In this document: positions 1 to 64,000 of the stretch, one piece after another
Layout of the letters: every line of letters begins with the position of its first letter
How positions within the stretch are numbered: position 1 is the first letter of the stretch
Assembly: GCF_011398155.1 (NCBI RefSeq)
Contig: NZ_AP021888.1
Span: forward strand, 248,001 to 312,000
DNA from: Thiosulfativibrio zosterae
Lineage (GTDB): Bacteria > Pseudomonadota > Gammaproteobacteria > Thiomicrospirales > Thiomicrospiraceae
DNA length: 64,000 nucleotides
Direction: 5' to 3'
Position numbers and translations under genes: made by a program
Notes under the pieces: generated by a model
The model's database searches: none
What the model was told of the DNA's origin: nothing
The model's input: the letters and a program-made list of their open reading frames with translations, nothing else

Positions 1-1005
1 AGTACGACCGATACGGTGCACATAAGATTCGTTGTCATAAGGAATGTCGTAGTTAATAACATGACTGATACGCTCAACATCTAAACCACGCGCTACCACA
101 TCGGTAGCGATTAAGATGTCTAACTTGCCAGATTTTAAATGGTCAACAATACGCTCGCGCTGGTTTTGCGCAATATCACCGTTTAAGGCAGCGGCGGCAT
201 AACCACGCGCTTCAAGTTTTTCAGCCAATTCAACGGTCGCAGTTTTGGTGCGCACGAACACAATAATCCCATCAAAGGTTTCGGCTTCTAAAATACGGGT
301 TAAAGCATCTAACTTGTGTAAGCCGCTCACTAACCAATATTTTTGGTCAATGGTGGTCGCCGTGGCCGTGGCTTGTTTGATGATAACTTCAGTTGGGTTT
401 TGCAAATAAGTGTTGGCAATGCGGTGCACTTCTTTTGGCATGGTCGCAGAGAACAAGGCAATCTGACGCGTCTTAGGCGTGTGCTTTAAAATCCACTCAA
501 CATCATCAATGAAGCCCATGCGTAGCATTTCGTCGGCTTCATCTAAGACCATTGCTTTCAACTGGTCTAATTTTAGAGTGCCTTTGGTGATGTGGTCCAT
601 CACTCGTCCAGGTGTCCCAACTACCACGTGAACGCCACGCTTTAGCGCACGAATTTGGGTGCTGTATTCTGAACCACCGTAAATCGGTAGTACATGCAAG
701 CCTTTGATATTACGAGAAAAAGTTTGGAAGGCTTCTGCAACCTGAATCGCCAATTCACGGGTAGGTGCTAGTACTAACACCTGTGGGTCTTGTTGGTTGA
801 TGTCAATCTTTGACAAAATCGGTAAGGCAAAAGCGGCGGTCTTACCGGTACCCGTTTGCGCCATACCCAATACATCGCCACCTTTTAATAAAACAGGAAT
901 GGCTTTTTCTTGGATAGGAGATGGGGTTTCGTAACCGATTTCTTCAAGTGTTTTTAATATGGCGTCAGACAGACCTAGATCTGAAAATTTGATCTCTGTA
1001 TTCAT
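1..1005 (-). CDS. deaD: DEAD-box RNA helicase, DeaD/CsdA type (3' end outside window)
   Basis: ATP-dependent RNA helicase acting on structured RNA, ribosome assembly intermediates and cold-stressed mRNA. My translation of the minus strand gives 335 open codons running off the left edge, so the C-terminal part is missing. Visible motifs in order are the Q-motif region (PSPIQ), Walker A (AQTGTGKT), PTRELA, GTPGR, DEAD (VLDEADEML), SAT (LFSATMP), ARGLD and HRIGR. The ATG at 1003-1005 is preceded by a good ribosome site (AAAGGA, about 5 nt upstream). DeaD rather than RhlE or SrmB is inferred from the N-terminal style and the long leader; the diagnostic RNA-binding tail is not in the window. A second DEAD-box gene, of RhlE type, lies at 49620. 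Confidence 0.9.
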   Translation of the reverse strand, partial: MNTEIKFSDLGLSDAILKTLEEIGYETPSPIQEKAIPVLLKGGDVLGMAQTGTGKTAAFALPILSKIDINQQDPQVLVLAPTRELAIQVAEAFQTFSRNIKGLHVLPIYGGSEYSTQIRALKRGVHVVVGTPGRVMDHITKGTLKLDQLKAMVLDEADEMLRMGFIDDVEWILKHTPKTRQIALFSATMPKEVHRIANTYLQNPTEVIIKQATATATTIDQKYWLVSGLHKLDALTRILEAETFDGIIVFVRTKTATVELAEKLEARGYAAAALNGDIAQNQRERIVDHLKSGKLDILIATDVVARGLDVERISHVINYDIPYDNESYVHRIGRT

Positions 1006-1262
1006 GGATATCCTTTTACTACAGTCGAGAGTTGCTGAATTTCAAATATGAAATTCTTGTGAGCAAATGCACGCCCGTATAGTCTCGTTTGTAACGAGGC
1101 GGAATCCCTTAGATATTACTAGAGTTTGCGAATAACAATGAATAACAGACAGGCAGGCATTTAGAAGTTGCGTATTGTACCGTAAATTAAAATAAATATC
1201 TGAATTTATTTAATTTTTTTATGCGGATATTAAAAACAGTGCAGATTTTTGGTTAAAAATGC
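1006..1262 (-). promoter_or_regulatory. Candidate deaD leader: two hairpins and a possible promoter
   Basis: Non-coding stretch upstream of the minus-strand helicase. It holds a perfect 8-bp inverted repeat (GAATTTCA / TGAAATTC, 1037-1056) about 30 nt upstream of the ATG. A second hairpin (CTCGTT / AACGAG, 1084-1098) follows. A possible minus-strand -10 box, TACAAT, lies at 1174-1179, without a convincing -35. Cold-shock DEAD-box helicase genes are known for long structured 5' leaders; that this one is regulatory is inference. Confidence 0.35.
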
Positions 1263-1293
1263 GCTAAAAATAACCAGGCCTGGTTGTTTTTGG
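1263..1293 (-). terminator. Terminator hairpin built on the ACCAGGCCTGGT palindrome
   Basis: A near-perfect palindrome with an A-tract on one side and a T-tract on the other lies 17 nt beyond the stop codon of the GGDEF-EAL gene at 1310. Its core ACCAGGCCTGGT is at 1273-1284. The A/T flanks make it look like a bidirectional intrinsic terminator. The whole 31-bp segment recurs exactly, in inverted orientation, inside the bioF coding sequence at 19642-19672. Confidence 0.75.
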
Positions 1294-1309
1294 CGATAAA
1301 TTTTGTCAG

Positions 1310-3418
1310 TTAAGCGATTTTGCTACTGACTTGTTGCGGTTTGATATAGCGCTCTTCAAAGTCAGCGGCGGGCAAGGGGCGACTGTAAAGGAAACCTTGT
1401 AACAATACTTGGTCATATTTTTGAGTTAAGAAATCTGATTGTGCTTGGGTTTCAACGCCTTCGGCGACAATTTTGAGGTTTTTGGTGCTGGCCAGTTGGA
1501 TGATAGAGTCAACAATGGCTTCGTCATCTGGATTGCCTGGCACTTGGGCGATAAAACTTTGGTCGATTTTGAGTTCGTGAATGGGCAGTTTTTGCAAATA
1601 ACTCAGTGATGAATAACCCGTGCCAAAGTCATCGATTGACACCTCAAATCCTAAACTCACTAGGTGTTGAATTTTTTGCAAAGCCAATTTTGAGTTGCGA
1701 ATCAACACCCCTTCGGTCAATTCAAGCGTGATGGTACGCGGGTCAACTTGGGTAAACTTCATTAGCCCAATAATCAGCTCAATAAAACTTTGTTCGTGGA
1801 ATTGAATTGGGCTAATGTTGATGGCGATGCGAATAGGGCGGTATTTTTTGTTCCAGGCTTTGGCCTGCAAAAAGGCTTTGTGCATCACCCATAAACCTAT
1901 TTTAATAATTTGACGGCCCTCTTCTGCCACGGGAATAAATTTGGCAGGAGATACAAACCCCAGCTCTGGGTGAAACCAGCGCAATAGGGTTTCGGCAGAA
2001 ATGGTTTCACCTGCTTTGTTCACTTGCGCTTGAAAATAAATCTGAAATTCATCATCAAGTTCAGAGTGGTTAAGCGCTTCTATGAGCTCTAATCGCTGTT
2101 TGGCTTCTTCAATGAGTGATTTTTCGAACAGATAAGTTTGATTGCCGCCGAGTTTTTTGGCTTCAGACATCGCCATATCCGCATAACTGATGATTTGGTC
2201 TGAACGACTTTGTAAGTGATCTTCTGCAGTGGGGAAAATACAAATGCCAATGCTGGCTGCACTGTGAATGGAATGTTGTTCAATTTTATAGCGACTGTCG
2301 ATGGCATCCAGCAATTTGCCACCAAACGCCAAAGCATCTTGAAAGGCGATGTCGCGGTCTTGTGTAGCGTTAGGACAAAGCACCATAAACTCATCGCCAC
2401 TGAGGCGCGCGAGGGTGGCTTTTTCGCCCACCAATGGCAGCAAGCGTTCTGCAACCTGAACCAGCAATTGGTCACCCGCATTATGACCGAAAGTATCATT
2501 GATGATTTTAAAACCATCCAGGTCTATAAAAAATAAAGTGCCAAAGGTTTGGTGTTGTTGGCAGTTTTCAAAGACGCGTTCAATGCGTTCTTGCAATAAA
2601 GTGCGATTGGCCAGGCCGGTGAGTTTATCGTAAAAGGCCAGTTGGTTGATTTCTGATTGGGCTTCAAGAATATCGGTGATGTCTTGTAAAACGCCAATAA
2701 TGTGTTCCACATTATTGGCTTCGTCCACCAGCATAGACAACGAAAGAATGGCACTAAAACGCGCTTCTTTGGACGCAAAAATTTGCACCTCTCCTGACCA
2801 GCTTTGTTCATCTAACAAGGCGCGCATAATGCTGTTAAATGGAACTTTAAAGGTGACTTGCTTTTGTAGCCAGTCAATATAAGTCATTTTTTGGAGTTGT
2901 TCTGCCGTGAGTCCGGTATAGGCGCAAAACGCATAGTTGGGTTGGGTGATTAAGCCTTGAGCATCGGTGATAAATTGCCCCGCGTAACTGGCATTCATGA
3001 GTTTTTGTTGGGCATCCAGTTGAATGTGGAGCGATAAATCTTGAATAACCAGAAGGGTGTGCTCAGTGTTATCTTGGGTTTTTAACAGGTGGCGTTGCAA
3101 CTGAATTGGTCGTCTGGACGAGCGATTGGGCATTTTTAGCCACAGGGTTTGGCTGGTTTCGTTGTGTGGATTGGCAAGCCAGTCTTGCAAGTTAAAGGCC
3201 AGTTCGCCTCTTTTATGGGTGCAGAGCCATAAAGGGTCTTGTAAAACATCGAGCGCTTGCTGAGGGTGCCAGTTAAAAAACGCAGGATTGGCGTGCAAAG
3301 GATGATAAGTTTCATCAAACAACACCATGGCTTCTTTCAGTGGAGCCAAAATCGCCGCTAAGTCACTTAAAGATGCGGGGCGTTTTGATAATAAGTTGTC
3401 GGTTGAAATACGATTCAA
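1310..3418 (-). CDS. PAS-GGDEF-EAL cyclic-di-GMP signalling protein
   Basis: Cytoplasmic protein of 702 residues predicted to make or break cyclic-di-GMP. An N-terminal PAS-like region (about 25-130) is followed by a second PAS/PAC (about 142-252), a GGDEF domain (about 260-435) and an EAL domain (about 445-690). The GGDEF signature is SGDEF (340-344), a variant sometimes still active; the usual RxxD inhibitory site just before it is absent (GEKA). EAL residues look intact: ETL at 476-478, NISP, LTEG, DDFGTGYSS at 596-604, KID and EGVE, so phosphodiesterase activity is likely. No membrane segments are seen. The start is TTG at 3416-3418 with only a weak upstream GGA; Met31 is an alternative. 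It is paralogous to the next gene upstream (3571-5709). Confidence 0.88.
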   Translation of the reverse strand: MNRISTDNLLSKRPASLSDLAAILAPLKEAMVLFDETYHPLHANPAFFNWHPQQALDVLQDPLWLCTHKRGELAFNLQDWLANPHNETSQTLWLKMPNRSSRRPIQLQRHLLKTQDNTEHTLLVIQDLSLHIQLDAQQKLMNASYAGQFITDAQGLITQPNYAFCAYTGLTAEQLQKMTYIDWLQKQVTFKVPFNSIMRALLDEQSWSGEVQIFASKEARFSAILSLSMLVDEANNVEHIIGVLQDITDILEAQSEINQLAFYDKLTGLANRTLLQERIERVFENCQQHQTFGTLFFIDLDGFKIINDTFGHNAGDQLLVQVAERLLPLVGEKATLARLSGDEFMVLCPNATQDRDIAFQDALAFGGKLLDAIDSRYKIEQHSIHSAASIGICIFPTAEDHLQSRSDQIISYADMAMSEAKKLGGNQTYLFEKSLIEEAKQRLELIEALNHSELDDEFQIYFQAQVNKAGETISAETLLRWFHPELGFVSPAKFIPVAEEGRQIIKIGLWVMHKAFLQAKAWNKKYRPIRIAINISPIQFHEQSFIELIIGLMKFTQVDPRTITLELTEGVLIRNSKLALQKIQHLVSLGFEVSIDDFGTGYSSLSYLQKLPIHELKIDQSFIAQVPGNPDDEAIVDSIIQLASTKNLKIVAEGVETQAQSDFLTQKYDQVLLQGFLYSRPLPAADFEERYIKPQQVSSKIA

Positions 3419-3570
3419 TCGAAAAATCCATTGTTAAGTAGAATTGCGAAAGCCTTTTGTTTAGTGGCTTGCAGCCGTGATGAGCGATTGCTATTTGAGC
3501 GTTATCATACGATAAGTTTTTAGGATAGAAAACCCATAAAGGTGCTTTTTGCATAAAAAAACGGGATTTT

Positions 3571-5709
3571 TTAGAGGGTTAAGAATTGCTTTTCAAATTC
3601 TTGGGCGGTTTCTGGGTGGCTGAAAAAATAACCTTGCATCAAAATGGCGCTTTGGTGGGCCTTGAAGAAGTCCACTTGGGCTTCTGTTTCCACGCCTTCG
3701 GCCACAATGGTGAGGTTTTTACTCTTGGCCAGTTGAATGATGGTTTCGATAATGGCGATGTCTTCTTCACTGCCAGGCAAGTGTTTCACAAAACTTTGGT
3801 CGATTTTAAGTTCGTGAATCGGCAGTTTTTGGAAATAACTTAAAGAAGAATAGCCGGTACCAAAATCGTCAATCGATAGTTGATAGCCCAATTGAGCTAA
3901 GGCTTTGATTTTGGTGAGGGCATCTTCGATATTGGAAATTAAGATACCTTCCGTCAGTTCGAGGGTAATGTGTTGTGGATTGACTTGCGTTTTGCGTTGT
4001 ATTTCTAAAATGCAGTCTACAAAAGTCGGCTCATGGAATTGAATCGGGCTGATATTGACCGACAAATGTACCGGCGTTGCACTTTTTTGATTCCATTGAT
4101 AGGTTTGGGTAAAGGCTTTTTCTAAAATCCATTGCCCGAGTTTAAGAATTTGCTTGGTGTCTTCTGCAATGCCAATAAATTGGTCGGGTCGAATGTTGCC
4201 CAAAATGGGGTGCTGCCAGCGAATCAGGGTTTCGGCACTGATTTGTTGGCTGTGATTGGCCACTTGTGCTTGATAAACCAAATAAAATTCTTGGTCGTAA
4301 TTGGCGTGCTTCAGGGCTTCTTCTATCTCGCGGCGGCGTAAAATCTTTTCGGTGAGTTCGGTTTGGTAAAAATACAGCTGGTTTTTGCCGCGTTGTTTGG
4401 CTTCGTACATGGCCAGGTCAGCACAGCTAATCAGATACTCTGGGGTTTCGTCCGCCGAACCCGGGATAATATGAATCCCCACGCTGCTGGCGTTGGGAAT
4501 AATGTGTTCTTCAATCAATAAATCTTGGTTGAGGGTTTGGATGATTTTACTGGCTAAGGTGAGCGCGTGTTGTGCCGCTAGGTCACGACTGAGCACTTTA
4601 TAGCGCGTTAAAATAATAAACTCATCACCGCTGATGCGCGCCACCAAGTCTTCAGCTCTGAGCAGCTCGGTCAGGGTGTTGGCCGTTTGTTTAAGTGCAG
4701 CATCGCCAACCGCATGGCCGTAAATATCGTTGATTTCTTTAAAGTTATCTAAGTCTAAATAAAGCAGGGCGCTATAGGTGTGATTGCGTTTGTGATGCAG
4801 CAGGTCTTTTTCAAGGTGTTCAATAAATAGGCGACGATTGGGCAGTCCAGTCAGGTCATCAAAATAGGCCAGACGTTCGACATTGGCTTGCGACTCTTTT
4901 ATATCGGTGATGTCTTGTAGCGTGCCCACATAGTGCTCGATGTTTTTATCATTGTCCATCAACATCGATAAACTTAAAACCGCATGGAAAGTGGTTTCTG
5001 GATTTGGGTGGATTTGAACTTCGCCACTCCATTTTTTGTCGAGTAGTAGGGATTTTAAAATGTCTTCAATTTGAATAGAGTCTTTGAGCGTGACCTGTTT
5101 TTTCATCCAATGAATGATGGTCATGCTATTGAGCTCGGTCGGTAACAAGCCCGTGTAAGCCGAAAAAGAAAAGTTGGGCTTGATGATATAGCCTTTTTCA
5201 TTGGTAATGAATTGCCCATCATAGCTATTAAAAGCCGCTTCAAGAATGCGATGTTGTTCATCGGAATGCGCATAGATGGTTTGATCGTAAACCACTAAGA
5301 GCAGCGCTTGAAAACTGCCGTCGGTATTGAGGATGGGTTTTGCCGATAATAAAACGGGAGTTGAGGGTTCTTCCGAGCAATTGGGTTTAACCCAAATATA
5401 AGTTTCTTTGGGGATGTTTTGCGCCGCATCGATCACTTGCTCGAGCCAGCGTTTCATATTGAATTTAATGGTGCGCTTTTTGTTTTTGAAAAACTCAAGA
5501 TCAACAAAAAACTCATCACTGTTTGGGTTAAAGCACATCAAGCTTTGTGCCGCATCATTTATGATTTGTAATGATAAGTGTTGGCTAAAAACCAAAATAC
5601 CATCGTGAAGCGCATTGATGATGTCACGCTTAAACTGACGCTCATTTTTCAGGCGTAGAATGGTGGACTTGAGTTCGGCTTCGAGAGTTGTGTTTTGCAT
5701 AATAGGCAT
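3571..5709 (-). CDS. PAS-GGDEF-EAL cyclic-di-GMP signalling protein (tandem paralogue)
   Basis: Protein of 712 residues with the same architecture as its downstream neighbour: N-terminal PAS-like region, PAS/PAC (about 150-260), GGDEF and EAL. The two share long stretches in the EAL half, for example the DDFGTGYSSLSY loop and HELKIDQSF, so they probably arose by tandem duplication. Here the SGDEF signature is preceded at the right spacing by RAED, a match to the RxxD product-inhibition site that the neighbour lacks. The EAL signature reads AETLIRW and the metal and catalytic residues appear intact. The start is ATG 5707-5709; an internal ATG at 5698-5700 is also possible. No clear terminator separates the pair (152-nt gap). 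Confidence 0.88.
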   Translation of the reverse strand: MPIMQNTTLEAELKSTILRLKNERQFKRDIINALHDGILVFSQHLSLQIINDAAQSLMCFNPNSDEFFVDLEFFKNKKRTIKFNMKRWLEQVIDAAQNIPKETYIWVKPNCSEEPSTPVLLSAKPILNTDGSFQALLLVVYDQTIYAHSDEQHRILEAAFNSYDGQFITNEKGYIIKPNFSFSAYTGLLPTELNSMTIIHWMKKQVTLKDSIQIEDILKSLLLDKKWSGEVQIHPNPETTFHAVLSLSMLMDNDKNIEHYVGTLQDITDIKESQANVERLAYFDDLTGLPNRRLFIEHLEKDLLHHKRNHTYSALLYLDLDNFKEINDIYGHAVGDAALKQTANTLTELLRAEDLVARISGDEFIILTRYKVLSRDLAAQHALTLASKIIQTLNQDLLIEEHIIPNASSVGIHIIPGSADETPEYLISCADLAMYEAKQRGKNQLYFYQTELTEKILRRREIEEALKHANYDQEFYLVYQAQVANHSQQISAETLIRWQHPILGNIRPDQFIGIAEDTKQILKLGQWILEKAFTQTYQWNQKSATPVHLSVNISPIQFHEPTFVDCILEIQRKTQVNPQHITLELTEGILISNIEDALTKIKALAQLGYQLSIDDFGTGYSSLSYFQKLPIHELKIDQSFVKHLPGSEEDIAIIETIIQLAKSKNLTIVAEGVETEAQVDFFKAHQSAILMQGYFFSHPETAQEFEKQFLTL

Positions 5710-5766
5710 TATTTTAGGCGAACTTTAACAAAATACCGCACAAAAAATATTTATAGTCAGTTTGCA

Positions 5767-7143
5767 TCAATATGAGTTGCTCTGTTGAGCGGGCAACCAA
5801 GTCGCCAATTCTGGCCAATAGGCGATTAAACAAAGCACTAATAGTTGAATACCAATAAAGGGCATCACGCCTAAATAAATATCTTTAGTTTTAACACCCT
5901 GTGGGGCAACGCCTCTTAAATAAAACAGTGCAAAACCAAAGGGTGGCGTTAAAAAAGCGGTTTGCAGATTAATAGCAATCATAATACCCAGCCAAATAGG
6001 GTCAATGCCCATCATCAGCAAAATGGGGGCGACAATCGGCACCACCACATAGGTGATTTCAATAAAGTCTAAAAAGAAACCCAGCACAAACATAAAGACC
6101 ATTACCAACAACATGGCGGTAAATACCCCACCCGGCAGGTCAGCTAATAAACCATGGATGAGGTCGTCACCCCCCAACCCTTTAAACACCAAAGAGAAAA
6201 AGGCGGCCCCAATGAAAATCATAAAAATCATACTGGTGACCATCAAGGTGTCACGCATCACTTGATTAAGTATGGCCAGATTTAAGCGGTTTTTTAAAGC
6301 CGCTAAAACCAGCGCGCCTAAAGCACCAATCGAAGCGGCTTCGGTGGGCGTGGCAAAGCCCCCTAAAATAGAACCCAAAACCAAAATAATTAACACCAAA
6401 GGGGGCAGTAAACTGCCCAGCACTCTTGTCCAAATGCCAGCGGGTATACTGGCGCTGGATAAGCCGGGTGCGGTTTCGGGTTTTAGCCAAGCCATGCCAA
6501 AGACATATAAAATATAAAATAAAACCAGCAACATACCCGGCAACAGCGCACCAATAAAAAGGTCGCCGACAGACAGAGTTTCGGGTGAAAAAATACCTTG
6601 ATTGAGTTGTGCCTGTTGGTAAGCCGAAGACAATACATCGCCCAATAAAATCAACACGATAGACGGTGGAATAATTTGCCCCAAAGTCCCTGAGGCGCAA
6701 ATGGTGCCGGTGGCGAGTTTAGGGCAATAGCCTTGCTTAATCATGGTTGGCAAAGCCAGTAATCCCATGGTGACCACCGTTGCGCCAACAATGCCGGTGC
6801 TGGCGGCTAAGAGTGCGCCCACCAAAATAACCGAAATCCCTAAGCCGCCTATAAAACCACGCATCACTTCATCCATGGTGGTTAAGAGTTGTTCGGCAAT
6901 TTTGGACTGCTCTAACATAATGCCCATAAACACAAATAAGGGCACAGCCAGCAGTGTGGTGTTGTTCATAATGCTGAAAATACGATTGGGCACACTGTTT
7001 AAAAACGCCATGTCAAACGCGCCAAAAAGGGTGGCACCCAGCGCGAATATTAAAGACACGCCTGATAGGGTAAAGGCGACCGGAAAGCCAAACATTAAGG
7101 CGATTAAAACAAGGGCAAATAAGCCAAGCGCAATGTATTCCAT
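5767..7143 (-). CDS. dctM: TRAP transporter large permease (DctM family)
   Basis: Large membrane subunit of a tripartite ATP-independent periplasmic transporter, which imports organic acids or similar solutes using an ion gradient. The 458 residues are almost entirely hydrophobic helices, with typical DctM stretches such as GFPVAFTLSG, VPLFVFMG and the helix-breaking PPSIVLI and LTPPFGFALFYLRG segments. ATG at 7141-7143 has an AGAGAAA ribosome site. It lies 19 nt after dctQ in one operon. The substrate cannot be read from the permease. No DctP-type binding-protein gene is adjacent. Confidence 0.92.
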   Translation of the reverse strand: MEYIALGLFALVLIALMFGFPVAFTLSGVSLIFALGATLFGAFDMAFLNSVPNRIFSIMNNTTLLAVPLFVFMGIMLEQSKIAEQLLTTMDEVMRGFIGGLGISVILVGALLAASTGIVGATVVTMGLLALPTMIKQGYCPKLATGTICASGTLGQIIPPSIVLILLGDVLSSAYQQAQLNQGIFSPETLSVGDLFIGALLPGMLLVLFYILYVFGMAWLKPETAPGLSSASIPAGIWTRVLGSLLPPLVLIILVLGSILGGFATPTEAASIGALGALVLAALKNRLNLAILNQVMRDTLMVTSMIFMIFIGAAFFSLVFKGLGGDDLIHGLLADLPGGVFTAMLLVMVFMFVLGFFLDFIEITYVVVPIVAPILLMMGIDPIWLGIMIAINLQTAFLTPPFGFALFYLRGVAPQGVKTKDIYLGVMPFIGIQLLVLCLIAYWPELATWLPAQQSNSY

Positions 7144-7162
7144 GGAGTTTCTCTGGGTTCTC

Positions 7163-7717
7163 TTAGAGTTTAGCCGAGCTGGCTTCTGGCGTTTCTGAAG
7201 GCGTGGGTGTTGAGTCGGTCAATTGCAAAGCCGATTCCGCTGCCAGCGTGAGGGCTTGCAAACTGACCAAAGCCGCCATGACTAAAATAACGGTTTTTAA
7301 CAAATACACAAACGGCAGTCCACCGGGTTCAGACGAGGTTTCGTGGATGCGCCAACTGACTTCAACATATTCCCAGCTGGCCCAAGCAATAAACAGCAAA
7401 GTCGGTAAGGCTAAAAACAGCGCGCCAATCAAATTGACCCAAGCCTTGCGCTTAGGCGACATGGTTTCATAAAACACATCCACCCGCACATGTTTATCTT
7501 GCTGTAACGCATAGCCCATGCCCAGCATAAATACCAGCGCATGGTTGTAAAGCACGGTTTCTTGTAGTGCAATCGCACCGGCATCAAACCCATAACGCAA
7601 AATGACCACGCTGGCCGATAACACAACCAAGCTGAGTAATCCCCAGGCGACAAAATGCCCCAGCATTTTTTGAAAACGATTTTGTTGATGGATAAAAAGC
7701 GTTAACCAAGTTTTCAT
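7163..7717 (-). CDS. dctQ: TRAP transporter small permease (DctQ family)
   Basis: Small four-helix membrane subunit (184 residues) that partners DctM. Hydrophobic helices lie at about 20-45, 55-75, 95-115 and 135-160. The conserved region around RVDVFYE, after the second helix, is typical of the family. Its ATG (7715-7717) overlaps the stop of the upstream lipoprotein gene by 4 nt (ATGA), so translation is probably coupled. The C-terminal tail is Ser/Thr/Pro-rich. Confidence 0.9.
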   Translation of the reverse strand: MKTWLTLFIHQQNRFQKMLGHFVAWGLLSLVVLSASVVILRYGFDAGAIALQETVLYNHALVFMLGMGYALQQDKHVRVDVFYETMSPKRKAWVNLIGALFLALPTLLFIAWASWEYVEVSWRIHETSSEPGGLPFVYLLKTVILVMAALVSLQALTLAAESALQLTDSTPTPSETPEASSAKL

Positions 7718-7908
7718 AAGCGGTCTTTCAGTTGAGGGCCGGTCGGCAAAGGGGTTTGTTTGACGCCACGCGCTTCTTGATTTTTGTCGGCGTTTTGGGC
7801 GCTGGGCGTGGCTTGTGAATGCGAGTCATCGTCTTGCGAACAGCTACTTAAGCTGAAGGCAATCGGCAATAAAATCAATAATAAGGTGTTTGTTAGACTT
7901 TTTTTCAT
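7714..7908 (-). CDS. Small predicted lipoprotein upstream of dctQ
   Basis: A 64-residue protein with a lipoprotein signal peptide (MKKSLTNTLLLILLPIAFS followed by lipobox LSSC). After the acylated Cys comes a short hydrophilic tail rich in Asp, Ser, Gln and Pro. ATG at 7906-7908 is chosen because it opens directly with the signal peptide; an in-frame TTG 36 nt upstream would put 12 residues in front of it. It overlaps dctQ by 4 nt, so it is part of the TRAP operon. No family is recognised. Small lipoproteins in this size range also occur beside lysA and similar genes, so the link with transport is only positional. Confidence 0.6.
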   Translation of the reverse strand: MKKSLTNTLLLILLPIAFSLSSCSQDDDSHSQATPSAQNADKNQEARGVKQTPLPTGPQLKDRL

Positions 7909-8012
7909 GAGGGTTATTCTGCAGACTTTTAATGGGATAAGCAAGCCTGATATGGGTTGAGAAAGGGAATTGTGTCATAATGATTTATTAAATTTTTGCC
8001 AGAGAGATTTGC

Positions 8013-10271
8013 GTGACCATCATTGAAGTGGCTGTTGCAGGGCCTTTTTTAACCCCATTAAGTTATCTGTTGGATTCGACAGCAACGGCCGCTTTGCCGG
8101 TGGTGGGCGGACGAGTGCGCGTGCCGTTTCGCAGCAAATCTTTAGTGGGTGTGGTGATGGCTGTGCAAACCTTTGTGGATGAGCAGGCTTTACAGGCGGG
8201 TTGCGCAGCCTTATCGCTCAACCTTAAAAAACTTAAGTCGATTGAAGCGGTGTTAGACACCGCACCACTATTTTCCGCTAAAGACATGGAATTGTTGAAG
8301 TGGGCAAGTTTTTATTATCACGAACCGATTGGCAATGTTATGCAAACCGCGCTGCCCAAACGCCTGCGGCAAGGTGAAGTGCCCGAGGTAGAAGGGGTAA
8401 CCTCTTGGGTTTTAGCGCCGCAGTCGATTCGAGAAACCTTGCCGCCCTTGCCCGCCAATGCTAAACAGCAGTTGGCGCTAATCGATTGCTTGTCAGAATC
8501 TCAAGCGCTCAGTGCTGAACATCTTAATGCGCAACTCAATCATTGGCGCACGCCCATGAAGCGTTTGCTAGATTTGGGTTGGGTGCAAGAAACCACCTCG
8601 CCTTGTTTAAATTGGCACTCAAAACTGACCAGGCCTGGTCATATTTTGAATGCAGAACAGCAAGTAGCGGTCGATGCGGTTGATTTTGACAAAGGCTATC
8701 AAGCCTTTTTATTAGAAGGAATTACCGGTAGCGGCAAAACAGAAGTCTATTTGGGCATGATTGAACGCTGTTTGCACTTGGGAAAACAGGTGTTGGTCTT
8801 GGTGCCCGAAATTGGCTTAACCCCGCAAACCGTGCAGCGCTTTGAAGCCTATTTGCAACAGCCCGTGGCGGTGATGCATTCTGGGCTCAACGACAAAGAG
8901 CGCCAATGCGCTTGGTGGCTGGTGCAATCAGGGCGCGTGCAAGTGTTATTGGGCACACGCTCTGCCGTTTTTACGCCTTTTGCCAATTTGGGTTTGTGCA
9001 TTATGGACGAAGAGCATGATTTGTCTTTTAAACAGCAAGATGGTTTTCGCTACTCAGCGCGTGATTGTTTGGTGCGCCGCGCCCATCTTGAAAAAGTGCC
9101 CGTGGTGTTGGGTTCGGCAACGCCCTCTCTAGAAAGCTTATATAACGCTCAAACCCAGCGTTATGCTTGGTTAAAACTGCAGCAGCGCGCCGCCGGCGCA
9201 CAGTTGCCAAATGTACAGCTATTGGATATTCGTGGTGAAAAACTGGCCGAAGGCGTATCAACGCCTTTGCGTAAACTCATGGCACAGCACCTTGCAGACC
9301 AAGGTCAGGTGTTGTTATTTTTAAATCGCCGTGGATTTGCGCCGGTGTTGATGTGTCATGACTGTGGTTGGCAAGCAGCCTGTCCCAGTTGCGATGCCAA
9401 TATGACCTATCATCAACAGGTGAATGAATTGCGGTGTCATCATTGTGGTTATCAACACAAAGCACCGCACACCTGTCCGCATTGCCAGTCGGCAGAATTT
9501 GTTAAGGTCGGTCAAGGTACCGAGCGTTTGGAAGAAACCATTCAAAGCTGGTTTCCCGAAGAAAGCCTGTTGCGGATTGATGCCGACACCACACGCCTCA
9601 AAGGACAAATGGCCGAACTCACACAGCAAGCCAAAGAAGGCAAGGCGCGTATTTTAATCGGCACGCAAATGCTGGCCAAAGGGCATCATTTTCCGCAGGT
9701 CACTTTGGTCGGTTTGTTGGACATTGACCAAGGATTATTCAGCAGTGATTTTCGGGCAGCGGAACGCATGGCGCAGTTAATTGTGCAGGTGTCGGGGCGT
9801 GCTGGGCGCGCTGAAAAAACCGGTACTGTGATGATACAAACCCATCATCCTGAGCATCCGTTATTAAAAACCTTGGTTGCCGAGGGCTACGAAGCTTTTG
9901 CCAAACAAGCCTTGCTGGGTCGTGAAGAGGCCGGTTTGCCGCCTTATGAATACCAAATTTTAATTCGTGCCGAAGCCATCGATGCCCAAGCGGGTTGGCA
10001 GTTTTTAAATGAAATCAAATTCAGTCTGCAATCTCTCAAACCGACGCTCTTAGCGCAAGCGTCAAGTCAGGTGAACGCTCAGGTGATGGGGCCGGTGGCG
10101 GCGCCCATGATGCGACGCCAAGGGCGCTATCGTTATCAACTGCTGTTGCAATCCAATCATCGCGGCACTTTGCATCAATGGTTAGGGCAAGTAGAGTCCA
10201 GAATTTACGCTTCAAAACTCACCGCCAAAGTGCGTTGGAGCATCGATGTCGATCCGCAAGAGATGAACTGA
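8013..10271 (+). CDS. priA: Primosomal protein N' (replication restart helicase PriA)
   Basis: 3'-to-5' DNA helicase that recognises stalled forks and reloads the replisome. The length, 752 residues, is close to the usual 730. The N-terminal 3'-DNA-binding region (about 1-105) is followed by Walker A (GITGSGKT, about 238-245), the DEEHD motif (about 332) and a zinc-binding insert with paired cysteines (CHDCGW, CPSC, CHHCGY, CPHC; about 447-490). Helicase motifs GTQMLAKGHHFP and QVSGRAGR follow. The start is GTG at 8013 with a purine-rich AGAGAGA upstream. It is divergent from the TRAP operon. A copy of the ACCAGGCCTGGT palindrome lies in its coding sequence at 8626-8641. Confidence 0.96.
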   Translation: MTIIEVAVAGPFLTPLSYLLDSTATAALPVVGGRVRVPFRSKSLVGVVMAVQTFVDEQALQAGCAALSLNLKKLKSIEAVLDTAPLFSAKDMELLKWASFYYHEPIGNVMQTALPKRLRQGEVPEVEGVTSWVLAPQSIRETLPPLPANAKQQLALIDCLSESQALSAEHLNAQLNHWRTPMKRLLDLGWVQETTSPCLNWHSKLTRPGHILNAEQQVAVDAVDFDKGYQAFLLEGITGSGKTEVYLGMIERCLHLGKQVLVLVPEIGLTPQTVQRFEAYLQQPVAVMHSGLNDKERQCAWWLVQSGRVQVLLGTRSAVFTPFANLGLCIMDEEHDLSFKQQDGFRYSARDCLVRRAHLEKVPVVLGSATPSLESLYNAQTQRYAWLKLQQRAAGAQLPNVQLLDIRGEKLAEGVSTPLRKLMAQHLADQGQVLLFLNRRGFAPVLMCHDCGWQAACPSCDANMTYHQQVNELRCHHCGYQHKAPHTCPHCQSAEFVKVGQGTERLEETIQSWFPEESLLRIDADTTRLKGQMAELTQQAKEGKARILIGTQMLAKGHHFPQVTLVGLLDIDQGLFSSDFRAAERMAQLIVQVSGRAGRAEKTGTVMIQTHHPEHPLLKTLVAEGYEAFAKQALLGREEAGLPPYEYQILIRAEAIDAQAGWQFLNEIKFSLQSLKPTLLAQASSQVNAQVMGPVAAPMMRRQGRYRYQLLLQSNHRGTLHQWLGQVESRIYASKLTAKVRWSIDVDPQEMN
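8626..8641. repeat. ACCAGGCCTGGT palindrome inside priA
   Basis: A perfect 16-bp palindrome, TGACCAGGCCTGGTCA, lies inside priA just before the helicase domain, and is read as Thr-Arg-Pro-Gly in that frame. Flanking bases are A-rich on the left and T-rich on the right, as in the terminator copies. It belongs to the dispersed family described in the findings. Confidence 0.85.
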
Positions 10272-10340
10272 ACCAGCTCAAATGTTAAGTTGGCGAGTAA
10301 TTTGCTTATAAATTTTTTTTGATTTAATGGAGCTTTGTGC

Positions 10341-11192
10341 ATGAGATTACTAGGTGTTTTGCCGCTGGCGGCAATTGTGTTTCTGCAGGGATGTGACTTG
10401 GGAATTGAGGATAAAAAAACTTCAGCTCCAGTTGCGCAGGTCACTTCAACTGAGCTGAAGGCTTTGTTTGAAAGTTTTATTCTCATCCAAGATCAAGAAA
10501 TGATGCTAACAAACTTGGCGACTCAATTGCAGGGTGTGGATACGGTTTCAAGTGTTGCTGGTTTGTTAACAAACACCAGCTCAACAGGTGTTTGTGGTGG
10601 AACATCAGCTTTATCAGCTGATCTGACTGCGGTAAGTGGTGATTTTGATAATACCTTAACCTTAAATAGTTACTGCACGGATAGCTTAGATTGGACAGGT
10701 AAGTTAACTCAGTCTGGCGTTGTAACTGCTACTGGCAGCGATGCCGATAATTATGAAATGGTGTATGGTAATTATATTTATAAAGTTGAATCGGATGATG
10801 CTTTTACTGTAACCCTAGTAGGGACTATGGAAAAGGCTGTAACGGCGACAGCGACAACACATTATTTTAATAGGATATCAGCCTATAAATACCCTGATAA
10901 CCTAACGGTTGAGGCTCTTAAATGGCTCGTCGCAACTTATGATGCTGGCAAAATTTATACTGGTAGTTTGGTTCATCCTACTTATGGTACCGTTGCTGTG
11001 ACTACGGTCCCTTCTTTTCCAGTCACGACGACACAAGACGGCCCCTACCAAAAACCCATTAGTGGCAAACTTAAGTTAACAGGGCTTGATAGCATTGGTT
11101 ATATCACTTTCAATGGATTGGGAAGTTACACCCTAGATGTCGATGCGGATGCCGACGGTATTGTTGATTTAACTGAAACCCTGTCTTGGTAA
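10341..11192 (+). CDS. Predicted lipoprotein of unknown function
   Basis: A 283-residue exported protein with a lipoprotein signal: a short hydrophobic stretch ending in lipobox LQGC (Cys at residue 19). The mature part is Thr/Ser/Gly/Asp-rich and looks beta-rich. Two Cys in the middle (in VCGG and SYCTD) could form a disulfide. The tail, DVDADADGIVDLTE, resembles an Asp-rich calcium loop. ATG at 10341 is preferred over a TTG two codons upstream because GGAG sits 8 nt before it. No family is recognised. It stands between priA and the TIGR03546 gene, with about 70-80 nt either side and no clear terminator. Confidence 0.75.
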   Translation: MRLLGVLPLAAIVFLQGCDLGIEDKKTSAPVAQVTSTELKALFESFILIQDQEMMLTNLATQLQGVDTVSSVAGLLTNTSSTGVCGGTSALSADLTAVSGDFDNTLTLNSYCTDSLDWTGKLTQSGVVTATGSDADNYEMVYGNYIYKVESDDAFTVTLVGTMEKAVTATATTHYFNRISAYKYPDNLTVEALKWLVATYDAGKIYTGSLVHPTYGTVAVTTVPSFPVTTTQDGPYQKPISGKLKLTGLDSIGYITFNGLGSYTLDVDADADGIVDLTETLSW

Positions 11193-11272
11193 TTTCTTAT
11201 TGATTGAAATGATTGTGAATTTACCCAAATTCGTTAAAATGATGGTCTTTACTAATTATTACTGAGGCAATA

Positions 11273-11764
11273 ATGGGCTTAATACTCAAGTTGTTTAAGG
11301 CACTCAACGCCAATCAATATCCGGGGCAAATTGCCCTGTCTTTTGTATTAGGGATGATATTGGGGTTAACCCCCTTATTTTTTGCCCATAATTTACTCAC
11401 GCTGGCGCTTATTTTTATGTTGCGGGTGAATCTTGCCGGTGTGGTGGTTGCTTGGGCATTTTTCAGCGGACTGGCCTATTTACTGGATCCTATCTTTAAT
11501 CAGCTGGGGCTTTGGGTGTTACAAATGCCTGCTTTAGAGCCTATGTTTACTGAAGCCTATAATTCTGCTGTTTGGCGCTTCTTGCACTTTAACAACTCTA
11601 TTGTCATGGGCAGTATTTTGGTGTCCTATTTGTTGGCGATTCCAGCCTTCATTCTCTTTTTGATTTTGATTAAAACTTATCGCAAAACCTTTTTGGCTTG
11701 GGTCAGTAAATTCAAAGTCGTGCAAATGTTAAAAGCGGCTGATAAAGCCAGCTTAGTTTCTTAA
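11273..11764 (+). CDS. TIGR03546 family inner-membrane protein
   Basis: A 163-residue integral membrane protein with about four hydrophobic segments. The N-terminal pattern KALNANQYPGQIALSF and LGLTPLFFAHN is what I recognise as the TIGR03546 family. Genes of this family are typically found immediately next to a TIGR03545 gene, as here (11-nt gap). The function of the pair is not established. The ATG at 11273 follows TACTGAGGCAATA, an acceptable ribosome site. Confidence 0.8.
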   Translation: MGLILKLFKALNANQYPGQIALSFVLGMILGLTPLFFAHNLLTLALIFMLRVNLAGVVVAWAFFSGLAYLLDPIFNQLGLWVLQMPALEPMFTEAYNSAVWRFLHFNNSIVMGSILVSYLLAIPAFILFLILIKTYRKTFLAWVSKFKVVQMLKAADKASLVS

Positions 11765-11775
11765 GGAGAATGCAA

Positions 11776-13752
11776 ATGACTCAAACAGCCATTAAAAATC
11801 CTTCTCCGACTTCTGCTGCACCTGCACCTGCATCCACGCCAGCCCCTAAAGGCTGGATTCGTTGGTCGGGTATCGCTATTTTTAGTGCCATTATTGGTGG
11901 CATCGTTGGCTTGTCTTATTTGGGTATCAGTCTTTTTCTAAAAAAAGAAATTCAACATTACGCCAGCCAAGCTTGGGGTGCCCAGGTGGACATTGGCTCT
12001 TTGGGGCTTAGTTTTAGTCCACTGGGTGTCGAGGTGAATCAAATCGCCTTAACCGACCCTGAGCAGCCCATGCAAAATTTACTGCAAATTCAACAAATCA
12101 AAGCCACGATGAATTTGTATCACTGGGTGGTAGGGCGTACAGTAATTGAAGATGTGAATTTCAATGGCTTTGCGATGCATCAGCCTCGTCAGAGCGCCGG
12201 TGCGATTTATAAAACTGCCGAGGAAACCGCGGCGCAAAAAGCCGATAAAAAAGCATCGCAAGCTTTTAATTTGCCACAAATGAGCTTACCTGATCCGCAA
12301 GAAATTCTGGCCCGTGAAACCCTAAAAACCGTGACAGCAGGGCAAGAAATTCAAGCCGAAATTGCCAAAATTGACCAGGCCTGGTCAAATTTGCAGGCAA
12401 AATTGCCAAATGAAGCAACGGTTAAAGACTATCAAAAACGCTTTGAAGCCCTGTCTAAAGGTGACTTTAGTAATCCTGCGGTGATTTTACAAAAGCAAAA
12501 AGACTTTGAAGCCCTCAAAAAAGAAATCGAAGCGCACAAGAAAACCCTGGATGAAGGTCAGGCGTTACTAAAACAAGTCAATGCCCTCAAAACCCAAGCG
12601 CAAAAATTACCAGATTTGCCTCAGCAGGATTATGACCGACTCATGGCCAAATATAGTTTCAGCGAACAGGGCTTGTCTAATGTGACCTATTTGTTGTTTG
12701 GGCCCAAAATTCAAGGCTGGTTGGATACGGCTCAAGCCTGGCGCGTTAAGTTACAACCCGTGATTGAGTATGCCCAATCCTGGCAAGCCAAACGAGCCAA
12801 AGAAGCCGCCGAAGCCGAAGCAACCAAAGCTGCCAGAGCCTTTGGCACCGTGGTGAACTATCGGGAATATGACCCACAACCCAAGTTTATCGTTAAGCGC
12901 ATTCATGGCGATGGCAATATTGATTGGGGTCATGTCGAGCTGGCAATTAAGCAACTCAACTTTGATCATGCGGTTTCTAAAATCCCGGTCACTTTTAAAA
13001 TTGATGCTTTGCCGGTAAAGCAAAAATCGCCTTTAATCATTATGGGTGAAAGCAACTATGTGCACCCTGAAAAACCAATTAATCGAGCCAACTTTACCCT
13101 TGCCGATTATGCGCTCAGTGAAGCGCGTTTGTCGGACGATAAAACCTTGCCTGTAGTTATGAAGCAAGGCCAGATGAGTTTGCAGGGGCAAATGTCATGG
13201 TTAGGTGGCGATCAGATTAAAGCGGACGTTGACACGCGTTTTAGTCAGGTTGCGTTGGATGCGACAGCGTCTGACTCTAAAGAAGTGAAAAAATACATTG
13301 CGCCTATCTTTGCCGATATCTCAGAATTTACGGTGCAAAGTGCCATCACTGGTGATGCGTTCGCGCCCAAAGTGGATGCGAAATCTGATTTGGATAAGTT
13401 GTTGTCAAAAGCATTTAATAAAGTTTTAGATGCGGAAATCGCCAGTGCTAAGCAGCAAGTTAAACAATATTTAGACACATTGTTGAATGAGCAAATGGGG
13501 CCTATTAATCAACAGTTGAGCAAACTCTTGGGCGAGCAGTCGACCTTAAAGGCGCAAGACTTGGATTTGGATGCCATTTTAAATGGCAAGTTGCCGGGCT
13601 TGGACCAAAAGTCGCTAGAGAAAAAAGCAAAAGCTGAGGCCGAAAAAGCGCTTGAAAAAGAAAAAGAAAAATTGAAAGCACAGGCGCAAGCTGAAGCCGA
13701 AAAAGCGATTAGCGACAAAGCCAAAAACATCTTAAAAGGCTTTGGCTTTTAA
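11776..13752 (+). CDS. TIGR03545 family protein
   Basis: A 658-residue protein with a Pro/Ala-rich cytoplasmic start, one transmembrane helix (about 32-58) and a long periplasmic part that begins like an AsmA-type domain (QVDIGSLGLSFSPLGVEV). Charged coiled-coil stretches follow (about 130-270), then a beta-rich region and a Lys/Glu/Ala-rich C-terminal helix. ATG 11776 is preferred over ATG 11770 because the AAGGAG site at 11763-11768 would touch the earlier start. Family assignment rests on the overall pattern and the TIGR03546 neighbour. An in-frame palindrome copy at 12371 encodes Ile-Asp-Gln-Ala-Trp-Ser in the coiled-coil region. A role in envelope lipid transport would be a guess from the AsmA likeness. 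Confidence 0.78.
   Translation: MTQTAIKNPSPTSAAPAPASTPAPKGWIRWSGIAIFSAIIGGIVGLSYLGISLFLKKEIQHYASQAWGAQVDIGSLGLSFSPLGVEVNQIALTDPEQPMQNLLQIQQIKATMNLYHWVVGRTVIEDVNFNGFAMHQPRQSAGAIYKTAEETAAQKADKKASQAFNLPQMSLPDPQEILARETLKTVTAGQEIQAEIAKIDQAWSNLQAKLPNEATVKDYQKRFEALSKGDFSNPAVILQKQKDFEALKKEIEAHKKTLDEGQALLKQVNALKTQAQKLPDLPQQDYDRLMAKYSFSEQGLSNVTYLLFGPKIQGWLDTAQAWRVKLQPVIEYAQSWQAKRAKEAAEAEATKAARAFGTVVNYREYDPQPKFIVKRIHGDGNIDWGHVELAIKQLNFDHAVSKIPVTFKIDALPVKQKSPLIIMGESNYVHPEKPINRANFTLADYALSEARLSDDKTLPVVMKQGQMSLQGQMSWLGGDQIKADVDTRFSQVALDATASDSKEVKKYIAPIFADISEFTVQSAITGDAFAPKVDAKSDLDKLLSKAFNKVLDAEIASAKQQVKQYLDTLLNEQMGPINQQLSKLLGEQSTLKAQDLDLDAILNGKLPGLDQKSLEKKAKAEAEKALEKEKEKLKAQAQAEAEKAISDKAKNILKGFGF
12371..12388. 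repeat. ACCAGGCCTGGT palindrome inside the TIGR03545 gene
   Basis: Perfect 18-bp palindrome TTGACCAGGCCTGGTCAA within the coding sequence, with near-symmetrical A/T flanks on both sides. It is read as Asp-Gln-Ala-Trp-Ser, the same Gln-Ala-Trp reading found in the bioF and bioC copies. Confidence 0.85.
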
Positions 13753-13788
13753 TGTTCTGCTGTCACCGTTGATAGCCTAGGAAATGAT

Positions 13789-16700
13789 ATGAGAAAAAAT
13801 CTGCCCATCACCCAGCATGAATATGTCATTCCCGAAGGTCGAGTATTGGTCTCTGAAACAGACTTGTTGGGCAATATCACCTATGCCAACGATACTTTTA
13901 TCGAAGTGAGTGGTTATTCTTGGGAGGAACTTAACGGCCAACCGCATAGCATGATTCGTCATCCGGATGTGCCAGAGGCGGTTTTTAAAGACCTTTGGGA
14001 TACTTTAAAACGCGGTGAGCCTTGGCATCAATATGTTAAAAATCGTCGCAAAAATGGCGACCATTATTGGGTAGAAGCCAATATTGCGCCAGTGTTGCAC
14101 CATGGCAAAGTCACCGGTTATAAATCGGTTCGTAACACCATCAAGCGTGAGCAAATTCCCCAGTCAGAAGCCGCTTATCAAGCGATTGCCGCCGGCAAAA
14201 TCATCTTAAAATCCGGCGTTCCAACCACACCTTTTGCTGAAAAAATGGCCGCGTTGAGTCCCTTGCCCAAAAAGAGTATTTTGGGCAAAACCATGATTCC
14301 GTTGATTTTAATGGCGATTCTGTGGAGTATCGTGCTGCAGTTGTATTTACAAAATGTGGCCGACAATCTCTACCAAGAAGCGGTGCACGACAGACAAACC
14401 TTGCTCAGCTCTAATTTAGACAGCGAAATCGCCAGCCAAAGCCAAATTGCCCTGACCAATGCCGTGGGGCTAGCGGGGAATTCAGCCTTGATTTATGGCC
14501 TATACGACCATCAAAAAACGGTGATTTGGCAAATCCTAGAAGTGAATTATCAGCAATATGTCAAACGCGCCAATATGGATGGCATGGGCTTGGCGGTGTT
14601 TGATGCCGATTTAAACCTGGTGTCTGGCAGTGGCGTGAGCATTAAGGTGGATGCTATGCCCAAAGAACCGCTGACCCGCATACAGTTTCAAGCCGAAGGT
14701 GGATTTTTGCAGGCTCTAGTGCCGGTGCCTTACGGTGACAAGGTCATAGGTTTGGTGGGGGTGAGCTTGCCTTTAACGCAGGTCAGTGCGTTAGAAAAAC
14801 AAGCCAATCACCAATATGCAGCCTTTGCAAAACAACAAACCACCTATCAAGCGGCGCAAGGGTTTGAAAATTCGCCCGCGTTGCAAAGTTTTCAATTGCT
14901 AAAACCTCAAGAGCAGCAGGACTTGTTTAAGTCACTGTATCTCGTCAAAAATAATCATTTGTTTATTTGGTCGCCGGTTGAAGCAGGCGGGCAGATAGTA
15001 GGCGCACAATTGATTGTCGAGCCAATGGAGATTTTAAGTCGTTTGCTCAGCAACACCTATTTTATGATTTATGTTGCTCAAGCCGCCATGTCGGGTGGTT
15101 TTATTTTGTTATTGATTCAAGTGTTTTGGCGGTTGCGTAAATTCATCTTAACGCCCCTGAAAAACCTCACCGATAAACTGAAAATTGCCTCAGAACAAGG
15201 GTCGTTATCGGTGCGCGCGGATGTGCTCACCACTGATGAAATCGGGCAAATGGGTGAAAATTTCAACCATTATGTGACCGCTGTGCAGCATTTGATGATC
15301 AGCGTGTCTGACATGATTGATGAACTGGCAAAAGGGCGTTTATCAAAGCGGATTCAGGCAGATACCAAGGGGGATTTGAATATCCTTAAAAACTATGTCA
15401 ATGATTCGGCAGACAATATTCAGTTTGTCATTAAAGAGATCGAAAGTGCCATTCACGCGATTCGTGACGGGCATTACAGTTTTGACAGTAGCCAAACCTT
15501 TAGGGGCGAGTTTGCGGTGATGATGGAAGACTTAAAACTTGCCATGAATGATACGCATGATGCCGTGGTGGGTATCAACACCACCATGAAGTCGATTGCA
15601 GAAGGTAACTTCTCGCGCCGCCTAAATGCTCAACTCAGTGGTGAGCTTGAGGCCTTAAAAACCAATATCAATGCATCGCTCGATCAACTAGAGTCGGGCA
15701 TTACCGAAGCGGTTGAAGTTTTGGTTGCGCAGTCGGAAGGCGATTTAACCCAGCGAGTGCAGGGCAAATATAGTGGCAAGATGGGGGTGATGGCTGAAGC
15801 GGTGAATACTTCATTGGATAATATTTCCAGTGCCATAGCTGAGTTGATGTCAGCTTCTCATACCGTCAATGATGCCTCTGCACAGATTGCCGAAGGGTCG
15901 AGCAATTTATCTGATCGTATTCAAAGCCAAGCGGCGACCTTGCAAGAAACGGTTGCCGCTATGGAGGTGATCACCGATACGGTGCGCAAGAACGCCGAAA
16001 ATGCCAATGAAGCAACTCTCTTAGCCAGTGCGGCCAAGCAGCAAGCAGACAATGGTTCGTTGGTCATGCAACGCACCAAAGATTCGATGGCGAATGTGGC
16101 CCAGTCCAGTCAAAAAATAGCCGATATTATCGGCTTGATTGACTCGATTGCGTTTCAAACCAACCTGTTGGCCTTAAACGCAGCGGTAGAAGCGGCGCGT
16201 GCCGGTGAACAAGGCCGTGGATTTGCCGTGGTGGCGGGCGAAGTGCGCAATTTGGCAGGTAAGTCTGCCGAAGCCGCCAAAGAAATTCGTGGGCTCATCG
16301 AAAATACCGGTGTGCAAGTCCGCCAAAGTGTCAGCTTGGTTGAGTCGTCAAATAAAGAATTTATGTCGATTGTGCAGGTAATTTTAAAAATGCACGAGTT
16401 CATTGCGCAAATTGCCTCCGCTAACCAAGAGCAAACGCGTGGTGTTGAGCAAATTAACTTAGCCATGGAAGGCATGGACAGCGTGACTCAGCAAAACGCT
16501 GCCTTGGTTGAAGAAACCGCCAGTGCAGCACAAACCTTGCGCAACGAAGCCGACGAAATGAAAGGCCAAGTGAGTTTCTTTAATACCAAATCCAGCGAGT
16601 TGGGCGCGGGTGTCAATCGCAGCCATGCGGTGATTCAAAGCTTTAAATTTCATGAGAAATCCACTGGCCCAGAGGCTTGGGATATGGCCTTGGCTGAAAG

Positions 16701-17013
16701 AGCCCTGCGTAACTGGGTGAATAAATTAAAAGCCAGCTTAAATGGCGTAGGGCAAATTACCCGCGAAGAATTGTCTGCCAAAACGGGCATGACCCATTGG
16801 TTAGCACAAGAAGGGCGTGATGCGTTTGGTAGCTTGCCAGAGTTTGCTTTGTTGCAACAACTTTACCCAAGTTTACGCAGCGAGTTTTTGAAAACCTTGG
16901 ATCTCAAAGAGTCGGGTAAGCTAGAAGATGCACAGCTTCATTTTATTGTGGTTAAAGAATTGTCTGCTGCGGTGCTGGATATTTTAGATAAGCTAGAAGC
17001 CCAATTACACTGA
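13789..17013 (+). CDS. Methyl-accepting chemotaxis protein with Aer-like PAS and CZB-like tail
   Basis: A 1074-residue chemoreceptor. An Aer-type PAS domain comes first (about 15-120; FIEVSGYSWEEL, MIRHPDVP, NGDHYWVEANIAP). A first membrane helix lies at about 165-188, followed by a periplasmic region (about 190-420), a second helix (about 425-448), a long run of HAMP-like units (about 450-680) and the MCP signalling domain with hairpin tip [20 protein letters not shown]. The last roughly 120 residues look like a chemoreceptor zinc-binding (CZB) domain (RNWVNKLKASLNG, THWLAQEG) but the expected His and Cys ligands seem to be missing. The PAS domain suggests redox or oxygen taxis by analogy with Aer. 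No receptor-tethering pentapeptide is seen. A short 36-nt gap separates it from the TIGR03545 gene. Confidence 0.92.
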   Translation: MRKNLPITQHEYVIPEGRVLVSETDLLGNITYANDTFIEVSGYSWEELNGQPHSMIRHPDVPEAVFKDLWDTLKRGEPWHQYVKNRRKNGDHYWVEANIAPVLHHGKVTGYKSVRNTIKREQIPQSEAAYQAIAAGKIILKSGVPTTPFAEKMAALSPLPKKSILGKTMIPLILMAILWSIVLQLYLQNVADNLYQEAVHDRQTLLSSNLDSEIASQSQIALTNAVGLAGNSALIYGLYDHQKTVIWQILEVNYQQYVKRANMDGMGLAVFDADLNLVSGSGVSIKVDAMPKEPLTRIQFQAEGGFLQALVPVPYGDKVIGLVGVSLPLTQVSALEKQANHQYAAFAKQQTTYQAAQGFENSPALQSFQLLKPQEQQDLFKSLYLVKNNHLFIWSPVEAGGQIVGAQLIVEPMEILSRLLSNTYFMIYVAQAAMSGGFILLLIQVFWRLRKFILTPLKNLTDKLKIASEQGSLSVRADVLTTDEIGQMGENFNHYVTAVQHLMISVSDMIDELAKGRLSKRIQADTKGDLNILKNYVNDSADNIQFVIKEIESAIHAIRDGHYSFDSSQTFRGEFAVMMEDLKLAMNDTHDAVVGINTTMKSIAEGNFSRRLNAQLSGELEALKTNINASLDQLESGITEAVEVLVAQSEGDLTQRVQGKYSGKMGVMAEAVNTSLDNISSAIAELMSASHTVNDASAQIAEGSSNLSDRIQSQAATLQETVAAMEVITDTVRKNAENANEATLLASAAKQQADNGSLVMQRTKDSMANVAQSSQKIADIIGLIDSIAFQTNLLALNAAVEAARAGEQGRGFAVVAGEVRNLAGKSAEAAKEIRGLIENTGVQVRQSVSLVESSNKEFMSIVQVILKMHEFIAQIASANQEQTRGVEQINLAMEGMDSVTQQNAALVEETASAAQTLRNEADEMKGQVSFFNTKSSELGAGVNRSHAVIQSFKFHEKSTGPEAWDMALAERALRNWVNKLKASLNGVGQITREELSAKTGMTHWLAQEGRDAFGSLPEFALLQQLYPSLRSEFLKTLDLKESGKLEDAQLHFIVVKELSAAVLDILDKLEAQLH

Positions 17014-17032
17014 TGCCATTGAGATAATCAAT

Positions 17033-17288
17033 GGGGCGCAGGCTTTAGCCTGCTGAGTGAGGATGGATTGCAGAATAGAAGGCTAAAGCCTTCGCCCCAA
17101 AAGTTGACGGGAGTTAATGGGGCAGGCCTAAGCATGCTGAGAGTTTATGCGTTATTTAACAGAATGCAGACGGGAGTTATGGGGCGCAGGCTTCAGCCTG
17201 CTTAATGTTGATAGTTTATTTAACAGAAGGCTAAAGCCTTCGCCCCGAAGGCAGACGAGAGTAAATGGGGCGCAGGCTTTAGCCTGCT
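17033..17288. repeat. Array of REP-like extragenic palindromes
   Basis: Six copies of a roughly 22-bp GC-rich unit fill the gap between the chemoreceptor and bioC. Units at 17033-17054, 17181-17202 and 17267-17288 read GGGGCGCAGGCTT(T/C)AGCCTG and continue CT. Units at 17077-17098 and 17225-17246 are the inverse type, AGAAGGCTAAAGCCTTCGCC ending CC. A degraded copy is at 17119-17138. Forward and inverse units pair, so 17033-17098 and 17181-17246 can each fold into long hairpins. A shared spacer, GACGGGAGTTAATG and close variants, precedes the later forward units. The layout is that of REP/BIME elements. A further pair is at 33876-33938. Confidence 0.85.
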
Positions 17289-17312
17289 GGGCGGGGTGTA
17301 AAGGCTTTCAGT

Positions 17313-18239
17313 TTAAATGGGTTTTAAACCACTTTTAAACTGATCAAGCGAAATTTCTACCAGGCCTGATCTATCACGATTGGGGCCTTTAATCACTTCT
17401 TGTGCCGCCCAAGCATGCCCATGCACCACTTCATAGGTGGCGGGAATTTTTTGATCTGTGCGTGGCGCTCTAAATGCTTCGTAGTGCTCTAACATTTGGG
17501 TAAAGCGTTGCTTGCCCATCAGGCCTGCACCACGGTCTTGATTAGCAAGGGTTGCGCCTATGGCTTTTAAATCTTTCAAAACCCCAATGGGTTTGTCATA
17601 GGTCAGCACAAAGTCTTCTACATCCATCACCGGTTGTCCAAAACCATTGCGTATTAAAGCATCGCCAATATCGTGCATATCAATAAAGGTGTTTACATGG
17701 GCTTTTTGGTCGGTTTTTGACCAGGCCTGGCGCAGTTCTTTTAAAGTATCTGGACCAAAGGTGGTGAAAATCAACACACCTTCGGGTCGCAATACGCGGC
17801 GAAATTCTTGAAACACGGCATCCAAATCATCGCACCATTGCAACATCAAATTACTCACCAATAAATCCACCTGACCAGAAGCAAGCGGCAACGCATAGGC
17901 ATCGGCATTGATAAAGTGCTGCTGTTCACTGCTAAACAGCGATTTGGCTTTTTGCCCAAAGCTGCGTTGTTGTTGATAATGGTGCTGCGCTTTTTTGAGC
18001 ATGCCCAATGCCAGGTCTACCGCCATTACCTGCGCTTTGGGGTAACGCGCGCGCATTTTTTGCGTCAAAATCCCAGTGCCAGCACCGACATCTAACACCA
18101 CTTGCGGTTGAATGGCAATTAGGTCAAGGCGTTCATCTAAATGGTCGGCCACTTGGCGTTGCAAAACGGCCGCTTCGTCATAGCTGACGGCGGCATGATC
18201 AAAGTGTTGGCGAATGTGAGCGCGGTTAAAAGTTTGCAT
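17313..18239 (-). CDS. bioC: Malonyl-ACP O-methyltransferase BioC
   Basis: SAM-dependent methyltransferase that masks the malonyl carboxyl so that fatty-acid enzymes can build the pimeloyl chain of biotin. The 308 residues start HIRQHFDHAAVSYDEAAVLQ, a typical BioC opening, and carry SAM motif VLDVGAGTGIL (about 50) and the later segment VSNLMLQWCDDLD. It is somewhat longer than the usual 250-260 residues, with an insert in the middle and a C-terminal extension. It is the last gene of bioB-F-H-C, 5 nt after bioH. The coding strand holds a palindrome copy at 17719-17730 read as Arg-Gln-Ala-Trp-Ser. Confidence 0.93.
   Translation of the reverse strand: MQTFNRAHIRQHFDHAAVSYDEAAVLQRQVADHLDERLDLIAIQPQVVLDVGAGTGILTQKMRARYPKAQVMAVDLALGMLKKAQHHYQQQRSFGQKAKSLFSSEQQHFINADAYALPLASGQVDLLVSNLMLQWCDDLDAVFQEFRRVLRPEGVLIFTTFGPDTLKELRQAWSKTDQKAHVNTFIDMHDIGDALIRNGFGQPVMDVEDFVLTYDKPIGVLKDLKAIGATLANQDRGAGLMGKQRFTQMLEHYEAFRAPRTDQKIPATYEVVHGHAWAAQEVIKGPNRDRSGLVEISLDQFKSGLKPI
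17719..17730. repeat. Partial ACCAGGCCTGGT palindrome inside bioC
   Basis: The sequence GACCAGGCCTGG matches 11 of the 12 core bases; the right arm ends in C instead of T. The T-rich run before it (TTTTTGACC) fits the family flank. On the bioC coding strand it reads Arg-Gln-Ala-Trp-Ser. Confidence 0.6.
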
Positions 18240-18244
18240 TAAGG

Positions 18245-19063
18245 TTAAGTTTCTATCTGGGCGTGAATAAAGTGAATCAATGCATCAGCGGTGTCCTGCG
18301 GATGCGAGAAAAAAGGCATATGACTGGCGCCCTTGATAATGTGTAATTGGGCGCTGGGTTGCAAATCGTGCAACTGTGTTTGCAGGGCTTGCGGAATGAG
18401 TGGGTCATGTTCGCCAAACAACCATAGGGTAGGTTGGGTGATGTCTTGCAAATGGGGGCGGTTGTCGAGGTCGCGCAATAATTTGAGCCCTTGGGTGAGT
18501 CCCGCCAAGGACGGTAAATTTCGGTTGCGCATTTGGGCACTGAGTTGTTTCATCAAGGGGCGCGCATTATCAGAGCCTTGTAACTGTAAATTCCAAAACT
18601 GTTTGAGCAGGGTGAGTGACTCAACGCCCAGGGCTTTCATAAAGTTGGCCATGAGTTCTGGGCTGACGGCATTGGGCCAGCCATCTTGCTGGGTAAAGCG
18701 CGGCGTAGAAGCCAGGCAAATTAAACTTTGCACCTGTCGCGGATATTGCCAAGCCAGTTGTTGACACAGCAAGCCGCCCAGTGACCAGCCGAGCAGATGG
18801 GATTTGGGGGGTAGTGCTTGTGCCAAGGCATCACACCAAGCGCCATTCAGGTCGTTGGCAATTTGAGTTTTGCTCAGTTCTGGGCTTTGTCCAAACCCAG
18901 GTAGATCAATTAAATGAACCTGAAAATGGGGCGTTAGGAATTCTTGAGCCCAATCTGCCCAGCCGGCACTTTCAGCCGCCCAGCCATGCACCAGTGTCAG
19001 GTGTTCGGCATGGGGTTGGGTGCTGGGTAGCATTTGGTGATAAAGTGCGTGAGAAGTTGGCAT
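18245..19063 (-). CDS. bioH: Pimeloyl-ACP methyl ester esterase (BioH-like)
   Basis: Alpha/beta-hydrolase of 272 residues that removes the methyl ester from pimeloyl-ACP, ending the BioC-started chain extension. Catalytic residues are visible: Ser in GWSLGG, Asp in GEHDPLIP and His in GASHMPFF. The oxyanion region VHGWAAES and the motif IDLPGFGQSP are typical of BioH. It lies between bioF (9 nt) and bioC (5 nt), which supports the role. Other gatekeeper esterases (BioG, BioK, BioJ) fill the same slot elsewhere, but the motifs fit BioH best. Confidence 0.9.
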   Translation of the reverse strand: MPTSHALYHQMLPSTQPHAEHLTLVHGWAAESAGWADWAQEFLTPHFQVHLIDLPGFGQSPELSKTQIANDLNGAWCDALAQALPPKSHLLGWSLGGLLCQQLAWQYPRQVQSLICLASTPRFTQQDGWPNAVSPELMANFMKALGVESLTLLKQFWNLQLQGSDNARPLMKQLSAQMRNRNLPSLAGLTQGLKLLRDLDNRPHLQDITQPTLWLFGEHDPLIPQALQTQLHDLQPSAQLHIIKGASHMPFFSHPQDTADALIHFIHAQIET

Positions 19064-19072
19064 AGCGTTATT

Positions 19073-20269
19073 TTACCGTGAAAGCGTATGGCTGTGCTGA
19101 CAAGCGGCCAAAGCTTCTAATAGAGAATCGACTTGTTCAGCCGTATGAGCCGCACTGAGGGTGATGCGCAAGCGCGCGGTGTTGTGCGGCACAGTGGGTG
19201 GACGAATCGCGCCCACCCAAAAGCCTTGTTGCTTGAGCTGTTCACTCCAAGCTAAAGCGGTCGCGGCATCCCCTAAAACGATGGGTTGAATGGCGCTGGG
19301 AGAATCCATTAACGGCAGTCCCAGTTGGCTCGCGCCTATACGAAATTGTTGTATGAGCTGATTAAGGTGTTCACGACGCGCATCCGCCTGCTTTACCAAG
19401 CGCAAGGCTTCACGCCCCGCCGCGGCCATCATGGGTGACATGGCGGTGGTGTAGATGTAAGGTCGGGCAAAGTTAATGAGGGTTTCTATCAGCGTTTGAC
19501 TGCCGGCCACAAAAGCACCGCTCACCCCAAAGGCTTTGCCGAGCGTGCCCATTAAAATGGTGTTGGTATCGGGTTGACAATCAAAGTATTCAAAACAGCC
19601 TTTGCCGTGTTTGCCCAGCGCGCCAAAACCGTGGGCATCGTCCAAAAACAACCAGGCCTGGTTATTTTTAGCCAGTTTTTGCAGTTCTGGCAGCTTTGTC
19701 AAATCACCATCCATGCTGAATACGCCATCGCTGACAATCAGCGTTGCACTGTCGGCGTGTTGAGTTTTGCTGAGGCGTTTCTCAAGAGCGCTCATGTCGT
19801 TGTGCGCATAGCGTTTGAAGTCGGCATCACTTTGTAATGCGCCATCAATCAAGGAGGCGTGGTTGAGTTTGTCGCCTAAAATCAAATCACCCTTTTGCAT
19901 TAACACCTGTTGCACTGCAAGGTTGGCCATGTAACCGGTCGAAAACAACAGTACACGCTCCACGCCAAGCCAATCGGCTAATTCGTCTTCTAATAGGTGA
20001 TGTTCTAGGCTATGACCAGTGACCAGGTGCGCGGCACCGGATCCCACACTGAGGTTTTGACTGAGGGTTTGTTGCAAGGCATTTTTCAGTTCGGGTGCAT
20101 TGGCAAGCCCCAGATAATCATTGGATGAAAAGTTGATGACCTGTTTGCCGTTGATTTGCATGCTAGGCTGCTGCGCACTGAGTGCCAAAGGTCGGGCACG
20201 ATACAGGTTTTGCGCCTGGCGTGCTTGTAGCAGTGGGGCAAAACGCTGTTCGATGGAAGGTTTGTTCAT
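19073..20269 (-). CDS. bioF: 8-amino-7-oxononanoate synthase
   Basis: PLP-dependent enzyme that condenses pimeloyl thioester with L-alanine. The 398 residues carry NFSSNDYLGLA, GSGAAHLVTGHS, the aspartate motif DDAHGFGALGKHGKG and the PLP-lysine region TLGKAFGVSGAF. The length is typical. ATG is at 20267-20269, 14 nt after bioB. Codons before the DDAH motif are made by a 31-bp copy of the dispersed palindrome, giving Lys-Asn-Asn-Gln-Ala-Trp-Leu-Phe-Leu. The residues fit what the family tolerates there, so the enzyme should be functional. Confidence 0.96.
   Translation of the reverse strand: MNKPSIEQRFAPLLQARQAQNLYRARPLALSAQQPSMQINGKQVINFSSNDYLGLANAPELKNALQQTLSQNLSVGSGAAHLVTGHSLEHHLLEDELADWLGVERVLLFSTGYMANLAVQQVLMQKGDLILGDKLNHASLIDGALQSDADFKRYAHNDMSALEKRLSKTQHADSATLIVSDGVFSMDGDLTKLPELQKLAKNNQAWLFLDDAHGFGALGKHGKGCFEYFDCQPDTNTILMGTLGKAFGVSGAFVAGSQTLIETLINFARPYIYTTAMSPMMAAAGREALRLVKQADARREHLNQLIQQFRIGASQLGLPLMDSPSAIQPIVLGDAATALAWSEQLKQQGFWVGAIRPPTVPHNTARLRITLSAAHTAEQVDSLLEALAACQHSHTLSR
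19642..19672. repeat. Full-length palindromic element embedded in bioF
   Basis: This 31-bp stretch is the exact reverse complement of the terminator element at 1263-1293, including A/T flanks and the core ACCAGGCCTGGT. On the bioF coding strand it reads in the same sense as the plus-strand sequence at 1263-1293. It has the complete hairpin-plus-T-tract form, so it could act as an internal terminator unless translation prevents folding. Confidence 0.9.
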
Positions 20270-20283
20270 GGGGTTTGCAAAAC

Positions 20284-21312
20284 TTAAGCGGTGAGCTCGG
20301 TGATTTGTTCGGCCATTTTTTGCGATTGCAATTTGGCTTCGGCGTTTTCTTGCATTTTGATGCCCAGCTTGGCAAATAACATCAAGTCGTGGTCTGACTC
20401 GGGGTTTTCAGTGGTTAAGAGTTTATCGCCATAAAAAATGGAATTAGCGCCCGCCAAGAAACACAGCGCTTGAGCTTCGTCGGTTAGTGACATACGCCCT
20501 GCCGAAAGTCGCACATAGGTTTGTGGCATTAAAATACGCGCCGTGGCAATCACGCGGATAAATTCAAATGAATCGGTTTTGTCTTTCATGTGCGCCAAAG
20601 GCGTGCCTTCAACCGCTACCAAGAGGTTAATTGGCACGGAATTAGGATGAAAGCGCATGGTGGCAAAGGTGCGCAATAATTCGGCACGGTCTTTGTGTTC
20701 TTCGCCCATACCAATAATACCGCCCGAGCAGACATTGATGCCCGCTTTTTGCACCTTGTCGATGGTGTCTAAACGGTCTTGATAGTTGCGTGTGGTGATG
20801 ATTTTAGGGTAAAAGGCTTCTGAGGTATCAAGGTTGTGATTGTAATAATCCAATCCCGCTTCTTTGAGTTGCGCTACCTGGTCATCGTTGAGCATGCCCA
20901 AGGTTAAGCAGGTTTCTAGCCCTAAATCTTTAACGACGCGCACCATTTCTAACACCCGCGGAAAATCTTTTTTGGTGGGGTTGCGCCAAGCCGCACCCAT
21001 GCACAAACGAGTGGCACCACGCTCTTTGGCAACCAGAGCTTGTTCAATGACTTCTTGCACTTCGAGCATTTGTTGTTTTTCAAGGTCGGTTTGGTTGCGC
21101 GCGCTTTGTGAGCAATAAGCACAGTCTTCAGCACAACCGCCCGACTTAATGTTTACCAAAGTACTGGTTTGAATTTCGTTGGGATTAAAGTACATTCGGT
21201 GAACCGACTGGGCTTGGAACATTAAATCGTTAAAAGGTTGGTTCATGATTTGCTTGATTTCTTCAAGCGTCCAATCGTTGCGAATTTGTCCAAAGGGGGC
21301 TGCTTGGGTCAT
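20284..21312 (-). CDS. bioB: Biotin synthase
   Basis: Radical-SAM enzyme that inserts sulfur into dethiobiotin. The [4Fe-4S] radical-SAM motif is in [16 protein letters not shown] (Cys-x3-Cys-x2-Cys, about residues 60-67). The fixed segments [29 protein letters not shown] and LSAGR are all present. The 342 residues are typical. It is the first gene of bioB-F-H-C and is divergent from comF; a 20-bp dyad in the intergenic gap may be its operator. bioA and bioD are not in the window. Confidence 0.97.
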
Positions 21313-21340
21313 GGTTATTGCTCATCCAGTTGAAATATCG

Positions 21341-21360
21341 GGTTATTATAACGGATAACC
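21341..21360. promoter_or_regulatory. Dyad between bioB and comF, candidate operator
   Basis: GGTTAT and ATAACC form a perfect 6-bp inverted repeat with an 8-bp spacer. It lies 28 bp upstream of the bioB start and 29 bp upstream of the comF GTG. Biotin operons are commonly repressed by BirA, but this dyad does not match the usual TTGTAAACC half-site. The operator role is inference from position. Confidence 0.35.
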
Positions 21361-21389
21361 AGTTCAGATTGGTCAGGAAAGGAGGGGGT

Positions 21390-22076
21390 GTGAATCGGTT
21401 AGAGCGTTGGGTATTTCCGCCCACTTGTGTGCTCACGCACCAAAAACTATCCAATAATAGTCAATTTGATTTGGCTCAGGCGATTTTGGAAGGGTTTTCG
21501 CAAACCCAAGCAGTCTGTCCGATTTGTAATGAGGCCACGCCAAATGCTCAAGTATGTGGCGCTTGTTTAACCCAAAAACCGAGTTTTGATGTCACCTTAA
21601 CGGCATTTGATTTTGAGGGTGATTTAAGGGAGTTGATTTTGCAGTTTAAATATCAACCGGCGCTACATTTAGGTAAATTACTGGCCGATATTTCAGTGCA
21701 TCATTTTAAAGGTCGAGCGGTGGATGCGCTCTTGCCCGTGCCGATTCACCTGGAGCGTTTGTTAAATCGCGGATTTAATCAATCAACTCTGTTGGCCAGG
21801 CATTGGGGTAAGCAACTCAATCTCCCTGTCATCACCGATGCGATTGAGCGTATCAAAGCCACGGAAACCCAAACTCATTTAACCGCCAAAGAGCGCCAAG
21901 AAAATTTAAAAGGCGCGTTTGCCGTCAATGTAGCGGCGTTGGCAGGCTGCAAAAGTATTGCGTTGGTGGACGATGTTATTACCACAGGTGCCACCATGCA
22001 GGCAATTGCAGGCGTTTTAAAGACTCACCTTCCTGCATTACGAATAGAGGCATGGGCGGTCGCAAAAACACGCTGA
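21390..22076 (+). CDS. comF: ComF family protein (phosphoribosyltransferase fold, competence-linked)
   Basis: A 228-residue protein with an N-terminal zinc-finger region (FPPTC, CPIC, CGAC) and a C-terminal phosphoribosyltransferase domain whose signature is IALVDDVITTGATM. ComF proteins are required for natural transformation in several bacteria, probably handling incoming single-stranded DNA. GTG at 21390 is chosen because a strong AAAGGAGG site precedes it and the protein then begins NRLERWVFPPTC as in relatives; an upstream TTG in frame would place extra residues over the bio promoter. Its presence is relevant to the uptake-sequence hypothesis. Confidence 0.9.
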   Translation: MNRLERWVFPPTCVLTHQKLSNNSQFDLAQAILEGFSQTQAVCPICNEATPNAQVCGACLTQKPSFDVTLTAFDFEGDLRELILQFKYQPALHLGKLLADISVHHFKGRAVDALLPVPIHLERLLNRGFNQSTLLARHWGKQLNLPVITDAIERIKATETQTHLTAKERQENLKGAFAVNVAALAGCKSIALVDDVITTGATMQAIAGVLKTHLPALRIEAWAVAKTR

Positions 22077-22169
22077 TAAGTGTGGTTTATAGGGTTATAA
22101 GAATTAATTGAATTTTGGCGTTTTAAAATCAGTATGATAAAAGAATAGGTGTAATTAAGAGATTGTTTT

Positions 22170-22664
22170 ATGAAGTATTTTTCAGTGTTATTTACAGTTT
22201 TATTGATGTTGTCGCCGCCCACATTTGCAGAGTCTCAATATATCCGCTCCCTTCAGTGCAAGTTAATGGAGTCGCCAAACTTTAAGGCAGAAGTGGTGGC
22301 GACCTTGTCGCAAGGACTTGAGGTGAGTGTTTTAGAAAAGAAAGGGGTTTGGGTAAAAATTGAAACCCCAGAGAAAATCAGTGGTTGGGTTTCTAAATTT
22401 TTATTGTCGCCTGTTAAGCCAGATGAGAATGCAACCAGTATCTTGGACTTTAAAGAAGAAGATTTAAATAATGTTAGACAACGAGCATCGGTGATTACCA
22501 CAGCCGCTGCTGCCCGTGGCTTAACGGCTAAAGAGGTGAGTGACGGAGTCAATACGCCAGTGGTGGGTGGGCAAAATTTTGATGCGCTCAAGTTGATGGA
22601 AAGTTATCGCCCCAGTGATGCTGAAATCGAAGCGTTTATTCGCTCTATTCCCATGTCTAAATAA
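22170..22664 (+). CDS. Exported SH3-domain protein
   Basis: A 164-residue periplasmic protein: a signal peptide (MKYFSVLFTVLLMLSPPTFA), then a bacterial SH3 domain (about 25-80) with the typical WVKIETPEKISGWVSKFLL end. The C-terminal half is Ala/Asp-rich and probably helical (TTAAAARGLTAKEVSDGV). It is the first gene of a four-gene run; the GTG of the M48 gene directly follows its TAA. SH3b domains often bind peptidoglycan; the link is general. A similar SH3-plus-M48 pairing suggests joint action in the periplasm, which is inference. Confidence 0.82.
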   Translation: MKYFSVLFTVLLMLSPPTFAESQYIRSLQCKLMESPNFKAEVVATLSQGLEVSVLEKKGVWVKIETPEKISGWVSKFLLSPVKPDENATSILDFKEEDLNNVRQRASVITTAAAARGLTAKEVSDGVNTPVVGGQNFDALKLMESYRPSDAEIEAFIRSIPMSK

Positions 22665-24545
22665 GTGCAGAGGTTGAAAGTGATTTTACGATTACTGGTT
22701 TTGGGGTTGTTAAGTAGCTTAAGTTTGCAGGTGCAAGCGCTGCAAAACACGCGCATGAGTGTGCTTGAGGCTGCGGACGAATGGACACCACAAGACCTAG
22801 AGGCAGAAATCTATTTTGGTCGCAATTTAGCGGCCAAAATGTTGGGGCAGTCGCCTTTGTATGCTGATGAAGTGGCGCAGGGGTATGTGAATGAGTTAGG
22901 CGCAAGTTTAGCTAAAAATAGCAATCGTCCTGATTTAAAGTTTTATTTTGCAATTTTGGATGATGAACAAATTAATGCCTTTGCAGCACCAGGAGGTTAT
23001 GTATTTATCACCAAGGGAGCGATTGAGTTTTGTGAAAACGAAGCAGAACTGGCCGGTATTCTAGCGCATGAAATAGGCCATGTGACGGAGCGACACATCG
23101 TTAAGCAACTTAAAATACGCGGTAAAAACGCCGATCAAATGACAGGCTTAATGTCCTCGATGATTATGGGTGGTGGTCAGACTCTGACATCCGCTTTTAG
23201 CATGGCAATGGACGAGGCGCTCGATACTTGGAAAGGCGCGGGGCTTAAAGACCGAAAAGATGAATATCAAGCCGATCAAATATCGACAGAAATCCTCTTA
23301 AAAACAGGCTACGACCCCAAAGCCTTGGCAGGCTACCTCGCTCGTGTAAGCGAGCACAAGGAAGAAGTCAAAGATAGAGTAAGAACACACCCGCCTTTTC
23401 ATTTGCGTATTAAAGCCATAGAACAGCAGTTATATGGCACAAAGCCACTTGATCAATTTGAGAATCCACAGCGTTTAAATAACAACTTAGCCTCCATCTT
23501 CAAATATGTGGAAGAAGAAACCTTAGCTAAAAATCTATTTTTATATGCGCCACCTCTTGAATCAGAAAGTTTTCAAAGTTACTTAAATCAAATGAATGGC
23601 GCAGTTAATGCTGTTCAAGGTAAGAAAAATGTTTTGCCTGTTTTTGCAGTTTTGTCAGATGAAGTTTTTTATAAGCGTTATGATTATTTCACGGTCATTT
23701 CTAGTGGTTTGTTGTCTCAACTTGAAAATGAGGCACAATTAGCCTCGCTCTTGACGGTATTTTCTATTCCAGAAGGACAGAAAAATATTGATGATGCGAT
23801 TAGCATGGCAATGATTAATTTAGGTTATAACCCGATGGCATGGGTTGAAGTTTTAAGCCACTTTGAAGCTCAAATACAAGATTTTGAGTTTCAAAATGCT
23901 AAGGTTAGGTCGCAACAACTGCGGAAGGATTTATCTGATGATGGTGCTTTGAATCAAAAGCGTTGGCAAGAGCAATTTAAATTTGCTTTGGCTGAAACCG
24001 TTGAAAAAGGAATCTTGCCGTTAGCCTATATGGCGCAAATTGATGCATCTGAAAAGCGCAACCGTTATTTGAACTTGGTTGCCTATTCGATTGCTAAAGC
24101 AATTGGGTATGAAAATTTTAATGGGTTGTTAGTTATTCAGTCAGACCTCCCAATGATGCGGCTTCAAGTAAACCAAGTATTGCTGTCCTCTAGTGTATTA
24201 AACGAGCTAAATAATGAAGCTGAGTTAGCGGGTCTTATTGCAAATACTATGCTGTATGGCTTGAATCGTCGTCAAAATCTTCAAAAACACTCTGATGAAA
24301 TTTACCTAGAAGCGGACTCCTCAACCATGAGCTTGTTAAATGAGTTAGGTTACGGCCCAGCGCATTGGTTAGCTTATTTAAAAGCGCGTGAAACCAAAGG
24401 AAGTTCAGAGTTCAAAAATCTTATTAATCAATCCAATATAGATGACCGAACAGCCATTTTGACTCAAAAAACGCAAGGCCGACCTGCCTGGAAACGCTTT
24501 GGACAGAGTCATGAACAGCGTTTTAAAGAATATATGAAAAGTTAA
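22665..24545 (+). CDS. M48-family metallopeptidase, BepA-like, with extra degenerate modules
   Basis: Exported 626-residue protein with a signal peptide (about 1-25) and an M48 domain: NAFAAPGGYVFITKGAI, the zinc site HEIGH (135-139) and the third ligand in DEYQAD (Glu200). BepA relatives act on stalled outer-membrane assembly intermediates and are usually near 480 residues. Beyond about 300 the protein seems to repeat the module twice. Segments at 326-405 and 488-579 again show LENEAQLASLL or LNNEAELAGLI and end LGYNPMAW or LGYGPAHW, matching ENEAELAGIL and TGYDPKAL. Neither repeat has HEXXH; the third keeps a DEIYLEAD like the metal-glutamate motif. The start is GTG directly after the SH3 gene stop. 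It is followed 18 nt later by a porin gene. Confidence 0.88.
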   Translation: MQRLKVILRLLVLGLLSSLSLQVQALQNTRMSVLEAADEWTPQDLEAEIYFGRNLAAKMLGQSPLYADEVAQGYVNELGASLAKNSNRPDLKFYFAILDDEQINAFAAPGGYVFITKGAIEFCENEAELAGILAHEIGHVTERHIVKQLKIRGKNADQMTGLMSSMIMGGGQTLTSAFSMAMDEALDTWKGAGLKDRKDEYQADQISTEILLKTGYDPKALAGYLARVSEHKEEVKDRVRTHPPFHLRIKAIEQQLYGTKPLDQFENPQRLNNNLASIFKYVEEETLAKNLFLYAPPLESESFQSYLNQMNGAVNAVQGKKNVLPVFAVLSDEVFYKRYDYFTVISSGLLSQLENEAQLASLLTVFSIPEGQKNIDDAISMAMINLGYNPMAWVEVLSHFEAQIQDFEFQNAKVRSQQLRKDLSDDGALNQKRWQEQFKFALAETVEKGILPLAYMAQIDASEKRNRYLNLVAYSIAKAIGYENFNGLLVIQSDLPMMRLQVNQVLLSSSVLNELNNEAELAGLIANTMLYGLNRRQNLQKHSDEIYLEADSSTMSLLNELGYGPAHWLAYLKARETKGSSEFKNLINQSNIDDRTAILTQKTQGRPAWKRFGQSHEQRFKEYMKS

Positions 24546-24563
24546 AATAAGAAGCAGAAAATT

Positions 24564-25847
24564 ATGAAGTATAAGTCCACCGCAATTTTATTTAGCAGCA
24601 TCTTATTGCTGATTAGCACTAAAGTGTATGCTGATCAGTATCATTATAGTGATATCTTAATCGGTGACAGAGCGGCAGGTTTTTCTGGCGCCTATACTGC
24701 GATTTCTGATGATCCGTCGGGGCTTTATTACAACCCAGCCGGCATAGTGCGAGCGCCAGATGGCCAGCTTTCTGCCAGCGCAAACGCCTATAATCAAACT
24801 GCTTACAAATATTCTAATATTAACGCTGGCGGACATACCTGGGAAAGAAAATCGAATGCCAATATTGCTAATTTTTTCGGAGCCTTTCAACCGTTTGGTG
24901 AATTCATGGTTGGGTTTTCAATCGCAGTACCAGATTCTAACAAAGCCAGCCAAGATGAATCTTTTCATAATTATGAAGCAGCTGACCCTAATTGGACCAT
25001 CCAAGATGAAATCATCAACTACAAAGAAGACGATACGACCTTACTATTTGGTCCAAGTTTGGCCTACAAGTTAAATGACAAGTTATCACTGGGCGCAACG
25101 CTTTATATTCATGTCAGAAATGACGAATTTACCTTTAGACAAGAAACTCGAGCCAGCAATAATGCCAGTGGAGATATTGTTTATGACATTCTGTTTCAAA
25201 AGTATAAAACTAATGAGATGGGCTTAAAACCAATGTTAGGTGTCATGTGGGATGCCTCTAAAACTTTTTCAGTGGGTGCAACCCTCGCTCAAACATTTAT
25301 GCTTTCTCAAGATCCTATGGCACAAAACAGTCAAATTACCAATGCCAGTATAGATAAAACCTCTGGTGTAACGGTGATTACTAAAGTAGGCAATAATGTC
25401 GATGCTGGAAATTATTTTCCGGTCGGCATGTCTAAAGCACCTGATAGACAGTTGCCATTAGAAGCCAAGCTTGGGTTTGCTTGGTTTCCAGACTCTCGTT
25501 TAATTGTGTCAACCGATATCCAATATTACGGAGAAACTTCGGACTATGCTTCGGTATTAAATATTGCAGGGGGCATGGAGTATTTCTTTTCTCCCAAAAT
25601 ATCTACCCGATTTGGCTTGAATACCAATAATTCAAATAACAAATCCCTAAATCAGCCAGGGTTTGATGTGGATATGCTGGGTTTAACATGGAGCTTAAGT
25701 CAACACAATCGCTTAAGTGCCTTAACATTTGGCTTAAATTATAGTCAAGGAACAGGGAAAGCCAGATTGTTAGAAGGGTCTAATCGCATTCAAGATTTAA
25801 CCGTGCAATCATTAACCGCGTACATCGCAACATCAATGAATTTCTAA
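24564..25847 (+). CDS. FadL/OmpP1-type outer-membrane protein
   Basis: A 427-residue predicted outer-membrane beta-barrel. The signal peptide ends at VYA (residue 23). GDRAAGFSGAYTAISDD (34-50) followed by YYNPAG matches the N-terminal hatch of the FadL/OmpP1/TodX superfamily. The rest alternates short beta strands and ends in MNF, with a terminal Phe as in many porins. FadL proteins pass hydrophobic molecules through the outer membrane; here the substrate is unknown. The position between an M48 BepA-like gene and a giant lipoprotein gene, with 18- and 11-nt gaps, suggests a role in export or anchoring of the lipoprotein, which is inference. Confidence 0.85.
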   Translation: MKYKSTAILFSSILLLISTKVYADQYHYSDILIGDRAAGFSGAYTAISDDPSGLYYNPAGIVRAPDGQLSASANAYNQTAYKYSNINAGGHTWERKSNANIANFFGAFQPFGEFMVGFSIAVPDSNKASQDESFHNYEAADPNWTIQDEIINYKEDDTTLLFGPSLAYKLNDKLSLGATLYIHVRNDEFTFRQETRASNNASGDIVYDILFQKYKTNEMGLKPMLGVMWDASKTFSVGATLAQTFMLSQDPMAQNSQITNASIDKTSGVTVITKVGNNVDAGNYFPVGMSKAPDRQLPLEAKLGFAWFPDSRLIVSTDIQYYGETSDYASVLNIAGGMEYFFSPKISTRFGLNTNNSNNKSLNQPGFDVDMLGLTWSLSQHNRLSALTFGLNYSQGTGKARLLEGSNRIQDLTVQSLTAYIATSMNF

Positions 25848-25858
25848 TGGATTCTTAA

Positions 25859-28800
25859 ATGAATTGCAAACTGCACTACCCTAAAGTTTTTTTAATTTCC
25901 TTATTTATTGGTGGGTTAAGTGGCTGTGACTCACCTTCAAAATTAGATGCAGAAGGTATTGGAAAATATATTTCAGGCGTGGGCAATATTGTTATGTCGG
26001 GCTTGGTCGTTGACCCTGCTATTGGTGGTGCAACAGTTTATATAGATGCGAATGGCGATGGCGTCATAGATGATAACGACCCCCAAGCCCAAACAGATTC
26101 ATTAGGTTACTTTAACTACAATCCTGTAACTAATGTTGACTATTGTGCCGTAGGGCCGTCAGCTTATTGCTTTCCAATGAAAGAAGAATATGCAGGCCAG
26201 GTTTTGAGATCTTCTGGCGGAACTGATTTAGTCACCAACAAGCCATTTGAAGGCGAGATGCAGCTAAAGTTATCAAGTGAAGTAAATGAAAATCAAACCG
26301 AAGGCATTGTCATAACGCCGTTATCTTCGATAGTAGCTTTCATGACAGACGAACAGAAAGCTTCACTTAAAAGTCTTTTAAACCTTAATGAAAGCGATGA
26401 TTTAAATAAATTAGATCCCCTCGACTTTAGTGATGCAAAATATCCCACAGCAGAAGACAAAGCTAAGCAACAACAACGCTTAAAAATAATTGTTAATATT
26501 CAAAACACCGTACAAGCCTTAACCAGCGCACTTGCCACTAGCGATAAAACACAAAATAACGCACTGAATGAAGCAGTTTATGCAGTTGTGGCGCAAAATG
26601 TTACAAGTTTTACAACCGATTTACAACGAGCAGATAATCAACCCACAAACACCGACAACTCTGTCGATAGCTTATTAGATAAAGTGATTATACAAGTCTC
26701 TCAAAGTACTAAAGTTAGTAATGCCGTTAAAACACAGGCACAATCCTTATCAACCACTTCACCCAATGCCAACCCAACTACCAGAAATGCCCTGTTGAAT
26801 AATGTAAGCGCCTTAAGTGCCGCATCTAATAATGTTTTTAATACCACAACAATCACAACCAACGCCAATGCGTCTAAGGTGCTATTTAAAACAGAAGTTG
26901 TTGGTGAAACCGTTAATGCTACACCTTTTGATATTACCAATACTCAAACAGCCATCACCATTATCAATTCAACAGTTGTCAATAATCTAATAGATGGAAG
27001 TACAGCCGACTTTACTCAACTCACCAATATAGCAATTACACAAAACATTACTTCAGAAGAAGAATTAGGTGGAATTATCGACAGTGGTGTTGGTACAGGG
27101 GATCCCGTACCGGGCAATACAGATATAGGAACCACAACAGGAGACGGAACCACGACAGGAGACGGAACCACGACAGGAGATGGAACCACGACAGGAGATG
27201 GAACCACAACAGGAGATGGAACCACGACAGGAGGGGGAGGGACGACGATTCCACCAATAACCAATACCGCACCAGTTGCAGTGGATGACAGCATCACCGC
27301 CATCGAAGATACCGTGTTTACCTCAACGATAGACTTAGATGCGAATGACACAGATCTAGATAGCAACACCCTAAGTGTTGTGGCAGGAACCTTCTCAACT
27401 GCTCAAGGTGGTACCTTGATTTTGGCTTCAAATGGAAGCTACACTTATCTTTCGGCAACTAATTTTAATGGCACTGATACGGTTGACTACACAGTGACGG
27501 ACGGCGCATTAACTGATATTGGGACTTTAACAATTACAGTTGAACCCGTTAATGATTTGCCGACCGCCAATGGTGAATCAATCACCGTTTCAAAAGATGT
27601 TGAATATATTTCTTCAACTGTTAATTTGTTAGCGAATGATACGGATGTGGACGGTGATGATTTAAGCATTGTTTCTGGTACATACACTACTCAAGCTGGC
27701 GGTTCAATAACCTTAAACGCCAATGGGAGTTTTTCTTATACACCGGCAGCCAATTTCAATGGTACAGATGCTTATGTTTATGAAGTCAGTGATGATGGCG
27801 GGGTTAATGCAAGCGCTACGCTAACGATTATAGTCACCGATGCGATGAGTGATGCAGATGAAACAGTCACAACAGCTGAAGACACGGCGTTGACAGGCAA
27901 TGTTATGTCAAACCTCACAGATGCCGACAGCAGCTCACACTCAGTGACCAGCTTCACAGTCGAAGGCCAAACCTACCAACCAGGTAGCACAGCGACGATT
28001 ACCGGTGGAACCATCACCATCGCTGCGACCGGAGCTTACACCTTCACGTCAAGTGAGAACTTCAATGGATCGGTGCCTGCGATCAGCTACGCGATGGTAG
28101 ACAACACCGACGCCAATGACACAGACACCTCAACCTTAAACATCAGCGTCACTGCGGTGACCGATGCGATGAGTGATGCAGATGAAACACTCACAACAGC
28201 TGAAGACACGGCGTTGACAGGCAATGTGATGTCAAACCTCACAGATGCCGACAGCAGCTCACACTCAGTGACCAGCTTCACAGTCGAAGGCCAAACCTAC
28301 CAACCAGGTAGCACAGCGACGATTACCGGTGGAACCATCACCATCGCTGCGACCGGAGCTTACACCTTCACGCCAAGTGAGAACTTCAACGGCACAGTGC
28401 CTGCGATCAGCTATGCGATGGTCGACAATAACGACGCCACTGACACAGACACCTCAACCTTAAACATCAGCGTCAACTCAGTTGATGATGTGCCTGTGGC
28501 AGTGGAGGACAACTTCACCTTAAATGAAGATGGCGCAATCACAGACACCCTAGCCACAAACGACACCCTCAGTGGCGATGGTGGCAATGTGTTCACAAAA
28601 GCCACAGATCCAGCGCACGGCACAGTGACGGTAAACGCAGACGGCACCTTCACCTACACCCCAGCGGCCAACTACAACGGAGCTGACAGCTTTAGCTATA
28701 CGATCACCGATGCAGATGGAGACACCTCAACGGCAGTGGTCAACCTAACGGTGAACTCAGTTGATGATGTGCCTGTGGCAGTGGAGGACAACTTCACCTT

Positions 28801-30913
28801 AAATGAAGATGGCGCAATCACAGACACCCTAGCCACAAATGACACCCTCAGTGGCGATGGTGGCAATGTGTTCACAAAAGAGACAGATCCAGCGCACGGC
28901 ACAGTGACGGTAAACGCAGACGGCACCTTCACCTACACCCCAGCGGCCAACTACAACGGAGCTGACAGCTTTAGCTATACGATCACCGATGCAGATGGAG
29001 ACACCTCAACGGCAGTGGTCAACATCACAGTTGTTGCAGTAACCAATGCCATGAGTGATGCAGATGAAACCCTCAGCACCAACGAAGACACCGCGCTCAG
29101 TGGCAATGTGATGTCAAACCTCACAGATGCCGACAGCAGCTCTCACTCAGTGACCAGCTTCAGTGTGGCAGGAGTCGCCACAAGCTATACACCAGGTCAA
29201 ACAGCTACGATTGTAAATTTAGGAACCATCACCATTGCCACAAACGGCGACTACACCTTCACGCCAGCGGCCAACTTCAATGGGTCGGTGCCTGCGATCA
29301 GCTATGCGATGGTAGACAACAACGACGCCAATGACACAGACACCTCAACGCTCAACATCACAGTCGATGCAGTGAATGATAGCCCTGTAGCTTTATTGGC
29401 AAGCACATCTTCTCCTATTATTGGTAATCCGTTTGATTTAGAAAGTGGTTTAACAGCCGAAGGTTTGATTGAACTGGATAACCATAAAATTCTGATTTAT
29501 GGATTAGATAAGATCAATAATAAACTTTATATCTCGCGATGGTTTGCAAATGGCAGGGTTGATACTACCTATGGAACGGATGGAATATTGACAGTTAATG
29601 TTGATGCCAATGCGGAAATTGATGCTGTAAAACAATCTGATGGTAAGGTAAATTTTTTAATAGCTTACCCGACTGCAGGGGCTGCTCAAATTAAAATCAT
29701 GCAATTGGATAGCGAAGGTGTGGTGAATATTACATTTGGAACAAGCGGAGTCAAACAACTGTCTATTATCAACTCACCAAGCACTTTCACTCAAGTCAGG
29801 TTGTTAATGCAAGGCACTAAAATGATTGTACTGGGTTTGGATGATAGTAGTAACACACTTGTTATGCGCCTTCTCTCTACGGGTGTATATGATACAACTT
29901 TTGGAGATTCATCAAATGGCTTAGCATACGGTGAAGGATTTCTAGACAATCTGAGTGATGTGGTAATAGGTAGTGACGATACTATTTACTATATGGGCGC
30001 TTATAATAGTGATATTTTCATATCAAAATTAAATGCTGATGGAACCATAAATGCTGCTTTCAACAGTAATGCAAGATTAGAATTGATTATTGATGCATTA
30101 GGAGTTTTTACTGCATCTAATTTGGTATTAGATGGGTCTGCATTGATGTATTTGTTAGCTTATAAAGATGAAGATTCAAACAATAAACTTATTTTAGGAA
30201 AGGTATCAGCGGCAGATGGAAGTGCCGTTATAGATTCATATTTTTCATTAGGTTACAAAATCTTGGATTTAAGCGATGCACCACAAATGTTTCCCACGAG
30301 TGTTGAGATGTTGCCTAATAATGGTTTGTTGATAGGAGGCTATAACCCAAATACGGTCAATAGCATCAGTAACACCCTAAAACTGGCAAAGTTTAATTAC
30401 TCAACAGGTGATTTGGAATATTCTTTTAGTGGCAACGCTGGAGTTTATATAAGTCAAAGTGTTGGAAAAGTGTCTGATATTGCACTGATAGGTACTAATA
30501 ATGATGAAATTTGGATGCTCGGTGACAGATTATCAGAGTCTGTAGGCAATAACGGTACATTCAACATCACTCGACTTGATTTGGGTGGTGTGGTCGTTAA
30601 CTATGACTTGGCTTATGATGTCAATAATGGCGTGCTGCCTACAGCGGTAAGCGTGTCAATACCAGCCTTTGATGTGGAAGGTGATAATTTTACCTATAGT
30701 CTACTGGGTACGGCGTCAAATGCAGCTTCAGTTACGCTCGATTCTGCAACGGGTGAGTTAAGTTATTCAAATGATAATTGCTATGCGGCTGGAACGCAGG
30801 TGGATGGTTTAGGTCATTATTATGACTTGGTAGATTTTAATATGACAGATTCTCAAGGTGCAACCTCAAGTACACAGACATTTACAGTAAGATTATTTAA
30901 CTGTGGCGCTTAA
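25859..30913 (+). CDS. Giant surface lipoprotein with cadherin-like repeats and a beta-propeller
   Basis: 1684 residues. The lipoprotein signal ends in LSGC (Cys23). Residues about 45-260 include a calcium-loop motif DANGDGVIDDND (63-74) and a helical region seen in large surface proteins. A GDGTTT repeat linker (about 423-460) leads into tandem cadherin/VCBS-like domains (about 468-1172). Among these are two nearly identical 108-residue modules (660, 768), two of 93 residues (872, 965) and a third related copy (about 1061). Then come delta-60-type propeller repeats (RVDTTYGTDG, VNITFGTSG, YDTTFGDSS; about 1180-1580) and a final cadherin-like domain. Such architecture suits calcium-stabilised cell-surface adhesion. 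It is the last gene of the operon starting at 22170. The function is not established. Confidence 0.88.
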   Translation: MNCKLHYPKVFLISLFIGGLSGCDSPSKLDAEGIGKYISGVGNIVMSGLVVDPAIGGATVYIDANGDGVIDDNDPQAQTDSLGYFNYNPVTNVDYCAVGPSAYCFPMKEEYAGQVLRSSGGTDLVTNKPFEGEMQLKLSSEVNENQTEGIVITPLSSIVAFMTDEQKASLKSLLNLNESDDLNKLDPLDFSDAKYPTAEDKAKQQQRLKIIVNIQNTVQALTSALATSDKTQNNALNEAVYAVVAQNVTSFTTDLQRADNQPTNTDNSVDSLLDKVIIQVSQSTKVSNAVKTQAQSLSTTSPNANPTTRNALLNNVSALSAASNNVFNTTTITTNANASKVLFKTEVVGETVNATPFDITNTQTAITIINSTVVNNLIDGSTADFTQLTNIAITQNITSEEELGGIIDSGVGTGDPVPGNTDIGTTTGDGTTTGDGTTTGDGTTTGDGTTTGDGTTTGGGGTTIPPITNTAPVAVDDSITAIEDTVFTSTIDLDANDTDLDSNTLSVVAGTFSTAQGGTLILASNGSYTYLSATNFNGTDTVDYTVTDGALTDIGTLTITVEPVNDLPTANGESITVSKDVEYISSTVNLLANDTDVDGDDLSIVSGTYTTQAGGSITLNANGSFSYTPAANFNGTDAYVYEVSDDGGVNASATLTIIVTDAMSDADETVTTAEDTALTGNVMSNLTDADSSSHSVTSFTVEGQTYQPGSTATITGGTITIAATGAYTFTSSENFNGSVPAISYAMVDNTDANDTDTSTLNISVTAVTDAMSDADETLTTAEDTALTGNVMSNLTDADSSSHSVTSFTVEGQTYQPGSTATITGGTITIAATGAYTFTPSENFNGTVPAISYAMVDNNDATDTDTSTLNISVNSVDDVPVAVEDNFTLNEDGAITDTLATNDTLSGDGGNVFTKATDPAHGTVTVNADGTFTYTPAANYNGADSFSYTITDADGDTSTAVVNLTVNSVDDVPVAVEDNFTLNEDGAITDTLATNDTLSGDGGNVFTKETDPAHGTVTVNADGTFTYTPAANYNGADSFSYTITDADGDTSTAVVNITVVAVTNAMSDADETLSTNEDTALSGNVMSNLTDADSSSHSVTSFSVAGVATSYTPGQTATIVNLGTITIATNGDYTFTPAANFNGSVPAISYAMVDNNDANDTDTSTLNITVDAVNDSPVALLASTSSPIIGNPFDLESGLTAEGLIELDNHKILIYGLDKINNKLYISRWFANGRVDTTYGTDGILTVNVDANAEIDAVKQSDGKVNFLIAYPTAGAAQIKIMQLDSEGVVNITFGTSGVKQLSIINSPSTFTQVRLLMQGTKMIVLGLDDSSNTLVMRLLSTGVYDTTFGDSSNGLAYGEGFLDNLSDVVIGSDDTIYYMGAYNSDIFISKLNADGTINAAFNSNARLELIIDALGVFTASNLVLDGSALMYLLAYKDEDSNNKLILGKVSAADGSAVIDSYFSLGYKILDLSDAPQMFPTSVEMLPNNGLLIGGYNPNTVNSISNTLKLAKFNYSTGDLEYSFSGNAGVYISQSVGKVSDIALIGTNNDEIWMLGDRLSESVGNNGTFNITRLDLGGVVVNYDLAYDVNNGVLPTAVSVSIPAFDVEGDNFTYSLLGTASNAASVTLDSATGELSYSNDNCYAAGTQVDGLGHYYDLVDFNMTDSQGATSSTQTFTVRLFNCGA
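27128..27235 (+). repeat. 18-bp minisatellite in the surface lipoprotein gene
   Basis: Six 18-bp units of the type GGAACCACGACAGGAGAT (the last degenerate) encode Gly-Thr-Thr-Thr-Gly-Asp. The units preserve frame, so copy-number change would alter linker length without switching the gene off. Confidence 0.92.
27839..28474 (+). repeat. Two near-identical cadherin-like modules (type A)
   Basis: Unit 27839-28162 (324 bp) is followed by a nearly identical unit from 28163, starting GATGCGATGAGTGATGCAGA. They differ at few positions, for example TCAAGTGAG versus CCAAGTGAG, showing recent duplication. A more diverged third copy starts near 29045. Confidence 0.9.
28475..29032 (+). repeat. Two near-identical cadherin-like modules (type B)
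   Basis: Units 28475-28753 and 28754-29032 are each 279 bp and nearly identical. Both start AACTCAGTTGATGATGTGCC; one visible difference encodes KATDP versus KETDP. Copy number probably varies between strains. Confidence 0.9.
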
Positions 30914-30947
30914 TAAAAATTAGCCTTTAGATTGGGTGTTTTAACGA

Positions 30948-32765
30948 TTAAAAGCGCTGTTCTTTCTCTTTCTGCAATCTCACTGTAATGGCATCGGCTT
31001 CTAGGGGTTTACTGAAAAAATAGCCTTGGAAGTAGTTGCCGCCAAAACTGGCGAGCTGTTCTAGGTTTTCGATGGTTTCTACGCCCTCGGCAATCACATC
31101 TAATTTAAACGAATGGGCTAATTTGATAATGCTTTCTAACATGGCTTTATCGGTTGGTGAGTACTGCGTTTTGTAGACAAATTCTTTGTCAATTTTGAGC
31201 GTATGCACTGGAATTTGCGCAAGGAAAGACAGGGACGAATAGCCAGTACCAAAATCGTCCAGTGACAATTTAAACCCAAAGTTTCTCAGATCGTTTAGCT
31301 TGCGATAATTATCTTGCTTCACAAGTAGGGCATTGTGTTCTGTGATTTCAAGGTCAATCGCACTGGGCGGCAATCCGTAATATTTAAGGGTTTCCAGCAG
31401 TTCTTGGCAGAAATTGGGTCTGTCAAAATCGTAAGCCGATAGGTTGACACTCACCATAAAATCGGGTTCTATCACGCGCCATAGTTTTAGATGTTTACAG
31501 CTCTCATGAAAAACAAATTGCGTTATTTTGGACACCAAGCCTGCCGCTTCGGCTAAGGGGATAAATTTTTCAGGGGATACAACGCCATGCTCGGAATGCG
31601 CCCAGCGAATGAGTGCCTCAACGCCTACGGTTTTAATGGCACCCTGTTCAAGGTGTTTAACCTTGGGCTGAAAAACCACTGAGAAGCCTTTTTGCGCAAT
31701 GAAATTTGGGTCGCTTAGGGCTTTACGCAAGGCTTGTTCTAAATTGGTTTGTGCCATGCGTTCTTCAGCAAAGTAATCTTCAAATATCTGGTAGCTATTT
31801 CGACCAATGCGTTTGGCATGGTACATAGCAATATCGGCATTTTTAATCAGTGTGCTTGGGTTATCGCCATTGGCGGGATAGGTGGCAATTCCTAAGCTGG
31901 CTGACAGACGCAGGTGATGGTCGCCAATGGTAAATGGATGCCCGAGTTTGTTGATAATATTTTCTGCAATCTTAATAACAGGAGCTAGGTCGTTGATATT
32001 GGGCAGTAACACCACAAATTCATCACCACCAATTCTAGACACCGTATCAGATTTTCGCACAGACAAAGAAATCACATCGCCCGCCATTTTAAGCAGTTTG
32101 TCGCCAGTAGAGTGACCATAAGTGTCATTGATGGGTTTAAAGAAATCTAAGTCAATATAGATGGCGCCAATCAGCGTTTGAGTGCGTTGTGCAGCAGTAA
32201 TGGCTCTTTCAAATCTGTCTTGTAATAACACACGATTTGCCAACCCCGTTAAGCTGTCGAAATTGGCTTGGTAATCAATTAAAGCGGTTTTTTCAGCGAG
32301 ATTTTTATGCGCTTTTTTGAGTTCTTTAATGGCTTCTTCAAGTTCTTGTTGTTTGTCGCGTAAATCACGCTGGCTAATCATTAAAGAAGTAAAGTCATAG
32401 ATAATCAGGGCGACTTGCTGTTTTTCCGCATCGTAAGGCATGATGGCAGCATCTTGCTGCATAAACGGAAAGGTGTCAGCTCGCGTGATTTTTTGATTGG
32501 TGATGGGGATTAAATAACCTTCATGTTCTGCAGACAAAAAGCTGGGCGCATTCAAGAAGAGCGCGCTTTTGACTTTACGGTTAAGCATGGCTCTTTCTGA
32601 TTGGCTGAGTTCAAAGGCTTCAAACAAAGAGGTACCTGGCGTAATGCTTTTTTTGGCGTAGGCTTCAATCCATTCATTGCTGTATAAAATCTCGTAGCTG
32701 TCATTAGCAGTCGAGATTAAGATGACGCCGGCATTGATATTGGAGAGGATTTGCTTGAAGTTCAT
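30948..32765 (-). CDS. GGDEF-EAL cyclic-di-GMP enzyme of a CheY-CheC operon
   Basis: A 605-residue cytoplasmic protein: a PAS-like N-terminus (about 1-125), a coiled-coil linker (about 130-165), a canonical GGDEF domain (GGDEF at 246-250, preceded by the RKSD inhibitory-site match) and a canonical EAL domain (VEALIRW, NLSAYDF, EITEHN, DDFGTGYSS, KIDKEF, EGVET). Both cyclase and phosphodiesterase sites look intact, so net activity cannot be predicted. ATG at 32763-32765 lies 3 nt beyond the CheC-like gene, so all three genes of this cluster are co-transcribed and the upstream response regulator may control it. Confidence 0.92.
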   Translation of the reverse strand: MNFKQILSNINAGVILISTANDSYEILYSNEWIEAYAKKSITPGTSLFEAFELSQSERAMLNRKVKSALFLNAPSFLSAEHEGYLIPITNQKITRADTFPFMQQDAAIMPYDAEKQQVALIIYDFTSLMISQRDLRDKQQELEEAIKELKKAHKNLAEKTALIDYQANFDSLTGLANRVLLQDRFERAITAAQRTQTLIGAIYIDLDFFKPINDTYGHSTGDKLLKMAGDVISLSVRKSDTVSRIGGDEFVVLLPNINDLAPVIKIAENIINKLGHPFTIGDHHLRLSASLGIATYPANGDNPSTLIKNADIAMYHAKRIGRNSYQIFEDYFAEERMAQTNLEQALRKALSDPNFIAQKGFSVVFQPKVKHLEQGAIKTVGVEALIRWAHSEHGVVSPEKFIPLAEAAGLVSKITQFVFHESCKHLKLWRVIEPDFMVSVNLSAYDFDRPNFCQELLETLKYYGLPPSAIDLEITEHNALLVKQDNYRKLNDLRNFGFKLSLDDFGTGYSSLSFLAQIPVHTLKIDKEFVYKTQYSPTDKAMLESIIKLAHSFKLDVIAEGVETIENLEQLASFGGNYFQGYFFSKPLEADAITVRLQKEKEQRF

Positions 32766-32768
32766 AGG

Positions 32769-33365
32769 TTAAAAACTCAGGGAGTCGGCCAAGATTTTGA
32801 GCGAGGGTTTTTTGAAGAGGTAGTGGACTTCAGAATGAATATTGGCCTCTGGGATATCTAAGATGGTGGTAATGGTGACCACGCTTTCGTATTTTTGGAT
32901 ATTTAAGTGCGCCAGTAAATCCATTTTTTGCACGATCTCAGCAACCGGTGTGCTGTAAGACATAGGCAAATTAGAGATGTCGGCGAGCACTTTTGTGGAT
33001 GAGGTGGTGATGATATTGCCCACATCATAAGCGCAAGCAATAATTTCTTTATTGTTGGGGTCAGCCACCTTATGCATGATTTTGGCGAGGGTTTTGGCAG
33101 ACGCTCGGTCTAAAATCAGTAGGGTTTCACCAGAAATTTGGCCGTTAAAGTTTTGCTGTGAAATGACGGTTTCATTGGTTAAGCGGGTCTCTATTTTTTG
33201 GTAAAAGGCTTCGTAGCTTTCAAATTTCACCTCTGGAATATGCAGGTGAATGTCGTGCCCTGTAAATTCGTGCAATAAACCTGCGGCACGGCCAAAGGCG
33301 ATATTAATCAGTTCTTGAAAGTAATCAATCTGATCTTGGTCAAAAAAAACTTCTTGTTCGCTCAT
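32769..33365 (-). CDS. CheC-like CheY-phosphate phosphatase
   Basis: A 198-residue protein of the CheC/CheX/FliY group, which removes phosphate from CheY-type regulators. Two copies of the family helix motif are recognisable, FQELINIAFGRAAGLL (about 17-32) and YDVGNIITTSSTKVLADI, each with the key Asn; the acidic partner is Glu in the first and Asp in the second. ATG 33363-33365 is chosen because it overlaps the response-regulator stop by 4 nt (ATGA); an upstream TTG adds only two residues. The context suggests it resets the adjacent regulator. Confidence 0.82.
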   Translation of the reverse strand: MSEQEVFFDQDQIDYFQELINIAFGRAAGLLHEFTGHDIHLHIPEVKFESYEAFYQKIETRLTNETVISQQNFNGQISGETLLILDRASAKTLAKIMHKVADPNNKEIIACAYDVGNIITTSSTKVLADISNLPMSYSTPVAEIVQKMDLLAHLNIQKYESVVTITTILDIPEANIHSEVHYLFKKPSLKILADSLSF

Positions 33366-33727
33366 AACCAAATACTCATCTTTCGAGCAATTTTGTCGGC
33401 TGAAATGGGCTTGTTAATAAAGTCAATTGCACCCAGTTGCAAGGCTTTGTCGTGGGTACTTTTTTGAGTGTCCGCGGTGACGATGACAATTTTGGCTTTG
33501 GGATGACTTTTGAGAATGCGCTCTAAGGCTTCCATGCCATTCATTTTGGGCATGGTCAAATCAAAAAAACTGAGTGCGGGTTGGTTGTCCATAAATTGTT
33601 GAACGGCCTCTTCGCCATCAACCGCATAAATGATGTCGTGGGACTCTTTTACATCTGCGCCGATGGCGGCGGTCATCATCATTCTAGAGGTACGGGTATC
33701 GTCAGCAATCAGAATTTTGGGTTTCAT
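33362..33727 (-). CDS. Single-domain CheY-like response regulator
   Basis: A 121-residue receiver domain with no output domain. Phosphorylation residues are visible: acidic pair Asp9-Asp10, phospho-acceptor Asp56 (FFDLTMPKMNG), Thr84 and Lys106 (NKPIS). It is translationally coupled to the CheC-like gene and shares an operon with the GGDEF-EAL gene. It is likely to act by protein contact, either on the neighbour or on the flagellar motor. No histidine kinase gene is adjacent. Confidence 0.93.
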   Translation of the reverse strand: MKPKILIADDTRTSRMMMTAAIGADVKESHDIIYAVDGEEAVQQFMDNQPALSFFDLTMPKMNGMEALERILKSHPKAKIVIVTADTQKSTHDKALQLGAIDFINKPISADKIARKMSIWL

Positions 33728-33875
33728 GTTGGGAGTAGCCTTTTAACCGTATTAATGGGTGAAGCAGTCTATTATGCCGAGTTTTCTATGGGATTTCTAT
33801 AAATAATGTTTCGAGTTGACTAAGCCAGTCTTTAGTTGGCTTGAACTTGGGTGTGAATATCGTGATGGATTCAAA

Positions 33876-33938
33876 AGCAGGCTAAAGCCTGCTCCCAAAA
33901 TTGGACTAGAGTTTATGGGGCGAAGGCTTTAGCCTTCT
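33876..33938. repeat. REP-like palindrome pair
   Basis: Units AGCAGGCTAAAGCCTGCTCC (33876-33895, plus CA) and GGGGCGAAGGCTTTAGCCTT (33917-33936, plus CT) are of the same family as the array at 17033. The spacer GACTAGAGTTTATG matches the array spacer. They sit in the 230-bp gap between the response-regulator gene and the YugP-like gene. Confidence 0.82.
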
Positions 33939-33957
33939 ATTTACGAAATCATTACTG

Positions 33958-34641
33958 TTAGCGTTTGATGGCTCTCAGCCACTTCCATAAATTAAAAAGG
34001 CTAGAGAGTGAGGCCGCCACATAAGTCATGGCGCAGGCACGCAAGATTTGTTTAGCCTTTTTTAAGTCGGACTTGTCGAGGTATTCGCCTTCTGCCAATA
34101 AAGGCAGGGCGCGTTTAAAGCTGGCATCCATTTCTACCGGTAGGGTACTTAGGTGAATGAGTACAGGAATGCCCATGCCGATAAAGCCAGCCGCAAAAGT
34201 GACTAAGCCAATCATGGGTGTGTGCATCAAGGGAATCAGCACCGGCGTTATCATCAGGGCAATGCCACTGAATTTTTGCATCCAACTGGCTCGTTGAATC
34301 ATTAGGGTGCGTTGCAACAAAGGTTCGTAATGTGCTTGGTCTTGCAGGGCGTGACCAATTTCGTGAGCAACGGTGGTGATGGCGGTCAGCGAATTGCTGT
34401 GGTAGTTTTCTGAAGAAATGCGCACCACTTTTTGAATGGGGTCATAGTGGTCACCTTGCTGAGTTTCTTCTAGGGTGACTTCAAGCTGATATTTTTTGAT
34501 GAGGTGTTCGGCAAACTGAGCGCCAGTGCCTGGAATGGTAGGGTGCGGCTTTTGGTGTTTTTTTAGAATGGCCTTAGTCCAAATATTGGGCAAGGACGTT
34601 AAAATAAAAAGGGCAACAAAGCCGATAATTAAAAAAGCCAT
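33958..34641 (-). CDS. YugP-type zinc metallopeptidase, membrane-bound
   Basis: A 227-residue membrane protein with an N-terminal helix (1-20), the zinc site HEIGHALQD (about 93-101) and helices at about 120-165. The VPVEMDASFKRAL-like segment, here LPVEMDASFKRA, and the order of elements match the Zn_peptidase_2 (YugP) family, a membrane peptidase group of unsettled function. It stands alone between the tat operon terminator and a REP pair. ATG is at 34639-34641. Confidence 0.88.
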   Translation of the reverse strand: MAFLIIGFVALFILTSLPNIWTKAILKKHQKPHPTIPGTGAQFAEHLIKKYQLEVTLEETQQGDHYDPIQKVVRISSENYHSNSLTAITTVAHEIGHALQDQAHYEPLLQRTLMIQRASWMQKFSGIALMITPVLIPLMHTPMIGLVTFAAGFIGMGIPVLIHLSTLPVEMDASFKRALPLLAEGEYLDKSDLKKAKQILRACAMTYVAASLSSLFNLWKWLRAIKR

Positions 34642-34746
34642 TAGAGGGTTCTTAAATTGATGGGTTGCGGGTGACGAATGCCAGAATAACTAAGTGGCAA
34701 TAAGGGCAAGATTAGGGGTAAAACAGATTGGTTCTTAACGCTCAAT

Positions 34747-34798
34747 AACTGCCAAAAGGGCACTAAAAACAACCAGGCCTGGTTGTTTTTAGGCAGTT
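34747..34798 (-). terminator. Terminator of the his-hinT-tat operon built on the ACCAGGCCTGGT palindrome
   Basis: A perfect 30-bp palindrome (34763-34792) with core ACCAGGCCTGGT is enclosed by outer arms AACTGCC (34747-34753) and GGCAGTT (34792-34798). It begins 8 nt beyond the tatC stop. A- and T-tracts allow termination in either direction. Confidence 0.75.
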
Positions 34799-34806
34799 TT
34801 TGGGCT

Positions 34807-35916
34807 TTATTCTGGTTTTTTAGGTGTTTGACTCGCATCCACCTCAACCTCGTCATTATTAGCATGATTAGAGTCAGACTTGTTTTGTTCAGCTTCTTCT
34901 GCAGCTTTAGCAGCGGCATCTTGTTCTGCTTGTTCGGCCGCTTGACGCTCCATATATTCTCTTTCAAGCGTCATAAATTCTGAGTCAATTTGTTCGAACT
35001 CTTTATCCCAGTCTTTATCGTCATCTAATTGGTCGGCATAACGATTGTCAAACTCAGGTTCTGCAGCAGTCGCCGCCGCTGATGCAGCGGTTGTAGCGGC
35101 TGCGCCCGCAGTTGCGGTGGTTGAAGTGGATTCATTGTTCTCTTCTGCAGCCGCTTCTCTGGCTTCTTTACTAGCCGTGCGCGCCTTGAGCACTATGCCA
35201 CCCACAATAATCCCAGCTTCATACAACAACCACATGGGTACGGCGAGTAAAGTTTGCGAAATAATATCCGGTGGTGTCAGCAACATACCGATCACAAAAG
35301 CGCCCACAACAATATAGGGGCGAATGTGGCTGAGTTTTTCAGGCGTTGCCATGCCCGTTAAAATGAGCAGGACCACAACAATCGGTACTTCAAAAGCGAT
35401 ACCGAAGGCGAAGAACATTTTGATTACAAAGTCTAGGTAAAGTGAAATGTCGGTGGCAATGGTCACGCCATCGGGTGCGGCGGTGGATAAAAATCCAAAG
35501 ACTAAGGGGAAAACCACATAGTAGGCAAATGCGCCACCGGCATAAAATAAAAATGAGCTGAAAAACAGCAAAGGTGCAACCAGTTGTCTTTCGTGCTTAT
35601 AGAGTGCAGGTGCTATAAATGTCCACACCTGGTAAAGCAACACGGGCATTGCCAAATAAACCGCTAAAACCATGCTGAGTTTAAAGGGTGTTAAAAAGGG
35701 CGATGCAACACCGGTTGCTATCATGCTGGCGTCTTGCGGCAAGAAACGGGTTAAGGGTTCTGCTATGTATAAATAAAGGTCATTCGCAAACGGGAACAGG
35801 CACACAAACAAAACAATGATGGCAATAATGCCTTTTGTTAAAGCATCACGCAATTCAAGCAGGTGTTGAACCAGCGTCATTTCTTGGTCGTTAGGCGGTA
35901 AGGCTGTTTGACTCAT
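34807..35916 (-). CDS. tatC: Twin-arginine translocase subunit TatC with a long acidic tail
   Basis: Core receptor of the Tat pathway, which binds RR signal peptides at the inner membrane. About 240 residues form the six-helix TatC fold ([27 protein letters not shown]). Beyond residue 245 there is a tail of roughly 125 residues, first Ala/Thr-rich and then highly acidic with coiled-coil character; ordinary TatC proteins end near 250-260. The ATG overlaps the tatB stop by 4 nt. It is the last gene before the terminator hairpin. Confidence 0.95.
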
Positions 35917-36425
35917 GATTTAACCGTGTTGTTTTCTGCTGGAGTTGGTGGCGCTTGGTCAGCAGGTTGTGTGGAAGCAACAGCAACTTTTGGCGCAGTT
36001 TGCTGCTCAACAGGCTTTTCGATGACTGGTTCAGGAGTCGCAGTTGCAGGAGCTTGTGGCGGTAGCGGTTGGCTGGGCGCTTTATTAAATTGGCTACCAG
36101 TGGTCGGCGCGGGGGCTGGTCCACCAAAAGTTGGGCGTTGAAACTCGTTCATGTCAATTTCTTGCGTCATGCTAGAAAAGTCATTGTTAAGGTCTTGGCT
36201 GATTTCGTGAAGTTGTTTGCGTTCTTCTTCGAGATTAATCGATGCTTGAATCTCACGAACCGTGTTTGAGAGTTCGCTGTCTTCTTTCATGGTGTTAATA
36301 AAGCGTTTGGTTTTGCCGACAAATTGCCCAATTTTTCGAGCGACTTCAGGCATACGCTCTGGGCCAATCACCAAGAGCGCAATAATTAAAACCAGCAATA
36401 TTTCCATTAACCCAATGTCAAACAT
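35913..36425 (-). CDS. tatB: Twin-arginine translocase subunit TatB
   Basis: A 170-residue protein with one N-terminal helix ([20 protein letters not shown]), the [13 protein letters not shown] hinge typical of TatB, an amphipathic helix and a long Pro/Ala-rich tail. It pairs with TatC to bind substrates. The start follows tatA by 60 nt. Confidence 0.95.
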
Positions 36426-36485
36426 CGAGAATCTCGCTTTTTGGTATGAGAAGTGAATAACCCGGCGTCTGCTAGACGCCTAGGT

Positions 36486-36743
36486 TTAGGCTTTGGGTGG
36501 CGTGGTGTCAGCAGGCTTTTTTTCTTCTGCTTTTACATCAAACACATTTTCGCCTGGCTTTTGTTCAAGCTTTTGCTCACTAGCGGCTTGTGCTGCATCT
36601 TTATTGTCTTCGTCTTTAACAGCGCTTTTGAAGCCTTTAATGGCGTTTCCAAGGTCGCTACCAACATTGCGAAGACGCTTGGCGCCGAACAAAACCAAAA
36701 CGATTGCTAAAATAATTAATAATTGCCAAATGCTAATGCCCAT
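36486..36743 (-). CDS. tatA: Twin-arginine translocase subunit TatA
   Basis: An 85-residue pore-forming Tat subunit: N-terminal helix [20 protein letters not shown], hinge [13 protein letters not shown], then [13 protein letters not shown] and a charged tail. The Tat system suits the iron-sulfur and copper proteins expected in this respiratory lifestyle. It lies about 100 nt downstream of hinT. Confidence 0.96.
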
Positions 36744-36840
36744 GGGTTTCTCCGAATGTGTTCTTGCTTATGAATATGAATGCTGTGTCAAAATGACTGG
36801 CAATAATATCAGAATGTTCTAATGAATCCAATTAAGTTGT

Positions 36841-37167
36841 TTAATTACCTAATAAGTGAATATGGATATGGAACACTTCTTGGCCACCGGCTTCGCCGGT
36901 ATTGATTTGCGTTCTAAAGCCTTTTAATCCTTGCGATTCCGCTAACTGGGGCAGTAATAACATCATGTGTCCCATCAAATCTTTATCTTCTGGTTTAAGA
37001 TTAAATAAAGTTGGAATGGCCTTTTTAGGAATCACTAATAGGTGGATTCGGGCTTTGGGGTTGATGTCTTTGATGACGATGCATTTTTCATCTTCATAAA
37101 TAATATCGGCCGGAATTTCACGGTCGATGATTTTAGAAAAAATAGTCGGTTCGTACAAAGTGCTCAT
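36841..37167 (-). CDS. hinT: HIT-family nucleotide hydrolase (HinT)
   Basis: A 108-residue histidine-triad protein, a purine nucleoside phosphoramidase. The triad HIHIHLL is near the C-terminus and IIDREIPADIIYEDE is near the N-terminus. It is shorter at the end than many homologues: the chain stops just after HLLGN. It lies between hisE and tatA in the same orientation, an arrangement seen in many proteobacteria. Confidence 0.94.
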   Translation of the reverse strand: MSTLYEPTIFSKIIDREIPADIIYEDEKCIVIKDINPKARIHLLVIPKKAIPTLFNLKPEDKDLMGHMMLLLPQLAESQGLKGFRTQINTGEAGGQEVFHIHIHLLGN

Positions 37168-37177
37168 GGATTATCCT

Positions 37178-37507
37178 TTAGTTGGAACGGTTAGCTTTTT
37201 CTTCATGCCCTGAGAGGCCAAAGCGGCGTTGTAATTCTTGGGTGATGTCTTGACTAGAAAGGTTTTGATGAGCCAACAGGACTAGGGTGTGAAACCATAG
37301 GTCTGCGACTTCATAAACCAGGTGATTTTTATCACCATTATGCGCTACATCCTTGGCGGCCATAATGGTTTCGGTGGCTTCTTCGCCAACTTTTTTCAAA
37401 ATTTTATCCAATCCTTTGGCGTATAAACTGGCGACATAGGATTCTTCAGCGGATTGGCTTTTACGGGATTCTAAAATACCATCTAATTGTTGCAAGATAT
37501 CGTTCAT
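37178..37507 (-). CDS. hisE: Phosphoribosyl-ATP pyrophosphatase
   Basis: A 109-residue enzyme for step 2 of histidine synthesis. It has the all-alpha MazG-like fold with the [12 protein letters not shown] and EVADLWFH metal-binding acidic motifs. It overlaps hisF by 4 nt. It stands alone, without the HisI cyclohydrolase fusion found in enterobacteria; a hisI gene is not in the window. Confidence 0.94.
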
Positions 37508-38277
37508 AGTCGTACCTCTATGCCTTGTTGTTGCATGGCGAGTTTGGCCTCTTCAACGGTATGTTGTCCAAAATGAAAGATACTGGCCGCTAAAACGGCT
37601 TCGGCATGACCTTCGGTAATGCCCGCAGCCAGATGACTCAATTCGCCGACACCCCCCGAGGCGATGACGGGAATTTTAACGGCATCAGCGATGCCGCGAG
37701 TGAGTTCTAAATCAAAGCCAATTTTAGTGCCATCGCGATCCATACTGGTCACTAATAATTCGCCAGCACCCAAATGCTCCATTTCTTTAGCCCATTCTAT
37801 GGCATCAATGCCAGTAGGGTTGCGGCCACCGTGGGTAAAAATTTCCCATTTGTCGGAATCACCGGGTAAAGATACTTTTTTGGCATCAATCGCCACCACA
37901 ATACATTGTGAGCCAAAGGTGTCACTGGCTTCTTTAACAAATCCTGGGTTAAAAATGGCCGCAGAGTTAATAGAAACCTTGTCTGCACCGGCGTTGAGCA
38001 TTTTGCGAATGTCTTCAACGCAGCGAATCCCCCCGCCAACCGTCAGTGGAATAAACACTTGGCTGGCAACTTGTTCGACAACATGCACTAAAGTGTCACG
38101 ATTGTCTGCAGTGGCTTTAATGTCTAAAAAAGTGATTTCGTCTGCCCCTTGTAAATCGTAGCGTTTGGCCACTTCGACTGGGTCGCCAGCATCACGAATA
38201 TCAACAAATTGCACGCCTTTGACTACGCGACCATTGTCAACATCTAAACAGGGAATAATTCTTTTGGCTAAGCTCAT
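37504..38277 (-). CDS. hisF: Imidazole glycerol phosphate synthase cyclase subunit
   Basis: A 257-residue (beta/alpha)8 barrel that closes the imidazole ring with ammonia from HisH. Visible are [15 protein letters not shown] with the catalytic Asp, VGGGIR, VAIDAK and SMDRDGTK with the second catalytic Asp. It lies 8 nt after hisA. Confidence 0.97.
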
Positions 38278-38285
38278 GAGGTCAC

Positions 38286-39029
38286 TCAGTTTTGGCTGGA
38301 TAATTGGTCAGATAATGCCTGACCTTCTTTGAAGTTCAAAGTGCCTTCGTATATGGCGCGACCCGTAATCGCACCACTCACACCATCTTTTTCAATCGTG
38401 GCTAGGGCCTTTATATCATCAAGGTTGGTAATGCCACCGGATGCAATAATCGGAATGCTTAGCGCTTTGGCGAGCGCTTGAGTGGCTTCAATATTAACGC
38501 CTTGCATCATACCATCTCGACCTATGTCGGTATAAATGATGGCTTCGACGCCGTCATTTTCGAATTGTTTACCAAGGTCAATTACATGATGGTCAGTCAC
38601 TTCTGCCCAGCCATTAATGGCAACCATGCCTTCTTTGGCATCAAGCCCTACCATAATGTGTCCTGGGAATTGTTTGCAGGCTTCGGCAACAAACTCTGGG
38701 TTGTGAACCGCTTTTGTTCCGATAATACAATAGCTGACACCGGCTTTTAAGTAGGCTTCAATCGTTTCTAAATCGCGGATTCCACCCCCAATTTGAATGG
38801 GCAGGTCTGGGAAGGCTTCGCGCACTTGATAAACGGCTTGCCCATTAACAGGCTTGCCTTCAAAAGCGCCGTTGAGATCAACCATGTGTAGACGACGCGC
38901 ACCTTGAGAAACCCAGCGCTCAGCCATAGCAACGATGTCGCCAGAAAATACAGTGGCATCTTCCATTAGGCCTTGTCTGAGTCGAACACATTCGCCATCT
39001 TTTAAGTCAATTGCAGGTATTAATAGCAT
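38286..39029 (-). CDS. hisA: ProFAR isomerase (phosphoribosylformimino AICAR-P isomerase)
   Basis: A 247-residue (beta/alpha)8 barrel for the Amadori rearrangement in histidine synthesis. [17 protein letters not shown] holds the catalytic Asp; QIGGGIRD and [12 protein letters not shown] hold the phosphate-binding and second catalytic residues. It follows hisH after 32 nt and precedes hisF. Confidence 0.97.
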
Positions 39030-39061
39030 AAAAATCCTTATTAAATTCTGGGTGCTTTAGC

Positions 39062-39706
39062 TTAACGCTGGCCATTCCAGCTGAGAAAGTTTTTAAAAAG
39101 TTGAATGCCGGCTTGCGCACTTTTTTCTGGATGTGCTTGAATGGCAAACAGTTGGTCTTTGGAAAGGCAGGCCACAAAGGGCGTTCCATGTTGGCAAGTT
39201 CCGGCGATAAGATTTTGATCTTGTGGGGCAACATGGTAACTGTGTACAAAATAAAAACGATTGTCTTGTTCAATGTTGTGCCAAAGCGGATGGTCAAGGG
39301 TTTGATGAATTTGGTTCCAGCCCATGTGCGGCAATTTAAGTTCTGGGTAGTTATCTAGTTCGAATTTTTTGACCGTTCCAGGAATGATATCTAAACAAGT
39401 CACGCCATTATTTTCATCGCTGTGCGTCATTAATACCTGCAAGCCCATGCATATACCTAGAAAAGGTTTTTGAGCAGCGGCTTCAATCAGTGTATGGGTC
39501 ATGTTGGTGTCTGCAAGTGCTTGCATGCAGGCTTTTGCGGCTCCTTGGCCAGGAAAAATGATCGCATCAGCATCTTTAACCACCTGTGCATCACTGGTGA
39601 CAACAATGCGAGTTGAGTCTGTGGCAACATGTTCGGCTGCTTTGGAAACTGAGCGTAAATTCCCCATGCCATAGTCGATGACGGCAACCAGTTTTTGATT
39701 GGCCAT
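39062..39706 (-). CDS. hisH: Imidazole glycerol phosphate synthase glutaminase subunit
   Basis: A 214-residue class-I glutamine amidotransferase that feeds ammonia to HisF. The nucleophile is in GICMGLQVL, the oxyanion region is PGQGA, and the catalytic His-Glu is in QAHPEKS. Its start directly follows the hisB stop, indicating coupled translation. Confidence 0.97.
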   Translation of the reverse strand: MANQKLVAVIDYGMGNLRSVSKAAEHVATDSTRIVVTSDAQVVKDADAIIFPGQGAAKACMQALADTNMTHTLIEAAAQKPFLGICMGLQVLMTHSDENNGVTCLDIIPGTVKKFELDNYPELKLPHMGWNQIHQTLDHPLWHNIEQDNRFYFVHSYHVAPQDQNLIAGTCQHGTPFVACLSKDQLFAIQAHPEKSAQAGIQLFKNFLSWNGQR

Positions 39707-40294
39707 TTACAAGGCCCCTTTGGTTGAGGGCAATTGGCCAGCCATACGCTCATCCGTTTCTAAAGCCATGCGCAATGCGCGACCGAAGGCTTTAAAAATG
39801 GTTTCGACCTGATGGTGTGAGTTGTGGCCCTTAAGATTGTCAATGTGCAGAGTTGCTTGGCTGTGGTTGACAAAACCTTGGAAGAACTCAAAAACCAATT
39901 CGGTGTCAAAGCGACCAATCGCAGCGCGGGTAAATTTTGCATTAAAGTCTAATCCTGGGCGTCCAGACAAATCAATCACAACGCGTGAAAGTGCTTCGTC
40001 AAGCGGAACATAGGCGTGACCATAGCGTTTAATGCCGCGTTTGTCGCCAACGGCTTTGGCAATGGCTTGACCGAGCGTAATACCTATATCTTCAACAGTA
40101 TGGTGGTCGTCAATATGGTTGTCACCATTGGCGTGAATGCTTAAGTCAATCAGTCCGTGACGAGCAATCTGGTCAAGCATGTGTTCCAGGAAAGGAACGC
40201 CTGTATTGAAGTCAGTTTTACCTGTGCCATCAAGATTGACGGTAACTTGGATTTGCGTTTCTAGGGTGTCACGATTGACGGAAGCTTGGCGCAT
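39707..40294 (-). CDS. hisB: Imidazoleglycerol-phosphate dehydratase
   Basis: A 195-residue manganese enzyme for step 6 of histidine synthesis. Metal-binding histidine motifs are visible: [23 protein letters not shown] and the HNSHHQVE segment. It is the monofunctional form without the phosphatase domain. It is the first gene of hisB-H-A-F-E-hinT-tatA-B-C. Confidence 0.97.
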
Positions 40295-40746
40295 AACATA
40301 TCCATTTTATTTCGTAAATTGTTGAATATAAATAACAAAGCCTTGATGTCGTATGGCATAAAAAATTATTTATAAATTTATTCAGACAATGATAACCGAA
40401 ACTTAAGCATTTTTCATGTAATAACAGAGGCTGGCTTTAATCGGTTTTATAAGGATATAAGTAAATACTTAATTGAGTCATAAAAATTTCTTGTTGATTG
40501 AATACTAGGATTTGAAAGGCTTCTTTGCGATAATCATTTAGTTAAATTTTAACTTTAGTTTGCTTAAAGAGTCTTTTGAAGTCTGAATTTTGTCAAGAAA
40601 TTGATTTAGGTTAAGTTTTAAAAAGCTTTTGGTACGGGCAAAAGTTATTGGCGTTCTATAATTGCGTCGAGGAATTTAGCTCTGTATTTAAAGCCTAGGC
40701 TTTGGAGCGGAACTAACTATTTAAACTATAAGGGGGAATCCAACTG
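40295..40746 (+). promoter_or_regulatory. Divergent promoter region between hisB and ccoN
   Basis: A 452-bp AT-rich gap without a credible ORF. On the plus strand a perfect TATAAT lies at 40657-40662 without a good -35 box at normal spacing, which would fit an activator-dependent promoter. Candidate sites are a dyad GTTAAATTTTAAC (40541-40553) and TTGATTTAGGTTAA (40601-40614), a poor match to the FNR box TTGATN4ATCAA. The ccoN ribosome site AGGGGG is at 40731-40736. Low-oxygen control by FNR/Anr is common for ccoNOQP, but I cannot show a convincing box here. Confidence 0.4.
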
Positions 40747-42180
40747 ATGGATACTACAGCAAAACCACAATATGATAATGGCGTCGTCCAATATCTATCG
40801 GTCGGTGCTATTGTGTTTTTGGTATTGGGTACTTTAATGGGTACCTATGCCGCGGCAGAATTAGCTTGGCCAGTATTGAACTTTGATATTGCTGAAATCA
40901 CGTTTGCACGCTTGCGTGTAATTCATACTAACACCGTAATTTACGCGTTTGGTGGTATGACATTGATGGCAACAGCTTTCTACACAGTTCAAAGAACCAA
41001 CGGTGTAAAACTTTGGTGTAATAAGATGGCATGGTTAACCGCCATTCTTTTCACAATCGGTTTACTAGGCGTTGTTATTACTCTAGCTTTAGGGATGACA
41101 ACTGGTAAAGAATACCACGAACAAGAATGGCCGTTAGCTATCGCTATCGCTGTTGTTTGGACGCTTTACACCATGAACTTCGTTATGACGATTGCTTCGC
41201 GTGATAAAGAAAAATATCCAAACGTTTATGTTTCTAACTGGTTCTTCATGGGTATGATGATTGCCATCACTTACCTCTATGTTGTAAACGGTTTAGCATT
41301 ACCTGTTTCTTTATTCCGTTCATACTCTATGTTTGCCGGTGTACAAGATGCCATGATTCAGTGGTGGTGGGGACATAACGCAGTAGGTTTCTTCTTGACT
41401 GCAGGTTTCTTAGCAATCATGTACTACTTCGTGCCTAAGCAAGCTCAACGTCCTATCTACTCTTACCGTCTATCGGTTATCCACTTTTGGGCATTAATGT
41501 TCGGTTATGTATGGTTAGGTGCTCACCACCTTCAATACACAGCTTTGCCAGATTGGACAGGATCTTTAGGTGCTGTAATTTCTCTAGCGATGATCATTCC
41601 TTCATGGGGTGGTGCGTTAAACGGGATGTTAACGCTTTCAGGTGCTTGGGATAGATTGCGTACTGACTATATTTTACGTTTCTTAATTATCTCTTTAGCT
41701 TTCTATGCAATGTCAACTTTTGAAGGCCCAGTAATGGCTGCCAAAACTGTTAACGCACTATCTCATTACACAGACTGGACAGTTGGTCACGTTCACTCAG
41801 GTGCTCTAGGATGGGTTGCAATGGTTTCAATCGGTGCTTTGTATCACATGGTTATGAAACTATGGAACACTGAAATGTATTCAATGAAGTTAATTAACTT
41901 CCATTTCTGGTTGGCAACAATCGGTACATTGTTCTATATCGTTGCTATGTGGGTTTCTGGAATCATGCAGGGTCTAATGTGGCGTGCTTACGATGAGTAC
42001 GGTACTTTGGCTTACACATTTGCTGAATCAGTTTCTGCCATGCATCCTTACTATGCGTTGCGTACTTTGGGTGGATTCTTGTTCTTCTCAGGTGCGGTTA
42101 TCATGCTTTATAACGTAGTGATGACAATTCGTACTGCAAATGCAAAACAAACTGCTGGTGTTTCAGTAGCACACGCTTAA
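40747..42180 (+). CDS. ccoN: cbb3-type cytochrome c oxidase subunit I
   Basis: Catalytic subunit of the high-affinity terminal oxidase, which reduces oxygen and pumps protons. The 477 residues form about 12 helices, with conserved haem/CuB histidine segments such as IHTNTVIYAFGG, WWWGHNAVGF, GAHHLQYT and VGHVHSGALGWV. It lacks the longer N-terminus of some CcoN proteins. It begins a locus with ccoO, ccoQ and ccoP and then assembly genes. Codon use is strongly biased, as for a highly expressed gene. Confidence 0.98.
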   Translation: MDTTAKPQYDNGVVQYLSVGAIVFLVLGTLMGTYAAAELAWPVLNFDIAEITFARLRVIHTNTVIYAFGGMTLMATAFYTVQRTNGVKLWCNKMAWLTAILFTIGLLGVVITLALGMTTGKEYHEQEWPLAIAIAVVWTLYTMNFVMTIASRDKEKYPNVYVSNWFFMGMMIAITYLYVVNGLALPVSLFRSYSMFAGVQDAMIQWWWGHNAVGFFLTAGFLAIMYYFVPKQAQRPIYSYRLSVIHFWALMFGYVWLGAHHLQYTALPDWTGSLGAVISLAMIIPSWGGALNGMLTLSGAWDRLRTDYILRFLIISLAFYAMSTFEGPVMAAKTVNALSHYTDWTVGHVHSGALGWVAMVSIGALYHMVMKLWNTEMYSMKLINFHFWLATIGTLFYIVAMWVSGIMQGLMWRAYDEYGTLAYTFAESVSAMHPYYALRTLGGFLFFSGAVIMLYNVVMTIRTANAKQTAGVSVAHA

Positions 42181-42253
42181 TTTGATTAAGTGATAAGGTG
42201 TGAGAGCGGAGCTCTCACACATTTAGAAATTATGAGTTGAGGAGCAAAAACTC

Positions 42254-43087
42254 ATGTCAGATCATAAAGACGGAAAATTAAATGTAATTGATTGGCTGGA
42301 AAAAAACGTATTTGCCTTTTTCATGGTAACTGCGTTAACAGTCTCAATTGCAGGTATTGTTGAAATTGTACCGTTGTTCTTCCTTAAAGAAGCAAACGAC
42401 TTTACAGAAAAAACAGATAAATATGGTAACGCCAAAAACGAAAAATTCCCTGAGTTAATCTGGGAGCGTACATTTACACAAGATGCTGATGGCAAATTGG
42501 TTTCTGAGAAAGCTTTATACAAGCAAGATAAGAACGGTAAATGGGTGATTGGTGATTGGAAAGCGGGTGATGGTGTTCGTCCTTACACGCCTCTTGAATT
42601 AGCGGGTCGTGATATTTATTTGCGTGAAGGTTGTTATATTTGCCACTCGCAAATGATTCGTCCTTTCCGTGATGAGCGTGAGCGTTATGGTCATTTCTCT
42701 CTAGCAACTGAATCTATGTATGATCACCCAATGCAATGGGGCTCAAAACGTACTGGTCCAGATATGGCTCGTTTGGGTGGTAAATACTCAAATGAATGGC
42801 ATGTTATGCACTTAACACGCCCTCAAGACATGGTTCCTGAGTCTGTTATGCCAGCATACCCTTGGTTGAATGAAAACAGCATCGAAAAAGATTTCTTCGG
42901 TACTGAGCGTAATATGTCAACGCGTTTGTCTGTTATGCGTACCCTAGGTGTTCCATATACCGATGAAGAAATTGCCAATGCCAATGAAGCGGTCAAAGGT
43001 TATACAGAGATGGATGCTCTTGTAGCTTACCTTCAGGTACTAGGCACAATGGTTAAACTAGACGATAGCAAGGCTTACCGTGAGTAA
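42254..43087 (+). CDS. ccoO: cbb3-type cytochrome c oxidase subunit II, monohaem
   Basis: Membrane-anchored c-type cytochrome that passes electrons to CcoN. After one helix (about 18-44) the usual short link to [16 protein letters not shown] is replaced by a charged insertion of about 64 residues (45-108), larger than usual in the family. The single haem site CYICH is at 127-131; Met in the VMPAYPW segment is the likely axial ligand. The 277 residues exceed the common 200-240. The ribosome site GAGGAG lies just before the ATG. It overlaps ccoQ by 8 nt. Confidence 0.96.
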
Positions 43088-43259
43088 GATTCAAGAGTAT
43101 TTCAGCACAGATTGGTCTGCTATGACAGGCCATGACTGGGTTGGACTAGTAATTACACTTTTGGTGTTTTTCGGAATGGCTTATACCTTCTACCGTGCGC
43201 TAAAGCCGAGTAGAAAGGAAGAGCTAGAAAAAGTAAAACACCAGATGCTGGAAGATTAA
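43080..43259 (+). CDS. ccoQ: cbb3 oxidase subunit CcoQ
   Basis: A 59-residue small subunit that stabilises the complex. It has a GTG start overlapping the ccoO end, one hydrophobic helix ([20 protein letters not shown]) and a basic/acidic tail with [10 protein letters not shown], the usual CcoQ shape. The position between ccoO and ccoP supports the call. Confidence 0.88.
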
Positions 43260-43283
43260 AAATTATTCTGAGGAGAATAAACT

Positions 43284-44183
43284 ATGGCGCATCATAATCC
43301 ATGGCCAGATGAAGGGAATACTGGACATATTTGGGATGAAGATTTAAGAGAGTTAGATAACCCAGCACCTTTATGGTGGATGTTGTCTTTCTATGCTGGT
43401 TTCGTGATGATTGTATTTTATGCAATCTACTACCCAACTATTCCATTAGCAGATTCTTACACTAAGGGTGTTGCGGGATGGACTCAGGTTGGTGAATACC
43501 ATGAAGACTTCAAAGTTCTAAAAGATTGGAGACAGGCTAAGTTTGCTGATAAAGAAGAAAAGTTAGCAGCGCTTTCTGTTGATGAAATTTTAAAAGATGA
43601 TGACCTAAAAGCCTATGCAGTTGCGACATCAAAGGTATTGTTTGGTGATTACTGTGCGGGTTGTCACGGTGCTGGTGGTCAAGGTAATCCTAACTTCCCA
43701 GTATTAGCTGATGATGATTGGTTGTGGGGTGGTAAGCCTGCACAAATTCAAGCAGCTTTAGTGAACGGTCGTGTTGGTAATATGCCAGCGAAAGGCATGA
43801 TGGGTAACTTGAATGATCAAGAAATTGAACAAGTTGCTGATTATGTGATTGCCTTGTCAGAAGGTAAAGCAGACGATGCCGCATATGCAGCTGGTAAAGC
43901 AGTTTATGCAAAAGGTATGTGTTTAGCATGTCATGGTCCAGTGGGTAAACCTTTGGCTCCAGCAGGTGCTGCAAACCTTACTGATGGTATTTGGCGTTTC
44001 TCTGGTGATCGTGATGATGTTGTTGCGGTTATCAAATATGGTGTGAATGTTAAAAAAGCTGGAGAACTTATTCCAGGTACAAAACAAGCTTACATGCCAT
44101 CTTTCAAAGAGCGTCTACCTAATGCAGATGTAAACATCAAACGCTTAACCGTTTATGTTCACGCTTTAGGTGGTGGTCAATAA
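43284..44183 (+). CDS. ccoP: cbb3-type cytochrome c oxidase subunit III, dihaem
   Basis: A 299-residue dihaem cytochrome that receives electrons from soluble cytochrome c. The N-terminus has HIWDEDLRELDNP and PLWW, then one helix (about 33-50). Two haem sites follow: CAGCH (about 128) and CLACH (about 213). It is the last of the four structural genes and is followed by a clear intrinsic terminator. Confidence 0.97.
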   Translation: MAHHNPWPDEGNTGHIWDEDLRELDNPAPLWWMLSFYAGFVMIVFYAIYYPTIPLADSYTKGVAGWTQVGEYHEDFKVLKDWRQAKFADKEEKLAALSVDEILKDDDLKAYAVATSKVLFGDYCAGCHGAGGQGNPNFPVLADDDWLWGGKPAQIQAALVNGRVGNMPAKGMMGNLNDQEIEQVADYVIALSEGKADDAAYAAGKAVYAKGMCLACHGPVGKPLAPAGAANLTDGIWRFSGDRDDVVAVIKYGVNVKKAGELIPGTKQAYMPSFKERLPNADVNIKRLTVYVHALGGGQ

Positions 44184-44185
44184 TC

Positions 44186-44218
44186 AAAAAAAGAGAGGGC
44201 GTAAAGCTCTCTTTTTTT
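44186..44218 (+). terminator. Terminator after ccoP
   Basis: Arms AGAGAG (44192-44197) and CTCTCT (44207-44212) are extended by A and T runs on both sides, with a 9-nt loop and a T-tract. It lies 3 nt beyond the ccoP stop. Confidence 0.85.
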
Positions 44219-44257
44219 ATTCTTTCTATCATTAGACTCTAAAACTGGGAGAATTTT

Positions 44258-44413
44258 ATGAATGATTTAAACAATGATTTCGTTCTTTGGATTTCACTAG
44301 GTGCTTTGGTTTTATCCATCGTTGCACTGGTGGGATTTGCATGGAAAGCAACACGCGGTATTGAAGGCTTGGAAAAAGGTAACGATACCGTTCCTCCTGT
44401 TGATAACAAGTAA
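44258..44413 (+). CDS. Small single-helix membrane protein between ccoP and ccoG
   Basis: A 51-residue ORF with GGGAG 7 nt before its ATG, bracketed by two intrinsic terminators. The layout is a short polar start, one hydrophobic helix (about 9-29, FVLWISLGALVLSIVALVGF), then WKATRGIEGLEKG and a short Pro/Asp tail. Its size and topology recall accessory cbb3 subunits such as CcoM, but I do not recognise the sequence. It could be an extra oxidase subunit or an assembly factor. The good ribosome site, codon use like ccoNOQP and a dedicated terminator make it likely to be real. Confidence 0.72.
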   Translation: MNDLNNDFVLWISLGALVLSIVALVGFAWKATRGIEGLEKGNDTVPPVDNK

Positions 44414-44426
44414 TTGTTAACTCAAG

Positions 44427-44454
44427 AAAGGCTTAGAAATAAGCCTTTTTTTTT
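44427..44454 (+). terminator. Terminator after the small membrane protein
   Basis: Nine-bp arms AAAGGCTTA and TAAGCCTTT with a GAAA tetraloop, then a run of T; it lies 13 nt beyond the stop codon. A 148-nt gap without further features follows before ccoG. Confidence 0.88.
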
Positions 44455-44602
44455 AACTAAAAAATTCTTATTAACTTTTGTTATTTGGCTAAATGAAAGT
44501 TAAAAAGAATTTTATCATTAAGTATTAATAGAATCTGCTTATGCAGAACAAGATAATCTTATAGAATGTATGGAAACAAGTTAGTTATGCAAGGAAAGCA
44601 TT

Positions 44603-46075
44603 ATGTCTGATGAAAATAAAAAGTCCGGTTATAAAGATAACGGCCAAACCGGTTCATTGCTAGATGGGGTGGATACCGCTAATAAAAATCTCCAAAATAT
44701 TGGTGTTGAGTTATTAACAGTCCATACAGAAGGAACTGTTCACGCCAAGCGAATGCCAGGAGCCTTTAGAACCGCTAAATGGGTTATTGCGTCTTTTTGG
44801 ATTTCTCTTTTTGTGTTCCCTTATCTGCAATGGAATGGTCAGCAAGCGTTATTGTTTGATTTGGCTGAAAGACAATTTCACATCTTTGGTTTAACCATTC
44901 TGCCGCAAGACATTTGGGTGCTGGCGATTGGTTTATTGTTTGGTGGATTATTATTAGCCGCCTCTACAGCGGTTGCTGGTCGTGTTTGGTGTGGATACTT
45001 CTGTTTCCAAACAGTATGGACCGATGTGTTTACTTGGATTGAAGAAAAAATTGAAGGTCAACCTAACAAACGCGTCAAATTGGATAAAGAGCCAATTAGT
45101 TTTGCTAAGTTAAAATTAAAAATTCCAAAATGGATTGCTTGGTCTGCCATAGGTTTTTTAACGGCTTTCAGTTTTGTGGCTTATTTCGACCCAGCCATTG
45201 ATTTATGGGTTCGTCTATTCTCATTGGAGTGGACATCGACCGAAACCACTGCAATTTTAAGTTTAACCGTAGCAACGACTTTCTTTGCTGGTTTCTTGAG
45301 AGAGCAAACCTGTATCGGTTTCTGCCCTTATGCCCGTATTCAAGGTGCAATGATTGACTCAGAAACCATCGTTCCCACTTATGATCAAGACCGTGGTGAA
45401 CCTCGTGGCCGTATCAAACGCGTAAAACCTGGTGAAGAAGCCCCTGTATTGGGTGATTGTATTGACTGTAACTTGTGTGTGGCTGTTTGTCCGACAGGGG
45501 TTGATATTCGTAAAGGTCAACAGTTTGGTTGTATCACTTGTGGTTTATGTATTGATGCCTGTGACTCTGTAATGGAAAAAATTGACAAGCCAAAAGGATT
45601 GATTCGTTATGCGTCCTTAGCTGAATTTATGGGTAAGCCAACCGTACCTTTCTTAAAAAGACCGCGTGTATTGGTTTATACCGGGATCATGACTGTTGCG
45701 GCTGCTGTGTTGGTATGGGGTCTAGCGACTATGTCGCCCATAGATGTAAAAGTACTGCATGAAAGAGCGCCATTATTTGTTCAGATGTCTACTGGTGAGA
45801 TTCAAAATAAATATGTGGTTAAAATCGTCAATAAATCTGCGGTGCCTATGACGGTGAATATTGTGGTTGATGGCGTAGATAATTTGGTTTATATCGCTGA
45901 TCAAAACATTTCAGTACCTCCAGGAGATGTTGCGTCTTCTGTGTTATTGGTGAGATTACAAAAGAAAGAACTGACAGATGCGAATACGCCTATCAATATT
46001 CACATTCAAGATTCAGAAAATCCAGCCATTAAATCAACCTATACCAGTATGTTTATCGCACCAAAACCGCGTTAA
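44603..46075 (+). CDS. ccoG: Cytochrome c oxidase assembly ferredoxin CcoG (RdxA/FixG)
   Basis: A 490-residue membrane ferredoxin thought to reduce copper(II) for cbb3 assembly. About five helices are seen, with GRVWCGYFCFQTVWTD between them and the cluster motifs CIDCNLCVAVCP and CITCGLCIDACD (about 290-320). The C-terminal periplasmic part (about 370-490) has an Ig-like beta fold. The first gene of the assembly group, it stands 189 nt after the small membrane protein. Confidence 0.95.
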   Translation: MSDENKKSGYKDNGQTGSLLDGVDTANKNLQNIGVELLTVHTEGTVHAKRMPGAFRTAKWVIASFWISLFVFPYLQWNGQQALLFDLAERQFHIFGLTILPQDIWVLAIGLLFGGLLLAASTAVAGRVWCGYFCFQTVWTDVFTWIEEKIEGQPNKRVKLDKEPISFAKLKLKIPKWIAWSAIGFLTAFSFVAYFDPAIDLWVRLFSLEWTSTETTAILSLTVATTFFAGFLREQTCIGFCPYARIQGAMIDSETIVPTYDQDRGEPRGRIKRVKPGEEAPVLGDCIDCNLCVAVCPTGVDIRKGQQFGCITCGLCIDACDSVMEKIDKPKGLIRYASLAEFMGKPTVPFLKRPRVLVYTGIMTVAAAVLVWGLATMSPIDVKVLHERAPLFVQMSTGEIQNKYVVKIVNKSAVPMTVNIVVDGVDNLVYIADQNISVPPGDVASSVLLVRLQKKELTDANTPINIHIQDSENPAIKSTYTSMFIAPKPR

Positions 46076-46089
46076 AACTTTTAATACTA

Positions 46090-46116
46090 CCTCAAGTTTT
46101 CTAAATTAACTTGAGG
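46090..46116 (+). terminator. Hairpin after ccoG
   Basis: Nine-bp inverted repeat CCTCAAGTT / AACTTGAGG with a 9-nt loop, followed by GTTCTTT, a weak T-tract. Possibly an attenuating terminator. A TATAAT-like sequence at 46128-46133 follows and could be a -10 box for the next gene. Confidence 0.5.
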
Positions 46117-46134
46117 GTTCTTTAAGGTATAATC

Positions 46135-46168
46135 AAGCCTTTCATCAATGTCGATGAAAGGCTTTTTT
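46135..46168 (+). terminator. Strong hairpin just before ccoH
   Basis: Twelve-bp perfect arms AAGCCTTTCATC and GATGAAAGGCTT, a 6-nt loop, then a T-tract. It ends 18 nt before the ccoH start, so it would sit in a ccoH leader or stop readthrough from ccoG. Confidence 0.75.
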
Positions 46169-46185
46169 GTTTGTGGAGAACGATT

Positions 46186-46719
46186 GTGGCAGAAGAAAAA
46201 ATAGATACTCGTAATTGGAGCGTCGCTTGGAAGAATCCATTTGTCATAGGTTGGTTTGTGATTCTAACCGTGGTATTGGCGGTCAATTTTTTCATGGTGA
46301 GCATGGCGATAGTCACGGCTCCCGGTTTAACGGTTGAAGACTTCTATGCCAAGGGCAAAAACATTAACGAAATTATTGCCGCTAGAAAACATATGGAAAA
46401 TCTTGGCTGGGAAATGAAAGTTGATTTACCCATTCTGGTTCAAAACAAAGAGCAAGCCGTGACAGTTACGGTTCTAGATGACAAAAAACAACCTTTAGTT
46501 GTCGATTCAGCAGAGTTTTATTACTACCGTCCATCTAACAAAGACTATGATGGTCAAGTGACCTTAGTAGCAACCTCCCAACCAGGTGTTTACACGGCTA
46601 ATCTAAATTTGCCTTTAATGGGCAAGTACGATTTTATTGTTGAAATTTTTGCTAAGGGTGAAAAATTTAACATCGGCCGTTCCATCATGGTTCAATCAGC
46701 CAATCCTGCTGCGCAATAA
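46186..46719 (+). CDS. ccoH: cbb3 oxidase assembly protein CcoH (FixH family)
   Basis: A 177-residue protein with one helix (about 16-40) followed by the FixH-typical [16 protein letters not shown] and a periplasmic beta domain. FixH proteins support cbb3 assembly. GTG at 46186 is chosen because GGAG lies 7 nt upstream; an in-frame TTG at 46171 would put that site inside the coding region. Confidence 0.9.
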
Positions 46720-46727
46720 AGGTCAGT

Positions 46728-49238
46728 ATGCAAATTAGCTGCTTTCACTGCGGACAAGCCATTCCTGAAGGCGACTTAATTTTACGCCCTATTCAAAATC
46801 AACAGCGTGAGTTTTGTTGTCATGGCTGTGCCGGTGTTTGTGAAGCTATCTACGAAGCCGGTTTAGAAAGTTTTTATCAGCGGACACCTGATGGCGAATT
46901 GCTAGAGCCGCCGCCACCACCCAACAAAGATGTTGAATTTTATGATTATGATGAAGTTCAATCTCAGTTTGTGGGGGACTTATCGCAAAGACGCGAAATT
47001 ACACTGATGTCTGAAGCCATTCATTGTGCGGCTTGTATTTGGTTGATTGAACACAGCTTGGCTAAAATTGACGGCATCTTATTGGCTAAAGTTAACTTTA
47101 CCAACAAGCAAATCAAAGTGCGCTGGGATAACTCAGTTTTACCTCTTTCTAAAATCATCCAGGAACTCAATCGCATAGGCTATGACGCCACGCCTTATGA
47201 TCCTTCGGCCAGTGATGCTGCCTTTAAAAAAGCCAATCGTGATTTACTCTATCGCCTGGGTTATGCCGCATTTGCCATGATGAATGTTATGTGGTTTTCA
47301 GTGGCCTTGTATGCGGGGGCAGATGAAGACAAAGAGTTTAGGCACTATTTCCATTGGTTAGAATTTTTCATCGCAACCAGTGTCATTATCTATTCTGCCA
47401 AACCCTTTTTTCAAGGCGCTTGGAGTTCTATTAAATCACGTAGTGTGGGGATGGATGTCTCTATTTCTTTGGGCGTTCTGACCACTTATTTTTACTCATT
47501 TTGGGTAACCATCGATATTAATCATCCTGGTAATGTCTATTTCGACACCATGATTGATTTTATTTTTCTGCTATTGATTGGGCGTTATCTTGAAGCCATT
47601 TCCAAAAACAAAGCCATCGATGCTACGCGTCGACTCATGGATTTACAATCAAAGATTGCGCGCTTTTTAAGCAGTGATGGCGAAGAACAAATCGTGCCGG
47701 TTCGTAAGCTGATGAAAGGGCAAATTGTATTGGTTAAACCCGGAGAAAAATTTCCGGTCGATGGCAAAGTTATCAAGGGCGAGGGTTCGGTTAACGAATC
47801 TATGCTAACGGGGGAGTCCAGAGAAGTCTTTAAACAAGTGGGTAGCTCAGTATCCGCCGGAACAATTAATATAGACAGCGCCTTTCAAGTTGAAGTTGTC
47901 GCGATTTTGCAAGACACAACTCTGGGCAAAATTGTTCATATGGTGGAGGATGCGCAGGGTTCAAAGGCGCCCATTCAATGTACCGCAGAAAAAATTATGC
48001 CCTGGTTTGTGTCGGTGGTCTTGGCTTTAGCGACCTTAAGTTTTGTGTATTGGATTTTCGCCGCCGACCTTGAAACCGCGATGATTGCGGCAACTTCAGT
48101 GTTGATTATTACCTGCCCATGCGCCTTTGGTTTGGCAACACCGATGGCGACCGCTGTCGCGGCAGGCGTTTCTGCACAAAATGGTATTTTGATTAAAAAT
48201 GGCGCAGTCTTAGAAGTGCTTAATGACATTACCCATTTTGTGTTTGATAAAACGGGCACACTGACCAAAGGACAAATGCAGCTCAAAGGTAAAATCATTG
48301 TTGAAGGCAATGAAGAAGCTGAGGTTTTAAAAGTTGTTGCCTCAATAGAGTCTCAGTCTGAACACGCCTTAGCAAAAGCCTTAACGCAAGATATTTTAAC
48401 GGACTACAAACATTTCAAACAAAACTTGTATGAAGTGGATGCCTTTTTAGCGCACGCTGGCAAAGGGGTAAGTGGTTCTATTCAGGGAGTAGCTTATCAA
48501 ATTGGAACCGCCGCTTGGTTGACCGAGCAACAGGTGGCTTTACCGCAACACCTACTCGAACAAGCTGAAGCCGCCGCCGAGTTGGGGCAAACCAGTGTGT
48601 GGGTCGTGCAAAACAATCAAGTGATTGCAGTGCTGTTTTTAGTGGACGAAATTCGTGCCGATGCGAGATTATTAATTGATCGCTTGAAGGCGCAAAATAA
48701 AAAAGTCATTATTTTAAGTGGCGACCGTCAAAAAGTAGCTGAAAAAGTGGCTGAGCAATTGGGCGGTATGCAAGTCATCGCAGAAGTGCTGCCCCAAGAT
48801 AAAAACCAAGTGATCCGCGATTTACAATCCCAAGGTCATAAAGTGGCCATGATTGGCGATGGTATTAACGACGCACCAGCTTTGGTGCGCGCGGATGTGG
48901 GTATCGCTTTGGGTTCTGGTACCGATGTGTCAGCCGACAGCGCCGATATCGTCTTGTTGAATGATGAATTGCTCGCCGTTGATACGGCCGTTGGCTTGTC
49001 TGCCAGAACGCTAAAAACCATTAAAGAAAACATTGCCAGCTCGATTATCTATAACGCGTTGTTTGTACCCTTAGCCATGGCGGCATTACTCACACCTTTA
49101 ATTGCGGCAATCAGTATGCCTTTGAGCAGTTTGGTGGTGATTGGTAATGCTGCGCGCATCCGAACCTATTTCAATCCTAAAGCGGTTGCCAAACGCAATC
49201 AACTGCTTAAACAAAAAATGCAGCAAGGAGAACACTAA
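46728..49238 (+). CDS. ccoI: Copper-exporting P-type ATPase of the cbb3 assembly system (CcoI/FixI)
   Basis: An 836-residue heavy-metal ATPase delivering copper for CuB. The N-terminal cysteine-rich domain (CFHCGQ, CCHGCAGVC) is followed by an HMA-type site (HCAACIW), the transport motif TCPCAFGLATP, phosphorylation motif DKTGTLTKG (about 507) and the hinge GDGINDAPAL. It starts 8 nt after ccoH and its stop overlaps the ccoS start. Confidence 0.96.
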   Translation: MQISCFHCGQAIPEGDLILRPIQNQQREFCCHGCAGVCEAIYEAGLESFYQRTPDGELLEPPPPPNKDVEFYDYDEVQSQFVGDLSQRREITLMSEAIHCAACIWLIEHSLAKIDGILLAKVNFTNKQIKVRWDNSVLPLSKIIQELNRIGYDATPYDPSASDAAFKKANRDLLYRLGYAAFAMMNVMWFSVALYAGADEDKEFRHYFHWLEFFIATSVIIYSAKPFFQGAWSSIKSRSVGMDVSISLGVLTTYFYSFWVTIDINHPGNVYFDTMIDFIFLLLIGRYLEAISKNKAIDATRRLMDLQSKIARFLSSDGEEQIVPVRKLMKGQIVLVKPGEKFPVDGKVIKGEGSVNESMLTGESREVFKQVGSSVSAGTINIDSAFQVEVVAILQDTTLGKIVHMVEDAQGSKAPIQCTAEKIMPWFVSVVLALATLSFVYWIFAADLETAMIAATSVLIITCPCAFGLATPMATAVAAGVSAQNGILIKNGAVLEVLNDITHFVFDKTGTLTKGQMQLKGKIIVEGNEEAEVLKVVASIESQSEHALAKALTQDILTDYKHFKQNLYEVDAFLAHAGKGVSGSIQGVAYQIGTAAWLTEQQVALPQHLLEQAEAAAELGQTSVWVVQNNQVIAVLFLVDEIRADARLLIDRLKAQNKKVIILSGDRQKVAEKVAEQLGGMQVIAEVLPQDKNQVIRDLQSQGHKVAMIGDGINDAPALVRADVGIALGSGTDVSADSADIVLLNDELLAVDTAVGLSARTLKTIKENIASSIIYNALFVPLAMAALLTPLIAAISMPLSSLVVIGNAARIRTYFNPKAVAKRNQLLKQKMQQGEH

Positions 49239-49492
49239 TGGATGTGATCTATGGCTTAATTCCCATGATGTTATTGTTTGGGGTTTTAGTAGTGGCAGTA
49301 TTTATTTGGATGGCCAAGACAGGACACTTTGATGATTTAGATGGCGCGGCGCACAGTATTTTTATGGATGATGATGTGCCAGCTCCCAAGCCTGAACCTA
49401 ACAAAGAATCTCAAGTCAACGAATTCCAAGCTCAAGAAATCAATAACCCAGAAGCACAATCATTAAACGAACAAACCCCTCCGAAAGCCTAA
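49238..49492 (+). CDS. ccoS: cbb3 oxidase maturation protein CcoS
   Basis: An 84-residue protein with one N-terminal helix (about 4-26) and the CcoS hallmark WMAKTGHFDDLDGAAHSIFM followed by DDD. The acidic Gln/Asn-rich tail is longer than usual. It overlaps ccoI by one base. It is the last gene before the palindromic terminator. Confidence 0.93.
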   Translation: MDVIYGLIPMMLLFGVLVVAVFIWMAKTGHFDDLDGAAHSIFMDDDVPAPKPEPNKESQVNEFQAQEINNPEAQSLNEQTPPKA

Positions 49493-49499
49493 AAAACTC

Positions 49500-49545
49500 C
49501 AAAACAGCTCTAAAAATAACCAGGCCTGGTTGTTTTTAGGCGGTT
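49500..49545 (+). terminator. Terminator after ccoS built on the ACCAGGCCTGGT palindrome
   Basis: A 26-bp A/T-flanked palindrome (49512-49537) is identical to that at 1266-1291. It is enclosed by weak outer arms AAAACAGC / GCGGTTTT and begins 19 nt after the ccoS stop. Confidence 0.8.
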
Positions 49546-49619
49546 TTACACAATAAAAACCTGTTTAGAAAGCTTTTCCTGTAAGCTACCGCAAAATCAA
49601 ATTAAACATCGAGAACTCC

Positions 49620-50996
49620 ATGACATTTAACGACCTAGGTCTTTCCCCCAATATTCTCAGCGCCGTCACCGCTGAAGGTTATACGATTCCAACTCCAATC
49701 CAAGCCCAGGCAATCCCAGCCGTTTTAGGTGGCAAAGATATTATGGCCGCCGCACAAACTGGAACCGGCAAAACCGCTGGATTTACCTTGCCAATGTTAG
49801 AGTTGTTAATGAAAGGTGCTGGCGCTAAAAATAATCAAGCACGCGCCTTGGTACTCACCCCAACCCGTGAACTGGCCGCTCAGGTGGCAGACAGTGTGCA
49901 AACTTATGGCAAAGATTTACCGTTAAAATCAACGGTGGTATTTGGTGGCGTAAAAATCAATCCGCAAATGATGCGCTTGCGTGGTGGTGTGGATATTTTG
50001 GTCGCAACGCCGGGTCGTCTATTAGATCTTTATCAACAAAATGCCGTGAAGTTTGACCATCTTGAAATTTTGGTGCTGGATGAAGCCGACCGTATGTTAG
50101 ACATGGGCTTTATTCACGACATTAAAAAAATCATGGCGCTCTTACCGAAGCAACGCCAAACCCTATTGTTTTCAGCGACCTTCTCGCCAGAAATTCGTCA
50201 GTTAGCCAAAGGTATCGTGAATAATCCGGTTGAAATTTCGGTGACGCCAGAAAACAGTACCGCCGAAACGGTTAGCCAAAAAGTGTATCCAGTGGATAAA
50301 AAACAAAAAACACCCTTGTTGATTAAATTGATTGGCGAGCACAATTGGTTTCAAGTGTTGGTATTTACCAAAACCAAACATGGTGCCAATAAACTCACCA
50401 CCGAACTGGAAAAAGCCGGCATTTCAGCAGCCGCCATTCACGGTAATAAAAGCCAAAACGCTCGTACCAAAGCGCTTGCGGATTTTAAAGCCAACAAGAT
50501 TCAAGTGTTGGTGGCCACCGACATCGCCGCGCGCGGCATCGACATAGACCAACTGCCGCATGTGGTCAATTTTGAACTGCCCAATGTGTCAGAAGACTAT
50601 GTTCATCGTATCGGCAGAACAGGTCGTGCCGGTGCCAGTGGTGAAGCCTTATCATTGGTATGTGCTGATGAGTTTGATTTCTTAAAAGACATAGAGCGTC
50701 TTACCAAACAAGTCATTCCCCGTACACTGGTTCCTGGATTTGAGCCCACGCATCCATTGCCAGAGTCGGTGTTAGATTTGCGTCCGTTTAAAGCACCGCG
50801 CCCTAAAAAGCCAAAAGCGCCTAGAACAGAACACCATGATGGACAACGCTCCGGCGAAAATGCCCGTGGTCACCAACCTCGTTCAACCCGTGCGGGTGGG
50901 GCTGGTGGTGCAGGTGGCGCAAAACCACAAGGCGGTAATCCTCAAAATCGTAACCGTCGCCCAAACCCGAATCGTTCAGGTAACAAACCCGCTTAA
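49620..50996 (+). CDS. rhlE: DEAD-box RNA helicase, RhlE type
   Basis: A 458-residue RNA helicase: [13 protein letters not shown] opening, Q-motif [63 protein letters not shown] and [10 protein letters not shown]. The C-terminal tail is rich in Lys, Arg, Gly and Asn ([11 protein letters not shown]), an RNA-binding extension typical of RhlE. It stands alone after the ccoS terminator. Confidence 0.93.
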
Positions 50997-51086
50997 GTTT
51001 GTAGCAACTCGTCAAAAGCGTTGAAAATCACACATAAGTTTTATTAAGTGCGACAATAGACTCAATGCTTTTTGCGAGGGATTTTC

Positions 51087-52172
51087 ATGCAAACGCACAC
51101 TAAAACCCGTTTAACGGTCGGCCTTTTGGCTGTCATAGCCCTACTACTTCTCACCAGCATCTACATCAATACCCGCTCAACCACGCCCGATCATCTGCTA
51201 AAGGTAAACGGACGAATCGAAGCCGAACACTATCTCGCCTCCACCAAGGCCGCTGGCAAAATTTTGCAAGTCAGCGCACAAGAAGGCGATTGGGTCAAAG
51301 CGGGTCAGGTGTTGGCAGTTTTAGACGATGCCCAAGTTCGAGCCAGAGTTACCCAAGCGGCTGCGGCTTATGGTGCGGTGTTAGCGCAATATAAAGCCGC
51401 CCAAACCGGATTGGAACTCCTAAAAAAACAAGTGCCTTTACAAGTCGCTTCTGCCCAAGCCACCGTCGATCATGCCAAAGCCATGCTCAATTCGGCGCAA
51501 GCCAGCAGCCTGCAAGCCAATAAAGATACCGAGCGTTATCGTCAGTTATACGCCAAAGGCACCATTGAAAAACATCAACTAGAAAGCAGTCAATTAAATG
51601 CCGAAGTCTTAAGGGATCAAGTTCAAGTGGCAGAAATGGCTTTAATTCAAGCACAAAAAGCCTTAGCCGAAGCAGATTTGGGCGATGACCAAGTCTTAGT
51701 GAAAACCGATGAAGTCGCCGCCGTCAAAGCCTTAACCTTGCAAGCCCAAGCCTCCTTAATGGAAGCCATGAGCGTGTTCGAGGACATGAAAATTACTGCC
51801 CCCATAGACGGCGTCATCACCAAGCGGCTGGTCAATGTGGGCGAAGTCGTTTCGCCAGGGTCTGGCTTATTCGACCTGGTGAATTTAGATGCGTTGTATT
51901 TAAAAGGCTATGTCGCCGAGAATCGCATCGGACAAATTCACCTCAATCAAAAGGCGGATTTAAAAGTGGATGCTTTCCCGAATCAAACCTTTGCTACTAC
52001 GGTGACTTACATCGCATCGCAAGCCGAATTTACCCCTAAAGAAGTGCAAACTCAGGATGAGCGCGTTAAATTGGTTTATGCCGTTAAATTGTTGTTGGAT
52101 GCCAATCCTGAGCATCGTTTAATGCCCGGCATACCGGCGGATGCTTGGATTAACTTGCCAGAATCTCACTAG
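51087..52172 (+). CDS. HlyD/YhiI-like periplasmic adaptor of an ABC exporter
   Basis: A 361-residue membrane-fusion protein: one N-terminal helix (about 8-27), a lipoyl/barrel segment (IEAEHYLASTKAAGKI), a long coiled-coil hairpin (about 75-215) and a second lipoyl/beta-barrel part (MKITAPIDGVITKRLVNVGE). It bridges an inner-membrane ABC exporter to the outer membrane. ATG 51087 is preferred over TTG 51072 because GAGGG lies between them. It begins the cluster adaptor-ATPase-permease-permease. Confidence 0.9.
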   Translation: MQTHTKTRLTVGLLAVIALLLLTSIYINTRSTTPDHLLKVNGRIEAEHYLASTKAAGKILQVSAQEGDWVKAGQVLAVLDDAQVRARVTQAAAAYGAVLAQYKAAQTGLELLKKQVPLQVASAQATVDHAKAMLNSAQASSLQANKDTERYRQLYAKGTIEKHQLESSQLNAEVLRDQVQVAEMALIQAQKALAEADLGDDQVLVKTDEVAAVKALTLQAQASLMEAMSVFEDMKITAPIDGVITKRLVNVGEVVSPGSGLFDLVNLDALYLKGYVAENRIGQIHLNQKADLKVDAFPNQTFATTVTYIASQAEFTPKEVQTQDERVKLVYAVKLLLDANPEHRLMPGIPADAWINLPESH

Positions 52173-52180
52173 GCATTGCC

Positions 52181-53959
52181 ATGATTAAGGTCACCGACTT
52201 TTGTAAAACTTACGCCAAAAAAACGGCCGTTCAAGGCGTGTCGTTGCAAGTGCCCAAAGGTCAAATTTATGGGCTGATAGGGCCAGATGGTGCCGGTAAG
52301 AGCAGTTTGCTAAAAGCCATTGCCGGTGTGATGACCTATAACAACGGTGAAGTTTGGGTGGATGATATTCTGGTTGATTCAGAAGCCAGTGCCGAAAAAA
52401 TCAAAGGGCGCTTAGGGTTTATGCCGCAAGGCTTGGGGCTTAATCTCTATCCTGAACTCAGTGTGGCTGAAAACATTCAGTTTTTTGGCGAACTGCGCGG
52501 CGTGCCAGCCAAAGAGTTAGACGAGCGTAAAGCACGCCTGTTAGAGATGACGCAACTTACTCAATTTGTCGATCGGCCGATGAAGTTTTTATCCGGCGGT
52601 ATGAAGCAAAAACTGGGCTTGATTTGCACCCTCATTCATCGACCACCTCTAGTCATTTTAGATGAACCCACCACTGGGGTCGACCCCTTATCGCGGCGCG
52701 ATTTTTGGACCATCTTGAATCAACTGGTTAAAGAGGAGCGGATTACCGCTTTAGTCTCGACCGCTTATATGGATGAAGCCAGTCGTTTTCAACAGTTGAG
52801 CATTTTGCATCAAGGTCAGGTGATTGCACAGGGCAGTGCGCAAGCGATACTAAAGCAACACCCAGGCTTTGCCATCGAGTTTCAAGTCGACGAGTCCTCT
52901 CATCAAATCACCCAAACCCTCAATGCGATAGCCTGCCAATTTGCACGGTTTGAGCGGCTAGGCAGTGTGTGGCGCGGTGTGTGTTTTCACGCCCAAGCCG
53001 ATGCGCTCAGACAAGAAATCACGCACATGCTCAGCACTTTTCAACATCTGCCCAGTTGGCAGTTTGTGCCCTTAACCCTAGAGGATGTGTTTGTTGAATT
53101 ATTAACACCGCAGTCGGATAAGGTAAAAAAGGCTAAAAAGGTTAAAGGCTTAACCGAACAGGTGCGGTTGCCATCAGCAACATCCTCGCTCAGTAATCCG
53201 CAAGTCTTAATCAAAGTGTCGGAGCTCAGCAAACACTTTAAAGAATTTGTGGCCGCAGACCAAGTCAGTTTTGAGGTAAAAGCCGGTGAAATTTTAGGCT
53301 TGTTAGGGGCTAATGGCGCTGGAAAATCCACGGTGATTAAAATGATTACCGGCATTTTGCCAGCCACCAGTGGCGATGCTGAAGTGGCAGGTTTGTCGAT
53401 GCGCACTTCAGCGCAAGCCATTAAGCAACAAATTGGCTATATGTCGCAATCCTTTTCGCTCTATTTAGATTTAACCGTTCTGGAAAACATCCAATTATTT
53501 GGCCGCATCTATGGTTTAGGCAGCAAAGCCTTAAAGCAACGCTGCGATTGGGTTTTAAATATGGCGCAATTGCAAAAGGTGCAGGACGATTTGGTAAAAG
53601 ATTTACCCCTTGGGCAACGCCAACGCTTGGCATTAGGCTGTGCGCTCATTCATGAACCCAAGGTGCTATTTTTAGATGAACCCACTTCTGGCGTTGACCC
53701 TTTAGGTCGTGCGAATTTTTGGCGCATTCTGGTCGATTTAGCCGAACAAATGCAGGTGGCGATTTTAATCACCACGCACTATATGTCAGAAGCCGAACAT
53801 TGCCATCAGTTGGTGCTGATGCAAGCTGGGCGGGTAGTGGCACATGATTTTCCGCGTAATCTCAAACAGGCTTTGGCCACAGAGCGTCATCAAACGCATC
53901 TGCCCAGTTTAGAGGAGGTGTTTATTGCCCAATTGGAGTCGCATCATGCAAGTGTCTAA
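52181..53959 (+). CDS. ABC exporter ATPase with two nucleotide-binding domains (YhiH/RbbA-like)
   Basis: A 592-residue protein with two ATP-binding cassettes in one chain. The first has Walker A GPDGAGKSS, signature LSGGMKQ and Walker B VILDEPTTGVDP. The second has GANGAGKST, a degenerate signature LPLGQRQ and LFLDEPTSGVDP. The linker (about 305-345) is Lys/Ser-rich. It lies 8 nt after the adaptor gene and overlaps the first permease by 14 nt. The substrate is unknown; similar systems handle drugs or other toxic compounds. Confidence 0.9.
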   Translation: MIKVTDFCKTYAKKTAVQGVSLQVPKGQIYGLIGPDGAGKSSLLKAIAGVMTYNNGEVWVDDILVDSEASAEKIKGRLGFMPQGLGLNLYPELSVAENIQFFGELRGVPAKELDERKARLLEMTQLTQFVDRPMKFLSGGMKQKLGLICTLIHRPPLVILDEPTTGVDPLSRRDFWTILNQLVKEERITALVSTAYMDEASRFQQLSILHQGQVIAQGSAQAILKQHPGFAIEFQVDESSHQITQTLNAIACQFARFERLGSVWRGVCFHAQADALRQEITHMLSTFQHLPSWQFVPLTLEDVFVELLTPQSDKVKKAKKVKGLTEQVRLPSATSSLSNPQVLIKVSELSKHFKEFVAADQVSFEVKAGEILGLLGANGAGKSTVIKMITGILPATSGDAEVAGLSMRTSAQAIKQQIGYMSQSFSLYLDLTVLENIQLFGRIYGLGSKALKQRCDWVLNMAQLQKVQDDLVKDLPLGQRQRLALGCALIHEPKVLFLDEPTSGVDPLGRANFWRILVDLAEQMQVAILITTHYMSEAEHCHQLVLMQAGRVVAHDFPRNLKQALATERHQTHLPSLEEVFIAQLESHHASV

Positions 53960-55100
53960 AGTGCTGACCCTAGCGCATAAAGAAGTGCTGGAAATCTGGC
54001 GCGACAAACTCTATTTAGTGATGGCGTTTGTGTTTCCGTTTATGTTGATGAATGTCTTGGGGTTTGGCTTGAGTTTTGATGTAGAGCATATGCCCTTTGC
54101 GGTGGTTGACTATGACCAATCGCAACTCAGCCGCGAATACAGTCACAAGCTCATGGATTCACGCTACTTTGATTATCAAGGTCATCTGGCACAAGAGCAG
54201 GATGCCGATGCCCTATTAAAGCAAGGCAAAATTCGCTTTTTATTGGTGATTCCACCAGAGTTTTCAAAACGCCTATTACAAGGTCAAGCGACGGCTGTGC
54301 AAGCGCAAATCGATGGCATGTTTACCTATCGTGCCAATGTGGTAAAAGGCTATATTGCTGCCATTAATGGCAGTTTTAACCAGCAACTTTTACAGACTTG
54401 GTTAGCTAAAAAACAAGGCATTTCGGCACAGCAGCTACAAGCTCTGTTGTCGCCGGTTACCTTAAAAACCCGTTATTTGTACAACAACGAACTCAAAAGT
54501 ATCTGGTCAACCGGTTCAGGAATGTTGATGCTGATTATGTTAATGGCGCCAGCCATGTTGACGGCTTTGGGGGTGGTGCGCGAAAAAGAGTTGGGCAGTA
54601 TTTATAATATTTACGCCTCAACACTCAGCAAAAGCGAATACATTACGGGCAAGCTGTTGCCCTATGTGGCGATTTCATTTATTAATTTGCTCATTTTAAC
54701 TTGGGCAGTCTTGGTGTTTTTTGACACGCCGTTTAAGGGCAGTTTGTCTTTGTATTTGGTCAGTGGACTGTTGTATGTCACCAGTGCGGCGGGCATCGGA
54801 TTGTTGATTTCAACCTTTGTGTCTTCGCAAGCGGCCGCGGCTTTGATTGCCATGTTGGGGACGATGATTCCCGGCATGATGTATTCAGGCCTCTTAATGC
54901 CGATTTCATCGATGAGTGGTGATGCGCAAATTCAGGCGCATTTGTTTCCAGGGATGTACGAGTTGCAATTGGTCTGGGGCACTTTTCTTAAAGGACAAGG
55001 CTGGCCAGAACTCTGGAGCAATGTCTTGGTGTTAGCGGCCTATGCTTTGGGGTTGTGGTTGTTGGCGGTGTGGCGCTTTAAAAAGCGGGTGGCCTCATGA
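53946..55100 (+). CDS. ABC-2 type exporter permease (first of two)
   Basis: A 384-residue permease: short cytoplasmic start, one helix (about 20-40), a large periplasmic part (about 45-165) and about five C-terminal helices, the YhhJ-type arrangement. ATG at 53946 is chosen for its GGAG 7 nt upstream; seven residues of an earlier in-frame start are dropped. It overlaps the ATPase by 14 nt and the next permease by 4 nt. Confidence 0.9.
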   Translation: MQVSKVLTLAHKEVLEIWRDKLYLVMAFVFPFMLMNVLGFGLSFDVEHMPFAVVDYDQSQLSREYSHKLMDSRYFDYQGHLAQEQDADALLKQGKIRFLLVIPPEFSKRLLQGQATAVQAQIDGMFTYRANVVKGYIAAINGSFNQQLLQTWLAKKQGISAQQLQALLSPVTLKTRYLYNNELKSIWSTGSGMLMLIMLMAPAMLTALGVVREKELGSIYNIYASTLSKSEYITGKLLPYVAISFINLLILTWAVLVFFDTPFKGSLSLYLVSGLLYVTSAAGIGLLISTFVSSQAAAALIAMLGTMIPGMMYSGLLMPISSMSGDAQIQAHLFPGMYELQLVWGTFLKGQGWPELWSNVLVLAAYALGLWLLAVWRFKKRVAS

Positions 55101-56266
55101 GATCGACTGTGCAAGGGTTTCGTTTATGGTGGTCGCAAATTTTTGCGCTGACTCGCAAGGAGCTGTTGCAGTTTTCGCGGGACTGGATTTTGCTGTTGGC
55201 GGTGGTGTACTTTTTTACCGGCGAGGTTTATGTGGCTGGTGCCGGTATGACCATGGACTTAAACCATGCGCCCATTGCGGTGATGGACCATGACCGTTCC
55301 GCGGCATCTCGAGAATGGCTGGCGTTATTGCGTGCGCCTTATTATGAGATGAAAGGCAGTATTCAAACTCAGCAAGAGGCTTTGCAATTGTTAGACCAAG
55401 GCAAGTTGCTAGGGGTGATCGATATTCCGGCACACTTTCAAGAAAACCTGCTCAAACAACAACCCACCGATATTTTCTTTCAACTGGATGCCAGTAATGT
55501 CATGCTCGGCAATTTGGCCAGTAGTTACAGTGGATTGGCCAATGCGCAATTTAATCAAAATTGGCAGTTAAACCTGCAAAACCGCATTGCTGAGCAAACC
55601 CAGAAAATGCCCGTGGTCGAGTTGAATTATTCAGTGCTTTACAATCCCGCCTTACAAGATACTTGGTTTATGCCGATTTCAGAAATGATGACGGTGCTCA
55701 CCTTATTAGGCTTATTTTTATCGGCAGCCGTCACGGTTAAAGAAAAAGAGCGTGGCACGATTGAGCAGTTGTCGATTACGCCCTTAACGCCGTTTCAGAT
55801 TTTGTTCCCCAAAATCATTGCCGTGGAATTGATTTTGCTCTCAGGGGTTACACTCTCCTTGTTTGGCGTGATTATTCCGGCGTTTAATGTGCCGTTTCAG
55901 GGGAGTGTGGCGTTATTTTTTGCGGCGGCGGCTTTGTATATTTATGCCATCTCTGGGCTGGGGTTATTGATTGCTACGCTCAGTAAAAATCTCTCACAGG
56001 TGATGATGGTGTCTTTTTTAACCATGATGCCGATTTTATTGCTCTCAGGTGCTTGGACACCGGCCGAAGCCATGCCGGCATTTGAGCAAGCCTTGGTAGG
56101 CTTTTCGCCGCTCTATTATTTTATTGAAATGGGGTATGGCATTATTCTCAAAGGTGCGGGCTTTAGCGATCTTTGGCAAAGCTTTGGGTTATTGTTTTTG
56201 CTTGGAACCGCATTATTTCTATTGGGCATTTATGCCTTCAAACGCCAGTTTCAACAGTCTAGCTAG
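55097..56266 (+). CDS. ABC-2 type exporter permease (second of two)
   Basis: A 389-residue permease with the same topology as its neighbour (VYFFTGEVYVAGAGM after the first helix; EKERGTIEQLSITPL before the C-terminal helices). Together the two probably form a heterodimer powered by the double-cassette ATPase. ATG 55097 overlaps the previous stop. Confidence 0.9.
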   Translation: MRSTVQGFRLWWSQIFALTRKELLQFSRDWILLLAVVYFFTGEVYVAGAGMTMDLNHAPIAVMDHDRSAASREWLALLRAPYYEMKGSIQTQQEALQLLDQGKLLGVIDIPAHFQENLLKQQPTDIFFQLDASNVMLGNLASSYSGLANAQFNQNWQLNLQNRIAEQTQKMPVVELNYSVLYNPALQDTWFMPISEMMTVLTLLGLFLSAAVTVKEKERGTIEQLSITPLTPFQILFPKIIAVELILLSGVTLSLFGVIIPAFNVPFQGSVALFFAAAALYIYAISGLGLLIATLSKNLSQVMMVSFLTMMPILLLSGAWTPAEAMPAFEQALVGFSPLYYFIEMGYGIILKGAGFSDLWQSFGLLFLLGTALFLLGIYAFKRQFQQSS

Positions 56267-56358
56267 TCAGCTCTAGATGCGTGTTAAGTAATTGAAAAAC
56301 TTAAATTTATACAGATAGTTGTTCGGGTGTTATGCGATAAGTGATTTTTCGCATTTTT

Positions 56359-56381
56359 ATGTTTATTTACTTTATAAACAT
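56359..56381. promoter_or_regulatory. AT-rich dyad upstream of the second chemoreceptor gene
   Basis: Perfect 8-bp inverted repeat ATGTTTAT / ATAAACAT with a 7-bp spacer in the 200-bp gap before the chemoreceptor. A GCGATAAG sequence near 56333 weakly recalls the -10 of flagellar sigma-28 promoters, but no matching -35 is seen. The role is unknown. Confidence 0.3.
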
Positions 56382-56466
56382 GATTTCAATCAAGTTATTC
56401 GCTTTCCAAACCTTCAAAGTTCCGTTTTAATAGATTCTTTTAATTTTATGTTTTAGAAGGTTTTTG

Positions 56467-58638
56467 ATGTCGAATAACAAAGAATATGTGTTGCCAGATG
56501 ACCTTGTCATCCTTTCAACATCGGATTTACAGGGTAATATCCTTGACTATAACGATGGGTTTCGTGAAGCCTCAGGCTATACAGATGCGGAATTGAAAGG
56601 TAAACCACACAATATTTTGCGTCATCCAGACATGCCCAAAGAAGCCTTCCAAGACTTTTGGCAAACCCTCAAAAAAGGCGATCCTTGGCAGGGCATGGTC
56701 AAAAACAAATGTAAAAACGGTGACTATTATTGGGTCATGGCCAATGCAACGCCGATTATCAAAAATGGCAAGGTGACAGGGTATTTATCGGTACGCTATC
56801 CTGGCACGCAAGCGCAAAAGCAACAGGCTTCACAGCTTTATTCTGACATTAAGGCTGGCAAAGCCGCTTTTCCGTGGACTAAAAAACAAAGCTTTATCCA
56901 AAAGTTTGCCTTACCAATCATTAGTTTGGTGTTAGGCGGCATTGCTTTTGCAGGTTTAGCCACGCAAGCGGATATGAATCCGGTCACAGGCCTATTCTTT
57001 TTAATGGCAATTCTGTCCTTTGTAGGCACCCTAGCCTTTATGATGCGTTCAAGTAACATCTCACCAAAATTACGCGCGGGCATTGAGAATATTGCCAATG
57101 GCGAGGTACAAAATGCCATTCCAGATGCTTCTGAAATGGGCTTTTTAATGAATATGGTGCGCTCGCGTGTGGCTGAATCAGAAGCCAAAAATTACGATGC
57201 CGCCAAGTCCGCTGCGATTTTAACAACAGCCATGAACAGCGCAAGTACCAATTTAATGGTGGCGGATGTGGACTTTAATATTAAAAGCATCAACGCATCA
57301 CTTGCCGCCATGTTTTCTCGTAACGAAAAACAATTACAAACTGCTTTGCCTAATTTTAAAGCCAGCCAAGTGGTGGGTTCTAATATGGATATTTTCCATA
57401 AAAACCCTGCGCATCAGCGTCAAATGGTGCAAGGATTTAGAGAACCTTGGACTGGCGAGCTGAAAGTGGCAGGCTTGGTTTTAAAGCTCACTGTGGTGCC
57501 GATTATGCGTAATAAAGCCAAAATGGGCTATGTGGTTGAGTGGTATGACAGAACCGCCGAAGTTAAAAATATCAACGAAATTATTGATGTGCTTAAAAAG
57601 ATTGAAGACGGAGATTTTAATTATCGAGTGCAAGTGCAACCCGGTGATTTAGAAGCCTTAGGTAAAGCCATTAATCAAACCATGACCACCTTAGGGGATG
57701 TGATGGGTGCTATCAGTGAAGTGGTGGCGGCGCAAGCGGCGGGCGATTTAACCCGTGAGTTGCCTTCTGGTGTTTATAAAGGGCAGTTACATGACTTAAA
57801 AAATGCCATTAACTATTCCAGTGCCAAAATCAAAGAAGTCGTTACGGTGGTGTTAGAAGTATCCAATGTGGTTTCGGGGGCAGCCAAAGAGGTTTATCAA
57901 GGTTCGACTGACTTAAGTAATCGCGTGCAACAACAAGCGGCAGCTTTAGAAGAAACCTCGGCAACCATGGAACAGATGAATGCACAGGTGCAAAGCAGCA
58001 GTTCTAATGCGCAAGAAGCCAGCAAAGTGTCTTCACAGGTGAAAGGCAAGGTGGATAAAGGTGTGGTGGTGATGCAGCAAACCATTCAAGCCATGCAAGC
58101 CATTGAAGAATCGAGTCATAAAATTTCAGAGATTGTTTCTTTGATTGATGGCATCGCTTTCCAAACCAACTTGTTAGCCTTAAATGCCGCCGTAGAAGCC
58201 GCCAGAGCCGGAGAGCATGGCCGAGGATTTGCCGTGGTGGCCGCCGAAGTGAGAAGTTTGGCACAAAAATCAGCAGAAGCGGCGAAAGACATTAAAGGCT
58301 TGATTGAAGAAACCGTGACGCGTGTCAATCAAGGTTCTAACCTAGCGAGCGAATCGGGCAGTATGCTCAATGAAGTGAATCAGTCAATAGATGCAGTGAC
58401 TGCCATGATTGTGCAAATTGCACAAGCGGCCAGTGAGCAGGCTGCGGGCGTGCATCAGGTGCATCAAGCCATTTCTGATATTGATGGTGTAACGCAACAA
58501 AATGCGGCATTGGTTGAAGAAACCAGTGCGGCGTCTGAAAGTTTGCGTGATCAAGCGCATGAGTTAGAAAGAGAAATGTCTTATTTTAAAATTGATGCCA
58601 GATCTTTAGCCTTAACGAATACCCATAAAAAGCATTAA
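56467..58638 (+). CDS. Methyl-accepting chemotaxis protein with Aer-like PAS domain
   Basis: A 723-residue chemoreceptor: PAS (about 12-118; [37 protein letters not shown]), two close helices (about 142-190) with almost no periplasmic loop as in Aer, a second PAS-like region (about 240-370), HAMP-like units, and the signalling domain ([36 protein letters not shown]). Intracellular sensing of redox or oxygen is likely by analogy. ATG 56467 follows AGAAGG; a TTG codon just before it is an alternative. It is related to the receptor at 13789 but lacks that receptor's large periplasmic domain and CZB-like tail. Confidence 0.93.
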
Positions 58639-58681
58639 TCTTAAGCCTTAAATTTAAACCATAAAAGGCAATAAATCTGCC

Positions 58682-58707
58682 AAAAATGACCAGGCCTGGT
58701 CATTTTT
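58682..58707 (+). terminator. Terminator after the chemoreceptor built on the ACCAGGCCTGGT palindrome
   Basis: A perfect 26-bp palindrome, AAAAATGACC on the left and its complement on the right around the core, lies 43 nt after the chemoreceptor stop. The variant with G/C before the core (TGACC...GGTCA) matches the copies in priA and the TIGR03545 gene rather than the AACC type. Confidence 0.78.
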
Positions 58708-58799
58708 GCGTTAAATTTGGCTTGCTTGTCACCTGTAACGAATAGGGTTAGAATGCCAAGACATTATTTCGAAAATGCCAACTCAAAGGGGAGCAGAAT

Positions 58800-59327
58800 A
58801 TGCAGTTAAAGCAAGGTTTAATGATTTTGTTAGTTTCGATGACAGCTGTGGCACAAGCCGACTCAGACAAAACACCTTTTCCCATGCAACCCAGTTTTTG
58901 GACCGATCAAATGCGCCAAGGTGGCGGGGACAATTCTATTAAAGATCGTTTTAATTACAATGCCAAAGCTTGGAATGATTGGATTGGCAATGGCAATACC
59001 CGTTATCGCTTTTACGGCAATATGGATTTAGAAATGCAAATGGATTGGCTGGCCAAAATGCAAGCCGACCAAGCGGCCAGACAACAACAATCTAGACAGG
59101 CTTCTGCCAATATGGCGCGTGGGCAAGGGTTTAATGGGCAGCAGGGTTATTATGGTCAGCCTTATTACGGTCAGCCTAATTTTCAACCCTACACTGCTCA
59201 ACCCAATGTTGCCCAAACTTATCCTGCGCCCAATTATGGCCCGGCTTATCCCATGCCATATCCCGCGCCTTATCAACCCATGCCGATGATGCCACCTCAA
59301 GCACCCAATCAAATGATGCCAAGATAG
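58800..59327 (+). CDS. Exported Tyr/Pro/Gln/Met-rich protein of unknown function
   Basis: A 175-residue protein with a signal peptide (about 1-20, ending AVAQA). The middle has AKAWNDWIGNGNTRYRFYG and NMDLEMQMDWLAKMQ. The C-terminal third is low complexity: repeats of YYGQPYYGQP and then PAPYQPMPMMPP. Exported Tyr/Pro/Asn-rich proteins with a W-rich middle recall sulfur-globule envelope proteins of sulfur oxidisers; this is a weak, composition-based comparison. The gene stands alone with GGGGAG about 7 nt upstream. Confidence 0.7.
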   Translation: MQLKQGLMILLVSMTAVAQADSDKTPFPMQPSFWTDQMRQGGGDNSIKDRFNYNAKAWNDWIGNGNTRYRFYGNMDLEMQMDWLAKMQADQAARQQQSRQASANMARGQGFNGQQGYYGQPYYGQPNFQPYTAQPNVAQTYPAPNYGPAYPMPYPAPYQPMPMMPPQAPNQMMPR

Positions 59328-59422
59328 CCAATTAACTTAAGTTGGCGCTTTTGTTGTTACTTTTGATTGCTGTTGGTTAGGTGCACTTCGTTATACTGTT
59401 TTAAAACACACTGTGTCGTCAA

Positions 59423-61669
59423 ATGAAAACAACAAACCTATCGCCTCTTGTCATACACCTGTTACAAGCCATGCTGGCAATTATGCTGTTGTTTGCAGTG
59501 ATGGGTTCTTGTAAAGCACAGACCTCCCTAAAATTAACCCCAGAAGAACAAGCTTGGTTGGCGGAGCATCCGGTGATTAAAGTCGGCAGTATGTTGGCGT
59601 GGGAGCCGATTAGTTTTGTCGCAGAAATGCCAAAGGGCATCAGTATTGATTATTTTGAGCGGGTGAATGAACAACTGGGTGGTCGGTTAATTTTAGAGCC
59701 CGATCACTGGGCGGTGTTAATGAATAAAATTAAGACACATCAAATTGATGTCTTAATGGATGTTAGCCCCTTAGCTTCTCGTTCGGCAGATATGCTGTTT
59801 ACCTCGCCTTATCTAACCATTCCCCATGTCATCATTGCTCAAAAGGGCGCTGAACTCTTTCGCAAACCAGAAGATTTAAACAATAAGGTCATTGCTTTGG
59901 AGAAAGGTTTTGGCAATGTTGAGTATTTTAAACGCCAATACCCCAAAGTATTGATTCACGAATACTTGTCAACCGCAGCGGCGCTTGAAGCGGTTTCGAG
60001 CGGCCTAGCCGATGCTTATGTGGGCAATCGGGCAGTGGCGATTTATGTAATGCAAAATAAGGTGATGCAAAATTTAAAGGTGCACTCCGTTATTTCCGGT
60101 ACACAATCTATTTTGGCAATGGGGGTGCGCAGTGATTGGCCGATTTTACAAAGCATTTTGCAAAAAGCGCTTCATAATATAACCCCACAACAACAGCGCA
60201 AAATTTATGAAAAATGGATCGACAACGAATTAGAAAATGCGTTTCGTTTGAGAGTTGCTTTGCCTTATTTGGCAGGACTGCTGGCTTTGTTGAGTATTTT
60301 TCTGTTTTGGAGTCTGTATCTTAAAAAAAAATTAGGTTCGGTTCGCAAAACCCTACACACCCAAATGTATTTCGACCGAGTGACAGGCTTGGCCAATCGC
60401 TATTTATTTCAAGATAGGTTGGGCTCTGCGCTCAATCAAGCCAAACGCCAAAATGGCCATGTGTGGGTATTGGCTTGTCAGTTAAATGGCTTGTCACAAG
60501 TGCATAAATTGCAAGGTTCAGCGCAGGTAGAAGCCGTGTTGATGATGGTTTCGCAGTCTTTAACAGAGGTATTGCGCGATGTGGATACGATTGGCCGTTG
60601 GTCTGACGATGTGTTCCTGTTAAGTATTTCTGGTTTAGAAAATGTGACTGAAATTGAAGTGGTCATGGGGCGATTACAATGGGCTTTAGCCAATAATACC
60701 CAACTCAAACCTTACAGTGCTAATGTGTCATTCAGTTGGGGTGGATGCGTTTTTCCGGATGATGCACAAGACTTAGAGGAACTGATTTATCAATCCTTGT
60801 TAACCGCAGAAGAAGCGGGGCAAAAAGGGCGCAATGCCTATGTGTTTTATTCACCCGGTATTCATGAAGCGGTCACCCGCCGTGTGGCGTTAAACCAAGG
60901 TTTGGTCGGTGCCATAGAACGCGGCGAAATTCAGGTGTATTTTCAGCCGAAAATTCGTATTGCGACGGGCAAAATTTGCAGTTTTGAGGCGTTGGTGCGT
61001 TGGTTTCATCCGAACTTTGGCAGTGTGAGCCCTGAGGAGTTTATTCCCATAGCAGAGGAGAACGAGCAAATACTGGCTTTAGGGGAATATGTTTTTCAAG
61101 TGGCGATTACTGAGGCACAGCAATGGATATTGGATTTCCCTGAGATGTCGTTAAGTTTGGCATTGAATTTATCACCAGTGCAGTTAAAGTCGGCAGATAT
61201 TTTGGCGTTTATCGAAAGCCAATTAACGCGGATAAACTTTGATAAAGGGCGTCTTGAAATTGAAATTACCGAAGGCATTTTGCTCGCAGAAAAAACCTTG
61301 GGCGCTTCTAAGCTGTTTGACTTAAAAGCCTTAGGGCTTAAGTTGTCGATGGATGATTTTGGTAAAGGGTATTCTTCATTGAGTTATTTGCGCCGTTATC
61401 CATTTGATGTGATTAAAATCGATAAAGAATTTATTGATGATTTAGACACCAATCAAAGTAATCAGCAATTGGTCTTGTCCATTATTGCCCTAGCCAAAAC
61501 CATGAATTTAGAAGTGGTGGCCGAAGGCGTCGAAACCCAAGCACAATTAGACTTCTTAAAGCGCCATGGCTGCGATATTGCGCAAGGGTTTTATTTTAGT
61601 CCGGCTGTGGATGCGCAAACCGCTAGACAATTCTTAACAAAAGACACGCTTTTACCCCCGACCCTTTGA
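59423..61669 (+). CDS. Sensor with periplasmic solute-binding domain, degenerate GGDEF and EAL domain
   Basis: A 748-residue transmembrane protein: signal/anchor (about 10-30), SBP_bac_3-type periplasmic domain (about 36-268; WEPISF, DVSPLASRSADMLFTSPY), a helix (277-299), a GGDEF domain (about 315-470) and an EAL domain (about 490-735). The cyclase signature is SDDVF (394-398), so cyclase activity is unlikely, but the RDVD inhibitory-site match is retained, suggesting a regulatory domain. EAL motifs FEALVRW, NLSPVQL, EITEG, DDFGKGYSS, KIDKEF and EGVET look active. It is probably a ligand-responsive phosphodiesterase. Confidence 0.92.
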   Translation: MKTTNLSPLVIHLLQAMLAIMLLFAVMGSCKAQTSLKLTPEEQAWLAEHPVIKVGSMLAWEPISFVAEMPKGISIDYFERVNEQLGGRLILEPDHWAVLMNKIKTHQIDVLMDVSPLASRSADMLFTSPYLTIPHVIIAQKGAELFRKPEDLNNKVIALEKGFGNVEYFKRQYPKVLIHEYLSTAAALEAVSSGLADAYVGNRAVAIYVMQNKVMQNLKVHSVISGTQSILAMGVRSDWPILQSILQKALHNITPQQQRKIYEKWIDNELENAFRLRVALPYLAGLLALLSIFLFWSLYLKKKLGSVRKTLHTQMYFDRVTGLANRYLFQDRLGSALNQAKRQNGHVWVLACQLNGLSQVHKLQGSAQVEAVLMMVSQSLTEVLRDVDTIGRWSDDVFLLSISGLENVTEIEVVMGRLQWALANNTQLKPYSANVSFSWGGCVFPDDAQDLEELIYQSLLTAEEAGQKGRNAYVFYSPGIHEAVTRRVALNQGLVGAIERGEIQVYFQPKIRIATGKICSFEALVRWFHPNFGSVSPEEFIPIAEENEQILALGEYVFQVAITEAQQWILDFPEMSLSLALNLSPVQLKSADILAFIESQLTRINFDKGRLEIEITEGILLAEKTLGASKLFDLKALGLKLSMDDFGKGYSSLSYLRRYPFDVIKIDKEFIDDLDTNQSNQQLVLSIIALAKTMNLEVVAEGVETQAQLDFLKRHGCDIAQGFYFSPAVDAQTARQFLTKDTLLPPTL

Positions 61670-61836
61670 TGTTAAGTGGTTAACTAAGCGTTTAACTAAG
61701 GGGTTTTGCCTCTTGGTGTGGTCACAATATTTGCGCTATATCAATTTTTACCGCAACTATCCCATCTTTAGGTTGTATGAGACTTAAGATATCGCTAGAG
61801 TAATGTTACTTATAGGTACATTGGAAAACCGACGGA

Positions 61837-61926
61837 ATGGCTGACCTTCTTAAAAACTTAAAAACCTCTAAAGGGTTGTTATTTTTATTGCTAACCGCTG
61901 CGGGCTTAGCGGGTAATTACTTTAAG
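61837..61926 (+). pseudogene. 5' fragment of a membrane sensor gene disrupted by IS481-family insertion
   Basis: ATG 61837 opens 30 codons (MADLLKNLKTSKGLLFLLL, then TAAGLAGNYFK) that run exactly to the left end of the insertion element. The insertion supplies a stop after a few codons (CRNSDFI). If the element and one copy of CTTTAAG are removed, the frame continues directly into 63131. Confidence 0.85.
61920..61926. repeat. Target-site duplication of the IS481-family element
   Basis: CTTTAAG occurs immediately left of the element and again at 63124-63130 immediately right of it. The base before each copy is A in both places, but the right-hand A belongs to the TGT...ACA terminus, so 7 bp is the simplest reading. 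Confidence 0.9.
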
Positions 61927-63123
61927 TGTAGAAATTCAGACTTCATCTGACAGTTCCCCGTTTTTTATGAGTGTCTGTCAGTTTAAGTTTAAGCTACGAA
62001 CTTTTCAGCCCATATCTTTTTGCCATCTTCCAATGTTTCCATTGGTGTTCTTCCACAACACATTTTACCTTGATGAGTTCTGTGATGGTTGTAAAAATGA
62101 ATCCACTCATCCAGGTCCGTTTGAAGTTGTTCAATTGATGTGTAAATCTTTTTGCGGAAAGTGATTTGGTAAAACTCCTGCAAAATGGTTTTGTGAAAGC
62201 GCTCACAAATGCCATTGGTTTGCGGTGATTTGACTTTGGTTTTAGTGTGCTCAATATCATTTAGCGCCAAGTATAATTGATAATCGTGCTGCTCCGCTTT
62301 ACCACAATACTCAGTGCCACGGTCAGTCAGGATTCTGAGCATGGGCAGTTCGTGTTGCTCAAAAAATGGTAGCACTCGATCATTAAGGGTATCTGCCGCT
62401 GTTATCGGTGTTTTGGTGGCATAAAGCTTAGCAAACGCTACTTTTGAGTAGGTATCGACAAAGGTTTGTTGATAGATTCTGCCAACACCTTTTAAGGTGC
62501 CAACATAGAAGGTATCTTGCGAACCCAAGTACCCTGGATGGGCAGTATCAATTTCACCGCTGACTTCATCGTCATGCTTTTTCTTTTCAAGGGCTACGAC
62601 CTGCGCTTCGGTCAGAATAATGCCGTCGTTGGCAACCTTGTCTTCTAAAGCTTTTAAACGGTCTTTGAAGTTAGCCAGTTCATTTCTGATCCAGATACTG
62701 CGCACGCCACTAGATGAAACGAATATACCGAGTTTTCTGAGTTCATTGCTTGCTCTAAGTTGACCGTAAGCAGGATAGTCAATCGCATATTGAATAACGG
62801 CTTGTTCAGTTACTTCATCTACTCGGTTTTTAAGGTTGGGTTTCCGGCGGGTTTTATCGATTAGAGCATCAACACCACCGTCATCAACGGCAGCTTTATA
62901 ACGATAGAAAGTATCTCGAGATAAGCCCATTACTTTGCAGGCTTTTGAAACATTGCCAAGTTCTTCTGCAAGATTGAGTAATCCGACTTTATGTTTGATG
63001 ATTTTTTGATTAGTATTAATCATGTGAGTTTCCTTTGTTTTGATTTTGATTAGACACCTAATATCAAAACGGGAAACTTGCTCTTTTTCAAGAGCAGTGT
63101 CAGATGAAGTCGTGACTTTTACA
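61927..63123. mobile_element. Complete IS481-family insertion sequence, 1197 bp
   Basis: Ends are TGT...ACA with imperfect 26-bp inverted repeats (61927-61952 and 63098-63123, 21 of 26 matching, sharing GACTTCATCTGACA). Direct repeats CTTTAAG flank it at 61920-61926 and 63124-63130. It carries one intact transposase on the minus strand. The perfect target duplication and intact transposase suggest a recent insertion. Confidence 0.93.
61989..63023 (-). CDS. IS481-family transposase
   Basis: A 344-residue DDE transposase. An N-terminal helix-turn-helix (about 10-60, SKACKVMGLSRDTFYRYK) is followed by an integrase core with GEIDTAHPGY (Asp159), LTDRGTEYCG (Asp234) and NGICERFHKT (Glu274), consistent with the catalytic triad. 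A charged insert (about 120-155) lies between. ATG 63021-63023 has AAAGGAAA upstream. The ORF is intact and fills most of the element. Confidence 0.94.
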   Translation of the reverse strand: MINTNQKIIKHKVGLLNLAEELGNVSKACKVMGLSRDTFYRYKAAVDDGGVDALIDKTRRKPNLKNRVDEVTEQAVIQYAIDYPAYGQLRASNELRKLGIFVSSSGVRSIWIRNELANFKDRLKALEDKVANDGIILTEAQVVALEKKKHDDEVSGEIDTAHPGYLGSQDTFYVGTLKGVGRIYQQTFVDTYSKVAFAKLYATKTPITAADTLNDRVLPFFEQHELPMLRILTDRGTEYCGKAEQHDYQLYLALNDIEHTKTKVKSPQTNGICERFHKTILQEFYQITFRKKIYTSIEQLQTDLDEWIHFYNHHRTHQGKMCCGRTPMETLEDGKKIWAEKFVA

Positions 63124-63130
63124 CTTTAAG

Positions 63131-64000
63131 TTTCCACTCTTTCTGAATATCGATTTTCTATTCGGCAGTATCTTTGCCATGTTGGTGTTGCAATTTATGG
63201 GCTTTACGCGCGCCCTATTGGCAGCCGCCATCATTTCTAGCTATACCTACATTCTTTGGAATCACCCCTATGCCATCATTATCATGACGGCAGAACTCTT
63301 GGTGGTGGGCTATTTATACCAGCATCGCAAAATGGGGCTGGTCATTGCCGATTTACTCTACTGGCTGTTGCTGGGATTGCCCCTAGTGGCGCTGTTTTAT
63401 TATGGGGTTATGCAGTCTTCTGTTGATAATACTCAAATCACCATGATGAAACAGGCGGTCAATGGCTTAGCGAATGTGATTTTTGCGCGTTTGATATATA
63501 TGGGTTATGGGTTTTTCTATCGTAAGCACCGTTTTCAATTTCGGGAAGTCATTTATAGTTTATTGGCTTTTTTTGTCTTGTTCCCCGCATTGTTTATGAT
63601 GGCGCTGGAAAGTCGGGTCGATTATCAGCGTATCGATGATTCCGTGCGCGCTGAGTTAATCACCGAAAAAGAGAACAGTTTAAGATTTATCCACCACTGG
63701 ATTGAAAATCGACAAGGCGTTATTGCTCACTTAGCCAGCAAAGCGGCGCAATTACCTCCCCAAGAAATGCAAGCTTATCTGGATTTGGTGCGCCAGTCAG
63801 ATGCTAACTTTTTACGCTTGGCTTTGGTTGATGAAAGCGGTAAAAGTATGGCATTTTCTCCCATGATTGACGACCTAGGTCATAGCAATTTAAACAAAGA
63901 TTTCTCTGATCGCTCCTATATCCCACTTTTAAAAACGCATCTAAAACCTATGTTGTCGGAAGTCTTTTTATCAGCAACCGGTCGGCCTGAACCTATCGCT
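63131..64000 (+). pseudogene. Continuation of the disrupted membrane sensor gene (runs off the window)
   Basis: 290 open codons without a stop. A multi-helix membrane domain comes first (NIDFLFGSIFAMLVLQFMG, LWNHPYAIIIMTAELLVVGY and more; about six helices), followed by a dCACHE-like periplasmic sensor (LALVDESGKSMAFSP, FSDRSYIPLL). Proteins of this type usually end in PAS, GGDEF, EAL or kinase domains beyond the window. With the 5' fragment it would be one gene; as it stands it lacks its own start. Expression from an internal ATG or IS-borne promoter is possible. Confidence 0.85.

Follow-up and report, generated by a model that had tools for sequence, protein, structure and literature searches.

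Introduction

Uptake sequences, known as DUS and USS, are recognized by specific receptors, ComP or the candidate ComN/PpdA. To our knowledge, the known DUS and USS are not palindromic, and we know of none with two-sided phasing of the flanking DNA out to 65 bp. Uptake sequences occur in hundreds to thousands of copies, come in dialects and partly serve as terminators, and discrimination of DNA by short enriched motifs is known only from the Neisseriaceae and the Pasteurellaceae (PMC12616744, 2025). The DUS of the Neisseriaceae is an asymmetric sequence of 10–13 bp that is read by ComP, with hundreds of dispersed genic and intergenic copies, dialects of local clades and a partial use as hairpins after genes (PMC3630211; PMC12616744). 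The USS of the Pasteurellaceae has two dialects and combines a short core with A/T tracts at helical spacing, on one side and over ~32 bp, with many copies inside genes (PMC12616744).

Other systems resemble uptake sequences in part. REP/BIME elements and the intergenic palindrome of Caldithrix (PMC5317091) are short palindromes in many copies that prefer gene ends and are essentially intergenic. HIP1 and the alternative HIPs of cyanobacteria are iterated palindromes in and between genes, which are swapped for other palindromes and accompany matching DNA methyltransferases (PMC4390886). The gyrase motif of E. coli spans 130 bp, with a 4-bp stagger at its center of symmetry and a G/C periodicity of 10.75 bp (PMC6379681), and core preferences of −4G, −2A, +1G and their mirror have been reported (PMC12324340).

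Here we describe an element in the chromosome of Thiosulfativibrio zosterae and its relatives. It shares with the DUS the dispersed copies in and between genes, the clade-specific dialects and the partial hairpin use after genes; it differs in its main form, which is palindromic and has A/T tracts to either side. Like the USS it joins a short core to helically spaced tracts, but these lie on both sides, to about 65 bp in this genome, and the two cores are unrelated. Throughout the family, the element is a dispersed motif under selection that arises in place by substitution and not by insertion.

The 31-bp Pair and Its Host Gene bioF

An earlier note on the 64,000-nt stretch of DNA analyzed here (the window) had reported a 31-bp "terminator-type element" in frame inside bioF and identical to a distant intergenic one. 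Both the identity and the reading frame are correct: the reverse complement of the bioF copy equals the intergenic copy base for base, the immediately flanking bases differ, and the bioF copy is translated as AKNNQAWLFLDD (Table 1). The gene lies between a bioB-like and a bioH-like gene, with a bioC-like gene also nearby. Its nearest named relative is the bioF of Thiomicrorhabdus cannonii (69% identity); from this relative, we take the family to be placed near Thiomicrorhabdus, Hydrogenovibrio and Thiomicrospira. In the bioC-like gene (17313–18239), partial cores, CAGGCCTG, whose flanks are altered occur at three positions (17361, 17520, and 17722); they are possibly decayed or nascent sites.

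That chance alone would hardly give such an identity holds against random sequence, but the proper comparison is the genome-wide family of sites, in which the pair is unexceptional. Among 66 distinct sites of this genome, at least 31 identical bases were shared in 9 of the 2145 pairs, with a longest run of 36. The consensus of the sites is roughly AAAATAACCAGGCCTGGTTATTTT, with ~45 bits over 60 positions, and a pair such as the reported one is to be expected from so strong a consensus. Homogenization between the two copies, which had been offered as an explanation, is therefore unneeded. The RNA of both copies folds as a hairpin with a 5′ A run and a 3′ U run, with energies of −19.6 kcal/mol at 1258–1300 (plus strand) and −13.9 kcal/mol in the bioF sense strand. 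The term "terminator-type" thus describes the fold well, but termination is improbable as the shared function of the family, since roughly every second copy sits within a gene.

Table 1. Copies of the element and related features in the window.
Feature	Position	Strand	Remarks
Reported 31 bp in bioF	19642–19672	−	Core ACCAGGCCTGGT at 19651–19662 plus A/T tracts; encodes KNNQAWLFL
bioF, host gene	19073–20269	−	Pfam Aminotran_1_2 (class I/II aminotransferase), E 2.8e-60
Intergenic copy, 31 bp identical	1263–1293	+	Begins ~17 bp beyond the stop codon of a GGDEF/EAL gene (1310–3418, minus)
In-gene core copy	8628–8639		priA (8013–10271, plus)
In-gene core copy	12374–12385		Unnamed gene (11770–13752, plus)
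Core copy	34772–34783		Probably intergenic, between tatC (34807–35916) and a zinc-peptidase gene (33958–34641); called coding by a simple gene caller
Intergenic core copy	49519–49530		Core match
Intergenic core copy	58689–58700		Core match; past gene 56464–58638
Partial core CAGGCCTG	17361–17368		bioC-like gene; may be chance or a decayed site

A Genome-Wide Family of Evenly Spaced Sites

The core, ACCAGGCCTGGT, is a 12-bp palindrome with A/T tracts on both sides. It occurs seven times in the window, including further full in-gene copies in priA and an unnamed gene, and 289 times in the 2,645,427-bp chromosome, where ~0.1 copies are expected (a figure scaled up from sampled stretches, not simulated) and where the core read backwards, used as a control, has 0 copies. 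The sampled stretches of this genome hold 53 copies, against 0.02 expected. Genes contain about half of these 53 sites, and the other half falls in intergenic DNA, which makes up roughly 8%; gene positions were taken from a home-made gene caller. Most intergenic sites follow a stop codon at a distance of 20–90 bp, and few lie between divergent genes.

The mean spacing of the core in the chromosome is about 8.6 kb, and the spacing is more even than random (CV 0.74 vs. 0.98, p 0.0013). Of the two other genomes tested, the relative G006 gave the same result (CV 0.64, p below 1e-4), and in G005 the evenness was not significant. Copies of the core are present throughout the chromosome, which leaves a site limited to the origin or terminus, similar to matS or Noc sites, unsupported; the last 535 kb have slightly fewer copies than expected (p 0.035). 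A polar signal of the Chi or KOPS type was rejected, as the main form is palindromic and the asymmetric dialects show no strand bias. One region of 46 kb (C1:135005–180814) lacks any core and may be an island or a prophage. Another short inverted repeat, AGGCTAAAGCCT, forms facing intergenic pairs with a REP-like placement in the window (17040–17290 and 33879–33935), and has ~40 copies in 464 kb of this genome.

Conservation and Origin of Sites Within Genes

We aligned bioF from relatives with and without the element; statistics on relatives derive from samples of 80–180 kb. All 15 element-rich genomes in the comparison, other genera included, have the site at identical codons (xAC-CAG-GCC-TGG). 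In synonymous comparisons, third-base identity among these genomes is 1.00 at the site and 0.47 in the gene, ranking 1 of 398 windows. In contrast, the 11 element-free genomes show ordinary drift, with 0.49 at the site against a gene mean of 0.46, and the residue preceding Ala-Trp is G, D, H, or N (one genome has Q followed by Ser). Four low-copy genomes are intermediate, with CAG-GCC-TGG in three and CAA-ACT-TGG in one. Strong sequence selection, as considered in the earlier note, or an equivalent biased process is supported by this pattern, and neither normal synonymous drift across the site nor a lack of other in-gene copies was found. These data document selection on a dispersed DNA element.

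No indel was found between bioF orthologues with and without the site, which replaces coding sequence of equal length; the idea that the element spreads as a unit is thus unsupported. Among the other genes sampled, a site was found again at the matching position of an orthologue from another palindrome-bearing genome in 14 of 124 cases (0.6 expected), and in element-free genomes in none of 46. Most sites therefore turn over, and a few are very old.

Taxonomic Range and Dialects

Among 63 genomes of the same family, counts of the core range from 0 to 718, and the shorter CCAGGCCTGG reaches 856 copies; in ~365 other Gammaproteobacteria the core count is 0–5. A search of open PMC papers for the core sequence, or for palindromes or uptake sequences in Thiomicrospira, Hydrogenovibrio, and Thiomicrorhabdus, gave nothing relevant.

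Relatives without the main form often bear another iterated form, such as ACCGGCCGGT, AAAATCTGCCAGG[CT]TGGGG, or AACTCAACAGGCCGGGT. In samples from relatives with few or no copies of the core, we found ACCGGCCGGT(A) in G028, AAAATCTGCCAGGCTGGGG in G007, AAAATCTGCCAGGTTGGGG in G008 and G014, AACTCAACAGGCCGGGT in G024, and A[CG]CAGGCCTG[CG]T in G054 and G055. Most dialects have in common an A-tract, followed by 4–5 bases and then CAGG, which is absent in G028 and G018. The iterated sequence of G018, AAAAAGTCGGGGACCCC, has a strict A-tract and no CAGG core, in a genome that lacks the CAGGCCTG form, and is perhaps an independent element. No iterated motif was detected in the 80–180 kb samples of G026, G031, G032, G044, G052, and G053. 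In G007 (C1:1–100000), ~28 copies of a clustered repeat containing CCTAGCCGCGG were also seen, probably a CRISPR-type array.

The asymmetric dialects show no strand bias (9/8, 10/11, 9/6, and 3/4 copies on the two strands). The dialects of G007 and G008 share their in-gene positions in 2 of 2 cases, and the palindrome and the G028 form in 2 of 6 and 3 of 52 (0.11 and 0.21 expected), from which it follows that dialects convert in place. A bioF tree built with the site masked requires 7 changes of the labels rich, low and zero, fewer than any of 200 shuffles; on this single-gene tree the labels are clustered in local clades, with several switches.

Phased A/T Tracts Flanking the Core

Around the core, the A/T content of the copies in this genome rises and falls every ~11 bp to a distance of ~65 bp on either side; the two sides agree in phase, as do coding and intergenic copies. 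The phasing persists to the interval at 51–72 bp and not beyond. Relatives have at most the first one or two A/T tracts, and the long phased arms were not found in G006, G033, G058, and G028. A hairpin as the cause of the phased arms was rejected, because the complementarity of the arms exceeds the column expectation only within ~9 bp. The ~130-bp extent of the two-sided phased DNA may point to a reader that bends or wraps the DNA from both sides.

Discussion

We propose that the element is a self tag for natural transformation, similar to a DNA uptake sequence, and judge the probability of this reading, in which uptake is deduced from the genomic pattern, to be about 0.5. It is based on the hundreds of family-specific copies in and after genes, the spacing, which in two of three genomes is more regular than chance would give, the conservation of codons and residues in bioF, the turnover of sites without indels with some very old positions, the in-place conversion of dialects without strand bias and the clustering of the labels on the tree with several switches, as well as the A/T tracts at helical spacing as in the USS (PMC12616744). 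The strong over-representation, the genic and intergenic copies without strand bias and the clade dialects, whose inner core is mostly shared, are features also of DUS and USS. The transformation machinery would include a surface receptor, probably one of the minor pilins, that binds the core and the bent flanks, so that tagged DNA, which would be the DNA of close relatives, is preferentially taken up and recombined. Biased uptake would push near-matches toward the consensus, most easily in unconstrained intergenic DNA and also in genes, and would spread the copies evenly; a change of the receptor would let dialects diverge.

ComEC is present in this genome and in 57 of the 63 family genomes; it also occurs in element-free genomes, and its presence is necessary for the uptake reading but does not discriminate. 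We observed no match to ComEC in G052, G020, and G021 (completeness 99, 99, and 84%), none of which carries the element in numbers. The uptake reading predicts a receptor, and the absence of candidates matching ComP_DUS or GspH/FimT in this genome, with profiles derived from other families, counts against it. The Neisseria DUS core, GCCGTCTGAA, does not occur in the window. The palindromic main form and the phasing to 65 bp on both sides, for which we know no counterpart among the DUS and USS, likewise speak against it. In addition, every feature listed in favor of uptake could also follow from an intracellular DNA-binding protein of changing specificity.

The phased arms bring chromosome architecture into consideration, with gyrase or another wrapping protein seated on the palindrome center and on ~65 bp of phased DNA to each side, and the evenly spaced copies, mostly after genes, acting as anchors of supercoiling or folding. 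This explanation appears doubtful, although it deserves serious attention. The ~11-bp phasing of coding and intergenic copies ends near 65–72 bp, and together with the GGCC center, the even spacing and the position after genes it agrees with a wrapped site; as in the E. coli motif and the strong gyrase site of phage Mu (PMC6379681), there are ~130 bp of symmetric DNA with a period near 11 bp (~10.75 bp) around a 4-bp center, in this genome only. The E. coli enzyme, however, has no strict core, while the element does, and the preferences and phase of the two do not match: ACCA/GGCC/TGGT agrees only at +1G/+4C. A template of the arms from this genome failed to pick the annotated Mu cut site (z 0.75), the best value nearby being 2.9 at +4, for one reference site only. 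Relatives have the same core without the long arms, and asymmetric dialects and element-free relatives are hard to reconcile with a conserved essential enzyme. Wrapping explains the phased 130-bp form of this genome, not the dialects. As a site of chromosome architecture or of gyrase action, the element would encode DNA wrapping in its sequence with unusual explicitness, every ~9 kb.

The remaining explanations account for less of the data. A palindrome of the HIP1 type, made and kept by a cognate DNA methyltransferase, whether by methylation-directed repair or because the methylated site serves a function, would likewise be iterated and evenly spaced in and between genes, with alternative palindromes in some relatives (PMC4390886). 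Profile searches for three DNA-methylase families (PF00145, PF01555, and PF02086) gave no match in this genome or in the element-rich G006, G023, G027, G051, G060, and G062; methylase presence does not track the element, and asymmetric dialects misfit a type II enzyme, making this origin improbable. We consider it still less probable that the sites are a family of intrinsic terminators or REP-like elements with in-gene copies as by-products. The hairpin with its A and U runs and the position of most intergenic copies after stop codons, few between divergent genes, fit such a family, and some intergenic copies may double as terminators through their hairpin shape. Placement after genes nevertheless applies to only about half of the copies, and the in-gene half, with its codon-level conservation in bioF, is at odds with the extragenic nature of REP/BIME and the Caldithrix palindrome (PMC5317091), which the element otherwise resembles as a short, multicopy palindrome with a gene-end preference. 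The core is also denser between tandem than between convergent genes, and terminators need no fixed loop or core sequence. Spread of the 31 bp by a mobile unit, or by recombination between copies, is the least credible of all: it would account for the long identical stretches between distant copies, but orthologues align without indels at the sites, the bioF copy is common to several genera, and conservation fades away from the core without sharp unit borders.

Under either reading, uptake or architecture, the conservation in bioF means that in a metabolic enzyme a signal at the DNA level takes precedence over the choice of codons and even of amino acids. Tentatively, and at slightly less than even odds, we suggest that a third bacterial family, of sulfur oxidizers, has independently evolved a self tag for transformation, with a palindromic main form, at least five dialects including asymmetric ones, and ~130 bp of phased DNA in one genome. 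If true, this would place a third family with DNA tags beside the Neisseriaceae and the Pasteurellaceae, and its many dialects and sequenced relatives would make it possible to study the origin, switching and loss of uptake specificity and to ask which protein reads the tag.

Follow-up and report, generated by a model that had tools for sequence, protein, structure and literature searches.

Three tightly coupled genes on the minus strand of the window, the whole 64,000-nucleotide stretch of Thiosulfativibrio zosterae DNA analyzed here, encode a CheY, a CheC/CheX-type phosphatase-like protein and a GGDEF-EAL protein. All three reading frames are open. The cheY stop and the cheC start overlap by 4 nt in a common ATGA (33362-33365), and cheC ends at 32769, leaving a 3-nt gap (32766-32768) before the ATG of the GGDEF-EAL gene at 32765. 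The original prediction had given the coordinates, the overlap and the gap correctly. The start adopted for cheC is the ATG at 33365; the ORF listing had a TTG at 33371. A scan for promoters and terminators returned sites no more numerous than in shuffled sequences. The term REC-CheC-PAS-output module denotes a category defined in this analysis, a receiver fused or adjacent to CheC with a gene of the PAS subtype directly downstream, and the window genes form such a module by this definition.

22074..33957, no strand: 11.9-kb segment between a phosphoribosyltransferase-like gene and the zinc peptidase gene, holding the module
33362..33727, minus strand: cheY, single-domain receiver of 121 aa, with D9, D10, acceptor D56, T84 and K106
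32769..33365, minus strand: CheC-type phosphatase-like gene, 198 aa, overlapping cheY by ATGA
33234..33326, minus strand: first CheC site, D14-x3-E18-x2-N21-x22-P44, intact
32946..33038, minus strand: second CheC site, A110-x3-D114-x2-N117-x22-P140, degenerate
30948..32765, minus strand: PAS-GGDEF-EAL gene, 605 aa, 3 nt past cheC
32364..32756, minus strand: PAS domain of the module's subtype, aa 4-134
31797..32267, minus strand: GGDEF domain, aa 167-323, with GGDEF at 246 and the RxxD inhibitory site at 237
31005..31700, minus strand: EAL domain, aa 356-587
EAL motifs by aa position: EALIR 383, NLS 441, EITE 473, DDFGTG 503, KID 524, AEGVE 559, QGYFF 580

The cheY product is a CheY-type receiver (Pfam Response_reg, 7.1e-23) that consists of a single domain with the acidic pocket D9/D10, the acceptor D56, T84 and K106. 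The acceptor aspartate is present in 148 of the 149 receivers in the alignment of relatives.

The phosphatase motif of CheC, FliY and CheX is D/S-x3-E-x2-N-x22-P, and these phosphatases often have two active sites. The window CheC carries the complete motif in its first site. Among its relatives, E18 and N21 are kept in all 151, D14 in 144 (glutamate in the other 7) and P44 in 149. The second site has lost its usual first residue (A110) and has D114, N117 and P140. The protein falls in the Pfam CheX subgroup (1.8e-9; 37.9 bits against a cut-off of 27), while its match to Pfam CheC reaches only 0.038, under the cut-off of that model. An AlphaFold2 model (pLDDT 84.4) has the CheC/FliY/CheX fold and superimposes on T. 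maritima CheC (1xkr; Z 19.9, rmsd 2.9, 192 aligned residues) and on CheC of the CheC-CheD complex (2f9z; Z 18.9). The window CheC is predicted, from its conserved residues, to be able to hydrolyze CheY~P.

Identity between the window CheC and its aligned relatives is just 20-31%. In samples of the family, order, class and phylum, no relative exceeded 31% along most of the protein, short stretches reaching 35%, and a DNA-level plasmid search returned short stretches only. Its end branch in the tree is 4.33 and its placement is unsure. Given this divergence and placement, properties of the whole family may not apply to the window CheC. The window version is an unusually divergent GGDEF-EAL form of the module. 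The long branch, the degenerate second site and the occurrence of a CheC-like gene in just one of the order's 62 genomes could be read as signs that the copy in the window is a relic, decaying or put to another use, with a CheC that has lost its function. This is very improbable, since all three frames are open and the first site, the receiver residues, the GGDEF and inhibitory-site motifs and the EAL motifs are intact.

The 11.9-kb segment that holds the module also contains an M48 peptidase gene, a FadL-like gene and a cadherin/Big adhesin-like gene, and it is absent from the relatives examined. The flanking genes lie 25 nt apart in one relative (L215) and have one other gene between them in two (L213 and L214); in L216 and L217 the flanking neighborhood was absent from the stretch fetched. 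With the CheC-like gene confined to one of the order's 62 genomes, and the flanks 25 nt or one gene apart in three of five relatives, the idea that the module is ancestral to its own family is unsupported, though its loss in all of the relatives may also account for this pattern.

The third protein matches Pfam GGDEF (5.1e-49) and EAL (4.2e-65), and the catalytic motifs of both domains are intact, as in a bifunctional enzyme at the level of sequence. The original prediction described a two-domain cyclic-di-GMP enzyme. Both of those domains are there, but an N-terminal PAS domain (aa 4-134) had been overlooked, and this domain is a key part of the module. No Pfam model detects it in the window protein. 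A PAS profile built from other loci, with the window excluded, matches aa 4-134 at 1.7e-11 among the ORFs searched, and the predicted fold of this region is that of a PAS domain. All but 2 of the 145 matches to this profile directly adjoin CheC; those 2 are overlong ORFs.

Of 369 genomes sampled from the class, 65 have CheC-like genes, as do 99 of 398 sampled from the phylum, and the conserved set is also present in well-studied genera such as Aeromonas and Pseudoalteromonas. An even sample of the class provided 69 CheC-like loci from 64 genomes, all with a receiver: 27 have it as a fusion with CheC and 42 as a neighbor. The next gene encodes PAS-GGDEF in 45 loci, a PAS histidine kinase in 8, PAS alone in 4 and PAS-GGDEF-EAL in 2. 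The remaining loci have REC-GGDEF-EAL (2), GGDEF-EAL without a PAS match (2), an unassigned gene (1) or none called (5); one of the last five (L089) is an ORF-calling artifact and is actually PAS-GGDEF. A second, named set comprised 80 loci kept from at least 563 confirmed. The next gene is a PAS gene in 79 of these, and the other locus is at a contig end. No ORF was found in which CheC is fused to PAS or to an output domain. The recurrence of the three-part order is far beyond chance. The conserved gene order that the original prediction proposed to look for is found in most of the class loci and nearly all of the named ones; of the two observations it named as counting against it, an unconserved neighborhood and a missing interaction, the first does not hold.

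CheC-type proteins are known from chemotaxis, as their family names reflect, and the module might be an operon for a chemotaxis phosphatase that by chance has an unrelated cyclic-di-GMP gene beside it. This is scarcely credible with the order conserved over 69 class and 80 named loci. The genome also encodes its own CheZ (C1:1038363-1038899) next to a CheA-like Hpt gene; other CheA-like genes lie elsewhere. No CheA- or CheW-like or other che gene was noticed in the listed part of the window (24-42 kb). A role for the window CheC as chemotaxis phosphatase was judged unlikely on account of the CheZ beside the CheA-like Hpt gene and the further CheA-like genes; because the genome has its own CheZ, the window CheC-type protein is probably not the chemotaxis phosphatase.

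A cyclic-di-GMP enzyme gene is third in 51 of the 69 class loci. Outside the class, the third gene carries a histidine kinase in all 20 loci chosen by hand from 51 genomes with matches, 16 of them with a PAS match. Aeromonas and some others have a lone PAS in this position. It follows from these kinases and lone PAS proteins that PAS, and not the cyclic-di-GMP enzyme, is the constant partner. The core is REC-CheC-PAS with an exchangeable output, and the final output has been exchanged several times in evolution. The lone PAS of Aeromonas has no attached output, and cyclic-di-GMP may not be what the module acts on there.

Co-variation between domains, measured as the rank correlation of pairwise distances with outlier and redundancy filters in three sets of loci, also bears on the core. 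Loci whose CheC match was shorter than 150 aa, and those lacking PAS and output matches, were left out. In the fused set (77 loci) CheC and PAS correlate at 0.80 (0.84 with unranked distances), compared to 0.47 for receiver and PAS, 0.30 for receiver and CheC on the same chain and 0.30 for PAS and GGDEF on the same chain. The CheC-PAS value is 0.89 in 34 separate loci and 0.79 in 20 loci with a kinase; given the output domain it is 0.78, 0.85 and 0.67 in the fused, separate and kinase sets, respectively. HisF, a short and slowly changing protein (mean distance 0.22), served as species control after 5 of 30 genomes were dropped (no match in G058 and G286, a distant match only in G195 and G402, a partial one in G325). 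Under this control CheC-PAS stands at 0.87 (25 genomes) and 0.64 (19 fused), is the top of six pairs in both, and was equaled in 0 of 2000 permutations. The ranking changes when outliers are removed from the separate set (23 rows; CheC-PAS 0.79, receiver-CheC 0.83) and from the kinase set (17 rows; CheC-PAS 0.76, receiver-PAS 0.84). That CheC tracks PAS more than its own fused receiver indicates the same core of receiver, CheC and PAS with a swappable output. Inheritance of the whole operon alone correlates all of its domains, and the receiver and GGDEF may keep evolutionary time less evenly; the higher CheC-PAS correlation is therefore only suggestive that CheC, rather than the receiver, is the likelier contact of PAS. 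Conserved residues that could serve a CheC-PAS interface are, in window numbering, K64, F76, E80, M102 and Q104.

The original prediction held that a phosphorylated CheY, timed by its phosphatase, sets cyclic-di-GMP output. The intact residues of the receiver and first site, and the frequency of an enzyme as third gene, agree with this; the constancy of PAS as the partner modifies it. The likeliest reading, to which we give about even chances, is a single signaling switch in which CheY~P and CheC act on PAS to set cyclic-di-GMP turnover. A kinase encoded elsewhere would phosphorylate CheY at D56; no histidine kinase lies within the module. The CheC-type protein would bind CheY~P and, judging by its catalytic residues, hydrolyze it through D14, E18 and N21 of the first site. 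Co-variation and conserved order suggest that CheC is also a CheY~P-dependent adaptor that contacts the downstream PAS. This contact would shift the balance between cyclic-di-GMP synthesis by GGDEF and breakdown by EAL, in a direction that is likewise inferred. CheC would thus both read CheY~P and erase it, in a role resembling that of Bacillus CheC toward CheD, and PAS would be a socket to which different outputs were attached over evolution.

In a simpler scheme, that of the original prediction, CheY~P binds the N-terminal region of the enzyme and CheC merely shortens the lifetime of CheY~P. The receiver residues are intact, receiver and PAS correlate given the output (0.40 fused, 0.85 separate, 0.41 kinase), and Bacillus CheC is a CheY~P phosphatase according to PMC3513319. 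Direct binding is nonetheless rather unlikely, with CheC-PAS far above receiver-PAS in the fused set and first among the pairs under HisF control. Less likely still is that PAS is an upstream sensor whose ligand or state governs the CheY/CheC unit, the attached enzyme being just one output. The kinases that are third genes outside the class could phosphorylate the neighboring CheY, lone PAS proteins exist, and the PAS profile also reaches the PAS domain of RpfR, which has been solved with fatty-acid ligands. However, a PAS-GGDEF protein lacks a kinase that could act on CheY, and the 4.5 kb upstream contain none in 64 of the 69 class loci and 79 of the 80 named loci.

CheC-type proteins are known mainly from chemotaxis, and the CheC-like genes looked at here are accompanied, in a conserved arrangement, by a receiver and a protein linked to PAS. 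Our tentative proposal is that REC-CheC-PAS may be a transferable switch, hitherto unreported as a unit. In this switch, a domain with the fold of the flagellar switch (CheC/FliM) would read CheY~P and dock onto a PAS of its own, while the machine behind PAS has been exchanged several times (histidine kinase, diguanylate cyclase, cyclase-phosphodiesterase or none). The logic by which CheY controls the flagellar motor would in this way have been carried over, across the Pseudomonadota, to outputs that are second messengers or kinases. Searches of an open-access library returned no paper on such a module, an absence that is weak evidence. If CheC is an adaptor coupling CheY~P to PAS, a defined partner can be assigned to many orphan response regulators, and three small proteins could be used to test a general link from two-component systems to cyclic-di-GMP.

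Among known systems, RpfR (FI-PAS-GGDEF-EAL), a receptor for a fatty-acid signal, shares the PAS-GGDEF-EAL layout, and its PAS is reached by the PAS profile (8.2e-5) and by fold (Z 11.3); the window PAS alone has no sequence match to it. In RpfR an N-terminal FI domain precedes PAS, and RpfR is not known to have CheY or CheC partners. The third protein was rejected as an RpfR, as its PAS begins at aa 4 and leaves no room for a preceding domain. By sequence, the PAS profile matches 3mxq best (5.2e-32), the PAS of a V. cholerae sensory-box kinase that is also among the best folds (Z 11.3); it may be VC1084, and VC1083 may be CheC-like. According to PMC4441509, VC1080-VC1087 is a predicted operon in which VC1081 and VC1082 are response regulators, VC1086 an EAL protein and VC1087 an HD-GYP protein; VC1084 and VC1085 are sensory-box kinases according to PMC2709254. 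Unlike in the window module, the output there would be a kinase.

Likeness to the CheX family (Borrelia CheX-CheY complex 3hzh; Vibrio cholerae VC0377) lies in the Pfam CheX match and the same fold superfamily (Z 15.4-15.8), but CheC structures match the window protein better (Z 18-20) and cover the whole of it. CheX acts as a dimer. Class II CheC proteins have reportedly been considered likely phosphatases in non-chemotaxis systems (Muff and Ordal, 2008). The CheC fold and the phosphatase motif are shared with the CheC-CheD-CheY~P system of Bacillus subtilis and Thermotoga maritima. The third partner here is a PAS-output protein instead of the CheD deamidase, no che operon was noticed around the module, and receiver and CheC are fused in 27 of the 69 class loci. 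According to PMC3513319, CheY~P strengthens the binding of Bacillus CheC to CheD, and this matters more there than the phosphatase activity of CheC. Bacillus CheC is thus a CheY~P-dependent binder of a third protein, as proposed here for the window CheC.

The module of cheY, a CheC-like gene and a PAS-GGDEF-EAL gene is a real and widespread signalling unit made of known domain families, and the window copy is a divergent GGDEF-EAL variant of it. The unit is apparently little described so far; searches of an open-access library gave no paper on a REC-CheC-PAS module. Muff and Ordal 2008 reportedly deals with class II CheC proteins. The three genes are as follows.

33362-33727, minus strand, cheY
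32769-33365, minus strand, CheC-like gene
30948-32765, minus strand, PAS-GGDEF-EAL gene

Rechecking of coordinates and sequence bore out the layout of the original prediction, in which the first two genes overlap and the third follows closely on the same strand. The ends of cheY and the CheC-like gene have ATGA (33362-33365) in common, and the gap to the GGDEF-EAL gene is 3 nt. By eye, no clear Shine-Dalgarno sequence precedes the GGDEF-EAL start (32765) or the cheY start (33727), and the GGDEF-EAL gene may depend on translational coupling.

Pfam matches Response_reg in CheY, CheX (above cut-off) in the second protein, and GGDEF and EAL in the third. CheY residues D9, D10, D56, T84 and K106 are intact, as are the RxxD, GGDEF and EAL-domain motifs of the enzyme and the first CheC site (D14-x3-E18-x2-N21-x22-P44); the second copy of that site is degenerate. 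All 151 CheC sequences compared have E18 and N21, and the receiver acceptor D is kept in 148 of 149. By sequence, the solved structures closest to the second protein are Thermotoga maritima FliY (2.6e-6) and CheC (0.0039). Its AlphaFold model (pLDDT 84.4) fits T. maritima CheC best (Z 19.9, rmsd 2.9, 192 aligned), followed by FliY (Z 17.4), FliM (Z 16.7) and CheX (Z 15.8).

A search with the window CheC found a CheC-like gene in 65 of 369 evenly drawn genomes of the class, own genome included, and in 1 of 62 genomes of the order. The other 70 matches lie in 69 stretches of 64 genomes, which were retrieved with flanks of about 5 kb per side unless the contig ended earlier. The three-gene order proved conserved by profile assignment, with a receiver beside or within CheC in all 69 loci (27 fused, 42 in an adjacent gene). 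Of the third genes, 45 encode PAS-GGDEF, 8 a PAS-histidine kinase and 4 a PAS alone, and PAS-GGDEF-EAL, REC-GGDEF-EAL and GGDEF-EAL without a PAS match account for 2 each; 1 is unassigned and 5 loci had none called, including L089, which on inspection is PAS-GGDEF. A profile scan of genome contigs with the fused-type alignment yielded at least 563 confirmed stretches, and in the 80 kept, which are skewed to the fused type by query choice, a PAS gene is next in 79, the remaining locus stopping at a contig end; GGDEF is carried by 63. The cyclase signature of module enzymes is GGEEF in 95 and GGDEF in 5, with 12 not parsed, and RxxD is found in 98 of 100 parsed. In a number of Aeromonas loci, L162, L175, L178 and L180 among them, the third gene encodes only a PAS of about 145 aa; because the enzyme domain is absent, some other output is to be expected for the REC-CheC fusion of these loci.

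Residues 4-134 of the third window protein are a PAS domain that was overlooked in the original prediction and that no Pfam model recognises. A PAS profile made without the window, from the genes 3' of CheC at 74 other loci, matched this protein at 1.7e-11 among ORFs of the class and named (profile-scan) loci, and Pfam PAS_4 recognises 45 of the 47 sequences in the PAS alignment. In its own genome, the PAS model matches the module gene at 2.2e-37, a circular result since the window sequence helped to build it, and gives one more, weak match (5.6e-6). The AlphaFold2 model (pLDDT 88.5) is closest to the PAS of a Vibrio cholerae sensory-box kinase (3mxq) and to RpfR PAS (Z 11.3 each), with many further PAS structures less than 1 Z unit away; by sequence, 3mxq is matched at 5.2e-32 with the PAS profile and 4.7e-4 with the window PAS alone. 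The 3mxq domain may come from the VC1080-VC1087 operon. Passages of three reports describe VC1080-VC1087 as a predicted operon whose products include response regulators and proteins of the EAL and HD-GYP types (PMC4441509), VC1084 and VC1085 as two sensory-box kinases (PMC2709254), and VC0377 as a CheX-family member of undetermined role (PMC8789113).

Pairwise distances of CheC and PAS have rank correlations of 0.80 in the fused set (77 loci), 0.89 in the separate set (34 loci) and 0.79 in the kinase set (20 loci); the same-chain pairs of the fused set are lower (receiver-CheC and PAS-GGDEF, 0.30 each). Given the output domain, CheC-PAS is 0.78, 0.85 and 0.67, respectively, and CheC-output given PAS is 0.01, 0.11 and 0.07. 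With outliers removed, REC-CheC (0.83) exceeds CheC-PAS (0.79) in the separate set, and REC-PAS (0.84) exceeds CheC-PAS (0.76) in the kinase set. With HisF as species control, CheC-PAS is the highest of six pairs both in 25 genomes (0.87) and in 19 fused (0.64), and 0 of 2000 permutations were as high. Module distances hardly track HisF over all 25 genomes (0 to 0.27), which could mean either that the module moves between genomes as a unit or that HisF is a weak clock. The co-variation points to CheC-PAS contact, short of proof.

The output has been swapped repeatedly in evolution. In a tree of 94 CheC rows, 13 changes are required for the output labels, counted with rows lacking an output left out, and 2 for the fused state; all five labels need 16 vs a shuffled mean of 40.9. 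The window CheC is an end branch of 4.33 whose placement is unsure. Outside the class, 20 loci were chosen from 51 phylum genomes with matches; all 20 have a histidine kinase in the third gene, 16 have a PAS-profile match in it, and the receiver is directly 5' of or fused to CheC in 14. In some modules there (L227, L228 and L229), the last gene encodes a PAS-hybrid kinase and a REC-GGDEF gene comes next, an order that suggests a relay back to cyclic-di-GMP.

A phosphoribosyltransferase-like gene and a zinc peptidase gene sit close together in 3 of 5 relatives looked at, with 25 nt between them in L215 and a single other gene between them in L213 and L214; the corresponding distance in the window is 11.9 kb. 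Features of this segment and of other parts of the window are as follows.

11.9-kb segment, M48 peptidase, FadL-like porin, 1684-aa cadherin/Big-domain protein and the module
25859-30913, plus strand, gene convergent with the GGDEF-EAL gene, for the 1684-aa protein (seven repeats of cadherin/Big type, one CshA repeat)
33878-33937 and 17038-17287, REP-like palindromes, GAAGGCTTTAGCCTTC and variants

The palindrome has 87 genome copies at ≤1 mismatch vs 0 for a reversed control, and a pair of copies is found immediately upstream of cheY, close to the segment edge. The 1684-aa protein, encoded in the species-specific segment that also holds the module, may be a surface adhesin; the pairing of an adhesin-like gene with a cyclic-di-GMP module is suggestive only. 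The cyclic-di-GMP network of this genome is very dense (65 GGDEF-domain matches in 2.65 Mb), and CheZ and CheA-like genes are located elsewhere in it.

The 4.5 kb upstream hold no kinase in 64 of the 69 class loci and in 79 of the 80 named loci. The CheY kinase would be mostly unlinked in GGDEF-type loci, and in kinase-type loci the PAS-kinase may itself be the CheY kinase. In Bacillus, according to passages of PMC3513319, CheC-CheD binding is strengthened by CheY~P, and the phosphatase activity of CheC is less important than CheD binding. By analogy, the probable mechanism of the module is that CheC reads CheY~P and acts on the PAS domain, as Bacillus CheC does on CheD.
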